A DNA stretch of 64,000 bases from Nitrosopumilus adriaticus (GTDB lineage Archaea; Thermoproteota; Nitrososphaeria; Nitrososphaerales; Nitrosopumilaceae). Under the pieces are notes generated by a model. It did not search any database. It was not told where the DNA came from and saw only the letters and a program-made list of their open reading frames with translations. Below are positions 1 to 64,000 of the stretch, piece after piece; position 1 is the stretch's first letter, and each line of letters begins with the position of its first letter. Position numbers and translations under genes: made by a program. The stretch is taken from contig NZ_CP011070.1 of NCBI RefSeq assembly GCF_000956175.1, positions 248,001 through 312,000 on the forward strand, in the 5' to 3' direction.

Positions 1-201
1 AAATTACTCTTTTTTTGTAGCTGTACTGCTATAGAAATAATGACTGCTATTGGAGTTACAACATATTTGTTTTATCTTGATGAATCTATCTTAGCGTTAA
101 TCTCGATGGTTGTTTTTGGAAAATTAATTGTTTTTCATTTTGTAATGGAATACTTTGATAAACAAAATCTAAAAAAGATTCAAAATATTTCAAAAAATTG
201 A
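1..201 (+). CDS. C-terminal end of a small membrane protein (partial)
   Basis: Frame 1 is open from the first base to a TGA at 199-201, giving 66 residues. The peptide is strongly hydrophobic with two likely membrane segments (about residues 1-25 and 30-50), then a short Lys/Asn-rich tail. The start lies outside the window, so the family cannot be named. No structured terminator is seen after it; the next 130 bases are AT-rich spacer. Confidence 0.55.
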   Translation, partial: KLLFFCSCTAIEIMTAIGVTTYLFYLDESILALISMVVFGKLIVFHFVMEYFDKQNLKKIQNISKN

Positions 202-331
202 ATTTGTATTTTTTATAAATTTCTACAAATTAAAAGTATTCTTTAAAAATCATATTAAATTCATGATGTTTGAAGTTATTGAAAACTGTCATTTTAGCAT
301 AAAATAAATAAAATAAAAAAAATAAATCACA

Positions 332-745
332 CTAGTTTTTCTGTGTGATGGGATTAATCCAGGATTGGATTGTATTTTTATTCAATTCAGCAAATGCGTT
401 TATGTTATCGTTGTATGTTTTGAAATTTTGTACAGTTGCATCAATTGTTGTTTTTACAAATTGATTGTTTACTGTATTTGCTTGAACAATTTGCTTGTTG
501 GTATCAATAATTGCAGTTTTTGCAGCTTCTGGAATCTCAGTTGTGATGCCAGCTTTTTTAGCAAATTCTTGTTGTACAGATACTGATGCATTGATTGTTT
601 TTTCACAAGTTTTCATACATTCTTCTTGCAATTGTGTCATAGCTTGAAAATACTGTGGAGTGATTTTTGAAATATTTTCAAAGTATTTTTGCACATTTTG
701 CTTGTACATTGAATATACATTGTTTGATTGAGTTTGAGTACTCAT
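332..745 (-). CDS. Phasin-like all-helical small protein
   Basis: A 137-residue, Gln/Asn/Thr/Ala-rich protein with no membrane segment or signal peptide. Composition predicts long amphipathic helices: an N-terminal one with Tyr and Gln (about 10-50), a Lys/Glu/Gln stretch (55-75) and a C-terminal helix ending in a conserved-looking W-I-N-P. This resembles the phasin superfamily, whose members coat polyhydroxyalkanoate granules, but I cannot confirm the family from sequence alone. A TATA-like run at 767-774 lies about 25 nt before the ATG, suggesting leaderless transcription, and four 10-bp repeats sit just upstream of it. A second protein of similar character lies at 4143-4619. Confidence 0.7.
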   Translation of the reverse strand: MSTQTQSNNVYSMYKQNVQKYFENISKITPQYFQAMTQLQEECMKTCEKTINASVSVQQEFAKKAGITTEIPEAAKTAIIDTNKQIVQANTVNNQFVKTTIDATVQNFKTYNDNINAFAELNKNTIQSWINPITQKN

Positions 746-766
746 ACAATCATAATTCTGTACTGG

Positions 767-774
767 TATATATA
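767..774 (-). promoter_or_regulatory. TATA box of the phasin-like gene
   Basis: An alternating T/A octamer centred about 25 nt upstream of the minus-strand ATG at 745, the spacing expected for a leaderless archaeal transcript. It is read in the divergent gap between the genes at 745 (minus) and 821 (plus). Confidence 0.5.
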
Positions 775-776
775 CT

Positions 777-816
777 ATTGGTAATGATTGGTAATTAATG
801 GTAATAATTGGTTATG
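777..816. repeat. Four tandem 10-bp repeats in a divergent promoter
   Basis: Consecutive decamers ATTGGTAATG (777), ATTGGTAATT (787), AATGGTAATA (797) and ATTGGTTATG (807) follow each other with exactly one helical turn per unit. They fill the space between the TATA box of the minus-strand phasin-like gene and the ATG of the plus-strand gene at 821. The position, upstream of TATA for one gene and over the expected promoter of the other, suggests a cooperative regulator-binding array. Function is inferred. Confidence 0.6.
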
Positions 817-820
817 AATT

Positions 821-1552
821 ATGACTCAAGGGATTGAACAAATGTATCTATACTTTCAAAAGAATAAAACACAATTCATTCATAATTCTGTAATGGAAGT
901 TGCTCAGAATGAATGCTACATCGAATTATCTAGTTTTGGTGATTTAGCAAGATATGCTTGCGCATTTCGAGAATATCCTAGAAGAGTATATTCTCAAGAA
1001 CTAGACGATTTGAGAATTATTTCAAGCAGTTTTGCACTGGCAAATACTTTATTGATTTTTTATGCCCCTATGCCAAAAATTGGTAGATATGTTTCATATC
1101 AAGTAAAAGGCGATAAAGAAATTTGTGATATTGTAGAATCTACAAAAAATATCTCTCACTATGCCCCTATTGTTCATATGGAATCAGAAATTTCACCCCT
1201 TCCAGTAAAATCCAAAAAACTCTCAGATCAGTTTCATCCAATCCAAGTTAAAGATTTGGGAAGCTTAGCTCGATTGACATATGATCCAGAATACCCCGAT
1301 GAATCTAATCTTACTCTCTATATACTTCATCAAAAAGACTCTTGGGTTATTGGATACATTACATCATTGGAAATGGATGAAGTTTTTTATAATTTCAATT
1401 ATGTTAAATTAGATTTTGAACCTTCAAAACATTTTCTAAAATATCAGGGAAATCTAGGAAAAGATCCTGAATTTTCTAATACCATTGAACATGGGTTCTC
1501 ATATTTACCAATAATTAAAATCAAAACCACTCCCTCGATTTTTGGATTTTAA
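821..1552 (+). CDS. Hypothetical soluble protein, 243 aa
   Basis: I do not recognise a family. The protein is soluble, without signal peptide or membrane helix, and mixes alpha/beta-type sequence with many aromatic residues. The N-terminal part (1-110) and the C-terminal part (130-243, containing a W-V-I-G-Y segment) look like two domains joined by a Pro/Ser/Lys linker. The ATG lies 5 nt after a set of four 10-bp repeats shared with the divergent phasin-like gene, so the two may be co-regulated. It converges on the gene ending at 1564. Confidence 0.75.
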   Translation: MTQGIEQMYLYFQKNKTQFIHNSVMEVAQNECYIELSSFGDLARYACAFREYPRRVYSQELDDLRIISSSFALANTLLIFYAPMPKIGRYVSYQVKGDKEICDIVESTKNISHYAPIVHMESEISPLPVKSKKLSDQFHPIQVKDLGSLARLTYDPEYPDESNLTLYILHQKDSWVIGYITSLEMDEVFYNFNYVKLDFEPSKHFLKYQGNLGKDPEFSNTIEHGFSYLPIIKIKTTPSIFGF

Positions 1553-1563
1553 AGTTAGTCTAA

Positions 1564-2247
1564 TTATTGCCAGGTTATTAGTTCTTTAATTTTTTTCCTT
1601 GATTCTTCAACTAATCGTTTCATAACTGGGATGTAAATTTCAGATGCATATGCAATTTCAATGTCAATATGATTTTCAATATCTAAAAATGTAGATGCGA
1701 TTATTTGATTTTGCCCAACTTTAGGCTCATTTTTTTCGTTTCTTTTATGATTGATTATTTCTAAAAATATCGGTAACTGTCTTTTTATTTCAATGTCTAA
1801 TTCTTCCTTCATTCGAAGTTTTCCATTACTTAGATTAACTTTGATCTTTTGATTAATATCGTCTTTGTATCGGTCTGATGCTCTAATCATTATCTTAATT
1901 TCGGGAATTTTTTGTGATTTATTCTTAAAATCACATATTTTTTTTATAAAATTTGGATATGGATTTTCATGTTCTTGATTAAATTTTTGTGAAAACCACT
2001 CTGAGAATTTTATTGCATTTTTATCATTTTTCATTTTTGCTTTCTCACTAAATTTTTTTTGTGAGATTTTTCCAACAATAAATAGACCAAAATCTCTGTT
2101 TGCTTCATTGAAAATATCCTCATAAGTATTGTTTACTGAATCTACGTATTGATTAAAAAAATGATTTACATAAAATGGATCAGGATCATATTTTTTAATC
2201 TGTTTTAGATAAATTTCACAATTTTTTATTTTTTCTTCAATATTCAT
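1564..2247 (-). CDS. Hypothetical charged helical protein, 227 aa
   Basis: Unrecognised. It is rich in Lys, Glu, Ile and Asn, mostly helical by composition, with no membrane segment. Residues 20-60 hold an aromatic patch around F-F-N-Q-Y. The C-terminal third ends in a charged helix followed by T-W-Q. The start codon overlaps the stop of the upstream gene (2244-2651) by 4 nt (ATGA), so the pair is an operon and probably acts together. The two-gene arrangement recalls toxin-antitoxin pairs, but I see no diagnostic motif and do not claim it. Confidence 0.7.
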   Translation of the reverse strand: MNIEEKIKNCEIYLKQIKKYDPDPFYVNHFFNQYVDSVNNTYEDIFNEANRDFGLFIVGKISQKKFSEKAKMKNDKNAIKFSEWFSQKFNQEHENPYPNFIKKICDFKNKSQKIPEIKIMIRASDRYKDDINQKIKVNLSNGKLRMKEELDIEIKRQLPIFLEIINHKRNEKNEPKVGQNQIIASTFLDIENHIDIEIAYASEIYIPVMKRLVEESRKKIKELITWQ

Positions 2248-2651
2248 TGATCTTTGCCAGATTCAAGATTTAGATATTTAGATTGAGCTTTCAAACTTGT
2301 TGCTAATTCTTTGAAAATCTCATTAACACTTACATCTACTAAATTAATAGTTGCATTTTCCTTAACAATTTGTTTTTCAAATTTTTCTTTTATTGCAAAA
2401 GATACTGATGACCAATGTAAAATCCCTTTCAATTGCTCTTCAGCCGTGACATTTGTAGTGGGAAAATTTGCTGGTGAAAAGACTATCCCATTTGTCCATT
2501 GCATTGTAGGTATTCCTCCACCTGATGATCTTGTACTAAATGCTATTTGTTTTACCCAATCATCAAATTGATATTCAATTACCTCATGAATTATCAATTT
2601 TTTCCAAGGTTCTATTGATATTTCCATTTGATTATGTCTGCTGTCTTCCAA
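2244..2651 (-). CDS. Hypothetical protein, 135 aa, first gene of a pair
   Basis: Unrecognised. A Gly-rich turn (S-S-G-G-G-I-P, about 43-49) and two Trp residues sit in what looks like a beta-rich N-terminal part; residues 75-135 look helical. The ATG at 2651 gives the longest form; a second in-frame Met at residue 9 is an alternative start. It is translationally coupled to the downstream gene through a 4-nt overlap. No signal peptide or membrane helix. Confidence 0.65.
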   Translation of the reverse strand: MEDSRHNQMEISIEPWKKLIIHEVIEYQFDDWVKQIAFSTRSSGGGIPTMQWTNGIVFSPANFPTTNVTAEEQLKGILHWSSVSFAIKEKFEKQIVKENATINLVDVSVNEIFKELATSLKAQSKYLNLESGKDQ

Positions 2652-2767
2652 TTATAATCTTATTTCTATCTATTTCATTTTTTTAAAACGTTATAGACAA
2701 ATCACTAGATCAGAATTTTCTTGATTCTAATTGCTTATTTACTAGACATCAATCATTATTTTTTATA

Positions 2768-4137
2768 ATGGATGAATGGGCTGACTATTTAATTTCTGAA
2801 GTCAGTTATGATTCTGAGCATTTGATCAACGTTGCATTACGGCATCAAGAAACAAAACAGGGAATTACTAAAGGAAAACCAGTAGATCGTTTAACTATTG
2901 CATCTGATATCAAGAATGGATTAATTTACATCACCATCTACAGTGGAAAAAATTCCTGGAAAAAAGGACATAAAATTCAAACATTTTCAATTGAAGGTAC
3001 TCCATATCTTAGAATTGATGGAAATAAAGTAAAATTAGATTATCTTGGAGACATCCGAGAATTTCCAATTCCTAAATCTGAATTAACCGAAAAAGAGTCA
3101 CTACCAGAACCAATCACTGAACCAGAACCCCCTTCCAGTCCAAGAGGTTCATTACCAAAAGATTCAACAGAAGAGCTTCCTCAAGAACTAGATCTTGCAC
3201 CAGAACCAATCACTGAACCAGAACCCCCTTCCAGTCCAAGAGGTTCATTACCAAAAGATTCAACAGAAGAGCTTCCTCAAGAACTAGATCTTGCACCAGA
3301 ACCAATCACTGAACCAGAACCCCCTTCCAGTCCAAGAGGTTCATTACCAAAGATTCAACAGAAGAGCTTCCTCAAGAACTAGATCTTGCACCAGAACCAA
3401 TCACTGAACCAGAAGAGGAAGAAGCTACTCCTGAACAATTAGCTAGATTAGAGCAATTAGAAAAACAAATTGAAAAATTAGAGTCACTACCAGAACCAAT
3501 CACTGAACCAGAACCCCCTTCCAGTCCAAGAGGTTCATTACCAAAAGATTCAACAGAAGAGCTTCCTCAAGAACTAGATCTTGCACCAGAACCAATCACT
3601 GAACCAGAAGTGGAAGAAGCTACTCCTGAACAATTATCTCAATTAAATGAATTACAACAACAAATTGAAGAGTTAGAAAATATTCTATCAACTAATGTTA
3701 TATCTACAACTGAACCAGAAGTGGAAGAAGCTACTCCTGAACAATTATCTCAATTAAATGAATTACAACAACAAAATGAAGAGTTAGAAAATATTCTATC
3801 GTCTAAACTAAACCCCACTAAAGATAACCTTGTCAAATCAACTTCTAATGCAAAGAAATCCTCAAAATCAACTGATAAAAAAATTGAACAGAAAATTCTT
3901 AAAACTTTACAAAAGCAAAATCAAAAACTTGATGATATTGAGAATAAACTTCATAAATCGACTATTGAAAAAACTATAGAATCTAGTCAGATTGATGCAT
4001 ATTGTGTGAAATGTAAAACAAAAAGAATTATTGAGAATCCTGAAGAAACAACTATGAAAAATGGTAGGCCTGCAATTCGTGGTAAATGTTCAGTTTGTAA
4101 ATGTAAAGTTTTTAGAATTGTTAAAAAGAAAAAATAA
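2768..4137 (+). CDS. Repeat-rich coiled-coil protein with C-terminal zinc ribbon, frameshifted
   Basis: Two open frames (2768-3382 and 3610-4137, the latter open upstream through the repeats) are parts of one gene. Residues 1-105 form a unique domain beginning M-D-E-W-A-D-Y. Then come near-identical 32-residue Pro/Glu repeats, 37-residue coiled-coil repeats, a Lys/Ser-rich linker, and a zinc ribbon with C-V-K-C and C-S-V-C-K-C around N-G-R-P-A (DUF5679-like). The third 96-bp repeat has AAA at 3349-3351 where its sister copies have AAAA; this lost base ends the first frame at 3382. Restoring it gives one protein of about 456 residues. Biological phase variation, real decay and assembly error are all possible. 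Confidence 0.75.
3104..3609 (+). repeat. 96-bp tandem repeats encoding Pro/Glu-rich 32-residue units
   Basis: Copies start at 3104, 3200 and 3296, then a partial at 3391, a full copy at 3490 and a partial at 3586. Full copies are identical at nucleotide level apart from one missing A in the third copy (95 bp), so they are recent duplications or kept uniform by recombination. Each unit starts with P-E-P-I-T-E-P-E-P-P. The 80-bp stretch between the third and fourth full copies encodes a variant of the Glu/Gln coiled-coil unit found downstream. Confidence 0.9.
3601..3800 (+). repeat. 111-bp repeats encoding coiled-coil units
   Basis: Copies begin at 3601 and 3712 with a period of 111 bp (37 codons); the shared 89 bp differ at one base (Ile to Asn codon). 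They encode Glu/Gln/Leu heptad-like segments, predicted to be coiled coil, just before the Lys-rich linker and zinc ribbon. A diverged relative lies at about 3407-3489. Confidence 0.85.
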
Positions 4138-4142
4138 TTTAA

Positions 4143-4619
4143 TTACATCTTACCTGATTGCCTTGCTTGATTGAATTTTTTGATAGCTTCTTGGTATGCT
4201 GCAATTGAATCATCACCTGATGTAGAAAGAAATTTTTCCCATTGTTCATTAAATTTCTTAATTGATTCAATATTGGTCTCTTTGAAAATACCTTCAATCA
4301 TCTTTGTTTGTTGCTTGATATATTGTGGTCCAATTTCTTCCCAAGTAGTCTCCCAACTTGAACTTACTTTTTTTAATAATTCTGCATCCGATTCTAATGC
4401 TTTTTGGCATGCATCATGATAAGTCATCAAAGTTTCACTGGTGGCTTTCTGCCATTGGGCTAGGGATTCTTTCCATCCATTTAATGCAGAATTATATTCC
4501 TTCCATGCTTTCTCAAATTCAGGCTTTTTTGATGTAGTAGATTTAACTTGTTTTTTTGGCTTGGATGCTGCTTTTTTAACTTGTTTCTTTTTAGCAACCG
4601 TTTTCTTTCGTGCAGCCAT
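4143..4619 (-). CDS. Phasin-like protein with Lys/Ala-rich N-terminal tail
   Basis: A 158-residue soluble protein. Residues 1-33 are a strongly basic Lys/Ala/Thr/Ser tail, like a histone H1 tail or the DNA-binding tails of some phasins. Residues 34-158 are Trp-rich amphipathic helices (E-K-A-W-K-E-Y, N-G-W-K-E-S-L, S-W-E-T-T-W-E-E). The helical body resembles phasin or PhaE-type granule proteins; the tail suggests nucleic-acid or polyanion binding. Both are inferences. It converges on the zinc-ribbon repeat gene with a 5-nt gap. Confidence 0.7.
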   Translation of the reverse strand: MAARKKTVAKKKQVKKAASKPKKQVKSTTSKKPEFEKAWKEYNSALNGWKESLAQWQKATSETLMTYHDACQKALESDAELLKKVSSSWETTWEEIGPQYIKQQTKMIEGIFKETNIESIKKFNEQWEKFLSTSGDDSIAAYQEAIKKFNQARQSGKM

Positions 4620-4693
4620 ATCTTAGTTAAAAAAATAGTAGATGTTAAATCTTTCAAAAATCTTAGGATTTGAAAAAATTATTAAATTTTTCA

Positions 4694-4849
4694 TTAAAAC
4701 TTTGATGCTTTGGAAAATTTTGGCAGGTGTTTTTTATCTTTATTTTTAAATAATTCATAGTGTTCTTTACAAAGATTTCTTGTTTCTCTAAAACTTATAC
4801 TAACTGTCTCAATTGCTTTAAATTTGCATTCTGAAATACTGCATTTCAT
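4694..4849 (-). CDS. 51-aa zinc-finger protein (small ORF)
   Basis: A short ORF read directly from the minus strand: ATG at 4849, TAA at 4696-4694. The peptide carries Cys3, Cys8, Cys27 and His30 (C-x4-C-x18-C-x2-H), a plausible single zinc site, followed by a Lys-rich tail. A TATA-like element (4873-4880) is centred about 28 nt upstream of the ATG, the spacing for a leaderless transcript. It fills an otherwise empty 300-nt gap. Function unknown; small zinc proteins of this sort are often nucleic-acid binding or regulatory. Confidence 0.6.
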   Translation of the reverse strand: MKCSISECKFKAIETVSISFRETRNLCKEHYELFKNKDKKHLPKFSKASKF

Positions 4850-4872
4850 TAGTTTGGAATACTTTCAATTAG

Positions 4873-4880
4873 TAATAAAA
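4873..4880 (-). promoter_or_regulatory. TATA-like box of the 51-aa zinc-finger gene
   Basis: TTTTATTA on the minus strand, centred about 28 nt before the ATG at 4849. Spacing fits leaderless transcription. Support comes from position only. Confidence 0.4.
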
Positions 4881-4896
4881 CTTTGAAATTCTATTA

Positions 4897-4909
4897 TTAC
4901 CGGTGGTAA
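4897..4909. promoter_or_regulatory. Small palindrome TTACC-GGT-GGTAA before a start codon
   Basis: Five-base inverted arms with a 3-nt spacer, lying 11 nt before the ATG at 4920, where transcription should begin. It could be an operator. The half-site GGTAA also appears in the repeats at 777-816 and in an imperfect inverted pair upstream of thrC near 39362-39389. Weak evidence. Confidence 0.3.
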
Positions 4910-4919
4910 CTTTTTATCA

Positions 4920-5150
4920 ATGCAAAATGTCAAAAAAAACATGAATGATGATGAAAAAGGAAAGCGATTTTTAGAATTAATTGATGAGCAAAATAATCTT
5001 CAGTGGAGTACTATTGCAAAATTGTCTTCATTAATTAAATCAGAATGGAATTCCACTAAACTCCAAAACGAACTTGAAGAATTAGTAGAAGAGCATTCAA
5101 AGATTACTAAAGAACTTAACAGTCTTGATAAAAATAACAGTATTTTATAA
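4920..5150 (+). CDS. Small charged coiled-coil protein, 76 aa
   Basis: Rich in Glu, Lys, Leu and Asn with heptad-like spacing of Leu/Ile across residues 15-70, so probably one long helix or a helical hairpin. No Cys, signal peptide or membrane segment. A second in-frame Met (residue 8) is an alternative start. The 3' end overlaps the convergent heme O synthase gene by 6 nt. No family recognised. Confidence 0.55.
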   Translation: MQNVKKNMNDDEKGKRFLELIDEQNNLQWSTIAKLSSLIKSEWNSTKLQNELEELVEEHSKITKELNSLDKNNSIL

Positions 5151-6074
5151 CGCCGAATCTACCATTAATGCAATAAATAATACTGCCAAATATGGGCTTG
5201 AAAATTTAAACAGCGTCCATGAAGCCTTTTCCATAGGTTTGGCTATGACCCAAACTGATAAACCAATCATTAATGCACCTGATGCAATTGCAGTCCATAG
5301 ATATACACTACCTACCATTGCATCTCCACTTTCTGTACTAATAAAAAATGGCGCAATTGAAAATAAAACCATGACAACAGTAGATCCTGCAATTGCTCGT
5401 GCTGATGTTTTTTCAGATTGTACTGCTGTTAGCATTGGAACATTTACTTTGTTATAATCATCTTTGAAATGTAATGTTAAAGCCCATATGTGCATTGGAA
5501 TCCAAATGAATACTAATCCTGCCATTGCAAGTCCCATTGTCCATAAATCTGACATGCTAACAGCTACCCAACCAATCATTGGAGGTGAACCGCCACACAG
5601 TCCTCCCAAAATTATGTTAGTTCTAGAATTTCGTTTTAGGGCATATGAATAAACTAGAATGTTATTTACTAATCCAAATGCAATGAATCCAGTTGCCCAT
5701 AAGCCTTGTTCAAATGTGGTAGTGAATGAAATTCCAAATGCTAAAACTAATGATATTCCTGCTAATGCCAGTCCAAAATTTCTTGCTTTTTCAGCAGGAT
5801 AGATTCTTTTTGATGGGAGAGGTCTTCCTTTTGTTCTTTCCATAATTGCATCAATATCCCTGTCATGATAGTTAGTCAATGTATTTGCAGCAGCTGATCC
5901 TGCAGCAACTGAAAATAGCATAAGTAACCAAGTGGCTGGAGAAATTTCAATATCATAAATGTTAGATGCTGTTAATGCTGCGCCAAATGCAGTAAAAACA
6001 AGCAAATACCAAATTTTTGGTTTTGTTAATTCATAATAAACTGCAACTCTGGATTCAGACTTTTGCTTTTGCAA
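5145..6074 (-). CDS. ctaB: Protoheme IX farnesyltransferase (heme O synthase)
   Basis: UbiA-superfamily integral membrane prenyltransferase, 309 aa, the usual length. It transfers a farnesyl group from farnesyl diphosphate to protoheme, making heme O, the precursor of heme A for the terminal oxidase. The first Asp-rich motif (N-Y-H-D-R-D-I-D with E-R-T-K-G-R-P-L-P, about 68-88) and the second (K-D-D-Y, about 205) bind the diphosphate through Mg2+; the Y-S-Y-A-L-K-R segment with G-G-S-P-P is typical of CtaB. Around nine membrane helices are expected. Start is a TTG, 2 nt after the stop of the Lrp-type gene, so the two form an operon. Confidence 0.93.
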   Translation of the reverse strand: MQKQKSESRVAVYYELTKPKIWYLLVFTAFGAALTASNIYDIEISPATWLLMLFSVAAGSAAANTLTNYHDRDIDAIMERTKGRPLPSKRIYPAEKARNFGLALAGISLVLAFGISFTTTFEQGLWATGFIAFGLVNNILVYSYALKRNSRTNIILGGLCGGSPPMIGWVAVSMSDLWTMGLAMAGLVFIWIPMHIWALTLHFKDDYNKVNVPMLTAVQSEKTSARAIAGSTVVMVLFSIAPFFISTESGDAMVGSVYLWTAIASGALMIGLSVWVIAKPMEKASWTLFKFSSPYLAVLFIALMVDSAL

Positions 6075-6076
6075 TA

Positions 6077-6544
6077 TTAGTCACTACCCTTTGATGGCAT
6101 ATATGGCATTGCTTTCATACGTGATTTCATCTCAATAAAGGATTCTGAAGACTGAATTCCTTCAATTCTACCAATACGTTCTGAGACCATTTTATGCATC
6201 TGATCCAATGATTTTGAATACATGGTTACCAAAATATCAAATCTTCCAGTGACTTCTGCTACTTCTCTTACTCCATCAATTTTGAATAATTCATCAATTA
6301 TGTGATCTCGTTTTTTTGTATCCATATTTATTCCAGTTAATGCTTTAACATTATACCCAAGTTGGGCATCATTAACATCAATTGTAAATCGCTCAATTAA
6401 TTTTCTTTTCACTAATCTTTTGATTCTTGAATATACTACTGATGAATTGACATTAATTTTCTTTGATAATCGAGGAACTGAAATTGATGCATCATTAGAT
6501 AATTCTGATAAGATTTGTAAATCTAAGTCGTCTACTTTTACCGT
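6077..6544 (-). CDS. Lrp/AsnC-family regulator with apparent ACG start
   Basis: Without a long upstream extension this gene would start at GTG 6412 and lack its DNA-binding half. The same frame continues upstream for 44 codons to an ACG (6544-6542), preceded by an in-frame TAA, and encodes a full winged-helix domain (D-L-D-L-Q-I-L-S-E-L, then S-V-V-Y-S-R-I-K-R-L). The rest is the RAM/AsnC ligand-binding domain (about 65-145). From ACG the protein is 155 aa, the normal Lrp size. No ATG, GTG or TTG exists between the stop and 6412. A TTTATAAG box at 6585-6578 lies about 38 nt upstream. It precedes ctaB, which it may control. Confidence 0.8.
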   Translation of the reverse strand, partial: TVKVDDLDLQILSELSNDASISVPRLSKKINVNSSVVYSRIKRLVKRKLIERFTIDVNDAQLGYNVKALTGINMDTKKRDHIIDELFKIDGVREVAEVTGRFDILVTMYSKSLDQMHKMVSERIGRIEGIQSSESFIEMKSRMKAMPYMPSKGSD

Positions 6545-6577
6545 TTAAAACACCTGAGTCGATCTAGATTTCTGGTT

Positions 6578-6585
6578 CTTATAAA
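6578..6585 (-). promoter_or_regulatory. TATA box of the lrp-ctaB operon
   Basis: TTTATAAG on the minus strand, the same octamer found before the Rieske and cupredoxin genes. Its centre lies about 38 nt upstream of the ACG at 6544, so a transcript would begin roughly a dozen bases before that codon and include the whole helix-turn-helix region. Confidence 0.55.
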
Positions 6586-6615
6586 GTTATTATTGTAAAA
6601 ATTACAAAAAATTAT

Positions 6616-7692
6616 CTAAATCTTGCCTTTTTTGTATAGCATCTCTGCAAGTAATACTGCACCTTTTGCTGAACCCATTTTTTTGTTGTGAGAAAATAAC
6701 ATGTATTTGAGACCATTGTCAAATAGTTCTTCTTTCTCAACTCTTCCTATTGTTGTAGTCATTCCATCACCAACAGTTCTTTCCATTCTAGGTTGAGGTC
6801 TTGTAGGATCTTCATGGAATGCATAGAAATCTTTTGGAGCAGAGGGTAGACCTAATACAGAAATGTCTTTGTTACATTGATTGTAAGTTTCTTTTGCCTT
6901 TGCTGGATCAATTTCCTTTGTAGTTTCAACAAAAACTGATTCAGTGTGTCCATCTATTACTGGAACTCTAGTACAAGTACAACTTATTCTGATATCTGCT
7001 TCTTCAATTTTTCCATCTATTAATTTCCCTAAAATTTTCCTTGTTTCCTGTCTTACTTTCCCTTCTTCTTTTGGAATGTATGGAATAATGTTGTCTGTTA
7101 TTCCCATAGCAGATACGCCTGATTTTCCACCACCAGAAATGGCTTGCATAGATGTCATCATGACTTTCTTTGCACCATATTTTTCAAGTAATGGCTTTAG
7201 CGTAATTGCCAAACCTGTTGTCGTACAGTTTGGAAGAGGTGCTACCCAACCTTTCCAGTTTCTATTCTTTTTTTGAATTTCAAGTAGTTCGGTTTGATCG
7301 TCATTTATTCCTGGAATTAGAATTGGAACATCATTTTCATACCTATATGCAGAACTAGTTGAGATTACAGGTAAATCAGCTGCCATTTTAGTCTCAATAT
7401 CTCTGGCAGCTTGAGATTCAACTGCAGAAAATACTAAATCTAATTGTGATACATCTAATTCATCAATTGCTTTTACTGTCATTTCTTTGATATATTCTGG
7501 GATTTCTCCTCCAACATCCCATGCAACAATTCCATTTGCATCCTTTATTGCATCTAGGTATTTCTTACCTGCAGAGCGCTCAGATGCTGCAATTTGAGTC
7601 ACCTCAAACCATGGATGATTATTTAATGATTGTACAAATTCTTGACCAACTGCTCCTGTAACACCAATTATTGCAACGCGTTTTTTAGTCAT
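6616..7692 (-). CDS. asd: Aspartate-semialdehyde dehydrogenase
   Basis: Reduces aspartyl phosphate to aspartate semialdehyde with NADPH, the branch point to Lys, Met and Thr. The N-terminal Rossmann motif is G-V-T-G-A-V-G-Q. The nucleophilic Cys lies in P-N-C-T-T-T (about residue 156) and the basic His in the D-G-H-T-E segment. Length (358 aa) fits the archaeal/fungal class. An upstream TTG at 7716 would add eight residues; I prefer the ATG at 7692 because the Rossmann strand starts three residues later. A threonine synthase of the same pathway lies at 39430. Confidence 0.93.
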   Translation of the reverse strand: MTKKRVAIIGVTGAVGQEFVQSLNNHPWFEVTQIAASERSAGKKYLDAIKDANGIVAWDVGGEIPEYIKEMTVKAIDELDVSQLDLVFSAVESQAARDIETKMAADLPVISTSSAYRYENDVPILIPGINDDQTELLEIQKKNRNWKGWVAPLPNCTTTGLAITLKPLLEKYGAKKVMMTSMQAISGGGKSGVSAMGITDNIIPYIPKEEGKVRQETRKILGKLIDGKIEEADIRISCTCTRVPVIDGHTESVFVETTKEIDPAKAKETYNQCNKDISVLGLPSAPKDFYAFHEDPTRPQPRMERTVGDGMTTTIGRVEKEELFDNGLKYMLFSHNKKMGSAKGAVLLAEMLYKKGKI

Positions 7693-7775
7693 GATGTGAT
7701 AATTGTCTTCTTTCAATTAATAATCGTTTTCTGAATTACCACAACATACTAAATCGGCTAATTCTATTTGGAACT

Positions 7776-8855
7776 GTGAAAATAAGAACAAAATCTTCCA
7801 TTTTAAGACATATTCCCGTGATACATGGAGGTAGAAATCCTTTAAAAAATTCAGATTCACAAATATTGGATTTTAGTTCAAATATCAATCCTCTAGGAAT
7901 CCCTGATTCTGTTAAAAAAATACTCAAAAAAAATATTGATAATGTTGCAAACTATCCTGATCCATATTCATCTGAATTAATTTCTAGCCTAAAAAAATAC
8001 ACAAATTTGGACCAATCTAATTTACTGGTTGGGAATGGGGCAATTGAAATAATCTATAATTTCTGTTTTGCATTTTTATCAGCAAAAAAAACTTTGATTC
8101 CTATACCTATTTTCCAAGAGTACGAAACAGCTGCAAAATTAAACAATGCTAAACTATCATATTTTAAAACACTAAATTTATCTGAAAATATTGATTCATT
8201 TATTTTACAAATACCAAAAAATGGCTGTGTCTTTATTTGTAATCCTAACAATCCGACAGGAACACTCTTGACACAAAAATCTTTACTGAAAATAATTCAA
8301 AGGGCACAAAAACTTTCTTCTTTAGTATTTGTTGATGAATGTTTCATTGAACTAGTTCCTGAATCAGATGAATCTGTTATTTCATATGTCAAAAAATATG
8401 AAAATCTTTTTGTTTTACGTTCTTTAACTAAATCATTTGGATTTCCCGGATTAAGAATTGGATATGGAGCAGGATCAAAACAAATGATTGAAATATTATT
8501 GAAAATAAAAATTCCTTGGAGTGTTAATTCATTAGCACAAGATGCAGCAAAAATTTCCCTTCAAAATAAATCCCATTTAACAAAATCAAAATTAGTTATT
8601 AAAAAAGAATTTAACTACTTAAAAAATAAAATCAATAAACTAGATGGTTTTGAATGTCATGATTCATCTACAAATTTTATTTTAATCAAAACAAATTACA
8701 ATTCCACACAATTACAAAAAAAATTACTTGAAAATAAAATTCTAATTCGTGATTGTAAAAATTTTCGAGGATTAAATAACCATTATTTTCGCATTGCTGT
8801 AAAATCTCATAAAGATAACCTAAAACTAGTAAAAGCTTTGGAGAGTATTGCATGA
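7776..8855 (+). CDS. cobD: L-threonine-O-3-phosphate decarboxylase-like aminotransferase-fold enzyme
   Basis: Fold-type I PLP enzyme, 359 aa, first gene of a cobalamin operon. H-G-G-R-N-P and D-F-S-S-N-I-N-P-L-G near the N terminus are typical of CobD-type threonine-phosphate decarboxylases, which make the aminopropanol phosphate attached to cobyric acid. The PLP lysine lies in T-K-S-F-G (about residue 220), the PLP-contacting Asp in V-D-E-C. The family is close to HisC, but the histidine operon at 33547 carries its own hisC and all downstream neighbours are B12 genes. Start is GTG. The stop overlaps the next start (ATGA). Confidence 0.85.
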   Translation: MKIRTKSSILRHIPVIHGGRNPLKNSDSQILDFSSNINPLGIPDSVKKILKKNIDNVANYPDPYSSELISSLKKYTNLDQSNLLVGNGAIEIIYNFCFAFLSAKKTLIPIPIFQEYETAAKLNNAKLSYFKTLNLSENIDSFILQIPKNGCVFICNPNNPTGTLLTQKSLLKIIQRAQKLSSLVFVDECFIELVPESDESVISYVKKYENLFVLRSLTKSFGFPGLRIGYGAGSKQMIEILLKIKIPWSVNSLAQDAAKISLQNKSHLTKSKLVIKKEFNYLKNKINKLDGFECHDSSTNFILIKTNYNSTQLQKKLLENKILIRDCKNFRGLNNHYFRIAVKSHKDNLKLVKALESIA

Positions 8856-9691
8856 AATCATTAATGATTCAAGGAACCTCTTCTGGTGCTGGAAAAACAA
8901 CACTTGTTGCTGCACTTTGTAGAATTTTTTCAGACAAAGGATTCAGTGTTGCACCATTCAAATCACAAAATATGTCTAATTTTGCATATATCACGCCCAC
9001 ATTTGAAATATCTCGTGCTCAAGCTATTCAGGCAATTGCTGCTAGGTGTGAAATTTCCCCAGATTTGAATCCTATTTTGCTCAAGCCTTTGGGAAATTAC
9101 AATAGCCTTGTATATCTAAATGGGAAACGCTTCAAAAAAATGCATGCCAAAGATTATTATGAAAAATTTGTAAATGCTGAAGGAATTAAAATTGCAACAA
9201 AATCCTTGAAATCTTTGCAGAAAAAATTTGATTTAGTAATTCTTGAAGGAGCAGGATCCCCTGCTGAAATCAATTTACAAAAATTTGATATTGCAAATAT
9301 GAGAATTGCTCAAAAAGCAGATGCTTCAGTATTACTTGTTTCTGATATTGACAAAGGTGGTTCTTTTGCAAGTCTTGTGGGAACAATGGCTCTAATTGAT
9401 AAAAAATATCGACAACTTGTAAAAGGTTTCATTTTTAACAAATTTAGAGGAGACATAAACGTGCTAAAACCAGGATTTAAAAAACTCAAAAACCTCACAA
9501 AGATTCCTGTTGTTGGAACTATTCCATTAATTACTCTGGATTTACCTGAAGAGGATTCTCTAAATGCAAAACCCAAAAATATTGCATGGACTAGGAAAAA
9601 TCTTTCAAAAATTGATATTGAATTAGATAGATTGGCAAAAATTGTCAAATCAAACATGGATATTAAATCAATTGAGAAGATGATACAATGA
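8852..9691 (+). CDS. cbiP: Cobyric acid synthase-like protein without glutaminase domain
   Basis: Residues 1-240 match the ATP-dependent amidoligase half of CbiP/CobQ: P-loop G-T-S-S-G-A-G-K-T-T (8-17), K-S-Q-N-M-S-N, L-L-K-P, E-G-A-G-S-P-A-E-I-N-L, and L-P-E-E-D-S-L near 230. CbiP normally has about 480-500 residues with a C-terminal class I glutaminase domain; this one stops at 279 and the next gene begins inside its stop (ATGA). I see no frameshift remnant of the missing domain. The enzyme may use free ammonia or a glutaminase encoded elsewhere. Confidence 0.82.
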   Translation: MKSLMIQGTSSGAGKTTLVAALCRIFSDKGFSVAPFKSQNMSNFAYITPTFEISRAQAIQAIAARCEISPDLNPILLKPLGNYNSLVYLNGKRFKKMHAKDYYEKFVNAEGIKIATKSLKSLQKKFDLVILEGAGSPAEINLQKFDIANMRIAQKADASVLLVSDIDKGGSFASLVGTMALIDKKYRQLVKGFIFNKFRGDINVLKPGFKKLKNLTKIPVVGTIPLITLDLPEEDSLNAKPKNIAWTRKNLSKIDIELDRLAKIVKSNMDIKSIEKMIQ

Positions 9692-10659
9692 TTCTTGAAT
9701 CTATTTTAATTATTGGTATTGCAATCTTTCTTGATTTATTATTTGGAGATCCTAAAAATAAATATCACCCTACTGCTTGGATTGGAAGATTTATTGCAAT
9801 CTTAACTCCAATTGCAAAAAATCAAAATACTATAATTGAAAAGGCTGGAGGAATTTTGATCATTACTATTACATCCATTATCGTAATTTCATTACTTTTT
9901 ATTTTGAATCTTGGAATATCTATAATAACATTTGATGTTATTTCTATAGTTGTATCTGTGATTGTTGGTGGATTATTACTAAAAACAACAATTGCAATTA
10001 GAGGAATGGAAAGACATGCAAAGAGTGTCCTTGAATCACTTGATGAAGATAATCTAGAGAAAGCAAGAACAAATCTATCTATGATTGTTAAGAGAAATAC
10101 TAAGAATTTAGATAAAAATCATGTAATTTCAGGCGTGCTTGAGAGTATTAGTGAAAATACTGTTGATGGAATTACGGGTCCTTTGTTTTATTTTTCAATT
10201 TTTGGCTTGCCTGGAGCATTTGTGTATAGAGTTGTCAATACTGCAGATTCAATGATTGGCTACAAGACACACCTCTTCAAAAATGTAGGATGGTTTACTG
10301 CAACCTGTGATACTGTTTTAAACTACATTCCATCCCGTCTAACTGGATTAGTTATGATAATTTCTGCTGCTATACTCCAAAACAATTGGAAGGAATCATA
10401 CAAAATAATGATTCGTGATGGTAAAAAAACTGAAAGTCCAAATGCCGGATATCCTATGGCAGCACTTGCAGGAGCTTTAGAAACAAAATTTGAAAAGATC
10501 AATCATTACAAGTTGGGTGATGGAGAAATTGTACTAACAAAAGAACATGTATTTTCTGCAATAACTATGATGAAACTTACTGCAATTCTTTTCTTTGGAA
10601 TTGTTACAATACCAATTATTACTGTACTATCATTTATTGGATGGTGGGTTAATGCTTAA
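9688..10659 (+). CDS. cbiB: Adenosylcobinamide-phosphate synthase CbiB
   Basis: Integral membrane protein, 323 aa, joining the aminopropanol (phosphate) linker to adenosylcobyric acid. The N-terminal segment L-D-L-L-F-G-D-P with H-P-T-A-W-I-G is the family signature; the central S-E-N-T-V-D-G-I-T-G-P-L-F-Y and the later S-P-N-A-G-Y-P-M-A-A-L-A-G are also conserved. About four to five membrane helices are expected. It overlaps both its upstream (ATGA) and downstream neighbours, so the cluster is one transcription unit. Confidence 0.93.
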   Translation: MILESILIIGIAIFLDLLFGDPKNKYHPTAWIGRFIAILTPIAKNQNTIIEKAGGILIITITSIIVISLLFILNLGISIITFDVISIVVSVIVGGLLLKTTIAIRGMERHAKSVLESLDEDNLEKARTNLSMIVKRNTKNLDKNHVISGVLESISENTVDGITGPLFYFSIFGLPGAFVYRVVNTADSMIGYKTHLFKNVGWFTATCDTVLNYIPSRLTGLVMIISAAILQNNWKESYKIMIRDGKKTESPNAGYPMAALAGALETKFEKINHYKLGDGEIVLTKEHVFSAITMMKLTAILFFGIVTIPIITVLSFIGWWVNA

Positions 10660-11377
10660 AGAAATTGGATCTGTTTTTTCATTTTTGACAATATTTCCTT
10701 CTTCAAATAGTACAATAGAAAATATTGCAAAATTCATGTATCTTTTTCCTATTGTAGGAATTGCAATTGGTCTTTTAGTTGGTTCTTTGGGTTTTGGCCT
10801 ATCTTTCTTTTTAGATCCATTACTAGTTAGCTTGTTAGTAGTAGCTTCAATTGCTATTGTAACTGGAATTCATCATGCAGATGGATTAGCTGATTTTGCT
10901 GATGGACTAATGGTCAAAGGAAGTAAAGATAAAAAACTCAAAGCAATGAAAGATATTTCTACTGGTTCAGCTGGAATTGTTGGTATTGTTTTGTACCTAA
11001 TCGGTTTGGTTATTACAATTTCTCTTACTACTGGATTTGATTTGTTTAAAGCGATTTTGATAAGTGAAATTTTAGCAAAATTCTCGATGGTGTTGATGGC
11101 AAGTCTAGGAAATTCTGCATCTTTAGGCTCAAATTCTTCTTTTGTGCAAATAATGAAAGATAAGAAAAAACTTACTGCTGCATTCATAATCATGCTTATT
11201 CCTGTCATTGTAATAGGAGAAACTGCTGGACTAGTGATGCTTGGAGTGACTGTAACTCTAACTATTTTTCTTTTAGGAATATCAACTCGTAGTTTTGGTG
11301 GAATAACTGGTGACGTGCTTGGTGCAACAAACGAACTTACAAGATTGGCTTCATTAATGGTGTTTGTATCTATATGA
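10652..11377 (+). CDS. cobS: Adenosylcobinamide-GDP ribazoletransferase (cobalamin synthase)
   Basis: Membrane enzyme that joins adenosylcobinamide-GDP with alpha-ribazole to finish the B12 nucleotide loop. The signature H-H-A-D-G-L-A-D-F-A-D-G-L and the following K-D-I-S-T-G-S-A-G-I-V-G are Mg2+/substrate-binding motifs of the family. I take the ATG at 10652 (241 aa), eight bases inside cbiB, because the preceding in-frame residues from 10595 lie wholly in the cbiB coding frame and do not resemble the family. Confidence 0.92.
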   Translation: MLKEIGSVFSFLTIFPSSNSTIENIAKFMYLFPIVGIAIGLLVGSLGFGLSFFLDPLLVSLLVVASIAIVTGIHHADGLADFADGLMVKGSKDKKLKAMKDISTGSAGIVGIVLYLIGLVITISLTTGFDLFKAILISEILAKFSMVLMASLGNSASLGSNSSFVQIMKDKKKLTAAFIIMLIPVIVIGETAGLVMLGVTVTLTIFLLGISTRSFGGITGDVLGATNELTRLASLMVFVSI

Positions 11378-11958
11378 TTGGTATTGTTATGGCAGGCGGC
11401 AAGGGAACTCGTATGGATTTAGATGGCGAGAAACTTTTACTCAAATACAAAAAGCCAATAATCCTGCATGTAGTTGATTCATTAAAAAATTCAAATTTAT
11501 TTTCAAAAATTTTAGTCATTACTAGTACAAATTCACCTAAAACAAAAAAATTACTAGAAGAAAATGATATTGAAATTTTTGACACTACTGGAATTGGTTA
11601 TGTTGAAGATCTAAATTTAGTTCTAAAATCTTTAGATGATATAGTTTTGGTAACATCTGGTGATTTACCGTTACTGGATGATGATATTATTCAAAAAATC
11701 GTAAAACAGTATGAGTCTGATAAAATATGGACTAGTATTCTTGTAACTAAAAATTTTTTATCTTCACTTGGACTTGAATCTGATTACCCGCTGAATTTTG
11801 ATAATCAAGTATGTCACTATACTGGAATCTCTTTAGTGAATTCAAATAGAATTACATCATTGGGAAATTTAGAAGAGAATTATGTCATTATAGATGATAA
11901 AAGAATCGCATTTAATCTAAATTCAAAACAAGATTATGATTTACTCAGCACTGCCTGA
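11374..11958 (+). CDS. cobY: GTP:adenosylcobinamide-phosphate guanylyltransferase CobY
   Basis: MobA-like nucleotidyltransferase, 194 aa, the archaeal replacement for bacterial CobU. M-A-G-G-K-G-T-R-M (6-14) is the GTP-binding signature; T-S-G-D-L-P-L-L (about 93-100) supplies the metal-binding Asp. It starts on an ATGA overlap with cobS and ends 18 nt inside the convergent S27e gene. With CobD, CbiP, CbiB and CobS it completes the late B12 pathway apart from ring synthesis and the lower-ligand genes, which are not in the window. Confidence 0.88.
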   Translation: MIGIVMAGGKGTRMDLDGEKLLLKYKKPIILHVVDSLKNSNLFSKILVITSTNSPKTKKLLEENDIEIFDTTGIGYVEDLNLVLKSLDDIVLVTSGDLPLLDDDIIQKIVKQYESDKIWTSILVTKNFLSSLGLESDYPLNFDNQVCHYTGISLVNSNRITSLGNLEENYVIIDDKRIAFNLNSKQDYDLLSTA

Positions 11959-12138
11959 GACTTTGCCATTTATTTTGGCTTTAGAACCTGTTGCTTCTGC
12001 TAAAGCATTTCCACAGGAATTACATGCAACTTGTGTTGATGCATGAGAATAAACTACCTGTAATTCACCACATTCATCACAGTTGACTTTTTGGAATTTA
12101 CTTGATGGTTTTGGAATTTCAATATGATCTTTCTTCAT
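11941..12138 (-). CDS. rps27e: Ribosomal protein S27e
   Basis: A 65-aa small-subunit protein with one zinc site built by C-D-E-C and C-N-S-C (residues about 20-23 and 39-42), the usual S27e arrangement. It follows the L44e gene with a 4-nt start/stop overlap, an order common in archaea. Its stop lies inside the convergent cobY gene. Confidence 0.95.
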   Translation of the reverse strand: MKKDHIEIPKPSSKFQKVNCDECGELQVVYSHASTQVACNSCGNALAEATGSKAKINGKVSGSAE

Positions 12139-12416
12139 GCTGCTACCAACTCAAATTTCTTAATTCTAACGCCTTTTTTATTGTATTTCTTTTTACAAAC
12201 AGTACATGTCATAATGGGAGTAACTTTCTTTGTAACTTTGGCTGGTTTTGCTAATTTTGGGAATTTTTGTCCACCATACCCCTGTTTACGCTCTGCGTGT
12301 CGACGTTCACCGGCAGCAGAACCTCGTCTTTTTCCAGCCTTGTAAATGGAGACCTTTTGTTCGGTATGTGTTTTACATTTTGCACAATACTTTCTGATCA
12401 CCTTAGGTATGTTCAT
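12135..12416 (-). CDS. rpl44e: Ribosomal protein L44e
   Basis: A 93-aa large-subunit protein, very basic, with zinc-binding C-A-K-C near the N terminus and C-T-V-C-K-K-K-Y near the C terminus, plus the Gly/Arg/Lys-rich loop contacting the E-site region of 23S rRNA. It is co-transcribed with rps27e through a 4-nt overlap. Its promoter must lie in the 70-nt divergent gap before the adenine deaminase-like gene. Confidence 0.96.
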   Translation of the reverse strand: MNIPKVIRKYCAKCKTHTEQKVSIYKAGKRRGSAAGERRHAERKQGYGGQKFPKLAKPAKVTKKVTPIMTCTVCKKKYNKKGVRIKKFELVAA

Positions 12417-12486
12417 ATCAAAAAAACCTCTTCATCCGTAATTTAAGCATTGAATCTATAATAGGCGCCAAAACCAATTAACATCT

Positions 12487-14250
12487 GTGACTTCGAGCCT
12501 AGCAACTTCGATCTCCTCATTGAATTCAGTAGCAATGGGTGACAAAAAAGCCGATCTCATTTTAAAAAATTGCAATTTACTGTCAGTCTATACCAGAGAA
12601 ACTCTTCCAAAGATACAGATTGCAATAATTCATGATAGAATTGCATATGTTGGTCCTGATGCTTCTCATACCCAAGGTCCCAAAACAACTGTAATAGATG
12701 TAAAAAACAAATACGTTTCTCCGGGGTTTGCAGATCCTCATTTACATATTGATCAATTCGTATTACCATCTGAATTTGTAAAACAGGCACTTCTTTGTGG
12801 TGTCACTTCTTTATTTTCTGATCCGATTGACATCGTTAGTGTTGCAGGATACAAAGGTTTTCAAGAATTTCTGAAACTTGGTGAAGACTTGCCGGTAAGA
12901 ATTTTTCAAGTTGTACCAGGAGGTTTACCTGTTGATGCAAAATTTAGTAACAGTAATTCACTTACATTATCGCAGGAAAAATCTGCAGTAAAACATCCAC
13001 ATGTTCTTGGTTTGGGTGAAGTTTTTTCATGGACCAAAGTAACTCTTCGTGAACCCAAAACAATGAAATCTATTTCATCTATGTTAGAGCTTGATTGCAT
13101 AATTAATGGTCATACAGCTGGTGCAAGTGAAAAAAAACTTAATGCATACGTTTCTTCTGGCATACTATCATGTCATGAACCAATCAATTTTGATCAAGTA
13201 TTAGAAAGATTACGTCTTGGAATGTGGATTATGATAAGAGAGGGCTCCATAAGACGAGATCTTAAGGAAATAATTCCACATGTTTTGTCTCATGGAACCT
13301 ATCTCAATCGTTTAATGTTCTGCTCTGATGGCCTTGATCCACTTGATATTACAAAATTTGGTCATATTGATCATTGTGTTAGAGAATCTATCAAACTTGG
13401 CCTCAAACCAATTGATGCAATTACAATGGCATCGAAAAATAATTTTGATTATTACAACATGGGCAAAGATCTGGGAGGAATAGCACCTGGAAAATTAGCC
13501 GATATTCTAATCTTTGATGATCTAAAATCAATAAAGCCAAACAAAGTCTTTGTGGGAGGAAAATTAGTAGTAGATAATGGAAAAATTGTAATCCCTATCA
13601 AGAAAAAAGCAATATCTCCATGGTTCAAAAAAACTGTTAAACTAAAAAAATTCTCAAAAAATGATTTTGCCATAAAATCAAAAAAGAAAGATGTACTTGC
13701 AAATACCATATCTATGCAAACAGAAATCATTACCAAATTAGGTTCTGTAGAACTTCAGTCTAAGGAAGGTCAAATTTCAGCATCTTTAGATTCTGATGTA
13801 TGGAAAGTTGCAGCCTTTGATCGAATCCATGGTACAAATCAGCATTCTATTGGATTTCTTGAAAATTTTGGAGCTGATATAGGTGCATTTGCTTCTACTT
13901 GGAGTTTTCATGAAAATGATATGATTGTAATTGGATCTGATGATTCTGACATGGCTCTTGCTTCAAATCATATCATAAAGAATCAAGGTGGACTAGTTGT
14001 AGTAAAATCAGGCAAAATACTAGCATCCTTGCCCTTGCAATTTGCAGGAATAGTATCTACAGATTCATTTGAAAAAGTTTCATCAAATTTTGAAAAAATC
14101 AATAATACTATTGTCGATTTGGGGTGTAAATTTGCTAGACCTCATTTAATTCCATTATTCTTACCTTTCTTGGCTTTACCTTCTGTTAGAATTCTCTCAG
14201 GAGGAATTGTTGATGTGAAAAAACGAAGTTACATTCAACCGATCAACTAA
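12487..14250 (+). CDS. ade: Adenine deaminase-like amidohydrolase
   Basis: 587-aa metal-dependent amidohydrolase resembling adenine deaminase, which converts adenine to hypoxanthine and ammonia for purine salvage. P-H-L-H-I-D (about 90) is the first metal motif; a N-G-H-T-A-G-A segment, C-H-E-P and F-C-S-D-G-L-D-P supply further His/Asp ligands; the C-terminal third matches the extra adenine-deaminase domain. Start is GTG at 12487; Met18 is an alternative. The metal motif reads H-I-D rather than the H-I-E of well-studied members, so substrate is not certain. GuaA and GuaB lie nearby. Confidence 0.8.
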   Translation: MTSSLATSISSLNSVAMGDKKADLILKNCNLLSVYTRETLPKIQIAIIHDRIAYVGPDASHTQGPKTTVIDVKNKYVSPGFADPHLHIDQFVLPSEFVKQALLCGVTSLFSDPIDIVSVAGYKGFQEFLKLGEDLPVRIFQVVPGGLPVDAKFSNSNSLTLSQEKSAVKHPHVLGLGEVFSWTKVTLREPKTMKSISSMLELDCIINGHTAGASEKKLNAYVSSGILSCHEPINFDQVLERLRLGMWIMIREGSIRRDLKEIIPHVLSHGTYLNRLMFCSDGLDPLDITKFGHIDHCVRESIKLGLKPIDAITMASKNNFDYYNMGKDLGGIAPGKLADILIFDDLKSIKPNKVFVGGKLVVDNGKIVIPIKKKAISPWFKKTVKLKKFSKNDFAIKSKKKDVLANTISMQTEIITKLGSVELQSKEGQISASLDSDVWKVAAFDRIHGTNQHSIGFLENFGADIGAFASTWSFHENDMIVIGSDDSDMALASNHIIKNQGGLVVVKSGKILASLPLQFAGIVSTDSFEKVSSNFEKINNTIVDLGCKFARPHLIPLFLPFLALPSVRILSGGIVDVKKRSYIQPIN

Positions 14251-14294
14251 GTAATGTTAAAAAGGGGGATTCAGGGGATTGAAGCTGAATCTAA

Positions 14295-15902
14295 ATGGCA
14301 TCAATTCAACAAGGACCAAATGGACCTGTTTTAGTTCTCAAAGAAAGTGCACTACAGCAAAAAGGTAAAGACGCACAGCAGAATAACATTGCAGCAGCAA
14401 AATTGGTTGCAGAATTAGTAAAAAGCAGCCTTGGACCTAGAGGCCTTGATAAAATGTTGGTTGATTCCTTAGGTGATGTTACTATTACAAATGATGGGGC
14501 AACCATCCTTAAAGAAATTGATGTTCAACATCCAGCAGCAAAAATGATTGTTGAAATTTCTAAAACTGTTGATAATGAGGTTGGAGATGGTACAACATCT
14601 TCAGTAGTTTTTGGAGGTGCACTATTGGCACGCGCGGAAGATCTTCTCAAAAAAGATGTTCATTCATCAACCATTGTAGATGGTTTCCAAGCAGCAGCTG
14701 ACAAAACTCTTGAAATTTACTCTCAATTAGCAAAAAAAGTTCTACCTGATGATAGAGAATCTCTTATGAAAATTGCAACAACAAGTATGCAATCAAAATT
14801 AATCTCTGAAGACAGCGGTATTCTATCAAAAATTGTAGTTGACGCAATTCTCAGCATTGCTACTAAGAAAGGTGATGTTTATTCTGTCGATCTTGAAAAT
14901 ATTAAGGTTGAAAAGAAATCAGGTGGTTCTATTCAAGATACACAAATTGTAAAAGGAATTGTTTTAGACAAAGAAATTGTTCATAGTGGAATGCCTACAA
15001 AAATCGAAAATGCACATATTGCATTAATTAATTCTGCATTAGAAATTGAAAAAACTGAAATGAGTTCTGAAATTAGAATTACAGACCCAACTCAAATGCA
15101 GATGTTCTTAGAAGAAGAAAATAGAATGATAAAATCTATGGTTGATAAATTACATGATGTTGGTGCTAACGTTTTGATTTGTCAAAAAGGAATTGATGAT
15201 ATTGCACAACATTACCTTGCAAAATATGGAATTATGGCAGTTCGTCGTGTTAAAGAAAGTGACATGATTAAATTATCTAAAGCAACAGGTGGTAGAGTAA
15301 TTAGTAATCTTGATGATCTTTCAGAAAATGATTTAGGTTCTGCAAAATTAGCTCATCAAAAGAAAGTTGAATCTGATAAATGGGTATTCATTGAGGGTTG
15401 CAAGCATCCGCAATCTGTTACTATGTTGATTCGTGGTGGCTCTCAAAGAGTTATTGATGAAGTTGATCGCTCAATTCATGATTCTTTAATGGTTGTAAAA
15501 GATGTAGTACAAAAACCTGAAATCGTTGCAGGCGGTGGTGCTCCTGAAGCATATGCTGCATCATTACTAAAAGACTGGGCAGATAATTTTGATGGAAAAG
15601 AGCAACTTGCAATTAAAAAATATGCAGAAGCTTTGGAGGTAATCCCATTAACTATTGCTGAAAATGCAGGAATGGATCCTATTGACACTATGGCTAATCT
15701 ACGTGCAAAACAAAATCAAGGTCGTAAATGGACTGGAATTGATGCTAGAAATACACAGATTGCAGATATGATGGCAATTAATGTTATAGAGCCAATTGCA
15801 GTTAAAGAGCAAATAATCAAATCAGCAACTGAGGCAGCATGTATGATTCTAAGAATTGATGATGTAATCGCTACATCTGGTGCCCCCGGTGGCGGAATGT
15901 AA
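14295..15902 (+). CDS. thsA: Thermosome subunit (group II chaperonin)
   Basis: 535-aa cytosolic ATP-dependent chaperonin subunit. [19 protein letters not shown] and G-D-G-T-T-S are the nucleotide-binding motifs of the equatorial domain; V-A-G-G-G-A-P-E lies in its C-terminal half. The protein ends in P-G-G-G-M, a short form of the Gly/Met tail. A TTAAAAAG element lies about 34 nt upstream of the ATG. Whether this is the alpha or beta subunit cannot be decided here. Confidence 0.96.
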
Positions 15903-15954
15903 TAGATGCATAATTTAGTTAAAACTAAAACCTTCCAATCTTCATAAATTACTA

Positions 15955-16820
15955 ATGTACAAACTTGGTGTAGATTTAGGTGGAACTAAAACTGAAGTAA
16001 TTTTACTTGATGAGAATCTTAACGTTTTAGAAAGAAAAAGAGTTCAAACACCAAAAAATGATTATGAGCAAATAGTTGGCAATATTTCATCTTTAGTTTC
16101 AGAACTAACTGAAAATATTTCTGATTTTTCTATTGGTGTTTGTACACCCGGTGCAATCTCTAATAAAACTGGATTAATCAAAAACAGTAATACTCATTGC
16201 TTGATTGGTAAACCAATAAAAAAAGATCTAGAAAATAAAATTGGAAAAAAATTTCTATTGAAAACGATGCTAATTGTTTTGCTATGGCAGAAGCAAAGAT
16301 GGGGGCTGCAATGAATTTCGGATTAGTTTTTGGTGTAATTATGGGTACAGGAGTAGGCGGCGGTATTGTAATTGATAAAAAACTCCATTCTGGTAGAACC
16401 AATATTGCAGGGGAATGGGGGCATCACATCTTACACCGTAATGGGAATTTGTGTTATTGTGGAAAAAATGGATGTGTTGAGACTTACATCAGTGGGCCTT
16501 CATTAGAAAAAGAATGGGCAAAACAAACTGGTAAATCAATGTCTATGATTGAGATTATATCTGAAATTGATAATGAAATTGGCAAGAAATGGAAAGAAGA
16601 GTTTCTAGAAAACTTTGGATATGCTCTTGCAAATGTAATTGATATTTTAGATCCTGATGCAATTGTTCTGGGTGGTGGATTATCAAATATTGATTTTTTA
16701 TACACCGAGGGAAAAAAATCAGTTTATGATAAAGTATTTTCAGATTTAGTTGATACGCCGATTTTGAAAAATAAATTAGGCGATTCTGCAGGTGTATATG
16801 GTGCAGCTCTTTTAACTTAA
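15955..16820 (+). CDS. ROK-family sugar kinase, frameshifted
   Basis: Two frames (15955 to about 16258, and about 16259-16820) form one ROK kinase, probably glucokinase-like. The first carries the ATP phosphate motif D-L-G-G-T-K-T-E. The second begins with I-E-N-D-A-N (catalytic Asp), followed by G-T-G-V-G-G-G-I, the zinc motif with C-Y-C-G-K-N-G-C-V-E, and L-G-G-G-L. The join lies at an A7 run (16245-16251); eight As would give one open frame of about 288 aa, the usual ROK length. The unshifted frame instead stops at 16314. Overlaps the convergent DUF2024 gene by 4 nt. Confidence 0.8.
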
Positions 16821-17080
16821 TCTTTTGGACATCCGTCTATTTTTTGGATATAGTATCCATTAGTCATAATTTCAATTTCCATATCTTCTGGAACTGACTG
16901 TGTGTGACAAAACCTGCATTCTTCTGTAGTTACCTTTGCAGTTTCTTCCCCGATTCCGTTTAACCACTCTTTTGCAAATGAAATTGCTTTTTCTGTATCG
17001 CTAGTATCTGTAACTACATCAAAATGCATTGTATGACCATCTTTAGCTTTTACATATGTGTCAAAAACATGAAAATCCAT
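16817..17080 (-). CDS. DUF2024-family protein
   Basis: An 87-aa protein with the family's opening pattern (H-V-F-D-T-Y-V-K, then D-G-H-T-M-H-F-D-V). A C-R-F-C-H pair near residue 55 and Cys84 could bind a metal. The family occurs in bacteria and archaea without a known function. It follows the gene at 17095-17448 with a 14-nt gap on the same strand and converges on the ROK gene. Confidence 0.75.
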   Translation of the reverse strand: MDFHVFDTYVKAKDGHTMHFDVVTDTSDTEKAISFAKEWLNGIGEETAKVTTEECRFCHTQSVPEDMEIEIMTNGYYIQKIDGCPKD

Positions 17081-17094
17081 ATCAATTAAAAATT

Positions 17095-17448
17095 TTAGGA
17101 ATATTTATTTTTAATTTTTATTATTTTATCTACTATCTCGATAACATCTGCATCTAACTCCGTACTAATCAAAATCAATCCTGCCCCACCAATAGGAATT
17201 GTTATACGAAATATTTTCTCATATTTTGCTAATGCAAAAATTGGCTTACCAATTTTTTCTGATGTTTTCTTTCGTGTAGACCATCGATAAACTGCTTGAG
17301 ATAATGACAATTCAGTTTCTTCTCTTGATAAATGACTTTGTAATCCTTCTTTCATTTTATCATAGAGTTCACCGTAATCATAAACGCCTACATATCTGAT
17401 CTTTTTATCACATTCTAAAATATAATCACAAATTTTTTCATATTCCAA
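17095..17448 (-). CDS. Hypothetical conserved protein, 117 aa
   Basis: I do not recognise a named family with confidence. The order helix, short strands, helix, then the strand pairs I-F-A-L-A-K-Y, I-F-R-I-T-I-P and L-I-L-I-S-T would suit a small roadblock/profilin-like sensory or scaffold fold of the sort expanded in Thaumarchaeota. It lies 8 nt after guaA on the same strand, so it is probably co-transcribed with it. Confidence 0.6.
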   Translation of the reverse strand: MEYEKICDYILECDKKIRYVGVYDYGELYDKMKEGLQSHLSREETELSLSQAVYRWSTRKKTSEKIGKPIFALAKYEKIFRITIPIGGAGLILISTELDADVIEIVDKIIKIKNKYS

Positions 17449-17456
17449 AATTATCC

Positions 17457-18980
17457 CTACTGTGGTTCAATTGTTGCAGGAGGTTTGCTTGAAATTGTAT
17501 ATGTTACCCAAGTAACATCTTCTATTTCATTTGTTATTCTATTACTCATCTTTTCTAACAGACCATGTGGTAGTCTAGTCCAATCAGCTGTCATTGCATC
17601 AATTGAATCAACAACCCTAATCATCACGATATTGCCATATCTGCGCTCATCGCCCACAACTCCTACTGCCCTATCGTCACCTACAGCAGCATATGCTTGC
17701 CAAACTTTATCATACAAATTTGCCTCTAGTAATTCATCCTCAACAATTCTGCTGGCTACTTTTGCAATCTTTAGCTTAGTTGGATTAACTTCTCCAATAA
17801 TTCTAACAGCTAGTCCTGGTCCTGGGAATGGATGTCTCATGAAAAGTTTTTCTGGAACTTGAAGGATTTTTGCAATCTTTCTTACTTCATCTTTGTACAA
17901 TTCTCTTAATGGCTCTAAAATTTCTAAATTGAGCCAATCTGGTAATCCACCTACATTATGATGAGATTTTATTACTGCTGCAGGCCCTTTTGAAACTCCA
18001 CTTTCAATAACATCTGGATATAATGTTCCTTGAGCTAGCCATTTGAAAGGACCGTTTTTCTCAGCAAATTCAGTAAAAACATGAATGAATTCTTCTCCTA
18101 CGATCATTCTTTTCTTTTCTGGATCTTCTACTCCCTTTAGTTTTCCAAGAAATTGTTCTGCAGCATCAATTGAAGTGAAATCAACTTGGAAATTATCTTT
18201 GAACATTTCCTCAATCTCTTTTTCTTCATTTAATCGTAATAACCCGTTATTTACAAAAACACACTTTAGTCTATCACCTATTGCTTTGTGAATTAATAGT
18301 GCAACTACCGTTGAATCTATCCCACCGCTTACTCCACATAATACATTTCCTTCAATTTTAGAAATTTTCTCTACTGCTGAATCTATGAATCCCTCCATAG
18401 TCCAATCTTGTTTTGCTCCACAAACTTTTAAAACAAAATTCTTAAGAATTTCAGTTCCTTGCTCTGTATGTACTACTTCAGGATGAAATTGAATTCCGTA
18501 AATAGATTGATCCTCTGATGCAATAGCAGCAGCTTTTGCACCTTCAGTATGTCCAATTACCTGAAATCCAGGTGGAATTTGTTCTGCTTCATCCCCGTGA
18601 CTCATCCATGCTCTAACTGATTCTCCAATTCCATTTAGAAGATCTTTATCATTATCTATTGTGAGTAACGATGAACCGTATTCTTTATTTGCTCTTTTTA
18701 CTTTGCCACCGTACTTATTTACAATTAATTGATGACCATAACAAATTCCAAGAAGCGGTAAATTCATTTCAAATATTTTATTTTCAGGAACTGGAGCATC
18801 TGAACTATAAACACTTGATGGGCCCCCTGAGAAAATTATTCCTTTTGGATTGAGTTTCTGCAATTCCTCATAAGTAATGTCGAAAGGTACAAGTTCCGCA
18901 TAAACTGAAAACTCTCTAATTCTTCTGCAAATCAAATGGCTGTACTGTGAGCCAAAATCTAAAACTACAATTTTATCCAT
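17457..18980 (-). CDS. guaA: GMP synthase (glutamine-hydrolysing)
   Basis: 507-aa single-chain GMP synthase converting XMP to GMP. The N-terminal class I glutaminase has G-I-C-Y-G-H-Q with the Cys nucleophile and H-P-E-V as the His-Glu pair; the PPi-loop S-G-G-I-D-S-T follows; the C-terminal dimerisation domain ends in P-P-A-T-I-E-P-Q. Many archaea split this enzyme into two subunits; here it is fused as in bacteria. I use ATG 18980; the upstream TTG at 19004 lies in the preceding gene. GuaB lies at 21264. Confidence 0.95.
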   Translation of the reverse strand: MDKIVVLDFGSQYSHLICRRIREFSVYAELVPFDITYEELQKLNPKGIIFSGGPSSVYSSDAPVPENKIFEMNLPLLGICYGHQLIVNKYGGKVKRANKEYGSSLLTIDNDKDLLNGIGESVRAWMSHGDEAEQIPPGFQVIGHTEGAKAAAIASEDQSIYGIQFHPEVVHTEQGTEILKNFVLKVCGAKQDWTMEGFIDSAVEKISKIEGNVLCGVSGGIDSTVVALLIHKAIGDRLKCVFVNNGLLRLNEEKEIEEMFKDNFQVDFTSIDAAEQFLGKLKGVEDPEKKRMIVGEEFIHVFTEFAEKNGPFKWLAQGTLYPDVIESGVSKGPAAVIKSHHNVGGLPDWLNLEILEPLRELYKDEVRKIAKILQVPEKLFMRHPFPGPGLAVRIIGEVNPTKLKIAKVASRIVEDELLEANLYDKVWQAYAAVGDDRAVGVVGDERRYGNIVMIRVVDSIDAMTADWTRLPHGLLEKMSNRITNEIEDVTWVTYTISSKPPATIEPQ

Positions 18981-18984
18981 GTTA

Positions 18985-19560
18985 TCACTTTTTGATATTT
19001 TCAAGCATTCTAGTTAATGACCATCCTGCTGTGTTGATTAACTCGTTGACTCTTTCTTTTTGTCTGTAGTTTTTAATTATAATTTCTCGAATATCTGTTC
19101 CATTCTTGTTGATTATGTAATCAATAACTGATTCCTTTTGGATTTTCCCGTTTTCTGCTTCTTGAAAATCCTTCTTCTTCATTTCTCCAATTATTCTATC
19201 TAAAAAGAATGATTTGAATGGTGGAGTATCTGCATTTATCTCAATTTCATTGTCTAAAACTATGGATAGTTGTTCTGGTGTTACAAATGCATTGGCAATT
19301 ATTTTGCCATCATTAACTCTTTTAATTGGAATTGAATTTTCTACAGGTTTTTCAATTTTTTTAGGTTCAGGTTGAATTTCAACATCTTTTCTAATTTCTA
19401 ACTGAGAGGCTTTTGTAAAACTAGAATCCTTAAGGAATGAATCTAAAACTGTGATGTTTTTTTCTAGCATTTCAATGGATTCTTGATGTTTATCAATTTG
19501 CTCGATCAAACTTTCTTTCAAAGCAGCAATTCCCTTTACCTGCTCTGCTGAAAATTTCAT
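18985..19560 (-). CDS. Hypothetical coiled-coil protein, 191 aa
   Basis: Unrecognised. Residues 5-45 form a heptad-rich coiled coil; a Pro/Glu/Lys linker (60-80) follows; the C-terminal 100 residues are predicted alpha/beta, with D-R-I-I-G-E-M and a final helix ending in T-R-M-L-E-N. No membrane segment. It is separated from guaA by only a few bases and probably shares its transcript. Confidence 0.65.
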   Translation of the reverse strand: MKFSAEQVKGIAALKESLIEQIDKHQESIEMLEKNITVLDSFLKDSSFTKASQLEIRKDVEIQPEPKKIEKPVENSIPIKRVNDGKIIANAFVTPEQLSIVLDNEIEINADTPPFKSFFLDRIIGEMKKKDFQEAENGKIQKESVIDYIINKNGTDIREIIIKNYRQKERVNELINTAGWSLTRMLENIKK

Positions 19561-19595
19561 AATTTGATTAATGAGGGATGGGTATTAAATGCATT

Positions 19596-20333
19596 CTAGG
19601 TAATTATAATATCAAGTTCTTTGTATGATATTTTTTTAAATCCTTGAATTGACTTTGATGTGGTAAATAATTCTGATTTTGTAAAAGTTGATAACCATTC
19701 TAAAAGATTTTCTCCTCTTTTTAATTTCTGTAGTTTTGTTTTCCTTTCTGTTTTCTTTGTATTAGAAAATTTACCAATTTTATTCCCAAAATCCATTCCA
19801 AATAAAATGATTTTTCTTGCATTAAAATAATTAGCTAGGAAAACTCCTCTATCCCCATCAGTAAATCCTCCAAAATTTTGAATTTTACTAAAAGGTTTTG
19901 ATTGTGTTGTGCCAATACAATTTTTAAATTTTTTTACAAGCTCTAATTTTTTAATATTGTCACCATGTGCATGTACAACAAAAATAGATTTTGTTTTTGC
20001 AATTTTTTCCATAGTTGCTTCATCTCCATCTAAATCCGTAATTATGATGTCTGGAATTATTCCATTTTCTACAAGTGGTTTTAGTGCACTATCAGCAGCA
20101 ATTTTTATTGATTTTCCGTATTTTTTTAATCTTGGAATTGAAGTTGATAATGAGGGGCCCGAACCAATAACAAAAACAGTATTTCCTTCAATTAATCGAA
20201 TAATTTTTTCAATGGTATTTGATTTTTTTAAAAGAGAGTTTAACACAATTGCTGATTCTGAATCTTTTTTTTCTGAATAATTAAATTCCTTTAAAATATC
20301 AGAGTATCTCTTTTTCCAACCTAAAAGCATCAT
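19596..20333 (-). CDS. mptE: MptE-like 6-hydroxymethyl-7,8-dihydropterin pyrophosphokinase (DUF115)
   Basis: The archaeal DUF115 pyrophosphokinase activates hydroxymethyl-dihydropterin for the next step of tetrahydrofolate or tetrahydromethanopterin synthesis. F-V-I-G-S-G-P-S-L (about 52-60), A-A-D-S-A, I-I-T-D-L-D-G-D and a later T-D-G-D-R-G are the expected nucleotide/metal motifs, and G-M-D-F-G follows. Starts are ambiguous: ATG at 20333 or 20330, or TTG at 20342 inside the divergent gene. It faces the dihydropteroate synthase-like gene, the next enzyme of the same pathway, start to start. Confidence 0.85.
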   Translation of the reverse strand: MMLLGWKKRYSDILKEFNYSEKKDSESAIVLNSLLKKSNTIEKIIRLIEGNTVFVIGSGPSLSTSIPRLKKYGKSIKIAADSALKPLVENGIIPDIIITDLDGDEATMEKIAKTKSIFVVHAHGDNIKKLELVKKFKNCIGTTQSKPFSKIQNFGGFTDGDRGVFLANYFNARKIILFGMDFGNKIGKFSNTKKTERKTKLQKLKRGENLLEWLSTFTKSELFTTSKSIQGFKKISYKELDIIIT

Positions 20334-21233
20334 ATGACTCAAATTGCATTAGATTTGATAAACCATGTGGCAAAAATTGCAAATGTAGGCGTAGGTGGAA
20401 AAAACCCTGTACGTATTATGGGGATTTTGAACACAAGTCCTGAATCTTTTTACAAAAAATCTATCTATACAAGTACAATTCAGATCAAAAACTCAATAAA
20501 AGATATGGAAAATTATGGTGCTGATTTTATTGATGTCGGCGGAATGTCTACTGCACCCTATCTATCTACAATAATATCTGAAAAAACTGAATCCAAAAGA
20601 ATTCTTTCTGCAATTAAAATAATTCAGAATGTCTCTAATCTTCCAATCTCTGTTGATACCTGTAGAGCTATTGTCGCAAAAGATGCTTTGGAGCATGGGG
20701 TTGAAATAATTAATGATATTTCAGGATTAAAGTATGATGAAGAAATGCGAAAAGTGGTATCAGAGTTTTCTCCATCACTAATTTTATGTGCATATGATTC
20801 TAAAACAGTTTCAGGTAATCCTGTGCCAACAACAAAAAAACTTTTTAGAGAAAGCTTGAAAATTGCCAAAGATTCTCATGTTTCATCAGAGAAAATTGTA
20901 TTAGATCCTGCTATTGGATTTTTTAGAAAAACAGGAAAAGGGCCATTTTTTACCAAAATTAAATCTGATTGGGTAAAAAGGGATCTAGCAATTATTCAAA
21001 ACTTGAAATCTATAAAACAAAATTTCCCTATTTTAATTTCAGTATCTAACAAATCTTTTCTGGGGAATATTTTACAAAAAGAAAATCCCGCTGATCGATT
21101 ATTTGGATCTATTGCAGCAGAGGCAATCTCTGTAATTAATGGGGCAGACATTATTCGTACTCATAATGTCCAGGCAACCAGAGATGCAATAACTATAGCA
21201 TCAAAATTATCAAAACAACACAAAGGCTTATAA
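20334..21233 (+). CDS. folP: Dihydropteroate synthase-like protein
   Basis: TIM-barrel pterin-binding enzyme, 299 aa. G-I-L-N-T-S-P-E-S-F-Y (about 29-39) is the conserved first DHPS motif, followed by F-I-D-V-G-G-M-S-T, S-V-D-T-C-R, I-I-N-D-I-S-G and a final R-T-H-N-V motif. It should join the pterin pyrophosphate to an aminobenzoate-type acceptor; archaeal members may use a different acceptor from folate. The ATG at 20334 abuts the mptE start. An in-frame GTG at 20367 would still leave a complete enzyme and would make room for a promoter. Confidence 0.85.
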   Translation: MTQIALDLINHVAKIANVGVGGKNPVRIMGILNTSPESFYKKSIYTSTIQIKNSIKDMENYGADFIDVGGMSTAPYLSTIISEKTESKRILSAIKIIQNVSNLPISVDTCRAIVAKDALEHGVEIINDISGLKYDEEMRKVVSEFSPSLILCAYDSKTVSGNPVPTTKKLFRESLKIAKDSHVSSEKIVLDPAIGFFRKTGKGPFFTKIKSDWVKRDLAIIQNLKSIKQNFPILISVSNKSFLGNILQKENPADRLFGSIAAEAISVINGADIIRTHNVQATRDAITIASKLSKQHKGL

Positions 21234-21263
21234 TCAATATTCAACTTTCTTAACAAGGTTTCA

Positions 21264-22694
21264 TTGGAATTCAAAGAAGGATTAACTTTTGACGACGTTC
21301 TTCTTGTACCCAAATATTCAGATATTACAAGTAGAAGTCAAACCGATCTAAGTACAAAATTATCTCGAAATATCACAATAAACATTCCATTTGTGAGTGC
21401 AAATATGGATACTGTAACAGAGTCGTCTATGGCTGTAGCCATGGCTCGTGCTGGGGGTATCGGTATTATTCACAGATTTTTGACTATAGAAGAACAAGCA
21501 CATGAAGTTCTAAAAGTAAAGCGTTCAGGAAGTATAATGATAGAAAACCCATATTCTATTACTTCTGACAAGTCAGTTCAAGATGCTCTTGACTATGCAA
21601 ATGATATGGAAATTTCTGGTCTTTTAGTAGTTGACTCGAATTCAAAACTAATTGGAATAGTAACTGAGAGGGATCTATTATTTGCTGATCCTAAACTTCG
21701 AATTGAAGATATTATGACTAAGGATGTCGTAACTGCAAAATTTGGAGTTTCCCTAGATGAATCTAAAGAAATTTTGCATCAACATAGAATTGAAAAATTA
21801 CCTATAGTTGATGATTCAGGAATTATCAAAGGACTGATTACAAGTAAGGATATTACAAATAATGCAGATTTTCCAAATGCTTCAAAAGATAAGAAAGGTC
21901 GCCCATTAGTTGGAGCAGCAGTTGGTGTAAAAGGTGACTTTTTAGAACGAAGTGAGTCTCTCTTAGAAGCAGGTGCTGATGTACTTGTTGTAGACATTGC
22001 ACATGGTCATAGTGAAAATGCAATGAGTACAATTCGTAATATCAAAAAAGCATTTCCAAATTGTGAACTAATTGCAGGAAACATTGCAACTGCTCAAGGT
22101 GCTGAAGATTTGATTAAAGCAGGTGTTGATGCTGTAAAGGTTGGTGTTGGCTCTGGCTCAATTTGTATTACTAGAGTAATTACGGGTTCAGGTGTTCCAC
22201 AATTAACTGCAGTAATGGATTGTGCAAAAATTGGAAAGGAATATGGAATTCCAATAATTTCTGATGGTGGTACAAGAACTTCTGGTGATGCAACTAAAGC
22301 ATTAGCTTCTGGTGCTTCATCTGTAATGGTTGGCAGTATGCTAGGCGGAACTGATGAATCTCCTGGAACTGTCTTGACTAAAAATGGGAAACGCTTCAAA
22401 GTTTATCGTGGAATGGCTTCTTTAGCTGCATCAATTGGCAGAAAATCAAAAGAAACAGGCTCAATATCACTTGATGATGATCTAAATGATTATGTTGCAG
22501 AAGGGGTTGAAGCCATGGTTCCTTACAAAGGTACAGTTACTGATATTCTAAAACAACTAACTGGTGGAGTTCGTTCTGGTTTGAGTTACTGTGGTGCACA
22601 TTCAATTCCACAAATGCAAGAAAATGCAGAATTTATCAAAATGTCAAGAGCTGGGTTTGCAGAAAGCCAGCCTCATGATGTTTCTTTGATGTAG
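21264..22694 (+). CDS. guaB: Inosine-5'-monophosphate dehydrogenase
   Basis: 476-aa NAD-dependent enzyme making XMP from IMP, feeding guaA. The TIM barrel is interrupted by two CBS domains (about 90-205). The catalytic Cys lies in G-S-G-S-I-C-I-T-R (about residue 301); S-D-G-G-T-R and M-V-G-S-M-L-G-G form the phosphate site; the C-terminal flap includes E-A-M-V-P-Y-K-G. Start is TTG at 21264. It lies 30 nt after folP. Confidence 0.95.
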   Translation: MEFKEGLTFDDVLLVPKYSDITSRSQTDLSTKLSRNITINIPFVSANMDTVTESSMAVAMARAGGIGIIHRFLTIEEQAHEVLKVKRSGSIMIENPYSITSDKSVQDALDYANDMEISGLLVVDSNSKLIGIVTERDLLFADPKLRIEDIMTKDVVTAKFGVSLDESKEILHQHRIEKLPIVDDSGIIKGLITSKDITNNADFPNASKDKKGRPLVGAAVGVKGDFLERSESLLEAGADVLVVDIAHGHSENAMSTIRNIKKAFPNCELIAGNIATAQGAEDLIKAGVDAVKVGVGSGSICITRVITGSGVPQLTAVMDCAKIGKEYGIPIISDGGTRTSGDATKALASGASSVMVGSMLGGTDESPGTVLTKNGKRFKVYRGMASLAASIGRKSKETGSISLDDDLNDYVAEGVEAMVPYKGTVTDILKQLTGGVRSGLSYCGAHSIPQMQENAEFIKMSRAGFAESQPHDVSLM

Positions 22695-22729
22695 ATAATT
22701 TTTTAAGCAGTATCTGAAACAATTCAAAC

Positions 22730-23197
22730 ATGTTATCCAAAAGAACTATCATAGGACTGGTAGTCGGTAGTGTAATTATTGCAATAGGTGGATATTCTTT
22801 AATTTTACATATTGGTACAATCACTGTAAATGAAAATTATGTTGTAGCTGTTGGCGATTCAACTCACTATAAAATTCCTGCCCCTGCAAGTACGAGACAA
22901 ACTATGACAATAATTGGTGATGCATTTGATCTTAAATTTTCTAGTCCTGCAGATGGTTTACAAATTCCAACTACTTCTTACAAAAAAGAGTTGAATTTAG
23001 ATTGGACTCATTTGGCAGATGGTGAAACAGAGATATCAATTCAAAATACTGGAAATACTGATTTGACAATCACTGGAGTTCTAATCAGAAGTTCTGATCC
23101 ATTATGGTTCACATATGATCTTATGGTAATTACATCTGGTATGGTAATCATTGGATTTAGTATGGGTTTTACACTAAGAAAACCAAAAGGATTTTAG
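22730..23197 (+). CDS. Membrane protein with extracytoplasmic beta domain, 155 aa
   Basis: Unrecognised. One N-terminal membrane helix (about 6-28), a beta-rich domain of about 90 residues without Cys, and a second helix near the C terminus (about 128-148) ending in a basic tail. The topology suggests both ends in the cytoplasm and the beta domain outside. The 3' end overlaps the convergent pheA stop by 4 nt. Confidence 0.7.
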   Translation: MLSKRTIIGLVVGSVIIAIGGYSLILHIGTITVNENYVVAVGDSTHYKIPAPASTRQTMTIIGDAFDLKFSSPADGLQIPTTSYKKELNLDWTHLADGETEISIQNTGNTDLTITGVLIRSSDPLWFTYDLMVITSGMVIIGFSMGFTLRKPKGF

Positions 23198-24009
23198 CTT
23201 AGTTTGGCAGAAGGATAAGATCCTAAAACTTTCATAAACAGAGTATCATGTTTTATTTTTTCTAATATTTCTGAGATCTTTGAATCCTCTTTATGTCCTT
23301 CAAAATCTACATAGAAATTATATTCCCATGTGTTAGTTTTTGTTGGTCTGGATTCTATCTTTGTGAGATTGACATTATTTTTATGAAAATTCTCTATGAT
23401 TCTAAATAGTGAGCCTGGTTCATGCTTTATGGAGAAAATTATCGATGTTTTATCATTGCCTGAAATGGGACTAGTTGTTTTTGACAAAATTAAAAATCGT
23501 GTATAATTATTTAGATTATTTGCAATATTGTTTGAAACAATTGGCATGTCATAAATTTCAGCTGCATCCTTACTTGCAATCCCAGCACAATTTTTATTTT
23601 TTAACTCTTTAACAATTTTTACACTGCCAGCAGTATCGTATGTTGGAATTGATTTCATATTGTGTTCTTCAATAAATTTTCTGCACTGACCTAAAGCTTG
23701 TGGATGCGAATAAACTGTATTGATTTCATCTAATTTTCCAATTCCAATCAAACAATGCTCTATTCTGTGATAAATCTCCCCTATAGCATTTAGATCTGTG
23801 GAATACAATAAATCATAACTTTCACCTACACTTCCTTCTATTGAATTCTCTACTGGTAAAATTGAATATTCTGTTTTATCTGTAGATGTATTCTCTAATA
23901 CTCCGGCAAATGTCGATAGTGGAACAGTGTTGATTTCTTTGTTAAAAAATGCTCTTGCTGCAGCTTCACTGTATGCCCCTCGTTCACCTTGGAACGAAAC
24001 CTGAATCAT
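23194..24009 (-). CDS. pheA: Prephenate dehydratase
   Basis: 271-aa monofunctional enzyme converting prephenate to phenylpyruvate for phenylalanine synthesis. The start F-Q-G-E-R-G-A-Y-S-E-A-A is diagnostic. N-Y-T-R-F-L-I-L stands where the family has the catalytic T-R-F motif. An ACT domain (about 185-265, with E-P-G-S-L and I-E-S-R-P) should give phenylalanine feedback inhibition. Three nt after the csl4 stop, so probably one transcript. Confidence 0.92.
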   Translation of the reverse strand: MIQVSFQGERGAYSEAAARAFFNKEINTVPLSTFAGVLENTSTDKTEYSILPVENSIEGSVGESYDLLYSTDLNAIGEIYHRIEHCLIGIGKLDEINTVYSHPQALGQCRKFIEEHNMKSIPTYDTAGSVKIVKELKNKNCAGIASKDAAEIYDMPIVSNNIANNLNNYTRFLILSKTTSPISGNDKTSIIFSIKHEPGSLFRIIENFHKNNVNLTKIESRPTKTNTWEYNFYVDFEGHKEDSKISEILEKIKHDTLFMKVLGSYPSAKLS

Positions 24010-24012
24010 TTC

Positions 24013-24564
24013 TTACTCTCTCAATTTTATGAAATCGCTATTTCCAAAATCAGAAGAAAGTTTTCTCTCATCAATCCATGCACATTCAGTACATTTTATG
24101 GCATCGCGCATTGGAACAACTTTTCCACCGCATTTTCTACATTTTGTGAATAATATTCCTAAATCTGGCTCACTTATTGCTGCATGAATTGTACCGTTAA
24201 GATGATTCAGAATTTTTAATTTTACAATGTCATTTACAAGTGCAACATTTCTTATTCTCAAGTTTCGAGTTGAGCAAACACACTCAACTTTTGATGTGGT
24301 AGGTTTTCCATTAATGTAATCAATTGAAACTGCAATCATAGATGACATTACCGCTGCAACTGTCCCAATAATGATGTCACCTACTTGAGGAATTGATAGA
24401 AGTTTTGGATGCTTAATGTTTGCAATTCGTGTTTCTTTGTTGATGTCTTTTTCGCCGACAGTTGCTGCTCTAACCATGTCTCCATCATCAAAGGTGTTAT
24501 GTCCTGCCTCATATTCTTCAATAGATGCTATTTTGTCACCTGGGAATGTTGCATTTTCAGACAT
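24013..24564 (-). CDS. csl4: Exosome RNA-binding subunit Csl4
   Basis: 183-aa cap subunit of the archaeal RNA exosome. Order: N-terminal L14e-like domain (F-P-G-D-K-I-A), central S1 RNA-binding domain (about 60-140, beginning V-G-D-I-I-I-G-T-V), then a zinc ribbon with C-R-K-C and C-T-E-C. It recruits substrate and partner proteins to the Rrp41/Rrp42 ring, whose genes are not in this window. Precedes pheA in a probable two-gene unit. Confidence 0.92.
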   Translation of the reverse strand: MSENATFPGDKIASIEEYEAGHNTFDDGDMVRAATVGEKDINKETRIANIKHPKLLSIPQVGDIIIGTVAAVMSSMIAVSIDYINGKPTTSKVECVCSTRNLRIRNVALVNDIVKLKILNHLNGTIHAAISEPDLGILFTKCRKCGGKVVPMRDAIKCTECAWIDERKLSSDFGNSDFIKLRE

Positions 24565-24651
24565 GCTGAGATTTTTGTTTTTATGATTATAATTGTTTGT
24601 GGTCTGAAATTAGCTGGTAAATCATATATCTCCAAAACTCTCAAAAAAATC

Positions 24652-25731
24652 ATGAAAGCCTTAGTCTATGATGAATATACTACTAATGATGATTTTTCTA
24701 AAATCTTAAAAATCAAAGATCTACCTATACCTAAACCAAAATCTAATGAAGTTATCATCAAAGTAAAATCAGCAGCACTAAACTATGATGATATTTGGGG
24801 TATGAGGGGAAAACCATTAGCAATCCCGTTACCTCACATTTCTGGAACAGATGCTTCAGGTGAAGTAGTGGAAATTGGTAAAGATGTGAAAAACATCAAA
24901 GTTGGTGATAGAGTAGTGTCTCATGGAAACATGTCATGTAGAGTTTGCAAAGCATGTACTGATGGACGTGAATATGATTGTAGAAAGAGAACTATTTGGG
25001 GTTTTGAAACAGGTCCTCTTTGGGGAGGGTATTGTGAATTTACTCATCTCCCAGAAGTCAATGTCGTAAAAATTCCAGAAGGAGTTTCTTATGATCAAGC
25101 AGCTGCTGCATCAATGACATTGCTGACATCATGGCATATGTTAGTTGGAAGAGCAAAAATTCACCCTGGACAATTAGTTCTGATTATGGGCGGTAGTTCA
25201 GGTGTTGGAAATTATGGGATTCAAATTGCAAAACTTTTTGGATGTACTGTAATTGCAACTGCAAGTCCTGACAAATTAGAACAATTACTAGAACTTGGAG
25301 CAGATTTTGCTGTAGATCATAGAAAAGAGGATTGGCATAAAGAAGTAAGATCAATTGCAAAAAAAATCCCAAAACAATTTGGTGATATACCTGGTATTGA
25401 TGTAATCTTTGAACATATTGGTGGTAATCATTGGAATAAAGAATTAACACTACTGAATTATGGTGGAACCATTGTCACAACTGGTGCAACTACAGGATAT
25501 GATGCAAAAACTGATCTACGTCATATTTTCTTTAAAGGAATAAACATTTTAGGCTCAACTCAAGGAACAAGGGCTGAATTAGAACAAGGTCTCTATTGGA
25601 TGTCACAAGGAAAAATCAAATCCATAATTGATTCCGTATACTCTTTAGAAGATGCAGCAGAGGCTCACAAAAAAATGCTTACAGGTAAAGGACTGTTTGG
25701 AAAGATCATCATGAAACCAAATTCTGATTAA
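24652..25731 (+). CDS. Zinc-dependent MDR-family alcohol dehydrogenase/enoyl reductase
   Basis: 359-aa medium-chain dehydrogenase. The structural-zinc lobe C-R-V-C-K-A-C with a fourth Cys (about 100-115) is present; the Rossmann motif reads G-G-S-S-G-V-G (about 180-186). The longer frame upstream of ATG 24652 is a shadow of csl4 and is rejected. Members act on alcohols, quinones or enoyl-CoAs. Ammonia-oxidising archaea need a reductase for acryloyl-CoA or semialdehydes in the 3-hydroxypropionate/4-hydroxybutyrate cycle and this is a possible but unproved candidate. Confidence 0.85.
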   Translation: MKALVYDEYTTNDDFSKILKIKDLPIPKPKSNEVIIKVKSAALNYDDIWGMRGKPLAIPLPHISGTDASGEVVEIGKDVKNIKVGDRVVSHGNMSCRVCKACTDGREYDCRKRTIWGFETGPLWGGYCEFTHLPEVNVVKIPEGVSYDQAAAASMTLLTSWHMLVGRAKIHPGQLVLIMGGSSGVGNYGIQIAKLFGCTVIATASPDKLEQLLELGADFAVDHRKEDWHKEVRSIAKKIPKQFGDIPGIDVIFEHIGGNHWNKELTLLNYGGTIVTTGATTGYDAKTDLRHIFFKGINILGSTQGTRAELEQGLYWMSQGKIKSIIDSVYSLEDAAEAHKKMLTGKGLFGKIIMKPNSD

Positions 25732-25733
25732 AT

Positions 25734-26333
25734 ATGTCTGATCCTAAAATAAATTCAATTTTAGATGAGGGAAACAGGCTATTCTTACATGGAAAATTAA
25801 AAGAAGCAATTATCTATTATGATAAAATTTTAAATGAAAATCCATTACATCTTAGCTCTCTTAACAATAAGGGATATGCACTAAGTAAACTAAAGGATTT
25901 TGAAAATGCTATGAAATGCTATGATTCTGCATTGGGAATTTACCCTGACGATCTTTCTGTATTAGTAAATAAAATCTCGTCATATCGTAAACTAGGACAA
26001 TTTATTGAAGCATTATCTCTATGTGATAAAATTCTAAAAAATAATCCAAATTACAACATTGCACTATACCACAAAGAACGAATTTTATTTTCCATGGAAA
26101 AATTTAACGAATCCATATCTTGCTGTGATAGTATATTGAATGATTATCCAGAAAATGCTGATGTCTTATTTGATAAATCTTGTAGTCTTGTAATGCTCTC
26201 AAAAATAGATGAAGCACTTGATTTACTTGAAAGAGCAATTTCTAAGGGATTGCAATATAAAATAAAGGCAAAAAAATCAAAATCTTTTGCAAAGTTATCT
26301 GATAATACTAGATTCAAAAATTTGGTATTGTAA
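25734..26333 (+). CDS. Tetratricopeptide (TPR) repeat protein
   Basis: 199 aa with about four TPR units from residue 12 to 160, each with the usual A/G-Y/A pattern (N-N-K-G-Y-A-L-S-K-L, Y-D-S-A-L-G-I-Y-P-D-D). No signal peptide or catalytic domain; a scaffold for protein contacts. It begins 2 nt after the MDR gene stop, so it may be co-expressed with it. It abuts the convergent dph2 gene. Confidence 0.85.
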   Translation: MSDPKINSILDEGNRLFLHGKLKEAIIYYDKILNENPLHLSSLNNKGYALSKLKDFENAMKCYDSALGIYPDDLSVLVNKISSYRKLGQFIEALSLCDKILKNNPNYNIALYHKERILFSMEKFNESISCCDSILNDYPENADVLFDKSCSLVMLSKIDEALDLLERAISKGLQYKIKAKKSKSFAKLSDNTRFKNLVL

Positions 26334-27329
26334 TTACAACCAATGTGGAATTTCTAGATATTCTTCGATACTTTCATTTCGTAAAATTTTAAGAAGCGCA
26401 TTTGCTTGAGGGGTTGATAAAACAGGCTTGTCAAACTGATTGTCTGTAGATATTCTCGGACAAGCAACTTGAACAAAAGCATCAATTCCTTTTAGATTTT
26501 GTAATCTATCATTTGTAATGTCAGTTAATCCAAATAACTGAACCTTCTTTCCTGCTTTTTCTAATTCTTTTTTGATTTTTAACGCAAAAACTTTGGATAA
26601 CTGACCTTCTTTGAGTCCTACTATCACTCCAAATGTTTTAGCTTCAGCTGCTTTGTAAATCGCAAGTGATGCCTGCTTTTTTAATTTCTGAGCAAATTCT
26701 GTTATTTCTCTAACTTCATTAAAGTAGGGATCTAAAATGTATGTTGGCAAATTAGTAGATAATGCAATTCCTGCAGCATGAAAATTACTTTGACCTAAAA
26801 ACACATACGCATCCACTTCTTTTTTTAGTTGTGATGCAGGATAAAATTCACAACCAAATACTTGACCGTCATTTAATTGTCCTTTACCTTTTCCAATTTT
26901 GACTTTGATTCCATTATCAGTTAAAATTTTTTCAACTTTATCAATTTGATGTAAATGTTGACTATCTGTAACTAACGAAATAGTTTTCCCTTTTAATATC
27001 TCTGGGCATTTTTTTGCAACACTATCAAATTCTACATCATCAAATGCATCAATTAAAACAAGGTTTTCTTCTAATGATTCTGTATTAATCGTATGTCCAA
27101 TGTTGAACTGAATTTCTGCCCCAAGAACTTTGGAACCATTTGTATTTAGATCACATGTTCCCCATGTGGTATCAGCTAAAACATATGCGGGAATTCCAAA
27201 TTTCTCTGATATTCTCATGGCAGTCTCTTGAACTTGAGGTAGAATCCCGTCTGGCCCATTTAAGGAGACTGATGCTGGATTCTTATTCTCAATTTCTTTG
27301 AAAATCCTTTCTTCATCTATAATGATCAA
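26334..27329 (-). CDS. dph2: Diphthamide biosynthesis enzyme Dph2
   Basis: 331-aa archaeal Dph2, a non-canonical radical-SAM [4Fe-4S] enzyme that transfers the 3-amino-3-carboxypropyl group to the target His of elongation factor 2. Three cluster cysteines are seen at about 59 (W-G-T-C-D), 160 (G-C-E-F-Y-P-A-S) and 290 (V-A-C-P-R). The first motif reads W-G-T-C where Y-G-T-C is commoner. Start is TTG at 27329. Its own promoter probably lies in the 80-nt gap shared with tiaS. Confidence 0.93.
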   Translation of the reverse strand: MIIIDEERIFKEIENKNPASVSLNGPDGILPQVQETAMRISEKFGIPAYVLADTTWGTCDLNTNGSKVLGAEIQFNIGHTINTESLEENLVLIDAFDDVEFDSVAKKCPEILKGKTISLVTDSQHLHQIDKVEKILTDNGIKVKIGKGKGQLNDGQVFGCEFYPASQLKKEVDAYVFLGQSNFHAAGIALSTNLPTYILDPYFNEVREITEFAQKLKKQASLAIYKAAEAKTFGVIVGLKEGQLSKVFALKIKKELEKAGKKVQLFGLTDITNDRLQNLKGIDAFVQVACPRISTDNQFDKPVLSTPQANALLKILRNESIEEYLEIPHWL

Positions 27330-27411
27330 TTCAGCTTGGAATGTGACTTTATTAATTTAAATCAACTGAACCATCCAACAACTAAAAATGTCTTTATTTT
27401 CAAAATGAGTT

Positions 27412-28740
27412 GTGGAAAAAGAAACTATTCTCAATATTGGTTTTGATGATACTGATTCACCTAAAGGAATGTGCACTACATTTCTAGCCTACAAAATTGT
27501 TGATTTACTCCAAAAAAATGAAAACAGAATTTCTTGATTTTCCAAGATTAATTCGATTTAATCCTAACATTCCATGGAAAACTAGAGGTAATGGTGCAGT
27601 GTCGATAAAAATTAAGACTAAAAATCCCTCTAATGTAAAAAAGGATGTAAAAAATCTTGTTTCAAAATACTCTGATGTTAAAAATGGAGCAAATCCTGGC
27701 TTGGTATTTTTTGAAAGTGACTCAATCCCATCTGATTTTATTGATTTTAGTAATTTAGCTTTATGGAGATTAATTAATAGAAATAATGCAAAAAAATTTG
27801 CTAAAAAAATAATCTTGATTTTTTCTACAAAGGAAATGGTCAGGGATTGGTAGGAGCAATTGGAGCAATTGGATATGATTTTCATGATCATACCTTAGAA
27901 CTTTTGAGCTATAGAAAAAGATCAAAATTTGGAAAAGAAAGAAAAATTACCACTACAAGTGTAAAAGTTATGCAAGAAAAAACTTTTCCAAATACGTTTA
28001 ATAGTTTTGATACAAAAAAAGGACGAATTCTAATTACTCCCCATGGACCTGATCCTGTTTTCTATGGTATTAGAGGAGAAAATGTTGATTCATTGCTTTA
28101 TGCAACTAAGATTCTAAAAAGTGAAGAAAAATTAGATGGATACATGATATTCAAATCAAATCAGGGAACTGGAGATCATTTGAAAAATGAATTAAATTTT
28201 GAAAACATGTTTCCATATGCTTCAGGAAAAATCACTGGAATAGTGTCAAACAGTCCTAAAATTGTTAAAGGAGGACATGTTTTTTTCAAAATTAATTCAA
28301 ATAATCATGAGTTTTGGTGTGCTGTTTACAAAGAAACAGGAATCACTACAATTGCTTCAAATTTAATTAAAGGTGATAAAATTTGTGTGGGTGGTGGAGT
28401 TCGAAAAGCATCAAAAAACTTTCCACGAATTATTAATCTTGAATTCATTGAAATTATTAGTCTCGAAAAAAACATTTCATTATCAAATCCATTTTGTCAA
28501 AAATGCAATAAAAAAATGAAATCTAAAGGCAAAAATCAAGGATTTCAATGTATACGTTGTGGCAGAAAAGCCATGAACAAAACTAGTAGTATAATTTCAA
28601 GAAAAATTAAAAAACAACTGTATATTCCAAAAATATCTGCACACCGACATCTTACAAGACCTTTACAAAGGAAAGATATTATCAATAAATCCACAAAATT
28701 TGATAAATCACTTTCATGGTTTTGTGTTTATAGAAACTAA
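27412..28740 (+). CDS. tiaS: tRNA(Ile2) 2-agmatinylcytidine synthetase TiaS, two frameshifts
   Basis: TiaS puts agmatine on C34 of tRNA(Ile)CAU so that it reads AUA. Three pieces in two frames make one protein of about 442 aa: GTG 27412 onward ([14 protein letters not shown]), a middle segment ([19 protein letters not shown]) and a C-terminal segment ([14 protein letters not shown]-fold, zinc ribbon C-Q-K-C/C-I-R-C). The first join lies at an A7 run (27512-27518), where six As keep the frame; the second at A7 (27803-27809), where eight do. Plus one then minus one cancel, so the ends share a frame. The function is essential elsewhere, which argues against decay. Confidence 0.82.
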
Positions 28741-28741
28741 G

Positions 28742-28831
28742 TAGCGGGGAGTAGATTTGAACTACTGAACTGCGGGTTATGAGCCCGCCGGGATGACCTA
28801 GCCCTAAATAGTCTGGCTTCCCCACCCCGCT
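28742..28831 (-). tRNA. Initiator tRNA-Met (CAT) with a 15-nt D-loop intron
   Basis: The minus strand folds with acceptor AGCGGGG/CCCCGCT, discriminator A, anticodon stem GCGGG/CCCGC around CTCATAA (anticodon CAT at 28779-28781) and T stem AGTAG/CTACT. The A1-U72 pair and three G-C pairs next to the anticodon loop mark it as initiator. Between AGCCAG and GTCATCCC of the D arm lie 15 extra bases (28798-28812). Removing them gives a standard D arm and a 75-nt tRNA. No CCA is encoded. Confidence 0.93.
28798..28812 (-). other. Non-canonical tRNA intron in the D-loop
   Basis: The 15 bases ACTATTTAGGGCTAG on the minus strand fit a bulge-helix-bulge: exon AGCC pairs with GGCT at the 3' end of the intron (four-base central helix), flanked by three-base bulges AGA and AGG, each cut after the second base. 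Splicing joins AGCCAG to GTCATCCC. This site differs from the common position 37/38. Confidence 0.85.
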
Positions 28832-28913
28832 GAACATAAATGAAGTTCAGCCGTATATACGCTTTATCAAATTCTTGAAAGTAATTAATAGGATTTGAAA
28901 AGATTACTTTTCT

Positions 28914-30005
28914 GTGGATAAAAAAATACAAATCATTGCAGTTGTTGGAGCTATAATATTTTCCGTATTGGTTTTAACATCTCCAAATGATCCTATTCCA
29001 TTACCAAAACCCATTTCTAATTCTCAAAATGATTTTGTAACTATTCTAGCTGAAAATCTTGACAAACCACGTGCAATTGCAATTTCAGATAATAGAATTT
29101 TTGTTACCGAAAAGGATGGATTCATCAGAGTTATTGAAGATGGAAATCTATTAGAATCACCACTTGCTGCATTTCGTCCTGCAAATGTATTTGATGGAGG
29201 ATTATTGGGAATCACACTTCATCCAAATTTTTCAAATAATCATTACATCTATGTATTTTTGACATATGAAGAAGATGGGAATTTGTGGAATAAAATTATG
29301 AGAATTACAGAATCTGAAAATAAATTACAAGACGCTGAAATAATTTTTGATAAAATTCCTGGTTCTTCTTTTACTAATGGTGGTTTTATAAAATTTGGAC
29401 CTGATAGAAAATTATACGTTGGCACCGGAACAGTTTCAGATGCATCACACCTTCCACAGGAACTTGATTCTTTATCTGGAAAAATTTTAAGGCTAAATGA
29501 TGATGGAACAATTCCTACTGATAATCCGTTTCCAGATTCACCAGTTTACTCTTTAGGACACAGAAATCCACAAGGAATGACATGGGATGATGATGGAAAC
29601 ATGTTTGTAGCAGAATTTGGACCTGAAAAAAATGATGAAATCAATATTATTCAAGCAGGAAAGAACTATGGTTGGCCTGAACAGGAATGCTCAGGAAATG
29701 AAAATTATGAAGATGCCATTTTGTGTTATGACCCTAGTATTGAGCCTGGAGGTATCTTGTTTTATTCTGGTGATAAGATTGATTTTGAGTTTCCATTTAT
29801 TATGGCCTCAATGAGATCTGCAAATCTATACCAAGTAGACTTTGAGGACGGTCTAAGTTCACAAAAATCAATCCTTAGTGGTATTGGGCGAGTTCGTGAT
29901 GTAGTTGAGGGCAATGATGGAAGTCTTTATGTAATTACTTCCAATACTGATGGCAAAGGTTTTCCAGATAGAATGGATGATAAATTATTGAGGATAGTAA
30001 AATAA
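28914..30005 (+). CDS. Secreted/anchored PQQ-type sugar dehydrogenase homologue (GSDH family)
   Basis: 363-aa six-bladed beta-propeller related to soluble glucose/sorbosone dehydrogenases. Residues 5-22 form an N-terminal membrane anchor or uncleaved signal; the rest should be outside the cell. Motifs include L-L-G-I-T-L-H-P-N-F, Y-V-G-T-G, L-G-H-R-N-P-Q-G-M-T-W and E-F-G-P-E-K-N-D-E, which line the PQQ/Ca2+ pocket in the family. Start is GTG. Thaumarchaeal members have no proven substrate. The stop lies 1 nt before hmgA, suggesting co-transcription. Confidence 0.88.
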   Translation: MDKKIQIIAVVGAIIFSVLVLTSPNDPIPLPKPISNSQNDFVTILAENLDKPRAIAISDNRIFVTEKDGFIRVIEDGNLLESPLAAFRPANVFDGGLLGITLHPNFSNNHYIYVFLTYEEDGNLWNKIMRITESENKLQDAEIIFDKIPGSSFTNGGFIKFGPDRKLYVGTGTVSDASHLPQELDSLSGKILRLNDDGTIPTDNPFPDSPVYSLGHRNPQGMTWDDDGNMFVAEFGPEKNDEINIIQAGKNYGWPEQECSGNENYEDAILCYDPSIEPGGILFYSGDKIDFEFPFIMASMRSANLYQVDFEDGLSSQKSILSGIGRVRDVVEGNDGSLYVITSNTDGKGFPDRMDDKLLRIVK

Positions 30006-30006
30006 A

Positions 30007-31263
30007 ATGTCAGATTCATCAATTTCAAAATTATTTGAAAAAACAAGAAAAGAAAGACTAGAGATTGTAGCAAATTTTGCAAATCTATCTAGTGATGAAA
30101 TTAAAATTTTACAAAGTGATAATGGAGGAATTTCTTTTGATAAAGCAGATAAAATGGTTGAAAATGCAATAGGTACATTTTCTTTACCTTTGGGAATTGC
30201 AACAAATTTCAAGATTAATGGTAAAGACTACATTGTTCCGATGGTTATTGAAGAGCCGTCAGTAATTGCGGCAGCTTCAAAAGGTGCAAAAGTTGCACGA
30301 ATAAAAGGAGGGTTTGAAGTTTCAGCACTAGAATCTTACAGTATTGGTCAGATACAAGTTTTAGATGTTGATATTCCTACGGCAATCAAAGCAATTGAAA
30401 ATTCTAAAAACAAAATTTTAGATTTGGCAAATTCTAAAAGTAACACTCTATCAAAAATGGGGAAAGGTGCCAAAGAGATTTCTTGTAAAGAAATTGATGC
30501 ACCTTCAGGGAAAATGCTAATTGTTGAACTCTTAATTGATGTAGGTGATGCCATGGGGGCAAATGTTACAAATACCATGTGTGAGGCAGTTTCCCCATTA
30601 ATTGAAAAGATATCTGGTGGTAGAGCACTACTTCGTATATTGTCAAATTATTCAACTAGAAGAATTGCAAAGGCAAAAGCAGTGTTTGAAAAAGAAGCAG
30701 TTGGAGGAGATGAAGTTGTTGATAACATTATCCTGGCCTTTGAATTTGCAGATAATGATGTGTATCGAGCAGTTACTCACAACAAAGGAATTATGAATGG
30801 AACAATTGCTGTTGCAAATGCTGTTGGCCAAGATAGTAGGGCCATAGAAGCTGCTGCAAACGCTTATGCTGCAGAATCTGGAAGATATCGCTCCCTTAGT
30901 AAGTGGAGTAAAGATGATGAAGGGAATTTAGTTGGAACTTTGGAAATTCCCCTCTCAGTTGGAATTGTTGGTGGAATTGCTAATGTTCATCCTGTAGCCA
31001 AAGTTTGCACAAAAGTTCTTGGAGTAAAAACTGCACAAGAACTTGCATGTGTGATGACTGCTACAGGATTGGCCCAAAATTACAGTGCTATTCGTGCTCT
31101 TGCAACTGAGGGAATTCAAAAAGGTCACATGCGTCTTCATGCTAGAAATCTGGCCGCAGCAGCAGGAGCTACTACTGAACAAATTGATGATATTGTTCAA
31201 AAAATGATTGAAGAAAAGAAAATTTCACTTGATAGGGCTAAAGAATTACTTGAGCAAATTTAA
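30007..31263 (+). CDS. hmgA: HMG-CoA reductase, class II type
   Basis: 418-aa reductase making mevalonate for isoprenoid lipids. Sequence character is class II (Pseudomonas mevalonii/Archaeoglobus type): E-N-A-I-G-T-F-S-L-P-L-G and V-I-E-E-P-S-V-I-A-A-A-S (Glu about 83), T-H-N-K-G-I-M-N-G (Lys about 260), G-Q-D-S-R-A-I-E (Asp about 276) and G-H-M-R-L-H (His about 374). The class I motif around P-L-A-T-T-E-G is absent. The C-terminal flap with A-A-A-A-G-A is complete. It sits directly behind the GSDH-like gene. Confidence 0.93.
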   Translation: MSDSSISKLFEKTRKERLEIVANFANLSSDEIKILQSDNGGISFDKADKMVENAIGTFSLPLGIATNFKINGKDYIVPMVIEEPSVIAAASKGAKVARIKGGFEVSALESYSIGQIQVLDVDIPTAIKAIENSKNKILDLANSKSNTLSKMGKGAKEISCKEIDAPSGKMLIVELLIDVGDAMGANVTNTMCEAVSPLIEKISGGRALLRILSNYSTRRIAKAKAVFEKEAVGGDEVVDNIILAFEFADNDVYRAVTHNKGIMNGTIAVANAVGQDSRAIEAAANAYAAESGRYRSLSKWSKDDEGNLVGTLEIPLSVGIVGGIANVHPVAKVCTKVLGVKTAQELACVMTATGLAQNYSAIRALATEGIQKGHMRLHARNLAAAAGATTEQIDDIVQKMIEEKKISLDRAKELLEQI

Positions 31264-31286
31264 ACATGCGATTATATAGCTAAAAA

Positions 31287-32279
31287 GTGAAAAAATTGAA
31301 AATGACTGATGTAAAATTTGCAATTCCCAAAGGGAGTTTAGAAGATGCAACTTTCAAATTATTAGAAAAATCTTGGACAAAAGTTAATCGAAAGAGTAGA
31401 ACCTATAGGGTCTTCTTGGATGATCCGAGTATTATTGTAAAGATGCTTAGACCTCAAGAAATTCCAACTATGGTTGCAGAAGGATTGTATGATGTTGGGA
31501 TTACTGGAAAGGATTGGGTAGGAGAAACAAATTCTGACGTTGAAGCTATTTTAGATTTAGAATATGGAAAAATTAAATTAGTAATTGCCTTTCCTGATCA
31601 ATATCGTTATAAAAATCTCGATGATATGATTGCAGATTATGGAAAAAAGAAAAAAACACTTCGCATTTCATCAGAATACCTTACAACAGCTTCCAAATTT
31701 TTAAAACAATCAAAATCTTACAAAAAATATCATGGTACCAAAGATCCACTAATTGTAACACCGTGGGTAAGATTAGGGATAAACAAAAGTGTTCAAATTC
31801 ATCTGTCTTTTGGTGCAACTGAAGCAAAACCACCTGAGGATGTTGATGCTATTATGGATGTTACTGAAACTGGAACTACATTAAAACAAAATAAACTCAA
31901 AATTGTTGATGAGGTTCTAACATCTACTGCACATTTGATTGTAAACAAAAAATCTCTAAAAGATCCCAAAAAACGTGAAAAAATATTTGATATTGTCACT
32001 CTCATGAGAGGTGCAGTTCATGGTAGAAAATATTTACACATTTACCTAAACGTAGAGGAAAAAAATCTCAAGAAACTTTTAGCAGAAATGCCTTCACTCA
32101 AAAAGCCCACTATTAGCCCATTAAGTGAAGAAGGATGGTTTGGAATAAACACAGTGATAAAAAAAGAAGAATTTCATAAACTAATTCCTAAACTCCGAAA
32201 GATTGCTCAAGGTCTTGTAGTTCACGAACCCCGCCAAATTCTTGAGCTTGAGGAGATCAAGCGTGACGAAGAAAATTGA
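31287..32279 (+). CDS. hisG: ATP phosphoribosyltransferase, long form
   Basis: First enzyme of histidine synthesis, joining PRPP to ATP. 330 aa means the long HisG_L form with a C-terminal ACT-like regulatory domain (about 230-320) for histidine feedback; it needs no HisZ. A-I-P-K-G-S-L and the phosphate loop D-V-T-E-T-G-T-T-L are visible. GTG at 31287 or ATG at 31302 may start it. The stop overlaps the hisD start (TGATG), opening a nine-gene operon. Confidence 0.94.
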   Translation: MKKLKMTDVKFAIPKGSLEDATFKLLEKSWTKVNRKSRTYRVFLDDPSIIVKMLRPQEIPTMVAEGLYDVGITGKDWVGETNSDVEAILDLEYGKIKLVIAFPDQYRYKNLDDMIADYGKKKKTLRISSEYLTTASKFLKQSKSYKKYHGTKDPLIVTPWVRLGINKSVQIHLSFGATEAKPPEDVDAIMDVTETGTTLKQNKLKIVDEVLTSTAHLIVNKKSLKDPKKREKIFDIVTLMRGAVHGRKYLHIYLNVEEKNLKKLLAEMPSLKKPTISPLSEEGWFGINTVIKKEEFHKLIPKLRKIAQGLVVHEPRQILELEEIKRDEEN

Positions 32280-33550
32280 TGAGAATAATCAAAGTAACTA
32301 ATATTGAAAAATTTGTATCTGAAATCCTTCCAAAACAGCCTCAAAAAAACAAGTCCATCGTTGAATCAATTCTAAAAAATGTAAAAAAAAATGGTGATAA
32401 AGCGATACGAAAATATGAAAAACAATTCAGTAACGCAACTGTCTCTTCATTTCGTTTATCTAAAGTTGAAATAAAAAATGCATACTCTAAGGTATCAAAA
32501 TCCGAACTTGATGCATTACGATTAGCAAAAAGAAGATTAGAAAAAACTGAATCAACAATCAAGTCTCTCTTAAAAAACATAACAATTAACAATGATGGAA
32601 TTAAAATCATCAAAAAATTTATTCCAAATCAAAGTATTGGTTGCTACATCCCAGGAGGTTTGGCCAGATATCCCAGTTCTGCCATTATGTCGATAATTCC
32701 AGCAAAGGTTGCAGGAGTTCCTAAAATTGTAGTGGTATCTCCACCAAACTCTGATGGTAAAATTGATCCATTGACAGTTGTTGCTGCAGATATTTGTGGT
32801 GCAGATGAAATTTACAAAACAGGTGGTGTTCAAGCAATTGCCGCGTTATCTTTTGGAACAAAAACAATTCCTAAAGTTGATAAAATAGTTGGTCCTGGAG
32901 GTGCCTTTGTAACTACTGCAAAATCTCTGGTTAGTGAACAAATCGGAATTGATATGCTAGCAGGCCCTACTGAATTGGGAATTATTGCAGATAGTTCTGC
33001 AAATTCAAAATTTATTGCATTGGATTTGATTTCACAAGCAGAACATAGCAGTGATACTTTTTGCTATCTTATTACCACTTCAGAAAAACTTGCAAAGTCT
33101 GTAAATACTGTAATTTCTGATTTATTACCAAAAATTCAAAGAGCCAATTTTGTAAAAGCAAGTCTAAAAAATAATGGATTTATTGCAATTTGTAAAACAC
33201 AATCTGATGTTGTCAAACTTGCAAATATCTTATCACCTGAACATTTGCAAGTAATGACAAAAAATCCTGAATCAATTTCCTCAAAATTAACCACTTCTGG
33301 TCTTATTCTACTTGGACATGATACTCCATCTTCTGCTAGTGACTATGTTTTAGGCTCTAATCATATCCTTCCTACTAACGGATTTGGAAAAATTCGAGGG
33401 TCACTTTCAGTTTTGGATTTTATCAAAATAAGTACTCAGGTGAAATGCTCAAAATCATCATTGATAAAACTTTCAAAACATCTACAAGTTCTAACAACAT
33501 CAGAAGGTCTGTTCAATCATTATGAATCAGTTAGAGGTAGATTGCAATGA
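32279..33550 (+). CDS. hisD: Histidinol dehydrogenase
   Basis: 423-aa zinc enzyme for the last two steps, histidinol to histidine with two NAD+. C-Y-I-P-G-G-L-A-R-Y-P-S-S and V-G-P-G-G-A-F-V are substrate/NAD motifs; D-M-L-A-G-P-T-E and Q-A-E-H-S-S-D-T carry metal and catalytic residues, and S-P-E-H-L-Q provides the late His. ATG at 32279 overlaps hisG. It ends inside the hisC start (ATGA). Confidence 0.95.
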   Translation: MRIIKVTNIEKFVSEILPKQPQKNKSIVESILKNVKKNGDKAIRKYEKQFSNATVSSFRLSKVEIKNAYSKVSKSELDALRLAKRRLEKTESTIKSLLKNITINNDGIKIIKKFIPNQSIGCYIPGGLARYPSSAIMSIIPAKVAGVPKIVVVSPPNSDGKIDPLTVVAADICGADEIYKTGGVQAIAALSFGTKTIPKVDKIVGPGGAFVTTAKSLVSEQIGIDMLAGPTELGIIADSSANSKFIALDLISQAEHSSDTFCYLITTSEKLAKSVNTVISDLLPKIQRANFVKASLKNNGFIAICKTQSDVVKLANILSPEHLQVMTKNPESISSKLTTSGLILLGHDTPSSASDYVLGSNHILPTNGFGKIRGSLSVLDFIKISTQVKCSKSSLIKLSKHLQVLTTSEGLFNHYESVRGRLQ

Positions 33551-34617
33551 AAAAAAATTGGTTTGATGAAAAAATCAAAAAATATTCTTTAATTGGAGGA
33601 TATAAAAAACCTGAACTACTCAAAGATGCTGTAAAACTTGATTCAAATGAAAATTATGTGATTCCAAAACAATTTCAAAATGACATACTGTTATCAGCTA
33701 AAAAAAATTCTGATGTGAGAGAATACCCATTGGGAGGGGTAGAAAGATTAATTGACATGATATCTAAGTTCATAAAAATTCCTTCTTCAATGATAGGGAT
33801 AGGAAATGGCTCTGATCAAATTTTAGATTTGATACTTTCAAACTTTGCATCAAAAGATACCAAAGTCCTTACATCCAACCCTACATTTGGATTTTTTGAA
33901 GAACGCTGCAAACTATATTCAATTCCGATGATGGCTATCCCCTTTTCAGATAATATGGAACTAGACATAAAAGATTTCATTCAACAATCAAAAGATGCGG
34001 ATATTCTTTATCTTGATTCCCCAAACAATCCAACTGGATTTCAATTTCCAAAAACTGGATTACAAAAACTCATCAAATCTTTTGACGGTCTTGTAATAAT
34101 TGATGAGGCATATGGAGAATTTAGTGATTACTCTCTTGCCAATATGGTAAAAACTCATGAAAATTTAATTGTTGTTCAGACACTATCAAAATCATTTGGT
34201 TTGGCAGGACTTAGATTGGGATATTTTATTGCAAATAAGAAATTCACTGATACTTTTATGAGTGTACTTCAATATCCCTACCCTCTAAGTACTATTACTA
34301 TAGAATCTGGAATTTTAGCTTTAGAAAAATCAAATCTAATGAATGATGCAGTACAGAACATCAAAACTGAAAGAAAGAGAATAATTGAAAATCTCCATAA
34401 ATATGATTCCTTTGAAGTCTTTGATTCCAAGGCCAATTTTGTGCTTTTTGATGCTCATGGCTCATACAAACGAGTATTTACTGCACTTGCAGAACAAGGC
34501 ATCTCAATTCGTAAATTAGGAAAAATTGGCAATCATGAAGGATGTCTTAGAGTTTCAATAGGTACTAAAGAGATGAATTCAAAGTTCTTACTTGCAATCC
34601 GTGATTTATTGGGATGA
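33547..34617 (+). CDS. hisC: Histidinol-phosphate aminotransferase
   Basis: 356-aa fold-type I PLP enzyme converting imidazole acetol phosphate to histidinol phosphate. K-L-D-S-N-E-N opens the family pattern; G-N-G-S-D-Q binds the cofactor phosphate; D-S-P-N-N-P-T-G and V-I-I-D-E-A-Y contact PLP; the lysine lies in L-S-K-S-F-G-L-A-G (about 218). Translationally coupled on both sides through 4-nt overlaps, downstream to a HAD-family hydrolase. Confidence 0.94.
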   Translation: MKKNWFDEKIKKYSLIGGYKKPELLKDAVKLDSNENYVIPKQFQNDILLSAKKNSDVREYPLGGVERLIDMISKFIKIPSSMIGIGNGSDQILDLILSNFASKDTKVLTSNPTFGFFEERCKLYSIPMMAIPFSDNMELDIKDFIQQSKDADILYLDSPNNPTGFQFPKTGLQKLIKSFDGLVIIDEAYGEFSDYSLANMVKTHENLIVVQTLSKSFGLAGLRLGYFIANKKFTDTFMSVLQYPYPLSTITIESGILALEKSNLMNDAVQNIKTERKRIIENLHKYDSFEVFDSKANFVLFDAHGSYKRVFTALAEQGISIRKLGKIGNHEGCLRVSIGTKEMNSKFLLAIRDLLG

Positions 34618-35588
34618 CTTTAACAAAAAAATCTGATGGGGTTTACATTGATGAAGCAAGTATTGATGTATTAGATGAAATAGATGCTGTGATATTTGAT
34701 TGTGATGGTGTGTTAATTGACATCACAAAATCATATGATTTGGCAATAATTAAAACTACGAAATACATTCTAGAAACTTTTGCAAAAATAAATAACACTA
34801 TAGATGTTAATTTTCAAATAATTGATGGATTCAAATCTTCTGGTGGATTCAATGATGAAGTTGATCTCACATACGCTGCAATAATTTCTCTCTTTGCAGC
34901 AAACAAATTACAAAAAGATCCCTCTACTTTTATTTTTGATGTGATAAAAAATTCTGATTCTACAGGTATTGAGTCTGTAGAAAAATATATTGAAAATCTA
35001 ACTGATATATCTGAAATCAAAAATCAATTATCATACCCTGGTTCACATCATGAAAATATTTTATATCAAAATTTTGATCAAATTTTTTATGGTCCTGGAT
35101 TATATGAGAAATTATTTAGAAAGCCATCTAAATTTAGTGCTCCTGGCTTAATTGAACAAGATGATGTGATTTTAAATGACTCATTACTTGAAAAATTACA
35201 AAATAAATTTGATTCAAAAATTGCAATGGTTACTGGTAGGGGAAAAGAATCTGTTAGATACTCATTAAAGGAATTATTGCAGAAATTTAATTTAAAAAAT
35301 TCTATATTTCTTGAAGATGAATCACGAGATTTAGCAAAACCCAATCCTAAATCTCTCTTAGATGCAATTAGTGGTATGAGTAGTGCTAGCACATTATATG
35401 TAGGAGATTCAATGGAGGATTTTATCATGGCAAAGAAATCCACTGATTTAGGACACAAAACTATTTTTTGTGGAATTATAGGTACAAGTAAAAATCCTCA
35501 AGAAAAACTTGAGTTATTTGAGAGAAATGGTGCTATATTGGCGTTGGACTCAATTAACTTGCTTCCAAAGGTATTAAATTTAGAATAA
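34614..35588 (+). CDS. HAD-superfamily phosphatase, candidate histidinol-phosphate phosphatase
   Basis: 324-aa HAD-fold phosphohydrolase between hisC and hisB. Motif I F-D-C-D-G-V-L-I-D holds the nucleophile Asp29 and acid/base Asp31; motif II M-V-T-G-R-G; motif III Lys in A-K-P-N-P-K; motif IV V-G-D-S-M-E-D. About 170 residues between motifs I and II form a large cap. No HisN or PHP-type HisK phosphatase is visible in the operon, and ATGA coupling to hisC makes this the natural candidate for histidinol-phosphate dephosphorylation. The function is inferred from context. Confidence 0.8.
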   Translation: MTLTKKSDGVYIDEASIDVLDEIDAVIFDCDGVLIDITKSYDLAIIKTTKYILETFAKINNTIDVNFQIIDGFKSSGGFNDEVDLTYAAIISLFAANKLQKDPSTFIFDVIKNSDSTGIESVEKYIENLTDISEIKNQLSYPGSHHENILYQNFDQIFYGPGLYEKLFRKPSKFSAPGLIEQDDVILNDSLLEKLQNKFDSKIAMVTGRGKESVRYSLKELLQKFNLKNSIFLEDESRDLAKPNPKSLLDAISGMSSASTLYVGDSMEDFIMAKKSTDLGHKTIFCGIIGTSKNPQEKLELFERNGAILALDSINLLPKVLNLE

Positions 35589-35614
35589 AACAAATTCTAT
35601 AGTCTGAGAGAAAT

Positions 35615-36202
35615 ATGGCCCCCAGAAAAGCATCAATCAATCGAAATACCAAGGAAACTAACGTTCAAGTATCTGTAAATATTGATGGATTTGGAAAAAC
35701 AAACATCAAAACTGGTATTAATTTTCTTGATCATCTAATTGTATCTTTTGGAAAACATGGTATGATGGATTTAAAAATTAATGCCAAATCCAACGATGGG
35801 ATTGAGCACCATCTAATTGAAGATACTGCAATTACACTGGGACAAGCAATTGACAAAGCATTAGGATCTCGAGTCGGAATAACTAGATTTAGCTATGCCT
35901 CAGTTCCCATGGATGAATCTCTATCTGAAGCATCTATTGATTTGATAAAGCGTCCCTTTTGGAAATCAACTCTATTAATCAAACGAAATAAAATTGAAGA
36001 TGTCTCAAAAGAAGATCTTGAACATTTTTTCCAATCATTACTGCAAAATCTGAATAGTTGTATTCATCTTACTGTAAAATATGGGGATAATGATCACCAC
36101 AAAGTTGAAGCTGCCATTAAATCACTTGCTGTTGCATTTAGAAATGCATCTACAAAAGACAAAAAACAAAAAGGAATTCCAAGTACTAAAGGTTCAATGT
36201 AA
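35615..36202 (+). CDS. hisB: Imidazoleglycerol-phosphate dehydratase
   Basis: 195-aa monofunctional dehydratase. F-L-D-H-L (about 36-40), E-H-H-L-I-E-D, and D-H-H-K-V-E-A-A are the His/Glu motifs binding two Mn2+ ions. There is no fused phosphatase domain, unlike the E. coli HisB, which fits a separate phosphatase upstream. The final base of its TAA is the first base of the hisH ATG. Confidence 0.95.
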
Positions 36203-36807
36203 TGGTCAGAGTAGCAATTTTTGATTATGGAGCTGGAAATATTTTCAGCCTAAAAAATTCTTTAGAAAAATCAGGAGCAACAGTAAATGTAATTACAAAT
36301 TTTGATGAACCTAACAATTATTCCGGTTTATTGCTTCCGGGTGTAGGAAACTTTGATCCTGCTATTAACAGTATTCGAAATTATTCTAAAACTGAATTCA
36401 AAGATTATGTGGGGGATATGCCTGTACTTGGAATTTGCCTTGGAATGGAAATGTTTTTTGAAAAGAGTGAAGAAGGAAAAGAAAAGGGATTGAATGTCAT
36501 TAATGGTGAAGTAATTGTATTACCTCCATCTCTAAAAGTTCCTCATATGGGTTGGAATGATCTTGAAATAAAAAGACCCGGAAAGATCCTTGAGGGTGTT
36601 GATGATGGTTCATGGGTTTACTTTGTACACTCTTACAGAGTAAAACCTAATTCTGATAGTGTAATCACTGCAGTCTCTGATTATGGAATTAAAGTTCCAG
36701 CAGTAGTTGAGCAAGACAATTTTATTGGAACTCAATTCCACCCTGAAAAATCAAGTTCTGTTGGAAAAATAATGATTGAGAATTTTCTTGATGTGTGTAA
36801 AAAATGA
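36202..36807 (+). CDS. hisH: Imidazole glycerol phosphate synthase, glutaminase subunit
   Basis: 201-aa class I glutamine amidotransferase that passes ammonia to HisF. D-Y-G-A-G-N at the N terminus, G-I-C-L-G-M-E (Cys nucleophile, about 80), and Q-F-H-P-E-K-S (His-Glu) form the triad. It overlaps hisA by 4 nt. HisF lies one gene further on. Confidence 0.95.
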   Translation: MVRVAIFDYGAGNIFSLKNSLEKSGATVNVITNFDEPNNYSGLLLPGVGNFDPAINSIRNYSKTEFKDYVGDMPVLGICLGMEMFFEKSEEGKEKGLNVINGEVIVLPPSLKVPHMGWNDLEIKRPGKILEGVDDGSWVYFVHSYRVKPNSDSVITAVSDYGIKVPAVVEQDNFIGTQFHPEKSSSVGKIMIENFLDVCKK

Positions 36808-37511
36808 AAATTATTCCTGCAATTGATTTAATGGATGGGCAAGTAGTTCGACTTTACAAGGGTGATCCAAAACAAAAAACTGTGTATAGTGATGACCCAA
36901 TAGAAATTGCAAAAAAATGGGAAGTCAATGGTGCTGATATGCTGCACATCGTTGATTTGGATGCAACTTTAGGGTTGGGATCGAACATTCCGATTATTAA
37001 GAAAATTCTAGAACATATTACAATACCTGTTGAAGTTGCTGGAGGTTTAAGAGATGAATCATTAATTTTAGATCTGATCAAAATATGTGATAGGGTCGTA
37101 ATTGGTACTTTGGCATTTAAAGACAAAAAATTACTCAAAAAATTACTTTTATCTTTAGGTCCTGAAAAAATTGTAATCTCGGTTGATCACAAAGATGGTG
37201 AAATAGTAATTCATGGATGGCAAGATAAGACTGAAATAAAATTAATTGATTCTATCAAAGAATTTCTTGATATGGGTTTTACAGAATTTTTATTGACAAA
37301 TATAACTCGTGATGGAACTATGGAGGGTCCAGACTTGGTATTTTTAGAACAGGCTTGTAATCTTGAAAAAACAAATATTATTGCAAGTGGTGGGATATCA
37401 AATGTTAATGATGTTAAAGATGTTAAAGAAAAAAACCCCTATGGTGTAATACTTGGAAAAGCTCTTTATGAAAATAAGATTACAATAGAAGGGGCAAAGA
37501 AAATAAAATGA
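36804..37511 (+). CDS. hisA: Phosphoribosylformimino-AICAR-phosphate isomerase
   Basis: 235-aa beta/alpha barrel with the start I-P-A-I-D-L-M-D-G (catalytic Asp8 equivalent), V-A-G-G-L-R and the second Asp in N-I-T-R-D-G-T-M. It opens the ProFAR ring. The paralogous HisF follows with an ATGA overlap, the usual archaeal and bacterial order. Confidence 0.94.
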
Positions 37512-38311
37512 CTCTAACAAAGAGGATCATTCCTTGTCTTGATATAAAAGATGGTAGAGTAGTAAAAGGACTCAATTTCGAATCAATAAAAGATGCCGGT
37601 GATCCTGTTGAATTGGCAGCAAAGTATAGTGATGAAGGTGCTGATGAATTAGTATTTTTAGATATTACTGCCTCAGATGAAAAAAGAGAAACAATCAAAG
37701 ATTTAGTTAGAAAAGTTGCATCAGTCATTGATATTCCATTTACTGTAGGGGGTGGTGTGAATTCCTTAGAGGACGCACGAAATATTTTACTTAATGGTGC
37801 TGACAAGGTGGGTGTTAATACGGGTGCAATAAAAAATCCTCAACTTGTAACTGAACTAATGGAATTATTTGGTCGTCAATGTGTAGTAGTTGCAATTGAT
37901 GCTAAAAAAAATTTTACTATTAAAGAAAATGTAACCATTTTTTCTGAAGATGATAGAAAATTTTGGTTTGAAGTTTTTATTTATGGTGGAAAAAAAGGCA
38001 CTGGAATTGATGCAATTCATTGGGCAAAAAAAGTAGATCATCTGGGTGCTGGTGAAATCCTCCTTACTAGTATTGACAAAGACGGCACAAAAGATGGTTA
38101 TGATATTTTACTTACAAAATCAATCGTGGATTCTGTATCAATACCTGTAATTGCTTCTGGTGGTTGTGGAAAACCAGATGATGTGGTTGATGTATTTAAA
38201 AAAACAAATGTAGATGCTGCTTTGGCAGCTTCTATTTTTCACTATGAAACTCATGGGGTAGAGGGTGTGAAAGTATTTCTAAAAGAAAAAGACATTCCTG
38301 TAAGGTTATAA
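37508..38311 (+). CDS. hisF: Imidazole glycerol phosphate synthase, cyclase subunit
   Basis: 267-aa barrel that uses ammonia from HisH to form IGP and [20 protein letters not shown] holds the first catalytic Asp; T-S-I-D-K-D-G-T the second; I-A-S-G-G-C-G-K the phosphate loop. Followed by hisI after 22 nt. Confidence 0.95.
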
Positions 38312-38333
38312 AACCAATTTTTGTTTAACAAAT

Positions 38334-38663
38334 ATGCAGAAATCAATTGATGATATAGATTTTGAAAAAAGTGGAGGTCTTGTTCCAGTAATTGTTCAGG
38401 ATGCAAACACAAAAGATGTTTTGACTCTAGCTTATACAAACAAGGAATCTCTGACATTAGCAAAAAAAACTGGTAACTCTTGGTTTTGGAGTCGTTCAAG
38501 GAATAAATTATGGATGAAAGGAGAAGAATCAGGAAATACACAAAAGATTAAGGAAATTTTAGTTGATTGTGATTATGATGCAATAATTTATCTTGTAGAA
38601 CCATCAGGCCCTGCATGTCATTTGGGTGAAAAAATCTGTTTTCATAATTCTTTAGAAAAATAA
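38334..38663 (+). CDS. hisI: Phosphoribosyl-AMP cyclohydrolase
   Basis: 109-aa zinc enzyme acting on PR-AMP. F-W-S-R-S-R, D-C-D-Y-D-A and the final G-P-A-C-H-L-G with C-F are the metal and substrate motifs. It is the stand-alone HisI; no HisE (phosphoribosyl-ATP pyrophosphatase) domain is fused to it or found in the operon. Last gene of the histidine operon, two bases before the convergent gene's stop. Confidence 0.94.
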   Translation: MQKSIDDIDFEKSGGLVPVIVQDANTKDVLTLAYTNKESLTLAKKTGNSWFWSRSRNKLWMKGEESGNTQKIKEILVDCDYDAIIYLVEPSGPACHLGEKICFHNSLEK

Positions 38664-38664
38664 A

Positions 38665-39243
38665 TTAACATACAGGCTTATAGCTATCTTCATCGCCTGG
38701 AAGAATATCTTCAGTAATTCTAAATTCCAAATTTGGATAATCTGTTCCTCTAAACACCACTCTCCAATCACCAATGAAGTCATCAACTGTACAATATCCA
38801 TTAATTTTTGAAAGTTGTGGTTGCAAATAATAATTGAATGCAGGCTTATTTGCACCATCAAAAGGAATAGTCCAATAAACAGAATAATGAGTACTATTCA
38901 AAGGCCTGAGAAATACAACTTGTCCTTTTTCCTCAATTCCTAATCCTCCGATCGTAAGAAAAATTTTCTCTCCTAGAACATATTCACTACGATCAATTTG
39001 AAATGGACCTGAAGTAATCCATTCTCTATCTTTTGGTGTATATTCATTTTCCAAATTTATTTTTTCAATTTCATCAAATTTTTCTTGGATCTCTGGTGTG
39101 ACCTCTTCTGTTGGTCTTAATTCTTTATCTAAAACATCTTCAACTTCCATTGTATTGGATTCTTGATTAATGATAATACTAATTCCTATTATTATCAGGA
39201 TTATTCCTACAGTTATTGGAATTATGATTTTGTTAAAACTCAT
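38665..39243 (-). CDS. Membrane-anchored extracytoplasmic protein, 192 aa
   Basis: Residues 6-26 form an N-terminal membrane anchor; a Glu-rich linker (30-70) leads to a beta-rich domain of about 110 residues with two Cys (about residue 152 and the C-terminal residue 192) that could pair. The segment F-L-R-P-L-N-S-T-H-Y looks like an exposed loop. No named family recognised. It converges on hisI with a one-base gap. Confidence 0.7.
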   Translation of the reverse strand: MSFNKIIIPITVGIILIIIGISIIINQESNTMEVEDVLDKELRPTEEVTPEIQEKFDEIEKINLENEYTPKDREWITSGPFQIDRSEYVLGEKIFLTIGGLGIEEKGQVVFLRPLNSTHYSVYWTIPFDGANKPAFNYYLQPQLSKINGYCTVDDFIGDWRVVFRGTDYPNLEFRITEDILPGDEDSYKPVC

Positions 39244-39429
39244 AAAAATAATCTTCTAAAAATCACTAAAAACCTTACTCATACTAGAAACTTTATCCAT
39301 TTTTTTCTTGGTTTTTCATCAAATTTTTCTTTTTTCTAATTATTTTTTTATATTTGGAATTATTTACCATTATATTTTTTAGTAGGTAAAATTAAGTATC
39401 ACTTAACTTGATATTAGGATTTTTTATTT

Positions 39430-40668
39430 ATGTTTATAGAGGAAAAATTGATCTTGACTAGGACATCGTTACAATGTAGAGAATGTAAAAAGGAATATGA
39501 TAACGCTTTCAAGTATATTTGTGATGAGTGTTTTGGGCCCCTTGATGTAAAATATGATTTTCCCCAGATTACAAAGAATACATTTACAAATCGTGAACAC
39601 ACCTACTGGAGATATTTTGAATTATTACCAATAGAGAACAGATCTAATATCGTAAGTATTGGTACTGGAATGACTCCTCTAATCAAGGCTAATAACCTCG
39701 GAAAAAAATTGGGACTAAACAATCTTTACATCAAAAATGATTCTGTTAATCCAACATTTTCATTCAAAGATCGACCTGCAGGCGTTGCAGTATCAAAAGC
39801 AAAGGAATTTGGATTGTCTGCAGTTGGATGTGCATCAACTGGTAATTTAGCATCAGCTACTGCAGCACATGCAGCAAAAGCTGGATTACCTTGTCATGTA
39901 TTTGCACCCAGTACAATTGAGATGGCAAAAATTACACAGGCATTATCTTATGGTGCAAACTATATTTCAGTTGATGGAACATATGATGATGCAAATAGAA
40001 TTGCTGCCCAAATTGGTGACAGTAAAGGAATTGGAATCGTAAACATTAACATGCGTTCTCACTATGTAGAAGGCTCTAAAACATTTTCATTTGAAGTTGC
40101 CGAGCAACTTGATTGGCAAGTACCTGATCAATTGATAATTCCGGTAGGGAGTGGTGCAATGCTTAATGCAATTTGCAAAGGCTTTGAGGAATTAGAAACT
40201 GTTTCATTACTTGATGGTGTTTCTAACATGCATATGATTGCAGCACAACCTCATGGATGTGCCCCGATAGTTGATGCATTTAAGAAAAATTCCAAAGAAG
40301 TAATCCCAGTTGAAAATCCTGATACTGTTGCAAAAAGTTTAGCCATTGGTGATCCTGGTGATGGTCGATATGTTCTAAAACGATTAGCTCAATACAATGG
40401 ATGTGCTGAAGAATGCAACAACAAGGAAATTCTTGATGCGATTTTACTTCTTGCACAAACTGAAGGGATATTTACTGAACCTGCAGGAGGAGTCTCAATA
40501 TCGGTTCTTCAAAAAATGGTAGAGCAAGGAAAGATTGATGTAAATGACAAAGTTGTATGCTATGTAACTGGTAATGGTCTTAAAGCAACTGAATCAATCA
40601 TGGAAATTTTGAAAAAACCTGATGTAATGAAAGCAGACATATCTGAAATATCGGCGGTAGTAAACTAG
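39430..40668 (+). CDS. thrC: Threonine synthase with N-terminal zinc ribbon
   Basis: 412-aa fold-type II PLP enzyme that should turn O-phosphohomoserine into threonine. A zinc ribbon (C-R-E-C with C-D-E-C, residues about 16-35) precedes the catalytic core; the PLP lysine is in F-S-F-K-D-R-P (about 113), and S-T-G-N-L-A-S-A-T holds the cofactor. V-G-S-G-A-M contacts the phosphate. The stop codon shares one base with the next start, so it is translationally coupled to a ubiquitin-like/E1 fusion. Related enzymes synthesise cysteine or cystathionine, so an alternative sulfur role is conceivable. Confidence 0.88.
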   Translation: MFIEEKLILTRTSLQCRECKKEYDNAFKYICDECFGPLDVKYDFPQITKNTFTNREHTYWRYFELLPIENRSNIVSIGTGMTPLIKANNLGKKLGLNNLYIKNDSVNPTFSFKDRPAGVAVSKAKEFGLSAVGCASTGNLASATAAHAAKAGLPCHVFAPSTIEMAKITQALSYGANYISVDGTYDDANRIAAQIGDSKGIGIVNINMRSHYVEGSKTFSFEVAEQLDWQVPDQLIIPVGSGAMLNAICKGFEELETVSLLDGVSNMHMIAAQPHGCAPIVDAFKKNSKEVIPVENPDTVAKSLAIGDPGDGRYVLKRLAQYNGCAEECNNKEILDAILLLAQTEGIFTEPAGGVSISVLQKMVEQGKIDVNDKVVCYVTGNGLKATESIMEILKKPDVMKADISEISAVVN

Positions 40669-41999
40669 TGGCAAATATAATATTTACAATACCTTCTGTA
40701 TTGAATCAAAGTGGAGGAGAAAAAAAGACTGAAATTTCAGCTTCTTCTCTTACAGATGCATTTGCAAAAATTTCTGAGTTGATGGGTGATGATTTTAAGA
40801 GACGTGTATTAGAAGGCGATGGCACGCCACGTTCATTGATTAATATCTATATCAACGGAAAGAATGCAAAATTCTCAGATGGAATGCAAACTGTTCTTAA
40901 AGATGGGGATGAAGTTTATATTTTACCTGCAGTTGCTGGCGGTTCTGAAGATCTATCTTCAAAAGAACTTGATAGATTTTCACGTCAAGTAATGCTTGAA
41001 GAGATTGGATATAATGGGCAATTAAAACTAAAAAATGCAAAAGTTTGTGTTGTTGGAGTTGGTGGTCTAGGAAATCCAATCACAACAAAGCTTGTAGCTA
41101 TGGGTGTTGGAACTCTAAGAATTATTGACAGAGACGTAATAGAATTATCTAACTTACATAGACAAACAATGTTTGATGAAGATGATGTAGGTCAGGTGAA
41201 AGTTGAAGTAGCTGCAAAAAAATTATTGAAACTAAATCCTGAATGTAAAATAGAAGCACTTGCAGTTTCTGTTAATGATTATACTGCACTAGAAGTAGTT
41301 GAAGGATGTGATGTTGTAATTGATGCGCTTGATAGTGTTAATGCACGATATGCATTAAACAAAGCTTGTGTAAAATTTGGAATTCCATTTGTTACTGGAG
41401 CTGCAGTTGGAGTTTCAGGACAAGCATTTACAGTTTTACCAAAAGAATCTGCATGTTACTATTGCATGTTCCCTGATCTAAATGAAGATACAATGCCAAC
41501 ATGTAGTATTGAAGGTGTACATCCATCAATACTTTCTATCGTTGGTGGTATTGAAGTTGCAGAAACTGTAAAAATAATTATTGGAAAAAAACCAAGTTTG
41601 TCAGAAAAAATACTCCATATTGATTTGGAAAATCTTGATTTTAACTCTGTTAAAACATTCAGGGCTGAGGAGTGTCCTATTTGTGGAACAGGAACTCTCG
41701 AAGTTATTCCAAAGGAAGAATTAATTCTAGAAGAATTATGTGGGAGAAACAGAGGAAAAAGAACTTACTCCATAACTCCTACTGAAACATTTGATCTTGA
41801 TGTAAACAGTGTAACTAACATGGCAAAAGAAAAAGGATTCATCGTAGAAAATCAGGGCGGACTTGGATTGTCCTTGAGGACCAATGAATTATCAGTAAGT
41901 TTTATGAAGAAAGGTTCTGCTGTTGTAGTTGGACCAAAAGATGAATCTGATGCTATTGCATTATACAAAAGTCTTTTAGGTAAAGAGATCAAAGCTTGA
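40668..41999 (+). CDS. Fusion of ubiquitin-like sulfur carrier (MoaD/ThiS) and E1-like MoeB/ThiF enzyme
   Basis: Residues 1-92 are a beta-grasp domain ending in A-V-A-G-G, the diglycine that is normally the C terminus of MoaD, ThiS or SAMP proteins. Here it runs straight into an E1-like enzyme: G-V-G-G-L-G-N-P (about 130-137) ATP site, D-R-D-V-I-E-L-S-N-L-H-R-Q, zinc cysteines C-Y-Y-C and C-P-I-C, and catalytic Cys279 in P-T-C-S-I-E-G. The last 90 residues are an extra domain. No rhodanese domain is fused. Start is GTG, overlapping the thrC stop by one base. Confidence 0.88.
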   Translation: MANIIFTIPSVLNQSGGEKKTEISASSLTDAFAKISELMGDDFKRRVLEGDGTPRSLINIYINGKNAKFSDGMQTVLKDGDEVYILPAVAGGSEDLSSKELDRFSRQVMLEEIGYNGQLKLKNAKVCVVGVGGLGNPITTKLVAMGVGTLRIIDRDVIELSNLHRQTMFDEDDVGQVKVEVAAKKLLKLNPECKIEALAVSVNDYTALEVVEGCDVVIDALDSVNARYALNKACVKFGIPFVTGAAVGVSGQAFTVLPKESACYYCMFPDLNEDTMPTCSIEGVHPSILSIVGGIEVAETVKIIIGKKPSLSEKILHIDLENLDFNSVKTFRAEECPICGTGTLEVIPKEELILEELCGRNRGKRTYSITPTETFDLDVNSVTNMAKEKGFIVENQGGLGLSLRTNELSVSFMKKGSAVVVGPKDESDAIALYKSLLGKEIKA

Positions 42000-42160
42000 A
42001 AATAGCCTGTAATATTTACATAAATTTGTAAAAATACACACAAAATATACAGATCATTAATATAATTTAGTAATAATTAGAATTAAAATAGTAAAATATT
42101 ATAAAATTTATAAAATTATTAAAAATTAAATGAAATAATCTCAATATTTGCCAATATTGT

Positions 42161-42173
42161 GGACAAATTGTCC
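42161..42173. promoter_or_regulatory. Perfect palindrome upstream of the S-layer TATA box
   Basis: GGACAA-A-TTGTCC is a perfect inverted repeat (six-base arms around one A), ending 7 nt before the TATA box of the S-layer gene. That position overlaps or adjoins the factor-B recognition element, where archaeal activators and repressors often bind. An additional near-repeat of CAATATT lies just upstream. Confidence 0.55.
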
Positions 42174-42180
42174 ATTAGGC

Positions 42181-42188
42181 TTAAATAC
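42181..42188 (+). promoter_or_regulatory. TATA box of the S-layer gene
   Basis: TTAAATAC, centred about 31 nt upstream of the ATG at 42215. The 215-nt gap before the gene (42000-42214) is otherwise very AT-rich and contains no recognisable gene or stable hairpin beyond the palindrome at 42161. Confidence 0.55.
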
Positions 42189-42214
42189 AAACTTTAAAGA
42201 AAAATGCTAATAAC

Positions 42215-45200
42215 ATGAATAACGAAATAGGACGTAAAATAACTAGTCTTACATTAATGACAATTATGGTTGCCGGTGGACTGACATTTGCTATCCCAGG
42301 TGTAATGCCTGCAGCACATGCAGCCAACGCTAACCTATTTGTTTCCGCAGAAAACTCACAGTTTGATAACTACATGTCAGGACCTCAAGTAATTGAGGTC
42401 GTGGTCATTGACAATGATATTGATGACACAGATGAGGCAAAAGGTGAACCAGACGTTACAGTAAACGGCAAGATCCTGAGAATGGTTCAAGCCGTAGATG
42501 GTAACTGGTATGGTTACTTTGCAGACAGAACTCAGGCATCTATTGCAGACTTCACTGCACAAAATTTCAACGGTCAAGCCGGAGTCGGCTTAGACTTTGG
42601 TACACTTTGTGCAACTGGTGCAACCACCAATACTGCCGTCGGCGTAAATGTTGACGATACAGTTGGTATTGCTCTACCATTCAGTGGCGGCGCAGCTGCT
42701 ACTACTGGTGGACAAAATGGTACAGCAACAGGTACAGTCACAGTACTATGTTCAGGTTCAACAACCGGTTCAACTAACGGTACAATGAACGTTGTTAGAG
42801 AAGCCAAGGATCCAAATCTCACCTTAACTGGTGATACAAATGGACAAATTGGTCTTAACGCAACTTCTTCATCCGCTACTACAATCGGTAATGATCAATT
42901 TGATCATGTCTGGCCTTTCGTGCAATTATACTCTCTAAACCCAACTGGTAACGTTGTTATACAGTACAACAAAGGTGGTGGTGTTCAATCAACAACACTT
43001 ACTTTTGATACTGTAGATCAATTTGCCGGAGCAGCTACTGATAGTACCGTGTATACACGTAATGCACAAGTTCATGCAACTATTACAGACCTTTGGTTAA
43101 ACATTGACCCAACCGACGAAGACTCTTGGACATTTGGAACAGCAGCAGGTTTGCTAAGTACAAACTACCAAGTCTTTGACGAAAATGGTGCACGAGCTGG
43201 TGCTAGTGTTGGTGGTGGTATCATAGACATTTCCGGAAATCTCACAAACATGATGATTGAGGATAATGGTATATTGAGAATCAACACAAACACACAAAGT
43301 GCCACAACTCCGGTTTTAACCATCCAAGACAATGATGACTCTGACATTACATGTGCAACTGCTCAAACAGCAACCACATGTAGTGCAACAGGTCTCGCAG
43401 TCTCAGGTTTAGGAGCAGGAACTAATCCAGTCACAATAACAGAACAAGGACCAAACAGCGGTGTCTTTGGAACATATGATGAATCAGATATTTCAGTACT
43501 CAAAACAACCAGCGGTGCCCTCAGAGGTACTTCTGCAACAATTGATTACAATGAGACACCAGTTACCATACTTGTAGGATTTGACTTTGCAACAATTGAC
43601 ATTCAACCAGTAGATGATGAATGGAACTCTGGTGAAGAGATTCCAGTCGTATTGGTTGATGGCGATGCAAACAAAAACAGTAGAGTAGACGAAGATTTAG
43701 ATCTAAATAGTGCAGATGTTTCTTTAATTCCATCTCTAAGAACTGGTGACCCATTCACATTAGGTGAAGGTGATTCATCACTTAGAGTATTCGTAACAAA
43801 CGCGACTGTAAATCATCAAAAACCAACAGCAGGTCAAACCACTTCATTTGGTTTTAACACTGCAGCAGGTTTCAACATGACTGGTGTTTTGACAGTTGAG
43901 AGTTTCTCCCAAAGAGGACTTTTGAATGTCACATCAACTGGATCATTAAATGCTCCAGCAGCCGTTAAAGGAATTTTCATCGACTTAGAGACAACACAAG
44001 AAGAACTAGCAAAAACAATTAGAGATAATAGGTTGTCAACCTTCACAGGTTTCAACTTCCTCAATTATGATGTTAGATCTTTAGGTGCTACATCTGGATC
44101 AGTCGGAATCTATCTCTTAAATGACACAATGCCAATTCTAAATAACAATGGCTTCTATAACGCTAATACAACAAACAATGCAATTGCATTGGTATCTGGC
44201 GGTACAAGTCAAGCCTTTGTTAATATGACTGGTGTTAATGTCCAAGCTGCTTTGTTTGGTGATACTACAGCTGATGCATCTACTAATCTAGGTTTAGCTA
44301 TTGTGCTTAATAACACAGGAGTTACACTTGATCCAGTAGAGCCAATTGTAGTAGACTTCTTCTCCTTTGGATTCACAAATGATGGTTTGTTAGCTGGCAC
44401 AAGAATCGCCAACCAAATTATCAGAATGGAACTAGAGGAAACAGGTGATAATACAAGTACCTTCCAAGGTTCACTTGAATATATCATGGTTAACCAAGTT
44501 AACATCAACAATGTTGATACATACAACGGTCTATCTACAATTGCCGATGATCCAACTTTCATCGTCATTGAAGATTTGACAGATGAGGATGCTCCAAGAG
44601 TCAACTATCTTGACTTAGGTGCAGACGGTGTTTCAACACAAGTTGCTGATCAAGAAGAAGCCCCAAGTCATTCTGGTGTCGTATCATTCGACTCCAATTC
44701 ATACAAGACTGCTGACACAGTTACAATTACACTTGAAGACTTAGATCTTAACACAGACTCTGATCTTATTGATATCTATACCGTAGTTAATCCATCAGGT
44801 GCTGGTGGTGAACCAAACGAAGATGTTGTCGGAACTGGTACTTTCAGTACTACCGCACAATCTAATGGTACATCCATCACACTATCAAATGGTGAAGAAC
44901 TCGGTAGATTACTAGATGTTACATTCGATGATCAAAGATGGACAACACCACAATTCGGTGCATGTGGCGCAACCTTAACCGGTGCTGCAGCAACCGACTC
45001 TGGACTTGGCGCAACTGGATTTACTCTAGTTGAAACCTCCAAAAACAGTGGTAAATTTGTAGGTGATTTCCAAATTCCAAATGCATGGTGTAGATCAGGT
45101 GCAACAACATCTGAAACTGTCACCGGTCTCGACATTGAAGTCAACTATGTTGACTTTAGAGACGCATCTGGTGAAGTCATCGAAGTTGGCGACTCCGCAG

Positions 45201-47440
45201 GAGTTCGCGCTAACACTGGTTCAGTAAGTCTTGATAGAACTGTCTATCCAGTACCATTCGGTGTTGTATCAGACTTTACAGCAGACACCACTGAAGAATC
45301 ACCAAACGGTAGAGCAATATTCCCAATCCATGCAAGTGGAATGAATACTGCTGGAACCACTAGATCCGCAGAGGGTCTACAAACTGGTGAATTCTTAGCA
45401 GATGGTGATCTGACTATCCACATTAGAGTTAACGATCCAGACTTCGATTTATCTGCAAGTGGTGAAGACTCCATTTCAACCAACAAAACCGGAACACCTC
45501 AAGTAGGTCCAGTTAAGGTCTCTGTTATCAGAGGTGCCTCATCTGTCATACTCGGTTATGCCGGTGGTGATGCAGTACTAACTGGTACCATCGATACTGA
45601 TGGTAACACACTAGATGCTGTTAGAGCCTTTGGTCCAATGGACGAAATCGCACCAGACGCAGGAATATTCGAAATTGACATCGGTTTAAGGTATACTGAC
45701 GGTCCAGCAAGCACCACATGTCCATCAACAACAGCTGATTGGGCACCACTAAATGGAGCTACTGACGTTGCCGCCAACCCAGAAACAGACAGATTTGATA
45801 TTGCCGCAACATCAGGTGATTACTGTATCTTGCAAGGAGATATTCTCCAAGTAGAATACACTGATCCAGCTGATGCATCAGGTGATGTTAACACTGTTAC
45901 TGATTCTGCTACCTTTGATCTTAGAAACGGTGTACTGCAATCCGACAAATCAGTTTACATTATTGGATCCGACATGATCTTGACCCTTATTGAACCAGAC
46001 TTCGATCTGGACAATGATCAGGCTGAGACTTATGATTTGGACTTGATTGAATGGGACTCTGATGCCGCAACTGTTACCATGGGTAACGCTGACGGTGAAG
46101 GAGCAACATTTGACCCAGAACCACTTAACTTCAGAGAAACAGGTGACTCTACTGGTATCTTCCAGATTGTTATCGAAATCCCAGAAGAATTAGCTGGTGA
46201 CAGATTAGAAAGAGGAGAAGAAATTGTTCTCGAGTATACTGACTGGGGTCCATCAGGAGCTGATTATGTAGGCAATGAAGATGAAGATGTCAACTTGACA
46301 ATATTCACTTCTAACTTCGGAGCAACTGTAGAACTTGACCAAAAAGTATACACATGGACTGACAAAGTCTATATCACTATTGTAGCACCAGATCACAACT
46401 TTGATAGTGACTTAGTTGACGAAATCGGTAACACCGATCTCGATCCAATCAAAGTCGCAACCAGAGGCGCTGATCTAGACAAGTACAAACTTGTTGAAAC
46501 AGGTACTGACACAGGCATCTTTACTGGTGAGGTTATCCTTACTGGTTTCACACACGATGCTGATGGTGACAGTACCACAGGTACTAATGGTAATGATGTA
46601 GTAACCGCAAGTTCCACTGGTAGTGGTCCAACAGATGGACTCTTATCAGCTGATGATGATGACGGACTTACAGTCTCCTTTGAATTCTCAGAGGATGAAA
46701 CAGTAGTCGGCTCAGCACTTATCAGATGGAACATTGGTGAGGTTCAGTGGCTTGAAGCAAGTTATCCAGCAAGCGGAACAGGTGTTGTAAGAGTAATTGA
46801 TCCAGACATGAACTTAGATCCAGAAGCAGTCGACAACTTCGATGTCGATGTGTGGTCTGACTCCGATGCCGGAGGTATTGACCTTACTGTAACTGAGACT
46901 AATGAGGCAACCGGAATTTACGAAGGTACTGTGTTCTTCACAACTACTGACGAATCTTCTGGTCACAGACTCAGAGTCGCAGAAGGTGACACTGTCACCG
47001 CAGAATATGAGGACAATACACTACCAGATCCGTACACAACTGCAGATGAACTTGATATTACTGCCACTTCACTAATTGGCACTGTAGTACCACCTCTCGA
47101 GAGAGCACCAGCTGCTAACTTGAGAACCGTTGATGCATTCGGTAACAGTTTAGATACTGTATCCGTTGACCAACAGGTACAAATCAGCGCTGACTTAGCA
47201 AATGGTCAGGATAGAGAGCAAGCATTCGCATACTTGGTACAGATTCAAGATGGTAACGGTGTTACAGTCTCACTAGCATGGATTACAGGTTCACTATCTA
47301 GCGGTCAATCATTCAGCCCAGCATTATCATGGATTCCAACCGAAAGTGGTAGCTACACAGCAACCGCATTTGTTTGGGAGTCAGTTGATAATCCTACGGC
47401 ATTATCACCACCAGTTAGTACAACCATAACTGTACAGTAA
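42215..47440 (+). CDS. Major S-layer-type cell-surface protein, 1741 aa
   Basis: A signal peptide (1-36, ending A-H-A) leads to a very long, Asp/Thr/Gly-rich, Lys-poor protein. At least seven spaced segments carry a strand followed by an acidic D-x-D-x-N-x-D-like loop (for instance near 475, 820, 1066, 1239, 1368 and 1523), likely Ca2+-binding immunoglobulin-like domains. There is no C-terminal membrane helix or sorting signal. Size and composition match the thaumarchaeal S-layer protein that coats the cell and attracts ammonium. Codon choice is visibly more C-rich than in neighbouring genes, as expected for a very abundant protein. Confidence 0.9.
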   Translation: MNNEIGRKITSLTLMTIMVAGGLTFAIPGVMPAAHAANANLFVSAENSQFDNYMSGPQVIEVVVIDNDIDDTDEAKGEPDVTVNGKILRMVQAVDGNWYGYFADRTQASIADFTAQNFNGQAGVGLDFGTLCATGATTNTAVGVNVDDTVGIALPFSGGAAATTGGQNGTATGTVTVLCSGSTTGSTNGTMNVVREAKDPNLTLTGDTNGQIGLNATSSSATTIGNDQFDHVWPFVQLYSLNPTGNVVIQYNKGGGVQSTTLTFDTVDQFAGAATDSTVYTRNAQVHATITDLWLNIDPTDEDSWTFGTAAGLLSTNYQVFDENGARAGASVGGGIIDISGNLTNMMIEDNGILRINTNTQSATTPVLTIQDNDDSDITCATAQTATTCSATGLAVSGLGAGTNPVTITEQGPNSGVFGTYDESDISVLKTTSGALRGTSATIDYNETPVTILVGFDFATIDIQPVDDEWNSGEEIPVVLVDGDANKNSRVDEDLDLNSADVSLIPSLRTGDPFTLGEGDSSLRVFVTNATVNHQKPTAGQTTSFGFNTAAGFNMTGVLTVESFSQRGLLNVTSTGSLNAPAAVKGIFIDLETTQEELAKTIRDNRLSTFTGFNFLNYDVRSLGATSGSVGIYLLNDTMPILNNNGFYNANTTNNAIALVSGGTSQAFVNMTGVNVQAALFGDTTADASTNLGLAIVLNNTGVTLDPVEPIVVDFFSFGFTNDGLLAGTRIANQIIRMELEETGDNTSTFQGSLEYIMVNQVNINNVDTYNGLSTIADDPTFIVIEDLTDEDAPRVNYLDLGADGVSTQVADQEEAPSHSGVVSFDSNSYKTADTVTITLEDLDLNTDSDLIDIYTVVNPSGAGGEPNEDVVGTGTFSTTAQSNGTSITLSNGEELGRLLDVTFDDQRWTTPQFGACGATLTGAAATDSGLGATGFTLVETSKNSGKFVGDFQIPNAWCRSGATTSETVTGLDIEVNYVDFRDASGEVIEVGDSAGVRANTGSVSLDRTVYPVPFGVVSDFTADTTEESPNGRAIFPIHASGMNTAGTTRSAEGLQTGEFLADGDLTIHIRVNDPDFDLSASGEDSISTNKTGTPQVGPVKVSVIRGASSVILGYAGGDAVLTGTIDTDGNTLDAVRAFGPMDEIAPDAGIFEIDIGLRYTDGPASTTCPSTTADWAPLNGATDVAANPETDRFDIAATSGDYCILQGDILQVEYTDPADASGDVNTVTDSATFDLRNGVLQSDKSVYIIGSDMILTLIEPDFDLDNDQAETYDLDLIEWDSDAATVTMGNADGEGATFDPEPLNFRETGDSTGIFQIVIEIPEELAGDRLERGEEIVLEYTDWGPSGADYVGNEDEDVNLTIFTSNFGATVELDQKVYTWTDKVYITIVAPDHNFDSDLVDEIGNTDLDPIKVATRGADLDKYKLVETGTDTGIFTGEVILTGFTHDADGDSTTGTNGNDVVTASSTGSGPTDGLLSADDDDGLTVSFEFSEDETVVGSALIRWNIGEVQWLEASYPASGTGVVRVIDPDMNLDPEAVDNFDVDVWSDSDAGGIDLTVTETNEATGIYEGTVFFTTTDESSGHRLRVAEGDTVTAEYEDNTLPDPYTTADELDITATSLIGTVVPPLERAPAANLRTVDAFGNSLDTVSVDQQVQISADLANGQDREQAFAYLVQIQDGNGVTVSLAWITGSLSSGQSFSPALSWIPTESGSYTATAFVWESVDNPTALSPPVSTTITVQ

Positions 47441-47461
47441 GAAAACTAGTTCACATTATCC

Positions 47462-47477
47462 TTTTTTTCTTTTTTTT
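47462..47477 (+). terminator. Poly-T terminator after the S-layer gene
   Basis: Two T runs split by one C, starting 22 nt after the stop codon. Archaeal RNA polymerase ends transcripts at such U-rich tracts without a hairpin. It would separate the abundant S-layer message from the downstream anchor-like gene. Confidence 0.6.
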
Positions 47478-47530
47478 GAATCTTCTTTAACGTAAGTTAT
47501 AGACAATTTTTCCAGAAGTAATATCTAGGA

Positions 47531-48523
47531 GTGAATCGACAATTAATTAAAATGAAATTTCAACTTTTATTTTCCATTTTAATTGTTTTTTTAATCATTA
47601 ATACTCCGAATTCATTCTCAGAAGAACTGGAATTATTTACAAATAGTAAGGTATACGCACCTTCTCATACTTTACAAGTTTATGGGAAAGGTTTACCTGA
47701 AGAAAATCTAATCATACGTATCTTTGCTCCAGATGAATCCATTGCAAAATTTGATCAAATAACTACAGGCTTTGATGGCTCTTTTAATTATGGATTACTT
47801 ACATGGCCGCAACCATCAACAAATTTTCCTTATGGTACATACACTGTGGAAGTAATTAGTACACAACAAAATGGCATATCGCAAAAAATTGACGTAAAGT
47901 TTTCATCTACAACAGAACTGATTGATATTCCTGTGGAAAGAATTGTAAACACACTGGTCTTTGCACCTGAAACTGCTGCAATTAATCAACCAATCAGGGT
48001 CTTTGTACAAACAACTAGTGATGGTCTTTTAATTGGAAATGAACCTTCAAAATTATTAGGAACTACACACGTACACTTACCTTCTGGAATCTCAATCCCA
48101 CTATCAAATTCATTTAAGACACTTCATCAGGGATTATACTTTGTTGATTATACTCCGAGAGAGGAAGGAACTCATGTGTTTCATGTAGTTGCATTTAGTC
48201 AGGGAACCACATCTCATGGTTCTGCAGCTACTAATGTTCTAAGACAGGATCTTGGAGGAATTTCAGAGCAAATTATCACACTAAATTCTATTTTAGATGA
48301 AACATCAGAGGAACTGAATGTGCTCAAATCAGAAATTGCCGGATTTGACACAACTCTAGATCGTGCAAGTATTCAGATTGATGAAAATATTGGGACAATC
48401 TCTACATCTGTAAAGTTCATCACTGAAGCTTCTTCCCAGCTTAATGCATTAATGTTACCAATAATCGCATCAATTGGATTAATAGTTGCATTGCAAGTAG
48501 CAATTCTCACTAGAAGAAGATAG
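47531..48523 (+). CDS. Secreted protein with coiled coil and C-terminal membrane anchor (candidate S-layer stalk)
   Basis: 330 aa, start GTG. Order: signal peptide (about 8-30), two beta-sandwich-like domains (32-120 and 125-245), a heptad-rich coiled coil (about 245-300), one membrane helix (about 305-326) and a basic R-R-R end. This is the layout of SlaB stalk proteins that tether the SlaA lattice in Sulfolobales, though I see no clear sequence kinship. It follows the S-layer gene by 90 nt. Anchor function is inferred from architecture and position. Confidence 0.75.
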   Translation: MNRQLIKMKFQLLFSILIVFLIINTPNSFSEELELFTNSKVYAPSHTLQVYGKGLPEENLIIRIFAPDESIAKFDQITTGFDGSFNYGLLTWPQPSTNFPYGTYTVEVISTQQNGISQKIDVKFSSTTELIDIPVERIVNTLVFAPETAAINQPIRVFVQTTSDGLLIGNEPSKLLGTTHVHLPSGISIPLSNSFKTLHQGLYFVDYTPREEGTHVFHVVAFSQGTTSHGSAATNVLRQDLGGISEQIITLNSILDETSEELNVLKSEIAGFDTTLDRASIQIDENIGTISTSVKFITEASSQLNALMLPIIASIGLIVALQVAILTRRR

Positions 48524-48554
48524 TTATAATAATACAAGAAAAATAAATTAACTA

Positions 48555-51500
48555 ATGCCCAAAGCGGCTATTTTCTTTTCAATAATACTTTTCTCTTCTG
48601 TATTGACGAATTCTTATGCATTAACTCCTGGAGATTTGATTTTAGAAAATGATGAATCTAAAATCACGTTTGATTCTGAAATACTGAATGTAAATTCTAA
48701 TTTTTTTACAGAAAATGATTTTAAAAGATATCTAATTTTTGGAGCAAACACACAAGATGTTGATTTTTTAAAAAATAATTCAATCTATGGAATTCAGTCC
48801 GATTCTGGATTTTTTTATGTCTCGATTCTTTCTGAACAATCAGCTTCTAATCTTATTTCTCAGGGTTTCCATGTAATTGAGGATTCTAAATTGGATTTCC
48901 ATTTATCTGATGATGTAATAACAGACTCTTCTAGAATTGGTGAGATTACTGGTTCAACTGTTGTGAAAAAAAAATATGGTGCATCAGGAAATGGTACAAT
49001 AATTGCAATTGTAGATACTGGAGTTGATTTTTCAAATCCTGACATTCAGCATTCAGTTGCACGAGACAAACTTAATCATCCTATAATGCTTGATCCCGAT
49101 GGACAGGGGGTAGTTCTAACAAATTCAACTTTTTTTGCATATATTGATAAAAATAATATCATTAGAAATTACAGCAAACCAATTCCGCAAGATATGACCT
49201 CATCAGCTTATGTAACTAAAGATGGGGTTTTCCTAAATTTATCTCAAGGTGGGAAGGGCACTAAAATCCCAATTTACAATTCATTTTTTCCTCAAATAGG
49301 TTCATCCCCCATTTTTGAAGGTATACTAGATAAAGACATGAAAATTGGTACAGATAATCGAAATTACATCCAATCCAAAAGTGGTGTTTATCATCTCGGT
49401 GTAATTTATCAAGGTGGATTACAAGGACCATTAGCTAGAATTCAAGTTGTTCCAGTTCTTGTTGTTGATTCATTTACTCCTGGAGTTTATGATACAATAA
49501 TTCCTGATCTTAGTACTTCATGGAATGATTACACTAGATTTGATCTCAAACCTGGTCAGAAACCAAATTATGATTTTGATTTTACTGATGAAAAACCAAT
49601 TGTGTTAGGTAGCGGTAACGAATTTCTTGTCTATGACTCTAACAATGATGGAAAAAATGATTATAGTGCAGGGACATTTGGTGCACAAGTTCTTGATGTT
49701 TATGGTGTAATTAAAAATAATGTAACTGATATCGATAAAACATTACAAGCAATTAACGGCACTTTATTGCCTGCATTAGATACAGAAGGAAACTTTTTTG
49801 GAATAATGACTGATTTTATGGGACATGGAACATCTAGTGCAGCATCAATTACTTCACGAGGTCAACAAACCTATGACATTTACAACAATACAGAAAAACA
49901 TTCTATTATTGGAGTTGCACCTGATGCAAAGATTGTACCAGTAAAGGCATTATGGTTTGGTGATACGGTTTATGGGTGGTTGTGGTCAGCAGGATTTGAA
50001 AATAAAGATCATTCTTGGAAGTTTTCAGGAACATCCAAAGTTGACATCATATCTAATAGTTGGGGAGTATCAAACTTTCCGTCATTCAAAGCGTCACCTG
50101 GAATGGATGTACTATCATTAATTCTGAGTATACTTGTTACTCCGCATTCATTAGATGATGACTATCCTGGAATTACAATAATTTCTAGTGCAGGAAATTC
50201 TGGACATGGGTATGGTACAATTGGCTTGCCAAATGCTTCACCATTTGGAATTTCAGTGGGTGCAACAACAAACAATGTATTTGTTGGATATGGACCATTC
50301 AAGGATCAACCACGATTCGGAAATACCACAACTCATCATAATCACATTGTTGATTTTTCTAGTAGGGGCCCTAGTTCGATAGGGGATCCAAAGCCTGACA
50401 TTATGAGTATTGGAGCTCACGGTTTTACCCCATCAAATGTTATTAAAATTAAAAAAGATTCCAAAGATGAATCTTTTTCATTATTTGGGGGAACTAGTAT
50501 GGCAGCTCCATTAGTTTCTGGAAGTGCTGCAATCTTGATGGAAGAAATGAGAAAGCAATCTCAGGAATATGATCCATTTTTGATTAAAAATATCCTGATG
50601 TCTACTGCAACTGATCTAAAAAATGATGCTTTCACTCAGGGCTCCGGTTTAGTAAATGTTGAATCTGCCTTAGATTATGTTCATGGAAATGAGGGCGTTT
50701 TCATAGTGTATAACGATAAATCATATGATAACATCAAAAAAATTCTTGAGCCTGGATTTAAAAATATTAATTCAACTGCAATTGGATTTGAACAATTCCA
50801 ACTTCCATCAACTCCTCTTCCTATGACTAGTTGGTTTGGAGGTCAAATGAATCCTGGAGACAGAACAACTACCACTTTTACAATAAAAAATCCCACCAAT
50901 GAAACACTAAACATTGATGTAAAATCACAAACTTTGTCATTAATCACAAAAAATCAATTTGATGCAAAAACAATTCTACGACAGCAAGATTCTATTTTGA
51001 ATAAGACAGATACATTCATTCCAAATTATGTTAAACTATCTGATGTATCCAATCATGAAACAGTTGGTGATTTTTTCAATGAGAAAAATCCTATTCCTGA
51101 TGACTCATCTTTAATGATAGTAAATGTTAATTTTCCATTTTCAGATTTCATGAATAGTACATCTAAAGTATATGCAGACGATCTCAAAATTTCTTCGTTA
51201 TATCTTTACGATTGGATTGATAATAACAATGACACAAAAATTACTAGTGATGAATTATCTATGGTGAACAGAGCTGGCTCTTGGGGAACAGTTCAAGAAT
51301 TGAGAGTTACAGAACCAAACAAAAAGTTTGAAGGCGTTCCATTAGTTGGGGTATATCCGGTGCCTACGAGATATTCATATTGGCTAGGCGACACAAAACA
51401 AAACTCTACCTCTATGGACTATACAATTTCAGCAAGTTATTATCAGAAAGATAAATGGGCAATGCTTTGGCCAGAATCTGAAACAATATCTGTTCCCGCA

Positions 51501-52367
51501 AAAGATACTGCAACAATTGATGTCACATTAATTACTCCAAATGATCTGCAAACCGGTGTTTATCAAGGATTTTTAACATTTGAAAGTAACAGACATACTG
51601 TTAATACTCCAGTATCCTTTGTGATTAAACAACCTGTAATTGAAAATGAGACAACAATATTGATTCAAGGAAAACAAAGTGATGATGTACTTTATGGAAA
51701 TGGATACACCAAAGGTGCCTTTGATATGGTTAATCGTTACATGGCAGGTGACTGGAGACAATATTATTTTGATATTCAAAATGAATCTATCAACTCTGGT
51801 TCAATAGAACTATCGTGGCTTAGTGATAATACAAATCTTGCAGTATTTGTAATGGATCCCTCAGGAAAAATAATACAAACAAATGTTCCTTCAGGTGTAT
51901 TTGGTCATTTTCTTAAATGGCCTTCGCTTGATTGGCTGGGCAATTCTCTTTTCAGTCAAGGTGGTGGTTTTTTTCCTGTAAAAAATAAAGATGATACCTC
52001 TACAGTAATCTATGTTCCAATAAATCAAACTGGTACTTACACACTTTTGACTCATTCAACATTGTTTGGGGGGAATTCCACAACTGAACCAATTACTCTA
52101 TCAGCCAAGTTTACAAATATTTCTCCAGAAATGTTATCAAACAATCAACCCCTCAAAAATGAATCAGAAACTATAATTCCTGATTTGAAAGATGATAATT
52201 CAACACTTGAGAAAACCTCTGAAACTCCAACCCTAATTCAAACTCAATCTGATTTATCTATAGAATCTGATTCATCTTTTAGTATGGGCATTGCAATTGG
52301 TGTTGTAATTGGAATTGCGATCGGAATCATGTTTATTTTCATCATTAGACAAAAACCTCCCAAATAA
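48555..52367 (+). CDS. Giant surface subtilisin-like serine protease (S8), 1270 aa
   Basis: Signal peptide (1-23), then a subtilase domain: Asp in I-V-D-T-G-V-D (about 154), His in G-H-G-T-S-S (about 424) and Ser in G-G-T-S-M-A-A-P (about 649). About 270 residues lie between Asp and His, far more than the usual 30-50, so a large domain is inserted there. Several beta-rich domains follow (about 720-1200), then an acidic linker and a membrane helix (about 1243-1264) with a basic tail. It should be active outside the cell, anchored in the membrane, possibly processing surface proteins or degrading peptides. Confidence 0.9.
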   Translation: MPKAAIFFSIILFSSVLTNSYALTPGDLILENDESKITFDSEILNVNSNFFTENDFKRYLIFGANTQDVDFLKNNSIYGIQSDSGFFYVSILSEQSASNLISQGFHVIEDSKLDFHLSDDVITDSSRIGEITGSTVVKKKYGASGNGTIIAIVDTGVDFSNPDIQHSVARDKLNHPIMLDPDGQGVVLTNSTFFAYIDKNNIIRNYSKPIPQDMTSSAYVTKDGVFLNLSQGGKGTKIPIYNSFFPQIGSSPIFEGILDKDMKIGTDNRNYIQSKSGVYHLGVIYQGGLQGPLARIQVVPVLVVDSFTPGVYDTIIPDLSTSWNDYTRFDLKPGQKPNYDFDFTDEKPIVLGSGNEFLVYDSNNDGKNDYSAGTFGAQVLDVYGVIKNNVTDIDKTLQAINGTLLPALDTEGNFFGIMTDFMGHGTSSAASITSRGQQTYDIYNNTEKHSIIGVAPDAKIVPVKALWFGDTVYGWLWSAGFENKDHSWKFSGTSKVDIISNSWGVSNFPSFKASPGMDVLSLILSILVTPHSLDDDYPGITIISSAGNSGHGYGTIGLPNASPFGISVGATTNNVFVGYGPFKDQPRFGNTTTHHNHIVDFSSRGPSSIGDPKPDIMSIGAHGFTPSNVIKIKKDSKDESFSLFGGTSMAAPLVSGSAAILMEEMRKQSQEYDPFLIKNILMSTATDLKNDAFTQGSGLVNVESALDYVHGNEGVFIVYNDKSYDNIKKILEPGFKNINSTAIGFEQFQLPSTPLPMTSWFGGQMNPGDRTTTTFTIKNPTNETLNIDVKSQTLSLITKNQFDAKTILRQQDSILNKTDTFIPNYVKLSDVSNHETVGDFFNEKNPIPDDSSLMIVNVNFPFSDFMNSTSKVYADDLKISSLYLYDWIDNNNDTKITSDELSMVNRAGSWGTVQELRVTEPNKKFEGVPLVGVYPVPTRYSYWLGDTKQNSTSMDYTISASYYQKDKWAMLWPESETISVPAKDTATIDVTLITPNDLQTGVYQGFLTFESNRHTVNTPVSFVIKQPVIENETTILIQGKQSDDVLYGNGYTKGAFDMVNRYMAGDWRQYYFDIQNESINSGSIELSWLSDNTNLAVFVMDPSGKIIQTNVPSGVFGHFLKWPSLDWLGNSLFSQGGGFFPVKNKDDTSTVIYVPINQTGTYTLLTHSTLFGGNSTTEPITLSAKFTNISPEMLSNNQPLKNESETIIPDLKDDNSTLEKTSETPTLIQTQSDLSIESDSSFSMGIAIGVVIGIAIGIMFIFIIRQKPPK

Positions 52368-52377
52368 TTGAACAAGG

Positions 52378-52385
52378 TTTATAAG
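52378..52385 (+). promoter_or_regulatory. TATA box of the Rieske-cytochrome b operon
   Basis: TTTATAAG centred about 30 nt before the ATG at 52411, so the transcript is probably leaderless or nearly so. The same octamer precedes the cupredoxin gene at 54608. Confidence 0.6.
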
Positions 52386-52410
52386 CAATTTGGCGAGTAC
52401 GTCAGCTTGA

Positions 52411-53016
52411 ATGTCAGAGCTTGGGACCAAAAAGTCTGGCGGATTATCCCGAAGAGACTTTCTAAAGTTAATGGGTGCCGCAGGGACAGGATTAGCATTT
52501 GCTCCATTTGTCCCATTTGGTAATTTCATGCCAAATCCTAACCAGGCAACTCTTGAAAAAGTCCCAGTAATTTTACCTGATGGCACTCAAGCAAATATCA
52601 ATACTTTTCCAATTAATCACGCCGAAGTAATTACATATCCCTCAACTGGTGATGCTGCACTTGATGCAGAAGCATTTCGTAAATGGCAATTCATTAGACT
52701 TCCTGAAGAATTAGGTGGCAGTAAAAAAGATTCCAAAGCTATTCGAGCATATAGTATGATATGTTTGCATCTTTGGTGTTTATGGAAATATTGGCCTGAT
52801 GAGGGACGAAAGAGAGGTGAATGTCCTTGTCATGGTAGTATGTATGATCCTGTTACTGGAACAGCTTTTGTGGGTCCTGCATCAGTGCAAGCTGCACCAT
52901 CAAATACTTTACCTGAATTAACATTAGAGGTTGATTCTGACGGATTTGTATTTATTTTACCGCCAAAGTTTAATGCAAATGATAATGGAGTAATTGGATA
53001 TGGCCGTTTCGCTTGA
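52411..53016 (+). CDS. Rieske iron-sulfur protein
   Basis: 201-aa subunit of a cytochrome bc/b6f-type complex. The N terminus has a twin-arginine signal (S-R-R-D-F-L-K) and a hydrophobic helix, so the folded protein is exported by Tat and stays anchored. Cluster ligands are C-L-H-L-W-C (box 1) and C-P-C-H-G-S (box 2); both Cys-His pairs plus the extra disulfide cysteines are present. The first box has Trp where Gly is usual. It overlaps the cytochrome b gene by 17 nt and passes electrons from quinol to the copper protein encoded downstream. Confidence 0.93.
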   Translation: MSELGTKKSGGLSRRDFLKLMGAAGTGLAFAPFVPFGNFMPNPNQATLEKVPVILPDGTQANINTFPINHAEVITYPSTGDAALDAEAFRKWQFIRLPEELGGSKKDSKAIRAYSMICLHLWCLWKYWPDEGRKRGECPCHGSMYDPVTGTAFVGPASVQAAPSNTLPELTLEVDSDGFVFILPPKFNANDNGVIGYGRFA

Positions 53017-54586
53017 GAGAAGAACTGGAGCTGTTGGCTTCCTTTACTGGCTTTGGGATGGCGTAGATAGAACTATCTTTACTGCAATCAAGTTTTCATT
53101 TCCTGCAAGATTTGTAAGTCCATTTGGATTCTTGGGAATGCTAACATTTACTGTATTTATTATTCTTGGAGTTTCAGGAGCTCTTCTCATGTTTTACTAT
53201 CAACCGATTTTGGATAGAGCGTGGGATAGTGTTCAATTTATCAATGATGAAGTACCATTTGGTTTTCACATAAGAAATATTCATTATCATGGCTCCAATG
53301 CAATGGTACTCTTAGCTGTACTTCACATGTATTATCAATACTTTAGTGGAAGATACAAAATCAGAAACGAAGTTTTGTGGATGACAGGAGTTATTCTTGG
53401 TGTTGTTACAATTCTTGAAGCATTTACTGGATATGATGTTATATTTAGTGAAAGAGCAGAACTTGCAATTAGTATTGCAGCATCGCTTACAACATCAATC
53501 CCTGTTGTAGGGCCGACAATTCGTGATGCGGCGCTGGGCAGTGGCTTTTCAGATTTTGTATTAAGATTCTATGCACAACATGTTTTCTTGTTACCAATTG
53601 TAATGCTAGGACTTATGGCAGTTCACTTCCCAAGATTCTTGGTATTTGATGTACCAATGGTAATGGCAATTGGTGGTGCAATTCTAATCACTGGAGGTGT
53701 CTTCCCAATTGATATGGGATTCAAGTTTGAACCCACGGTACCGCCTGGTGTAACAGTACCTGAATGGTATCTAACAGGAATTTACGCCTTCATGAGGACT
53801 CAGTATGACAAGTTTGTAACTGGATTGCTGTGGCCGTTATTGTTTATCGTATCACTTGTACTAATACCATTCATTGATAGATACAAGAAATTCTCATGGA
53901 GAGACAGACCAATCATTACTGCATTTGGTATTACTAGCCTTGCTCAAATCATGGTTACGACATACTGGGGATTCTATATCTCACCAGATGTATCAATTCC
54001 ATTAGTTGAGCGTTTGGTAATTGATCCGATATTCTTCTACTCTACAATGATATTGATGGTGCCATTAGGATTTGGATTTACTTATATGATGATCAAACTT
54101 GCAAATGAGGCTGAAAGAAAATCAAAACTTGCAAAAAGTACTGGTCCAAAGAAGGTTGCAACAATTAATCTTTCTGAAAAATGGATTAACTGGTTGCTAG
54201 TTGCACTTTTGGCATTCCAAGTATTCCTCAACATTGCAGCTTACAATGCTGCATTGATTGGTATGAAGAACATTTCACTATTCTTTATTGGAATTGTTTT
54301 GTTGGTATTTGCCGCCTTCTTCCATATCTACAGATATGCACTAAGTCAAGAAAAGAATGCACCCCCACCAGCACCTACTCCTATTCAAGATGAAAAACCA
54401 AAACTTGCAGAACCTGAAGCATCTGTTGAACAAAGCAAACTTCCTGAAGGTGATTCTGCACCAGAAGGAAAACCTGAACCAAAAGAATTAGCACCTGAGG
54501 TTCCAACACCCAAGACTCAAGCAGATTTAGGAGTTGGTGCAAATAACAATCAAAATCTTGGTTCTGGAGACCTTCCAAAACCATGA
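53000..54586 (+). CDS. Cytochrome b6-like subunit of complex III with Pro-rich tail
   Basis: 528-aa di-heme quinol oxidase core. Heme ligands are the His pairs in I-H-Y-H...L-H-M (spacing 14) and Q-H-V-F...V-H-F (spacing 15); the 15-residue second spacing is a mark of the b6 type. The P-E-W-Y motif of the quinol site shows that subunit IV is fused on. After an extra C-terminal membrane helix comes a Pro/Glu-rich tail of about 80 residues. ATG 53000 is preferred to TTG 52994. Lies between Rieske and cupredoxin genes. Confidence 0.93.
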   Translation: MAVSLERRTGAVGFLYWLWDGVDRTIFTAIKFSFPARFVSPFGFLGMLTFTVFIILGVSGALLMFYYQPILDRAWDSVQFINDEVPFGFHIRNIHYHGSNAMVLLAVLHMYYQYFSGRYKIRNEVLWMTGVILGVVTILEAFTGYDVIFSERAELAISIAASLTTSIPVVGPTIRDAALGSGFSDFVLRFYAQHVFLLPIVMLGLMAVHFPRFLVFDVPMVMAIGGAILITGGVFPIDMGFKFEPTVPPGVTVPEWYLTGIYAFMRTQYDKFVTGLLWPLLFIVSLVLIPFIDRYKKFSWRDRPIITAFGITSLAQIMVTTYWGFYISPDVSIPLVERLVIDPIFFYSTMILMVPLGFGFTYMMIKLANEAERKSKLAKSTGPKKVATINLSEKWINWLLVALLAFQVFLNIAAYNAALIGMKNISLFFIGIVLLVFAAFFHIYRYALSQEKNAPPPAPTPIQDEKPKLAEPEASVEQSKLPEGDSAPEGKPEPKELAPEVPTPKTQADLGVGANNNQNLGSGDLPKP

Positions 54587-54607
54587 TTGAAATAATTCTA
54601 AAGAAAC

Positions 54608-54615
54608 TTTATAAG
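54608..54615 (+). promoter_or_regulatory. TATA box of the cupredoxin gene
   Basis: TTTATAAG, centred about 28 nt before the ATG at 54639. The cupredoxin can thus be transcribed apart from the Rieske-cytochrome b unit. Confidence 0.55.
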
Positions 54616-54621
54616 AACTTG

Positions 54622-54629
54622 GGAGAGGT
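54622..54629 (+). promoter_or_regulatory. Shine-Dalgarno-like site of the cupredoxin gene
   Basis: GGAGAGGT ends 9 nt before the ATG. Such a strong purine site is unusual among the mostly leaderless genes here; if transcription starts about 25 nt after the TATA centre, however, the mRNA might begin downstream of it. Confidence 0.35.
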
Positions 54630-54638
54630 AAAAAAATT

Positions 54639-55100
54639 ATGAGCACTCCTACATCTAGTCATGCATATGGAATAGGATTAATTGCACTCATCATTGGTAT
54701 GTCTGGAACTTTTGTCTTTTACACTTCATTCTATCTTCCAGAATCTTTGGCAAAGCCATCAGTTGACGAGCATATCTTGAATCCTGAAAAAAGTTTACTC
54801 ATTGAAATTGTACCTGGTGCTGTAATTGAAGGAAATCAAAACTATGTTCCCAATAAAGCAAATGCTCTACTTACTATAAACAATCTTGTAGTATGGGAAA
54901 ATAATGATGATACTGCACATACTGTAACACCTGATCATAGACATTCTGATAGTTATAGTGGTGATTTTGGGTCTGAAGGTGTTCTCAAACCCGGTGATAC
55001 ATATGAATTCCTCTTTACTGAACCACAAGAAGTTCATTATCACTGTCAACCTCATCCATGGATGACCGGTTCAGTGATAGTGGAGAAGAGTAGATTCTAG
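54639..55100 (+). CDS. Membrane-anchored blue copper protein (plastocyanin-like)
   Basis: 153 aa: N-terminal membrane anchor (about 8-30), linker, then a cupredoxin domain (50-150). Type 1 copper ligands are visible: His in D-T-A-H-T-V and Cys-His-Met in C-Q-P-H-P-W-M. It should carry electrons from the Rieske/cytochrome b complex to the terminal oxidase, or between ammonia oxidation and complex III, replacing c-type cytochromes, which this lineage lacks. Confidence 0.93.
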   Translation: MSTPTSSHAYGIGLIALIIGMSGTFVFYTSFYLPESLAKPSVDEHILNPEKSLLIEIVPGAVIEGNQNYVPNKANALLTINNLVVWENNDDTAHTVTPDHRHSDSYSGDFGSEGVLKPGDTYEFLFTEPQEVHYHCQPHPWMTGSVIVEKSRF

Positions 55101-55447
55101 ATAGAATATTTTGCAAAAATTATCTGACTTTCAATTTCTTTGTGTTGCTCAATAATTGACGCTCTAAATTTTACTTCATGTTCTTGTTTTGGCTCGAATT
55201 TTATTATTGCTGTAAATTCTGCTTTATCTTCTGGCATTACATCTTTGTTGATAAATAATCTGGAAACATTTTGTGATATGTTTTTGCCATTGTATGATTT
55301 GTAAACAATGTGCTCATTAGAGTCTAAAATCTGTGTGTTAATTACAACTCCGTCATATCTTCCTGGATATGAAACTAAAATCGTTCCTTTAATTTCGGAA
55401 TTGGGATGAATATTAGTTGAATCAAGTTCGAATTCTATATCTTTCAC
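55097..55447 (-). CDS. Hypothetical beta-rich protein, 116 aa
   Basis: Unrecognised. Start GTG. Alternating strands with F-E-L-D-S-T, I-K-G-T-I-L-V-S-Y-P and F-T-A-I-I-K-F suggest a small immunoglobulin-like or arrestin-like sandwich, cytoplasmic since no signal peptide is seen. Its stop overlaps that of the cupredoxin gene by 4 nt, tail to tail. Confidence 0.65.
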   Translation of the reverse strand: MKDIEFELDSTNIHPNSEIKGTILVSYPGRYDGVVINTQILDSNEHIVYKSYNGKNISQNVSRLFINKDVMPEDKAEFTAIIKFEPKQEHEVKFRASIIEQHKEIESQIIFAKYSI

Positions 55448-55487
55448 AAAACATCACATCCGAATTAGAATAAATAATTTTGTTAAA

Positions 55488-55562
55488 TGGGCCCAAAGGG
55501 CTTCGATCCCTTGACCATTGGATTAGAAGTCCAACACTCTATCCATGCTGAGCTATAGGCCC
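55488..55562 (-). tRNA. tRNA-Arg (TCT)
   Basis: The minus strand folds into a full cloverleaf: acceptor GGGCCTA/TGGGCCC with one T-G pair, anticodon stem TTGGA/TCCAA around CTTCTAA (anticodon TCT), and T stem AAGGG/CCCTT. Discriminator A; CCA is not encoded. No intron. Reads AGA/AGG codons, which are the usual Arg codons in this AT-rich DNA. Confidence 0.94.
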
Positions 55563-55595
55563 AAAAACCTAGAAATTAATTGCCATTTTAAGGGT

Positions 55596-56438
55596 TTACA
55601 GCCACTTTTTTTGAAAATTCTCTCTTTCCATTTTAAAGAGAAATTGTTGTGAATAGCCTGCATATGGACCGAAATGATTTACAATTTTTTGATGTAAATA
55701 CTCATATTGTTTTTCTGTAATTGTTTTGGTGTTGATTTGAAATTCATTTGAATAGTATTTTTCTAAAATCCTGATCATCCATCTATCCAATGGAAATGAT
55801 TCTAATTTTTCCAATGAAAACAACATTACACAATCTGCAACTTTGTTTCCAACACCTGGAATCGTTCGAATAATTTCTTTAGTTTCTTGATAATTACGAT
55901 TCTCCAAACCTTTAAAATTAATTTTTTCTTCTACGATCATTTTTGATGCTTCTTTGATAAATTTAGCTCTATACCCCACACCACAATTATTTATTTCATC
56001 AATTGACGCTTTGGCAAGTTTTTCTGCTTTAGGAAATAAATAAAACTCCTCATTGCCATATTCTACTCGGATTCCAAACTTTTTTGATAATTTTTCTAAA
56101 CTCATTTTGATTTTTTGGATGTTAGAGTTTGACGAGACAATAAAGGAAATCAAACATTGGAAAGGATCTTGTCTGAGAATCCTTAATCCTGGATATTGCT
56201 TTACAGCTTTTCTTACTGTTTTATCTTTTGAAATTGATTTTATTATGTCATCTAAATTATCATTTTTCCTCAAAAAGTCTACTTTTGAATTTTGAAAAGA
56301 TTTTACATTGCCATCTTTATCAATGCGTAGAATATCCCCGCCATTTACCCCATACCAAAAATTATCAATTTTTTTCCAAAGAAATACTTGTCCACTATGA
56401 ATAGAATTTTCAACATTTATTGCGTATTTTTTTTGCAT
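55596..56438 (-). CDS. ogg: 8-oxoguanine DNA glycosylase, OGG1 type
   Basis: 280-aa bifunctional glycosylase/AP lyase removing 8-oxoguanine. The N-terminal beta domain is followed by R-Q-D-P-F-Q-C-L-I-S-F-I-V-S-S-N (about 90-104), the OGG1 signature, and the HhH-GPD motif: P-G-V-G-N-K-V-A-D with catalytic Lys199, and P-L-D-R-W with Asp218. Such eukaryote-like OGG1 is less common in archaea than AGOG or Ogg2. It lies 1 nt after the beta-CASP gene on the same strand. Confidence 0.93.
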   Translation of the reverse strand: MQKKYAINVENSIHSGQVFLWKKIDNFWYGVNGGDILRIDKDGNVKSFQNSKVDFLRKNDNLDDIIKSISKDKTVRKAVKQYPGLRILRQDPFQCLISFIVSSNSNIQKIKMSLEKLSKKFGIRVEYGNEEFYLFPKAEKLAKASIDEINNCGVGYRAKFIKEASKMIVEEKINFKGLENRNYQETKEIIRTIPGVGNKVADCVMLFSLEKLESFPLDRWMIRILEKYYSNEFQINTKTITEKQYEYLHQKIVNHFGPYAGYSQQFLFKMERENFQKKWL

Positions 56439-56439
56439 T

Positions 56440-57705
56440 TTAGACGGTTATTTCGTCATTAACTGCAGGTGAATATGCCTCTAAACCAAATTTCTCATGA
56501 ATCTCTTGGGCAAACATATCACATGATTCAGTATCGCCATGCACAGTCAATACTTTGGGATTTCCCTTAATTTTTTTGATCATATCAAATAATTCTTTTT
56601 TATCTGCATGCCCTGAAAATTCAAATTGTTTGACTTCAGCCTCTACATTTAGATCTCTTCCTCTAGTTGATACTTTTCCGGTGTCTAGTAATTTTCTACC
56701 CGGTGTTCCTTCTCCTTGATAAGAAACAAGAGCTATTCCATTTTTACTATCAAAAGATAACTGTTGCAAATAATAAACTGCGTTTCCTCCAACCAACATA
56801 CCTGCTGGTGATATTACAACACATGGTTCTTCCATTGCACGTTTTCTATCTGCATGTTCTGTAATTGCAGTTGCACTCTTTATTGCATCTGAAAATATTT
56901 TTGGATCTCTTAGATAATCTGGATGTCTAAACATTATCTCATTTACCTTTAATGCCATTCCATCCATAATGATTTTGTGTTTGAAATTTGCACTTCTTAA
57001 AACACATGCAATCTCTTGAGAGCGCTCAACTGAAAATGATGGGATAAATAATATTCCTTTTCTATCCATTACTTCATTTGCAAATTCAATTAATTCTGCT
57101 TCTGATTCTTTTCTAGGTTTTTGCTCATTTTTGGCATATGTGCTCTCAGTAATTAGCAAATCAATTTCTCCAATGTCTAAATCCATCTCTCGAAGCATTC
57201 TTGAACCGTGAGTCTTGATATCACCTGTGTAAAAGAGTCGTTTTTTCTCTGATTCTACTAAAACTGTGCTTCCACCAATAACATGACCTGATTCTCTTAA
57301 CTCAAAAGTTGCATTTCCTTTAGTTATTTTTTGTCTAAATCCAATTTCTTTTGCATTTTTCATCATATTGTTTACTTCAGGTAAGTCAAATGGATGTGAA
57401 TTTTTTTCAATTTTTAGCATATCTTCAATTAGTAATTTTGATAAATCAAATGTTGGTGGAGTGGCATAAACATCTGTATTCCCACTTACAAACAATGATG
57501 GTACATTTCCTGAATGATCCAAATGAGCATGAGTGATAATTATGGCATCCAAATCTTTGGGTTTTACATGAAGGGGGTATTGTGGGGGTGATCCTCTTCT
57601 ACCAAATAATACCCCATAATCTAGCAAGAGATTTGTTCCATTACAATTAACTAAAAAGCCCGATCTGCCAACTTCGTTTGCAGCTCCCAAAATTTTTACA
57701 TTCAA
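56440..57705 (-). CDS. Beta-CASP metallo-beta-lactamase ribonuclease (aCPSF2/RNase J-like)
   Basis: 421-aa nuclease without KH domains. Metal motif T-H-A-H-L-D-H-S-G (about 58-66), S-G-H-V-I-G-G, Y-T-G-D-I-K, and C-terminal F-S-G-H-A-D and T-V-H-G-D give the two-zinc site; the beta-CASP insert lies at about 190-340. Likely acts in RNA 3'-end processing or decay. Endo- or exonuclease mode cannot be read from sequence. Upstream of ogg on a shared transcript. Confidence 0.92.
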   Translation of the reverse strand: MNVKILGAANEVGRSGFLVNCNGTNLLLDYGVLFGRRGSPPQYPLHVKPKDLDAIIITHAHLDHSGNVPSLFVSGNTDVYATPPTFDLSKLLIEDMLKIEKNSHPFDLPEVNNMMKNAKEIGFRQKITKGNATFELRESGHVIGGSTVLVESEKKRLFYTGDIKTHGSRMLREMDLDIGEIDLLITESTYAKNEQKPRKESEAELIEFANEVMDRKGILFIPSFSVERSQEIACVLRSANFKHKIIMDGMALKVNEIMFRHPDYLRDPKIFSDAIKSATAITEHADRKRAMEEPCVVISPAGMLVGGNAVYYLQQLSFDSKNGIALVSYQGEGTPGRKLLDTGKVSTRGRDLNVEAEVKQFEFSGHADKKELFDMIKKIKGNPKVLTVHGDTESCDMFAQEIHEKFGLEAYSPAVNDEITV

Positions 57706-57818
57706 GAATTATGATGATTTTTTATCGACGTTAAAACCTTCTTAGAGATTACCCGATCATTATGTCTATCATGGAATCTACACAAGCTTTAATTAGTGTA
57801 AGCTAAGATTCGATCCTC

Positions 57819-58031
57819 ATGGGAAGAAGCTTCCAAGAATGGTTAGGACAACAAGATCAAGCCGTCGTCGCTAAAACACGTGCTGGTGACGAAGCAAACA
57901 AACCACTCCTAAACCAACTTAACTGGATTTGGGTAAACAATCTGATGAATCAGAAAGCAGACCTTAATCCATCTTCAGCTGAACTACTTGACTGGGTAAC
58001 CTCTGGTCAAATAGACGCAATGAGAAAATAA
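57819..58031 (+). CDS. Small lineage-specific protein, 70 aa
   Basis: Unrecognised. Rich in Gln, Asn, Trp and Leu, with three Trp and no Cys; likely helical (N-Q-L-N-W-I-W-V-N-N). A TATA-like CTTTAATTAG lies about 29 nt before the ATG, and a hairpin terminator follows at once, so it is an independent transcript. Its C-rich codon choice resembles that of the S-layer and ferredoxin genes, which hints at strong expression. Confidence 0.7.
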   Translation: MGRSFQEWLGQQDQAVVAKTRAGDEANKPLLNQLNWIWVNNLMNQKADLNPSSAELLDWVTSGQIDAMRK

Positions 58032-58062
58032 ACGTGTAAAACACGTTATCTTTTTGTTTTTT
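58031..58062 (+). terminator. Hairpin and T-tract terminator
   Basis: AACGTGT-AAA-ACACGTT forms a seven-pair hairpin starting at the final A of the stop codon, followed by two long T runs. It looks like a bacterial-style intrinsic terminator and would isolate the 70-aa protein gene. Confidence 0.75.
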
Positions 58063-58139
58063 CAATTTTTGAATCTAAATTCTGCGCATATTTTTTGAGT
58101 CGATCTTTTTCATAACAGAGTTATGAATTTCGATCATGG

Positions 58140-58147
58140 TTTAAATA
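58140..58147 (+). promoter_or_regulatory. TATA box of the ferredoxin gene
   Basis: TTTAAATA, centred about 29 nt before the ATG at 58173, the classic spacing for a leaderless archaeal mRNA. Confidence 0.6.
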
Positions 58148-58172
58148 GTGACTAAGCAATCTAATCTTTGTA

Positions 58173-58475
58173 ATGCCAATAGCAATACTTCCAGACATTG
58201 ATGAACAAAGATGTATCGGATGTGCACTATGTGTAGAAATCTGTACAACTCTTGGTCCAGATGTCCTTAGAGTAAAACCTGTTGAAGGCTGGAAGAGAGG
58301 TAAAGCATTTGTATTTTATCCAGAAAGATGTATTTCTGATGGTGCATGCATCGGTGTATGCCCAACAAAATCAATCTTTTGGATGAGACCAATGAATTAC
58401 ACTGCTGGACAACCAGTACCTCTTCACAAAAACGGTATCTTCATCAAAGGTTGGGCAGAAGACGCAGCACTATAA
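58173..58475 (+). CDS. Ferredoxin with one Cys-to-Asp ligand change
   Basis: 100-aa two-cluster ferredoxin. Motif 1, C-I-G-C-A-L-C-V-E-I-C, is complete. Motif 2, C-I-S-D-G-A-C-I-G-V-C-P, has Asp where the second Cys should be, so the second cluster is probably [3Fe-4S] or an Asp-ligated [4Fe-4S]. A 20-residue basic/aromatic insert separates the motifs. It likely carries low-potential electrons for carbon fixation and amino-acid synthesis. Codon use suggests high expression. T-rich sequence at 58492-58513 separates it from the convergent tgtA. Confidence 0.9.
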   Translation: MPIAILPDIDEQRCIGCALCVEICTTLGPDVLRVKPVEGWKRGKAFVFYPERCISDGACIGVCPTKSIFWMRPMNYTAGQPVPLHKNGIFIKGWAEDAAL

Positions 58476-58513
58476 GCTGAATCTTTTAGCACATTCTTTT
58501 TTCTTATTTTTAA

Positions 58514-60025
58514 TTAAGCAATTGATTTTCGCTTGATTTCTTTTGGAATTGTTTTTACAAAATGTTTTAGGAAATTATCTTTTTTGTCATAATGAATTTC
58601 TGAAAACTTGTTGTTTGCAAAAAACTCATTCCATGTCTTTTCAAATACGGGGAATTCATTTGGTTGAAAATCAATTCTTGCAGTTTCATGGTGAGCTGCT
58701 GGAAATATATCTGAAATCTCAATTGGAATTAATCCCAAAACGGGATTGTACTGACATACTTGAAATGAATCAAATTCTTTGAATTTTCTTTTTAATCCCA
58801 AATATTGATTTGATAAATAACCTGGTTTTGTACTGGATTCTTTTGTAATGATCATCTTTTTTTTCTTTGATTTGAATTTTCTAACTATTCCATGGTATGA
58901 TTGAACTTCTGGACGATGCTGATCCTCTTTAGAGAATAAGAAAATGGCTTTTTCTTTGAATTTTGGTGTACCTAAACCCAGAAAATCAGAGTTTTCAATC
59001 ATTACCTCAATCATCTCAAATAATTTAGGATGTGCCCTTGCTTTCTTAATTACATATTCCCATAACCTGCCCTCATAGATTGTCTGCTTTACTCTATCAA
59101 CTTCAAGTTTGATTGCATGCAGATTGTGTATTGCTAATTCATTTGTTCTCTGAACTTCATCAAGACGGCGTAATTCATCTGGTGAATATTTTGAACAGAT
59201 TTCGCAATTGCAAGGAAATACTGTGATGTCTGACAAATACCTGGTTCCATCATCAGTAATGTATCTTGATTTTTTAGCATATAGCATGTATGAGGCTGAA
59301 TCAAACGTATCACAACCCAATGCTATGGCAAATGGGATTGTTAGAGGATGACCTGCACCAAAAAGATGTAAAGGTATTGAATGGGGCATCTGTTTTTTTG
59401 CAGCAACAATCATCTGGGCTAATAATCTATATTCATATGACTCCATAAACTCAACAGGACTTCCTAAAGCGAGCATTTGAAAACCAATCTTAACTAAACT
59501 CTTTGTAGATTTTGCAACAAGTTCAAAATGTTCTCCTCCTTGAATTGGACCAATCCAAATCTGACCATTCTTTTCACTAGTCTCAAGTGTTTGCTGTGAG
59601 ACTTCAAGAGTATGTTTGACATATGCTTCTGCTTTTTTAATTGGCATTCCATATCCTGTTGGCTTATCAAGTGGAATTGCAAAATCTGTCAGGATTCCTT
59701 TTTCAAATTTTGCCATTTCTGGCGGTGTGACTTTGACATCGCCATATTCTAAAACCTGATATCCGCCAGAGTCAGTCATTATTGCCCCATCAAAATCTAT
59801 TATCTCATGAATTCCTTTCTTTATGGCGTCATCGCCATAATTGTTTCTTGTAATGTATGCATTTGTAATAACTAAATCAAAACCAATCTCACGGATTTTT
59901 TTTGATGGAATAGTCTGTTTTACTGGGTGAATTACAGGGACATAAGCCGGCGTCTCAATTTTCCCATGATTTGTATAAATAGTCCCAATTCTTCCAGCTA
60001 AATCGGTTTTAGATATTTCAAACAA
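58514..60025 (-). CDS. tgtA: Archaeosine tRNA-guanine transglycosylase
   Basis: 503-aa enzyme inserting preQ0 at position 15 of tRNA, the first step to archaeosine. The N-terminal TGT barrel has M-T-D-S-G-G-Y-Q (catalytic Asp), I-G-P-I-Q-G-G and the zinc motif C-N-C-E-I-C (about 285-290). C-terminal domains C1/C2 follow (about 350-500), but I see no C-terminal PUA domain, and the protein is about 80 residues shorter than the P. horikoshii-type enzyme. The PUA module may be encoded elsewhere. Confidence 0.92.
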   Translation of the reverse strand: MFEISKTDLAGRIGTIYTNHGKIETPAYVPVIHPVKQTIPSKKIREIGFDLVITNAYITRNNYGDDAIKKGIHEIIDFDGAIMTDSGGYQVLEYGDVKVTPPEMAKFEKGILTDFAIPLDKPTGYGMPIKKAEAYVKHTLEVSQQTLETSEKNGQIWIGPIQGGEHFELVAKSTKSLVKIGFQMLALGSPVEFMESYEYRLLAQMIVAAKKQMPHSIPLHLFGAGHPLTIPFAIALGCDTFDSASYMLYAKKSRYITDDGTRYLSDITVFPCNCEICSKYSPDELRRLDEVQRTNELAIHNLHAIKLEVDRVKQTIYEGRLWEYVIKKARAHPKLFEMIEVMIENSDFLGLGTPKFKEKAIFLFSKEDQHRPEVQSYHGIVRKFKSKKKKMIITKESSTKPGYLSNQYLGLKRKFKEFDSFQVCQYNPVLGLIPIEISDIFPAAHHETARIDFQPNEFPVFEKTWNEFFANNKFSEIHYDKKDNFLKHFVKTIPKEIKRKSIA

Positions 60026-60056
60026 TTAATTTTACAGTCTTAAAGGCGTTATTTAA

Positions 60057-60605
60057 TCAATCAGAAAAAAATTTTTGTAAATCATTATTTTTTGTAACTA
60101 AATCAAGCCAATCCACATTTTCATTTCTTTTGTTAGTAGAAATTATGGAGATGACATTTTCTTCATTTTCTTCAATGGTTTTCCCTGTCATATCAATCTG
60201 AACTGTCTTTTCCTCGAATCTATTAATTGCATCATGTGCAATAATTCCTAATATTTCACTGCCTGTATTGTCTTTAATTTTTTTATCTGAATATTTTCGA
60301 TTTTTGTATACTGTAATCAAATCATATGGACTCCTTCTTAAAACAATCACTATCTTTACTTGGCTTTTATCTAAAACATATGGTGCTAAATGTCCTACAA
60401 TCAAAAAGTTATCAGAAATTTTTCCCACAAGTATTTTTTTTAGCTTCTCAGTATCAATATCATTAACATCTTTATTTTCTTCAAATAATCCTGACTCCTT
60501 TGCAATTTTATTAATATCAATAATGGGCAATCCTAATCTATGAGCAATTTTTTCTGCAACCGTATGTTTTCCTACACCTGGATTTCCTGTAATGACTATT
60601 GACAT
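60057..60605 (-). CDS. AK6/Fap7-like adenylate kinase family protein
   Basis: 182-aa P-loop kinase: G-N-P-G-V-G-K-H-T (7-15) Walker A, a short lid with R-R-S-P-Y and no zinc lid. In eukaryotes Fap7 aids small-subunit rRNA maturation with uS11; archaeal relatives form the same complex. The C-terminal 40 residues are acidic and ends in D-L-Q-K-F-F. It is divergent from ychF with a 64-nt gap. Confidence 0.85.
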   Translation of the reverse strand: MSIVITGNPGVGKHTVAEKIAHRLGLPIIDINKIAKESGLFEENKDVNDIDTEKLKKILVGKISDNFLIVGHLAPYVLDKSQVKIVIVLRRSPYDLITVYKNRKYSDKKIKDNTGSEILGIIAHDAINRFEEKTVQIDMTGKTIEENEENVISIISTNKRNENVDWLDLVTKNNDLQKFFSD

Positions 60606-60669
60606 GTTATAAAATCATCACGAACCAGATTAAACGATTTCTGCAATACTAATAAGTAGAATTGAGTTT

Positions 60670-61866
60670 TTGTCAATATTGCAAATTGGTTTATTAGGTA
60701 AAGCAAATGTTGGAAAATCCACATTTTTCTCTGCAGCAACTCAAACTCCTGTAGCATCAGGCAATTTTCCCTTTACAACTATTGAACCAAATGTTGGTGT
60801 GGCATATGTCAAAGCTGATTGTGCCTGCAAACATTTTGGCATTAAACATGAGAATGATTATTGTGTGAGTGGAACTCGTCTTATACCTGTAAAGCTAATA
60901 GATGTTGCAGGATTAGTTCCAGGAGCTCATGAAGGAAAAGGATTGGGAAATCAATTCCTTGATGATGCCAGACAAGCTGAAGTTTTGATTCATGTAGTTG
61001 ATATTGCAGGTACTACTGACATTCAAGGACAACCAGTTCCAGTTGGAACTCATGATCCTTTAGAGGATGTAGAATTTGTTCAAGATGAATTTGATCAATG
61101 GTTTGCAGATATTCTAAAAAGAGAATGGGATAAGATTACTCGAGAAATAGATCAAAAAAGAGCAAAACTTACAGACGGTATTGCAAAGCGATTCACTGGT
61201 TTAGGAATTAAAGATTTTCAAGTACAGGAAGTGTTACAAAAACTTGGCCTAATGGCTAGAAATCCAAAGGAATGGAAAGATTCCGATATCCAAACCTTTG
61301 TCAAAGAGTTAAGAAAAAATACAAAACCTATGATTATTGCTGCAAATAAAGCAGATCTATGCACTGATCTTAGTATTATTGATAAAATATCTGACTGTGT
61401 TATTCCTTGTAGTGCTGAGACTGAATTATTATTGCGAAAGGCATCAAAATCTGGAATTGTAAATTATTCTTCAGGTGATACAGGTTTTACTATTCCTGAT
61501 GGAAAAGAAATTCCGCCTGCTCAGCAAAAAGCACTAGATTTAGTAAAGTCCGTTTTTTCTAAAATCCAATCCACTGGAATACAAAAAATTCTAAATACTG
61601 CAGTTTTTGATTCTTTAAAATTCATCGTTGTATATCCCGTTGAAGACGAGACCAAACTAACCAACAAAGATGGTGTGGTTTTACCTGATACTAAATTACT
61701 TCCTCTAGATTCTACTGCAAAGGATTTGGCGAGTTTAATTCATGCAGATATTGCAAAAGGATTCTTGCATGCAATTGATTGTAAAACAAAGCAAAGAATC
61801 AGCGGTGATCAAAAACTAAAAAATGGCGATGTCATCAAAATTGTATCAACATTAAGTCGTGGATAA
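60670..61866 (+). CDS. ychF: OBG-family GTPase/ATPase YchF
   Basis: 398-aa P-loop NTPase that binds ribosomes. G-K-A-N-V-G-K-S-T (about 10-18) Walker A, D-V-A-G-L-V-P-G-A switch region, an N-K-A-D specificity motif, a helical hairpin insertion, and a C-terminal TGS domain ending G-D-V-I-K-I-V-S. Length exceeds bacterial YchF by about 35 residues, as in archaea. Start is TTG. The stop lies 1 nt before the kae1 ATG. Confidence 0.93.
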   Translation: MSILQIGLLGKANVGKSTFFSAATQTPVASGNFPFTTIEPNVGVAYVKADCACKHFGIKHENDYCVSGTRLIPVKLIDVAGLVPGAHEGKGLGNQFLDDARQAEVLIHVVDIAGTTDIQGQPVPVGTHDPLEDVEFVQDEFDQWFADILKREWDKITREIDQKRAKLTDGIAKRFTGLGIKDFQVQEVLQKLGLMARNPKEWKDSDIQTFVKELRKNTKPMIIAANKADLCTDLSIIDKISDCVIPCSAETELLLRKASKSGIVNYSSGDTGFTIPDGKEIPPAQQKALDLVKSVFSKIQSTGIQKILNTAVFDSLKFIVVYPVEDETKLTNKDGVVLPDTKLLPLDSTAKDLASLIHADIAKGFLHAIDCKTKQRISGDQKLKNGDVIKIVSTLSRG

Positions 61867-61867
61867 T

Positions 61868-62851
61868 ATGCTAGGTTTAGGAATTGAAAGTACTGCACAT
61901 ACTTTTTCCTGTGCAATAATTGAAAAAAAAGGAAAAAAGGGGAAAATTCTTTCAGATGTTAGAAAAATTTATCGGCCAGCAGATGGGGAGGGCATTCATC
62001 CCCGAGAGGCATCACGCCATCACATAGAACACAGCTCTTCTGTATTATCTGAATGCCTAAAAGAAGCAAACTCATCCATCAGAGATTTGGATATTATTTC
62101 TTATGCTGCAGGACCTGGATTGGGTCCATGCTTACGTGTAGGTGCTGTAGTTGCAAGATCTTTGTCTTCATTTTATAAAATTCCAATTTATCCTGTAAAT
62201 CATGCAATAGGACACATTGAATTAGGAAAATTACTTACTGGCGCATCAAATCCATTGGTACTTTTGGTATCTGGGGGACATACGATGCTTTTGGCATTTC
62301 TAAATAAACAATGGAGAGTTTTCGGTGAAACTCTTGATATTACACTTGGTCAGCTTCTTGATCAATTTGGAAGATCCATTGGATTTCCTTCACCCTGTGG
62401 AAAAAATATTGAAGAGTTGGCATCTACATCATCAAACTATGTTACCCTTCCATATTCTGTAAAAGGAAATGATGTCTCTTTTTCAGGACTATTATCTGCT
62501 ACAAAAGCTGTTGCTAAAAAAAGTAAAATCGATGCATGTTATTCTCTTCAAGAAACTGCTTTTGCAATGATTAGCGAAGCTGTTGAACGTGCATTATCAT
62601 TTACTCAAAAAAGAGAATTAATGATAGTAGGAGGAGTTGCAGCAAACAAAAGATTGTCTGAAATGCTCAAAGATGTTTGCAAACGTCACAATTGCAAATT
62701 TTTTGTAGTACCATTACGTTATGCAGGTGATTGTGGTAGTCAAATTTGTTGGACTGGACTTTTAGAATCTCAAGTAAAATCAGGATCATCTCTAAAAGAT
62801 ACCTTTGTAACTCAATCTTGGAGATTAGATACTGTCAAAGTTAATTATTGA
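61868..62851 (+). CDS. kae1: KEOPS tRNA threonylcarbamoyladenosine subunit Kae1
   Basis: 327-aa ASKHA-fold enzyme transferring the threonylcarbamoyl group to A37 of ANN-decoding tRNAs. G-I-E-S-T-A-H opens the nucleotide site; H-H-I-E-H (about 50) supplies the metal-binding His pair; V-S-G-G-H-T and G-G-V-A-A-N-K complete the ATP pocket. I use ATG 61868, not the GTG at 61859 inside ychF. Bud32 is a separate gene two genes on, not a fusion as in some archaea. Confidence 0.94.
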   Translation: MLGLGIESTAHTFSCAIIEKKGKKGKILSDVRKIYRPADGEGIHPREASRHHIEHSSSVLSECLKEANSSIRDLDIISYAAGPGLGPCLRVGAVVARSLSSFYKIPIYPVNHAIGHIELGKLLTGASNPLVLLVSGGHTMLLAFLNKQWRVFGETLDITLGQLLDQFGRSIGFPSPCGKNIEELASTSSNYVTLPYSVKGNDVSFSGLLSATKAVAKKSKIDACYSLQETAFAMISEAVERALSFTQKRELMIVGGVAANKRLSEMLKDVCKRHNCKFFVVPLRYAGDCGSQICWTGLLESQVKSGSSLKDTFVTQSWRLDTVKVNY

Positions 62852-63171
62852 TTTTTGTATTCAGCTATTTGTTTTTCAATAGTTTTAGTCCAATCTTTTG
62901 TATTAAAAACTCCAAACTTGTAAGTTTGTTCACCCTCATTTGTTTTTGCAGTAAAACATACTTTTTTCATTAGTAATCCCTCTTTCCATACTTTGATGAC
63001 ATCATCTAATTTGATATCTAATATGGTATCCCCAAAATGTTTTGAAAAATCCATAATTCTCGCATTAGTTTTGTCAAATGCTAATCTCTTATTTGTTAAT
63101 GTTAGAATTCCAGCTCCTAAATTATCTTCACCACAATCCTCTTGTTTTATTTTATTTTCCCCTTTTTCCAT
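62845..63171 (-). CDS. PH/GRAM-like domain protein, 108 aa
   Basis: Beta-rich small protein with G-I-L-T-L-T-N-K-R-L-A-F (about 20-31), a pattern of bacterial PH and GRAM domains, and a C-terminal amphipathic helix (W-T-K-T-I-E-K-Q). No membrane anchor. It lies on the opposite strand between kae1 and bud32; its stop end overlaps kae1 by 7 nt. Ligand unknown. Confidence 0.7.
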   Translation of the reverse strand: MEKGENKIKQEDCGEDNLGAGILTLTNKRLAFDKTNARIMDFSKHFGDTILDIKLDDVIKVWKEGLLMKKVCFTAKTNEGEQTYKFGVFNTKDWTKTIEKQIAEYKNQ

Positions 63172-63208
63172 GATTAATTTTTATTGAATTCCTCAGGATA
63201 TAACGTTA

Positions 63209-63829
63209 ATGAAATTAATCAAAAAAGGTGCAGAAGCTGATATCTACCAAACTATGTGGCAAAACTCTAAAGCAATATTAAAAATTCGAAAAGTAAAAAA
63301 TTATCGTAACCCCTCACTTGATGCAAAAATACGTAAACAAAGAACTATTAAAGAATCTCAAATGATATCTAATGCTCGAACATTTGGAATACCTACACCA
63401 TTAGTTTATTTTGTAAATTTAAAAAAATCATATATCATAATGCAAGAAATTCCTGGAACACCAGTTCATGATTTATCTGAATCTAAAATTATTAAATTCT
63501 CAAAAGAAATTGGAAATCTGGTTGGGAAATTACATCAAAACGGTATCATGCATGGTGACTTGACAACTTCGAACTTTATTCTATTCAAAAATCTGGTCTA
63601 TGTCATTGATTTTGGATTGTCTCAAAATTCAATAAAACCTGAAGATCATGCAGTTGATTTGAGACTAATCAAAGAAATCCTTAACAGCGCTCATGCTAAA
63701 ATTATGAAAAATGCTTGGAAAAATTTTCTTCTAGGTTACAAATCTGTAGTAGGTGACTCATATCATACAAAAATTGCTAAATTGGTTGCAGAGATAGAAA
63801 GTCGTGGTAGATATGCAGAAGTCGTTTGA
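63209..63829 (+). CDS. bud32: KEOPS atypical kinase Bud32
   Basis: 206-aa RIO-like kinase/ATPase that activates Kae1 in t6A synthesis. G-A-E-A-D-I-Y is the short glycine loop, A-I-L-K-I-R-K the ATP-binding Lys, H-G-D-L-T-T-S-N-F the catalytic loop and I-D-F-G-L-S the metal motif; the C-terminal helix keeps the G-R-Y-A-E-V tail. The last 17 bases overlap the next gene. Start is ATG at 63209. Confidence 0.94.
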   Translation: MKLIKKGAEADIYQTMWQNSKAILKIRKVKNYRNPSLDAKIRKQRTIKESQMISNARTFGIPTPLVYFVNLKKSYIIMQEIPGTPVHDLSESKIIKFSKEIGNLVGKLHQNGIMHGDLTTSNFILFKNLVYVIDFGLSQNSIKPEDHAVDLRLIKEILNSAHAKIMKNAWKNFLLGYKSVVGDSYHTKIAKLVAEIESRGRYAEVV

Positions 63830-64000
63830 TCTATTCTTTGTATCTTCAAATAATCACAAGTATGTAGAAGCCAAAAGCATTCTAGAAACTTTTGGAATCA
63901 AACTTGGTTTTCTAAAATCAGAGTTGGAAGAAATTCAATCAAATTCTCTTGATGAGATAGCAATGAGAAAAGCAAAAGATGCATTTTCTAAATTTAAAAA
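63813..64000 (+). CDS. XTP/dITP diphosphatase (RdgB/HAM1-like), N-terminal part
   Basis: The first 62 codons run off the window edge. F-F-V-S-S-N-N-H-K-Y-V-E-A-K is the family's opening motif, which binds the triphosphate of non-canonical purine nucleotides; K-A-K-D-A-F later also fits. The ATG lies inside the end of bud32, a neighbourhood seen in archaea. Confidence 0.8.
   Translation, partial: MQKSFDLFFVSSNNHKYVEAKSILETFGIKLGFLKSELEEIQSNSLDEIAMRKAKDAFSKFK

Follow-up and report, generated by a model that had tools for sequence, protein, structure and literature searches.

How can a sulfur carrier function when its active end is buried within a fusion protein? This question is raised by two adjoining genes of Nitrosopumilus adriaticus in a window of 64,000 nucleotides (the whole stretch of DNA that was analysed). 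The upstream gene is annotated as a threonine synthase and is here called thrC1; the downstream gene (40668-41999) encodes a ubiquitin-like (UbL) domain fused to an E1 enzyme. The genes have one base in common, and the junction letters TAGTGG confirm as genuine the one-base overlap that had been reported in the first-pass annotation. The thrC1 product, of 412 aa, combines a zinc ribbon with a PALP domain (Pfam 240 bits, E 4e-71). The fusion gene starts with GTG and encodes 443 aa, with Pfam matches to ThiS up to residue 92 (E 1.9e-8) and to ThiF at residues 104-337. An S-layer-like gene lies downstream of the pair. The coordinates of the individual features are summarized in Table 1.

Table 1. 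Features of the thrC1/UbL-E1 locus, in positions of the window.
Feature	Position	Strand	Remarks
ThrC1, annotated threonine synthase	39430..40668	+	N-terminal zinc ribbon and fold-type II PLP domain; proposed MetM-type homocysteine synthase
UbL sulfur-carrier domain, residues 1-92, end ...ILPAVAGG	40668..40943	+	ThiS family; 3dwg_C
Internal diglycine, residues 91-92	40938..40943	+	Invariant in 45/45 readable fusions; proposed cleavage/thiocarboxylation point
UbL-E1 linker	40944..40973	+	8 to 46 residues among relatives
E1 (MoeB/ThiF-type) adenylation domain, two CxxC zinc pairs	40974..41687	+	ThiF E 3e-72; sites invariant in 59/59
Catalytic Cys279 (TCSIEG)	41502..41504	+	Aligns with the ThiF active-site Cys region
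C-terminal TBP-like E1 domain	41700..41999	+	Domain named in PMC2948915
Cys358 (EELCGR) in C-terminal E1 domain	41739-41741	+	Invariant in 59/59

Among solved structures, the best sequence match of the UbL domain is CysO of M. tuberculosis (E 2e-10). Its diglycine (GG) is internal, as first noticed from the sequence, and the E1 domain follows from about residue 103, with the small C-terminal domain at the end of the protein. Conservation of the GG in relatives had been named as a test of the idea, and the motif is kept in every fusion with a readable site (PAVAGG in 44, PSVAGG in one); it is constant across relatives, and the length of the linker between UbL and E1 varies. In the AlphaFold2 model, pLDDT is below 50 at residues 89-96 and 98-112, and the stretch 89-112 is the lowest-confidence part, so that the GG is predicted to sit within a flexible linker. 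The E1 has all the features of a MoeB/ThiF-type enzyme (ATP site, Arg, Lys, Asp, two CxxC pairs, and catalytic Cys). The ATP, zinc and Cys sites, described at the outset as intact, proved invariant in all aligned E1s, together with the Arg, Lys and Asp sites. Cys358, which is absent from the first-pass annotation, is likewise invariant.

In canonical threonine synthase, NSxNPxR and GNAGN are the phosphate-binding motifs. ThrC1 is without both and carries instead conserved patterns resembling VNxNxRxYYxEGSKT and [GA]SGA/S, a change that, at the level of sequence, fits an altered holding of the substrate or of the carrier tail. A second ThrC (L007), encoded elsewhere in the host genome, carries the canonical NSxNPxR motif in the form NSINPFRIEG, and a second ThrC is found in nearly all family members. 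Because of this second, canonical enzyme, ThrC1 would not be the housekeeping threonine synthase.

The clade to which ThrC1 belongs extends far beyond the archaea. A query with ThrC1 against 84,980 species genomes gave 77 loci, and when 120 ThrC sequences were placed in a tree, the 83 UbL-adjacent ThrCs all fell within one 93-row clade (SH-aLRT 100) that spans many phyla; UbL adjacency was found in none of the 27 tree rows outside it. Leaving aside the main archaeal set, the clade comprises 73 loci, and a UbL gene lies downstream of ThrC1 in 69 of them, as counted by a stop-to-stop scan in which some UbL frames run into thrC, and one of the four exceptions is a contig end. At these 69 loci, the UbL ends exactly at GG in 52 cases, has one to three extra residues in 9, and carries a longer tail in 8. 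A SAM-I riboswitch (RF00162) is found upstream of ThrC1 at 49 of the 73 loci (within 400 nt at 48), including the Nonomuraea locus (L072), which has a UbL as well. No SAM riboswitch was found at the eight canonical ThrC loci tested, four of which directly adjoin a GHMP kinase labelled ThrB, and no SAM-I riboswitch was found within the host window. A NIL-domain gene lies near ThrC1 at 35 of the 73 loci (Pfam-confirmed on L115); NIL binds methionine and is the regulatory domain of a methanogen homocysteine synthase (PMC12068725). Compared across loci, the carrier, the E1 and the PLP enzyme make up one conserved unit, with methionine-type control in bacteria.

Nitrospirota clusters also contain a cysteine-synthase-like gene, E1 genes, and a JAMM protease. 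In Nitrospira (L094:3156-8196, and L095) the row comprises a cysteine-synthase-like gene, E1, thrC1, UbL, an NIL-like gene (in L094), a second E1, and JAMM. The Aliarcobacter plasmid pACIB (L073, 50000-72000) harbors a sulfur island that includes a ThrC from outside the MetM clade, alkanesulfonate uptake, cysteine synthase, JAMM, a MoaD-type carrier, E1, and an encapsulin with cysteine desulfurase.

Conservation within the archaeal class was surveyed in 120 genomes. Wherever a Nitrososphaerales locus with the module was examined, thrC1 immediately precedes UbL-E1, and the gene pair singled out in the first-pass annotation is thus conserved. In some Nitrosocaldus-type genomes, UbL and E1 are separate genes, and the UbL has a tail of about 7 to 15 residues past the GG; in close relatives of these split forms, the two are fused via a long Ser/Asn linker. 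Since deeper members of the class (L054, L170) carry thrC1, UbL and E1 as three separate genes, with a UbL that terminates exactly at GG, the most plausible reading is that the fusion derives from a three-gene operon. Both thrC1 and E1 are missing from nine genomes of the family, and no family genome retains a complete gene of just one; in G109 and G116 the module is absent at contig ends. This co-loss lends little weight to a functional tie, since genes that lie side by side can both vanish through a single deletion or gap in the assembly. In G077, a candidate remnant of the E1 was not located at the his locus and was discarded. All nine module-less genomes retain the second ThrC, MetH, both JAMM proteases, and ATP_bind_3 proteins. 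The presence of MetH and of JAMM does not track module loss, and since both JAMMs are kept, neither is specific to the module.

MetH is found in the host, whose genome (1.8 Mb) is 99.9 percent complete, and throughout the family, which implies a need for homocysteine. MetE (PF01717) was set aside as a pathway marker, being nearly absent from the family, where MetH is found instead. The host genome yielded no genuine Cys/Met-metabolism PLP enzyme (PF01053), with weak aminotransferase-type matches only (best 31 bits), and no match to a DUF39 (HcyBio) protein; with both missing, the host showed no further homocysteine route of a known kind. PF01053 is also absent from all 12 module-bearing Nitrososphaerales genomes and is present in G095, a member of the order without the module. 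It is absent from 26 of 40 ThrC1 genomes outside the order and present in all 7 canonical-ThrC genomes (26/40 vs 0/7 absent; one-sided exact test about 0.002, a value that ignores relatedness and incomplete assemblies).

A search of the host genome for JAMM proteases and for a free SAMP/MoaD had been suggested as a check. Two JAMM proteases (L060, L061) are present. No free ThiS-family carrier appeared at the Pfam cut-off: the two ThiS-family domains above it, in UbL-E1 and in a UbL-Cgi121 fusion, both have an internal GG, so any such carrier activated by the E1 would first have to be cut. The UbL-Cgi121 fusion (L002:1453-2226; C1 near 380991), whose UbL ends in HGG and which lies near Sua5-like and THUMP-like genes, is already described in a passage of PMC2948915, and it may also require cleavage.

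We consider it probable (roughly 0.82) that the gene pair encodes a putative MetM-type homocysteine synthase and a MetO-type carrier fused to its own E1, acting in methionine synthesis. The E1 would adenylate the UbL at its diglycine and help turn it into a thiocarboxylate. Since the carrier is produced as part of a fusion, cleavage after Gly92 would be required, with one or other of the two JAMM proteases as the likeliest candidate; taken alone, we hold this cleavage to be somewhat better than an even bet. ThrC1 would then build a threonine-synthase-like intermediate, presumably from O-phosphohomoserine, and the carrier sulfur would attack its C-gamma to give homocysteine. Several independent lines point to this chemistry, namely the UbL pairing, the SAM riboswitches, the NIL neighbours, the lack of other homocysteine enzymes, and the second ThrC. 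The suggestion of a carrier-dependent sulfur transfer to an activated homoserine is therefore well supported as chemistry, but not as a new system, for MetM/MetO in Streptomyces was published in 2024. Some observations count against a homocysteine role. PF01053 enzymes are present in 14 of the 40 ThrC1 genomes outside the order, and the MetM homologue of Microcystis made and deaminated threonine in vitro, with no upward change in cellular methionine (PMC12172450). The carrier might also act uncut, with the internal GG passing sulfur within the fusion to ThrC1, perhaps via persulfides of Cys279 and Cys358. We regard this as quite improbable; if true, UbL-E1 would be a one-piece sulfur-delivery machine, and the chemistry would be new for a ubiquitin-like domain.

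It could be argued that ThrC1 is a threonine synthase of the usual kind, and that UbL-E1 serves some other purpose and is its neighbour by chance. The curated models NF006050 (above its cut-off) and TIGR00260 call ThrC1 a threonine synthase, its predicted structure (AlphaFold2 pLDDT 91) has threonine synthases as the closest solved folds, and the activity of the Microcystis homologue in vitro agrees. Yet the second canonical ThrC in the host and in nearly all family members, the lost NSxNPxR and GNAGN motifs, and the UbL pairing, SAM riboswitches and NIL genes that characterise the clade across phyla make this very unlikely, and threonine synthesis was rejected as the role of ThrC1. Production of cysteine from phosphorylated serine by ThrC1 and the carrier, like that by CysM/CysO of Mycobacterium, would be analogous chemistry, with CysO as the nearest solved structure of the UbL. 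However, SAM riboswitches and NIL domains indicate methionine, the clade is ThrC-like and not CysM-like, and the host has a separate cysteine-synthase-like gene (L006:1363-2600). The latter directly adjoins a gene for a TusA-like small protein, a neighbour that suggests a different sulfur donor for cysteine. We therefore judge a cysteine-forming role extremely unlikely.

The main role of UbL-E1 might instead be that of the cell's activator for tRNA thiolation or molybdenum cofactor, with no other close E1 encoded in the genome; its E1 has no match other than itself in the host genome at E 1e-3. Archaeal E1s serve several carriers, and in two distant class members (L052, L053) an E1 without UbL adjoins a ThiI-like gene. 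Nevertheless, the neighbour of the E1 here is thrC1 and not a tRNA or molybdenum-cofactor gene. The tRNA-thiolation alternative, already raised in the first-pass annotation, is weakened because the PP-loop family of tRNA-thiolation type is retained where the E1 is missing, the ATP_bind_3 proteins of the nine genomes being TtuA/NcsA-type. We judge tRNA thiolation, and likewise activation for molybdenum cofactor, unlikely as the main role of UbL-E1.

On our preferred reading, a homocysteine synthase with its own fused carrier and E1, the gene pair most likely supplies a step that was missing from methionine synthesis in archaea that are very abundant in the sea and in soil. Price et al. (PMC5764234) noted that at least one homocysteine pathway still awaits discovery. 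The proposal offers a testable homocysteine route for ammonia-oxidising archaea and for many Nitrospirota, Verrucomicrobiota and Chloroflexota that are without the usual enzymes, and a large database family called threonine synthase is probably mis-named.

Several known systems resemble the one proposed here. In the CysO-CysM-Mec system of Mycobacterium, the PLP enzyme CysM takes sulfur from the thiocarboxylate of its carrier, in parallel to what is proposed for ThrC1, and no protein of solved structure is closer in sequence to the UbL domain than CysO; CysM, however, yields cysteine from phosphoserine, and CysO exists as a free protein whose GG is terminal. Wolinella reportedly makes homocysteine with HcyS, HcyF, HcyD and MetY, a route credited to Krishnamoorthy and Begley in 2011, in which a carrier, an E1, and a JAMM that exposes the GG take part. 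Its PLP enzyme, MetY, is of the Cys/Met family and is said to use O-acetylhomoserine, whereas that enzyme family was not found in the host. A protein-thiocarboxylate methionine route in Wolinella is cited in a passage of PMC5764234. Within the class, a closer match to the Wolinella route is an operon of one relative (L057:2774-5924) with a Cys/Met PLP enzyme (PF01053), a JAMM protease, and a UbL-E1-rhodanese fusion, but there the carrier is fused. The DUF39/NIL-ferredoxin homocysteine route differs in its HcyBio (DUF39) protein, which has no match in the host.

The fusion protein itself has been recorded before. The UbL-E1-TBP fusion of Thaumarchaeota, noted in 2010 in a passage by Makarova and Koonin (PMC2948915), is the same protein, as is the MoaD-MoeB fusion recorded in 2024 in a passage of PMC11237513; the passages found in these two open-licence sources contain no link of the fusion to thrC or methionine. 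The closest functional parallel is MetM of Streptomyces, which converts phosphohomoserine to homocysteine and has a carrier gene, metO, and an upstream SAM riboswitch (Hasebe et al. 2024, doi 10.1128/aem.01247-24, as summarized in a passage of PMC12172450). Shared with it are a ThrC-like enzyme with an adjacent sulfur-carrier gene and, before most bacterial ThrC1 relatives, the riboswitch; membership in the MetM clade is judged here by an actinobacterial proxy, the riboswitch-controlled Nonomuraea ThrC1, and not by the MetM sequence. The archaeal carrier differs in that fusion to the E1 leaves it without a free GG end, and the tailed UbL of Nitrosocaldus-type genomes also lacks a free C-terminal GG. 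We call the archaeal pair a variant of MetM/MetO because its internal GG would require processing. What is new here is the fused carrier-E1 variant across an archaeal order, the association of that variant with thrC in ammonia-oxidising archaea, and the question of cleavage.
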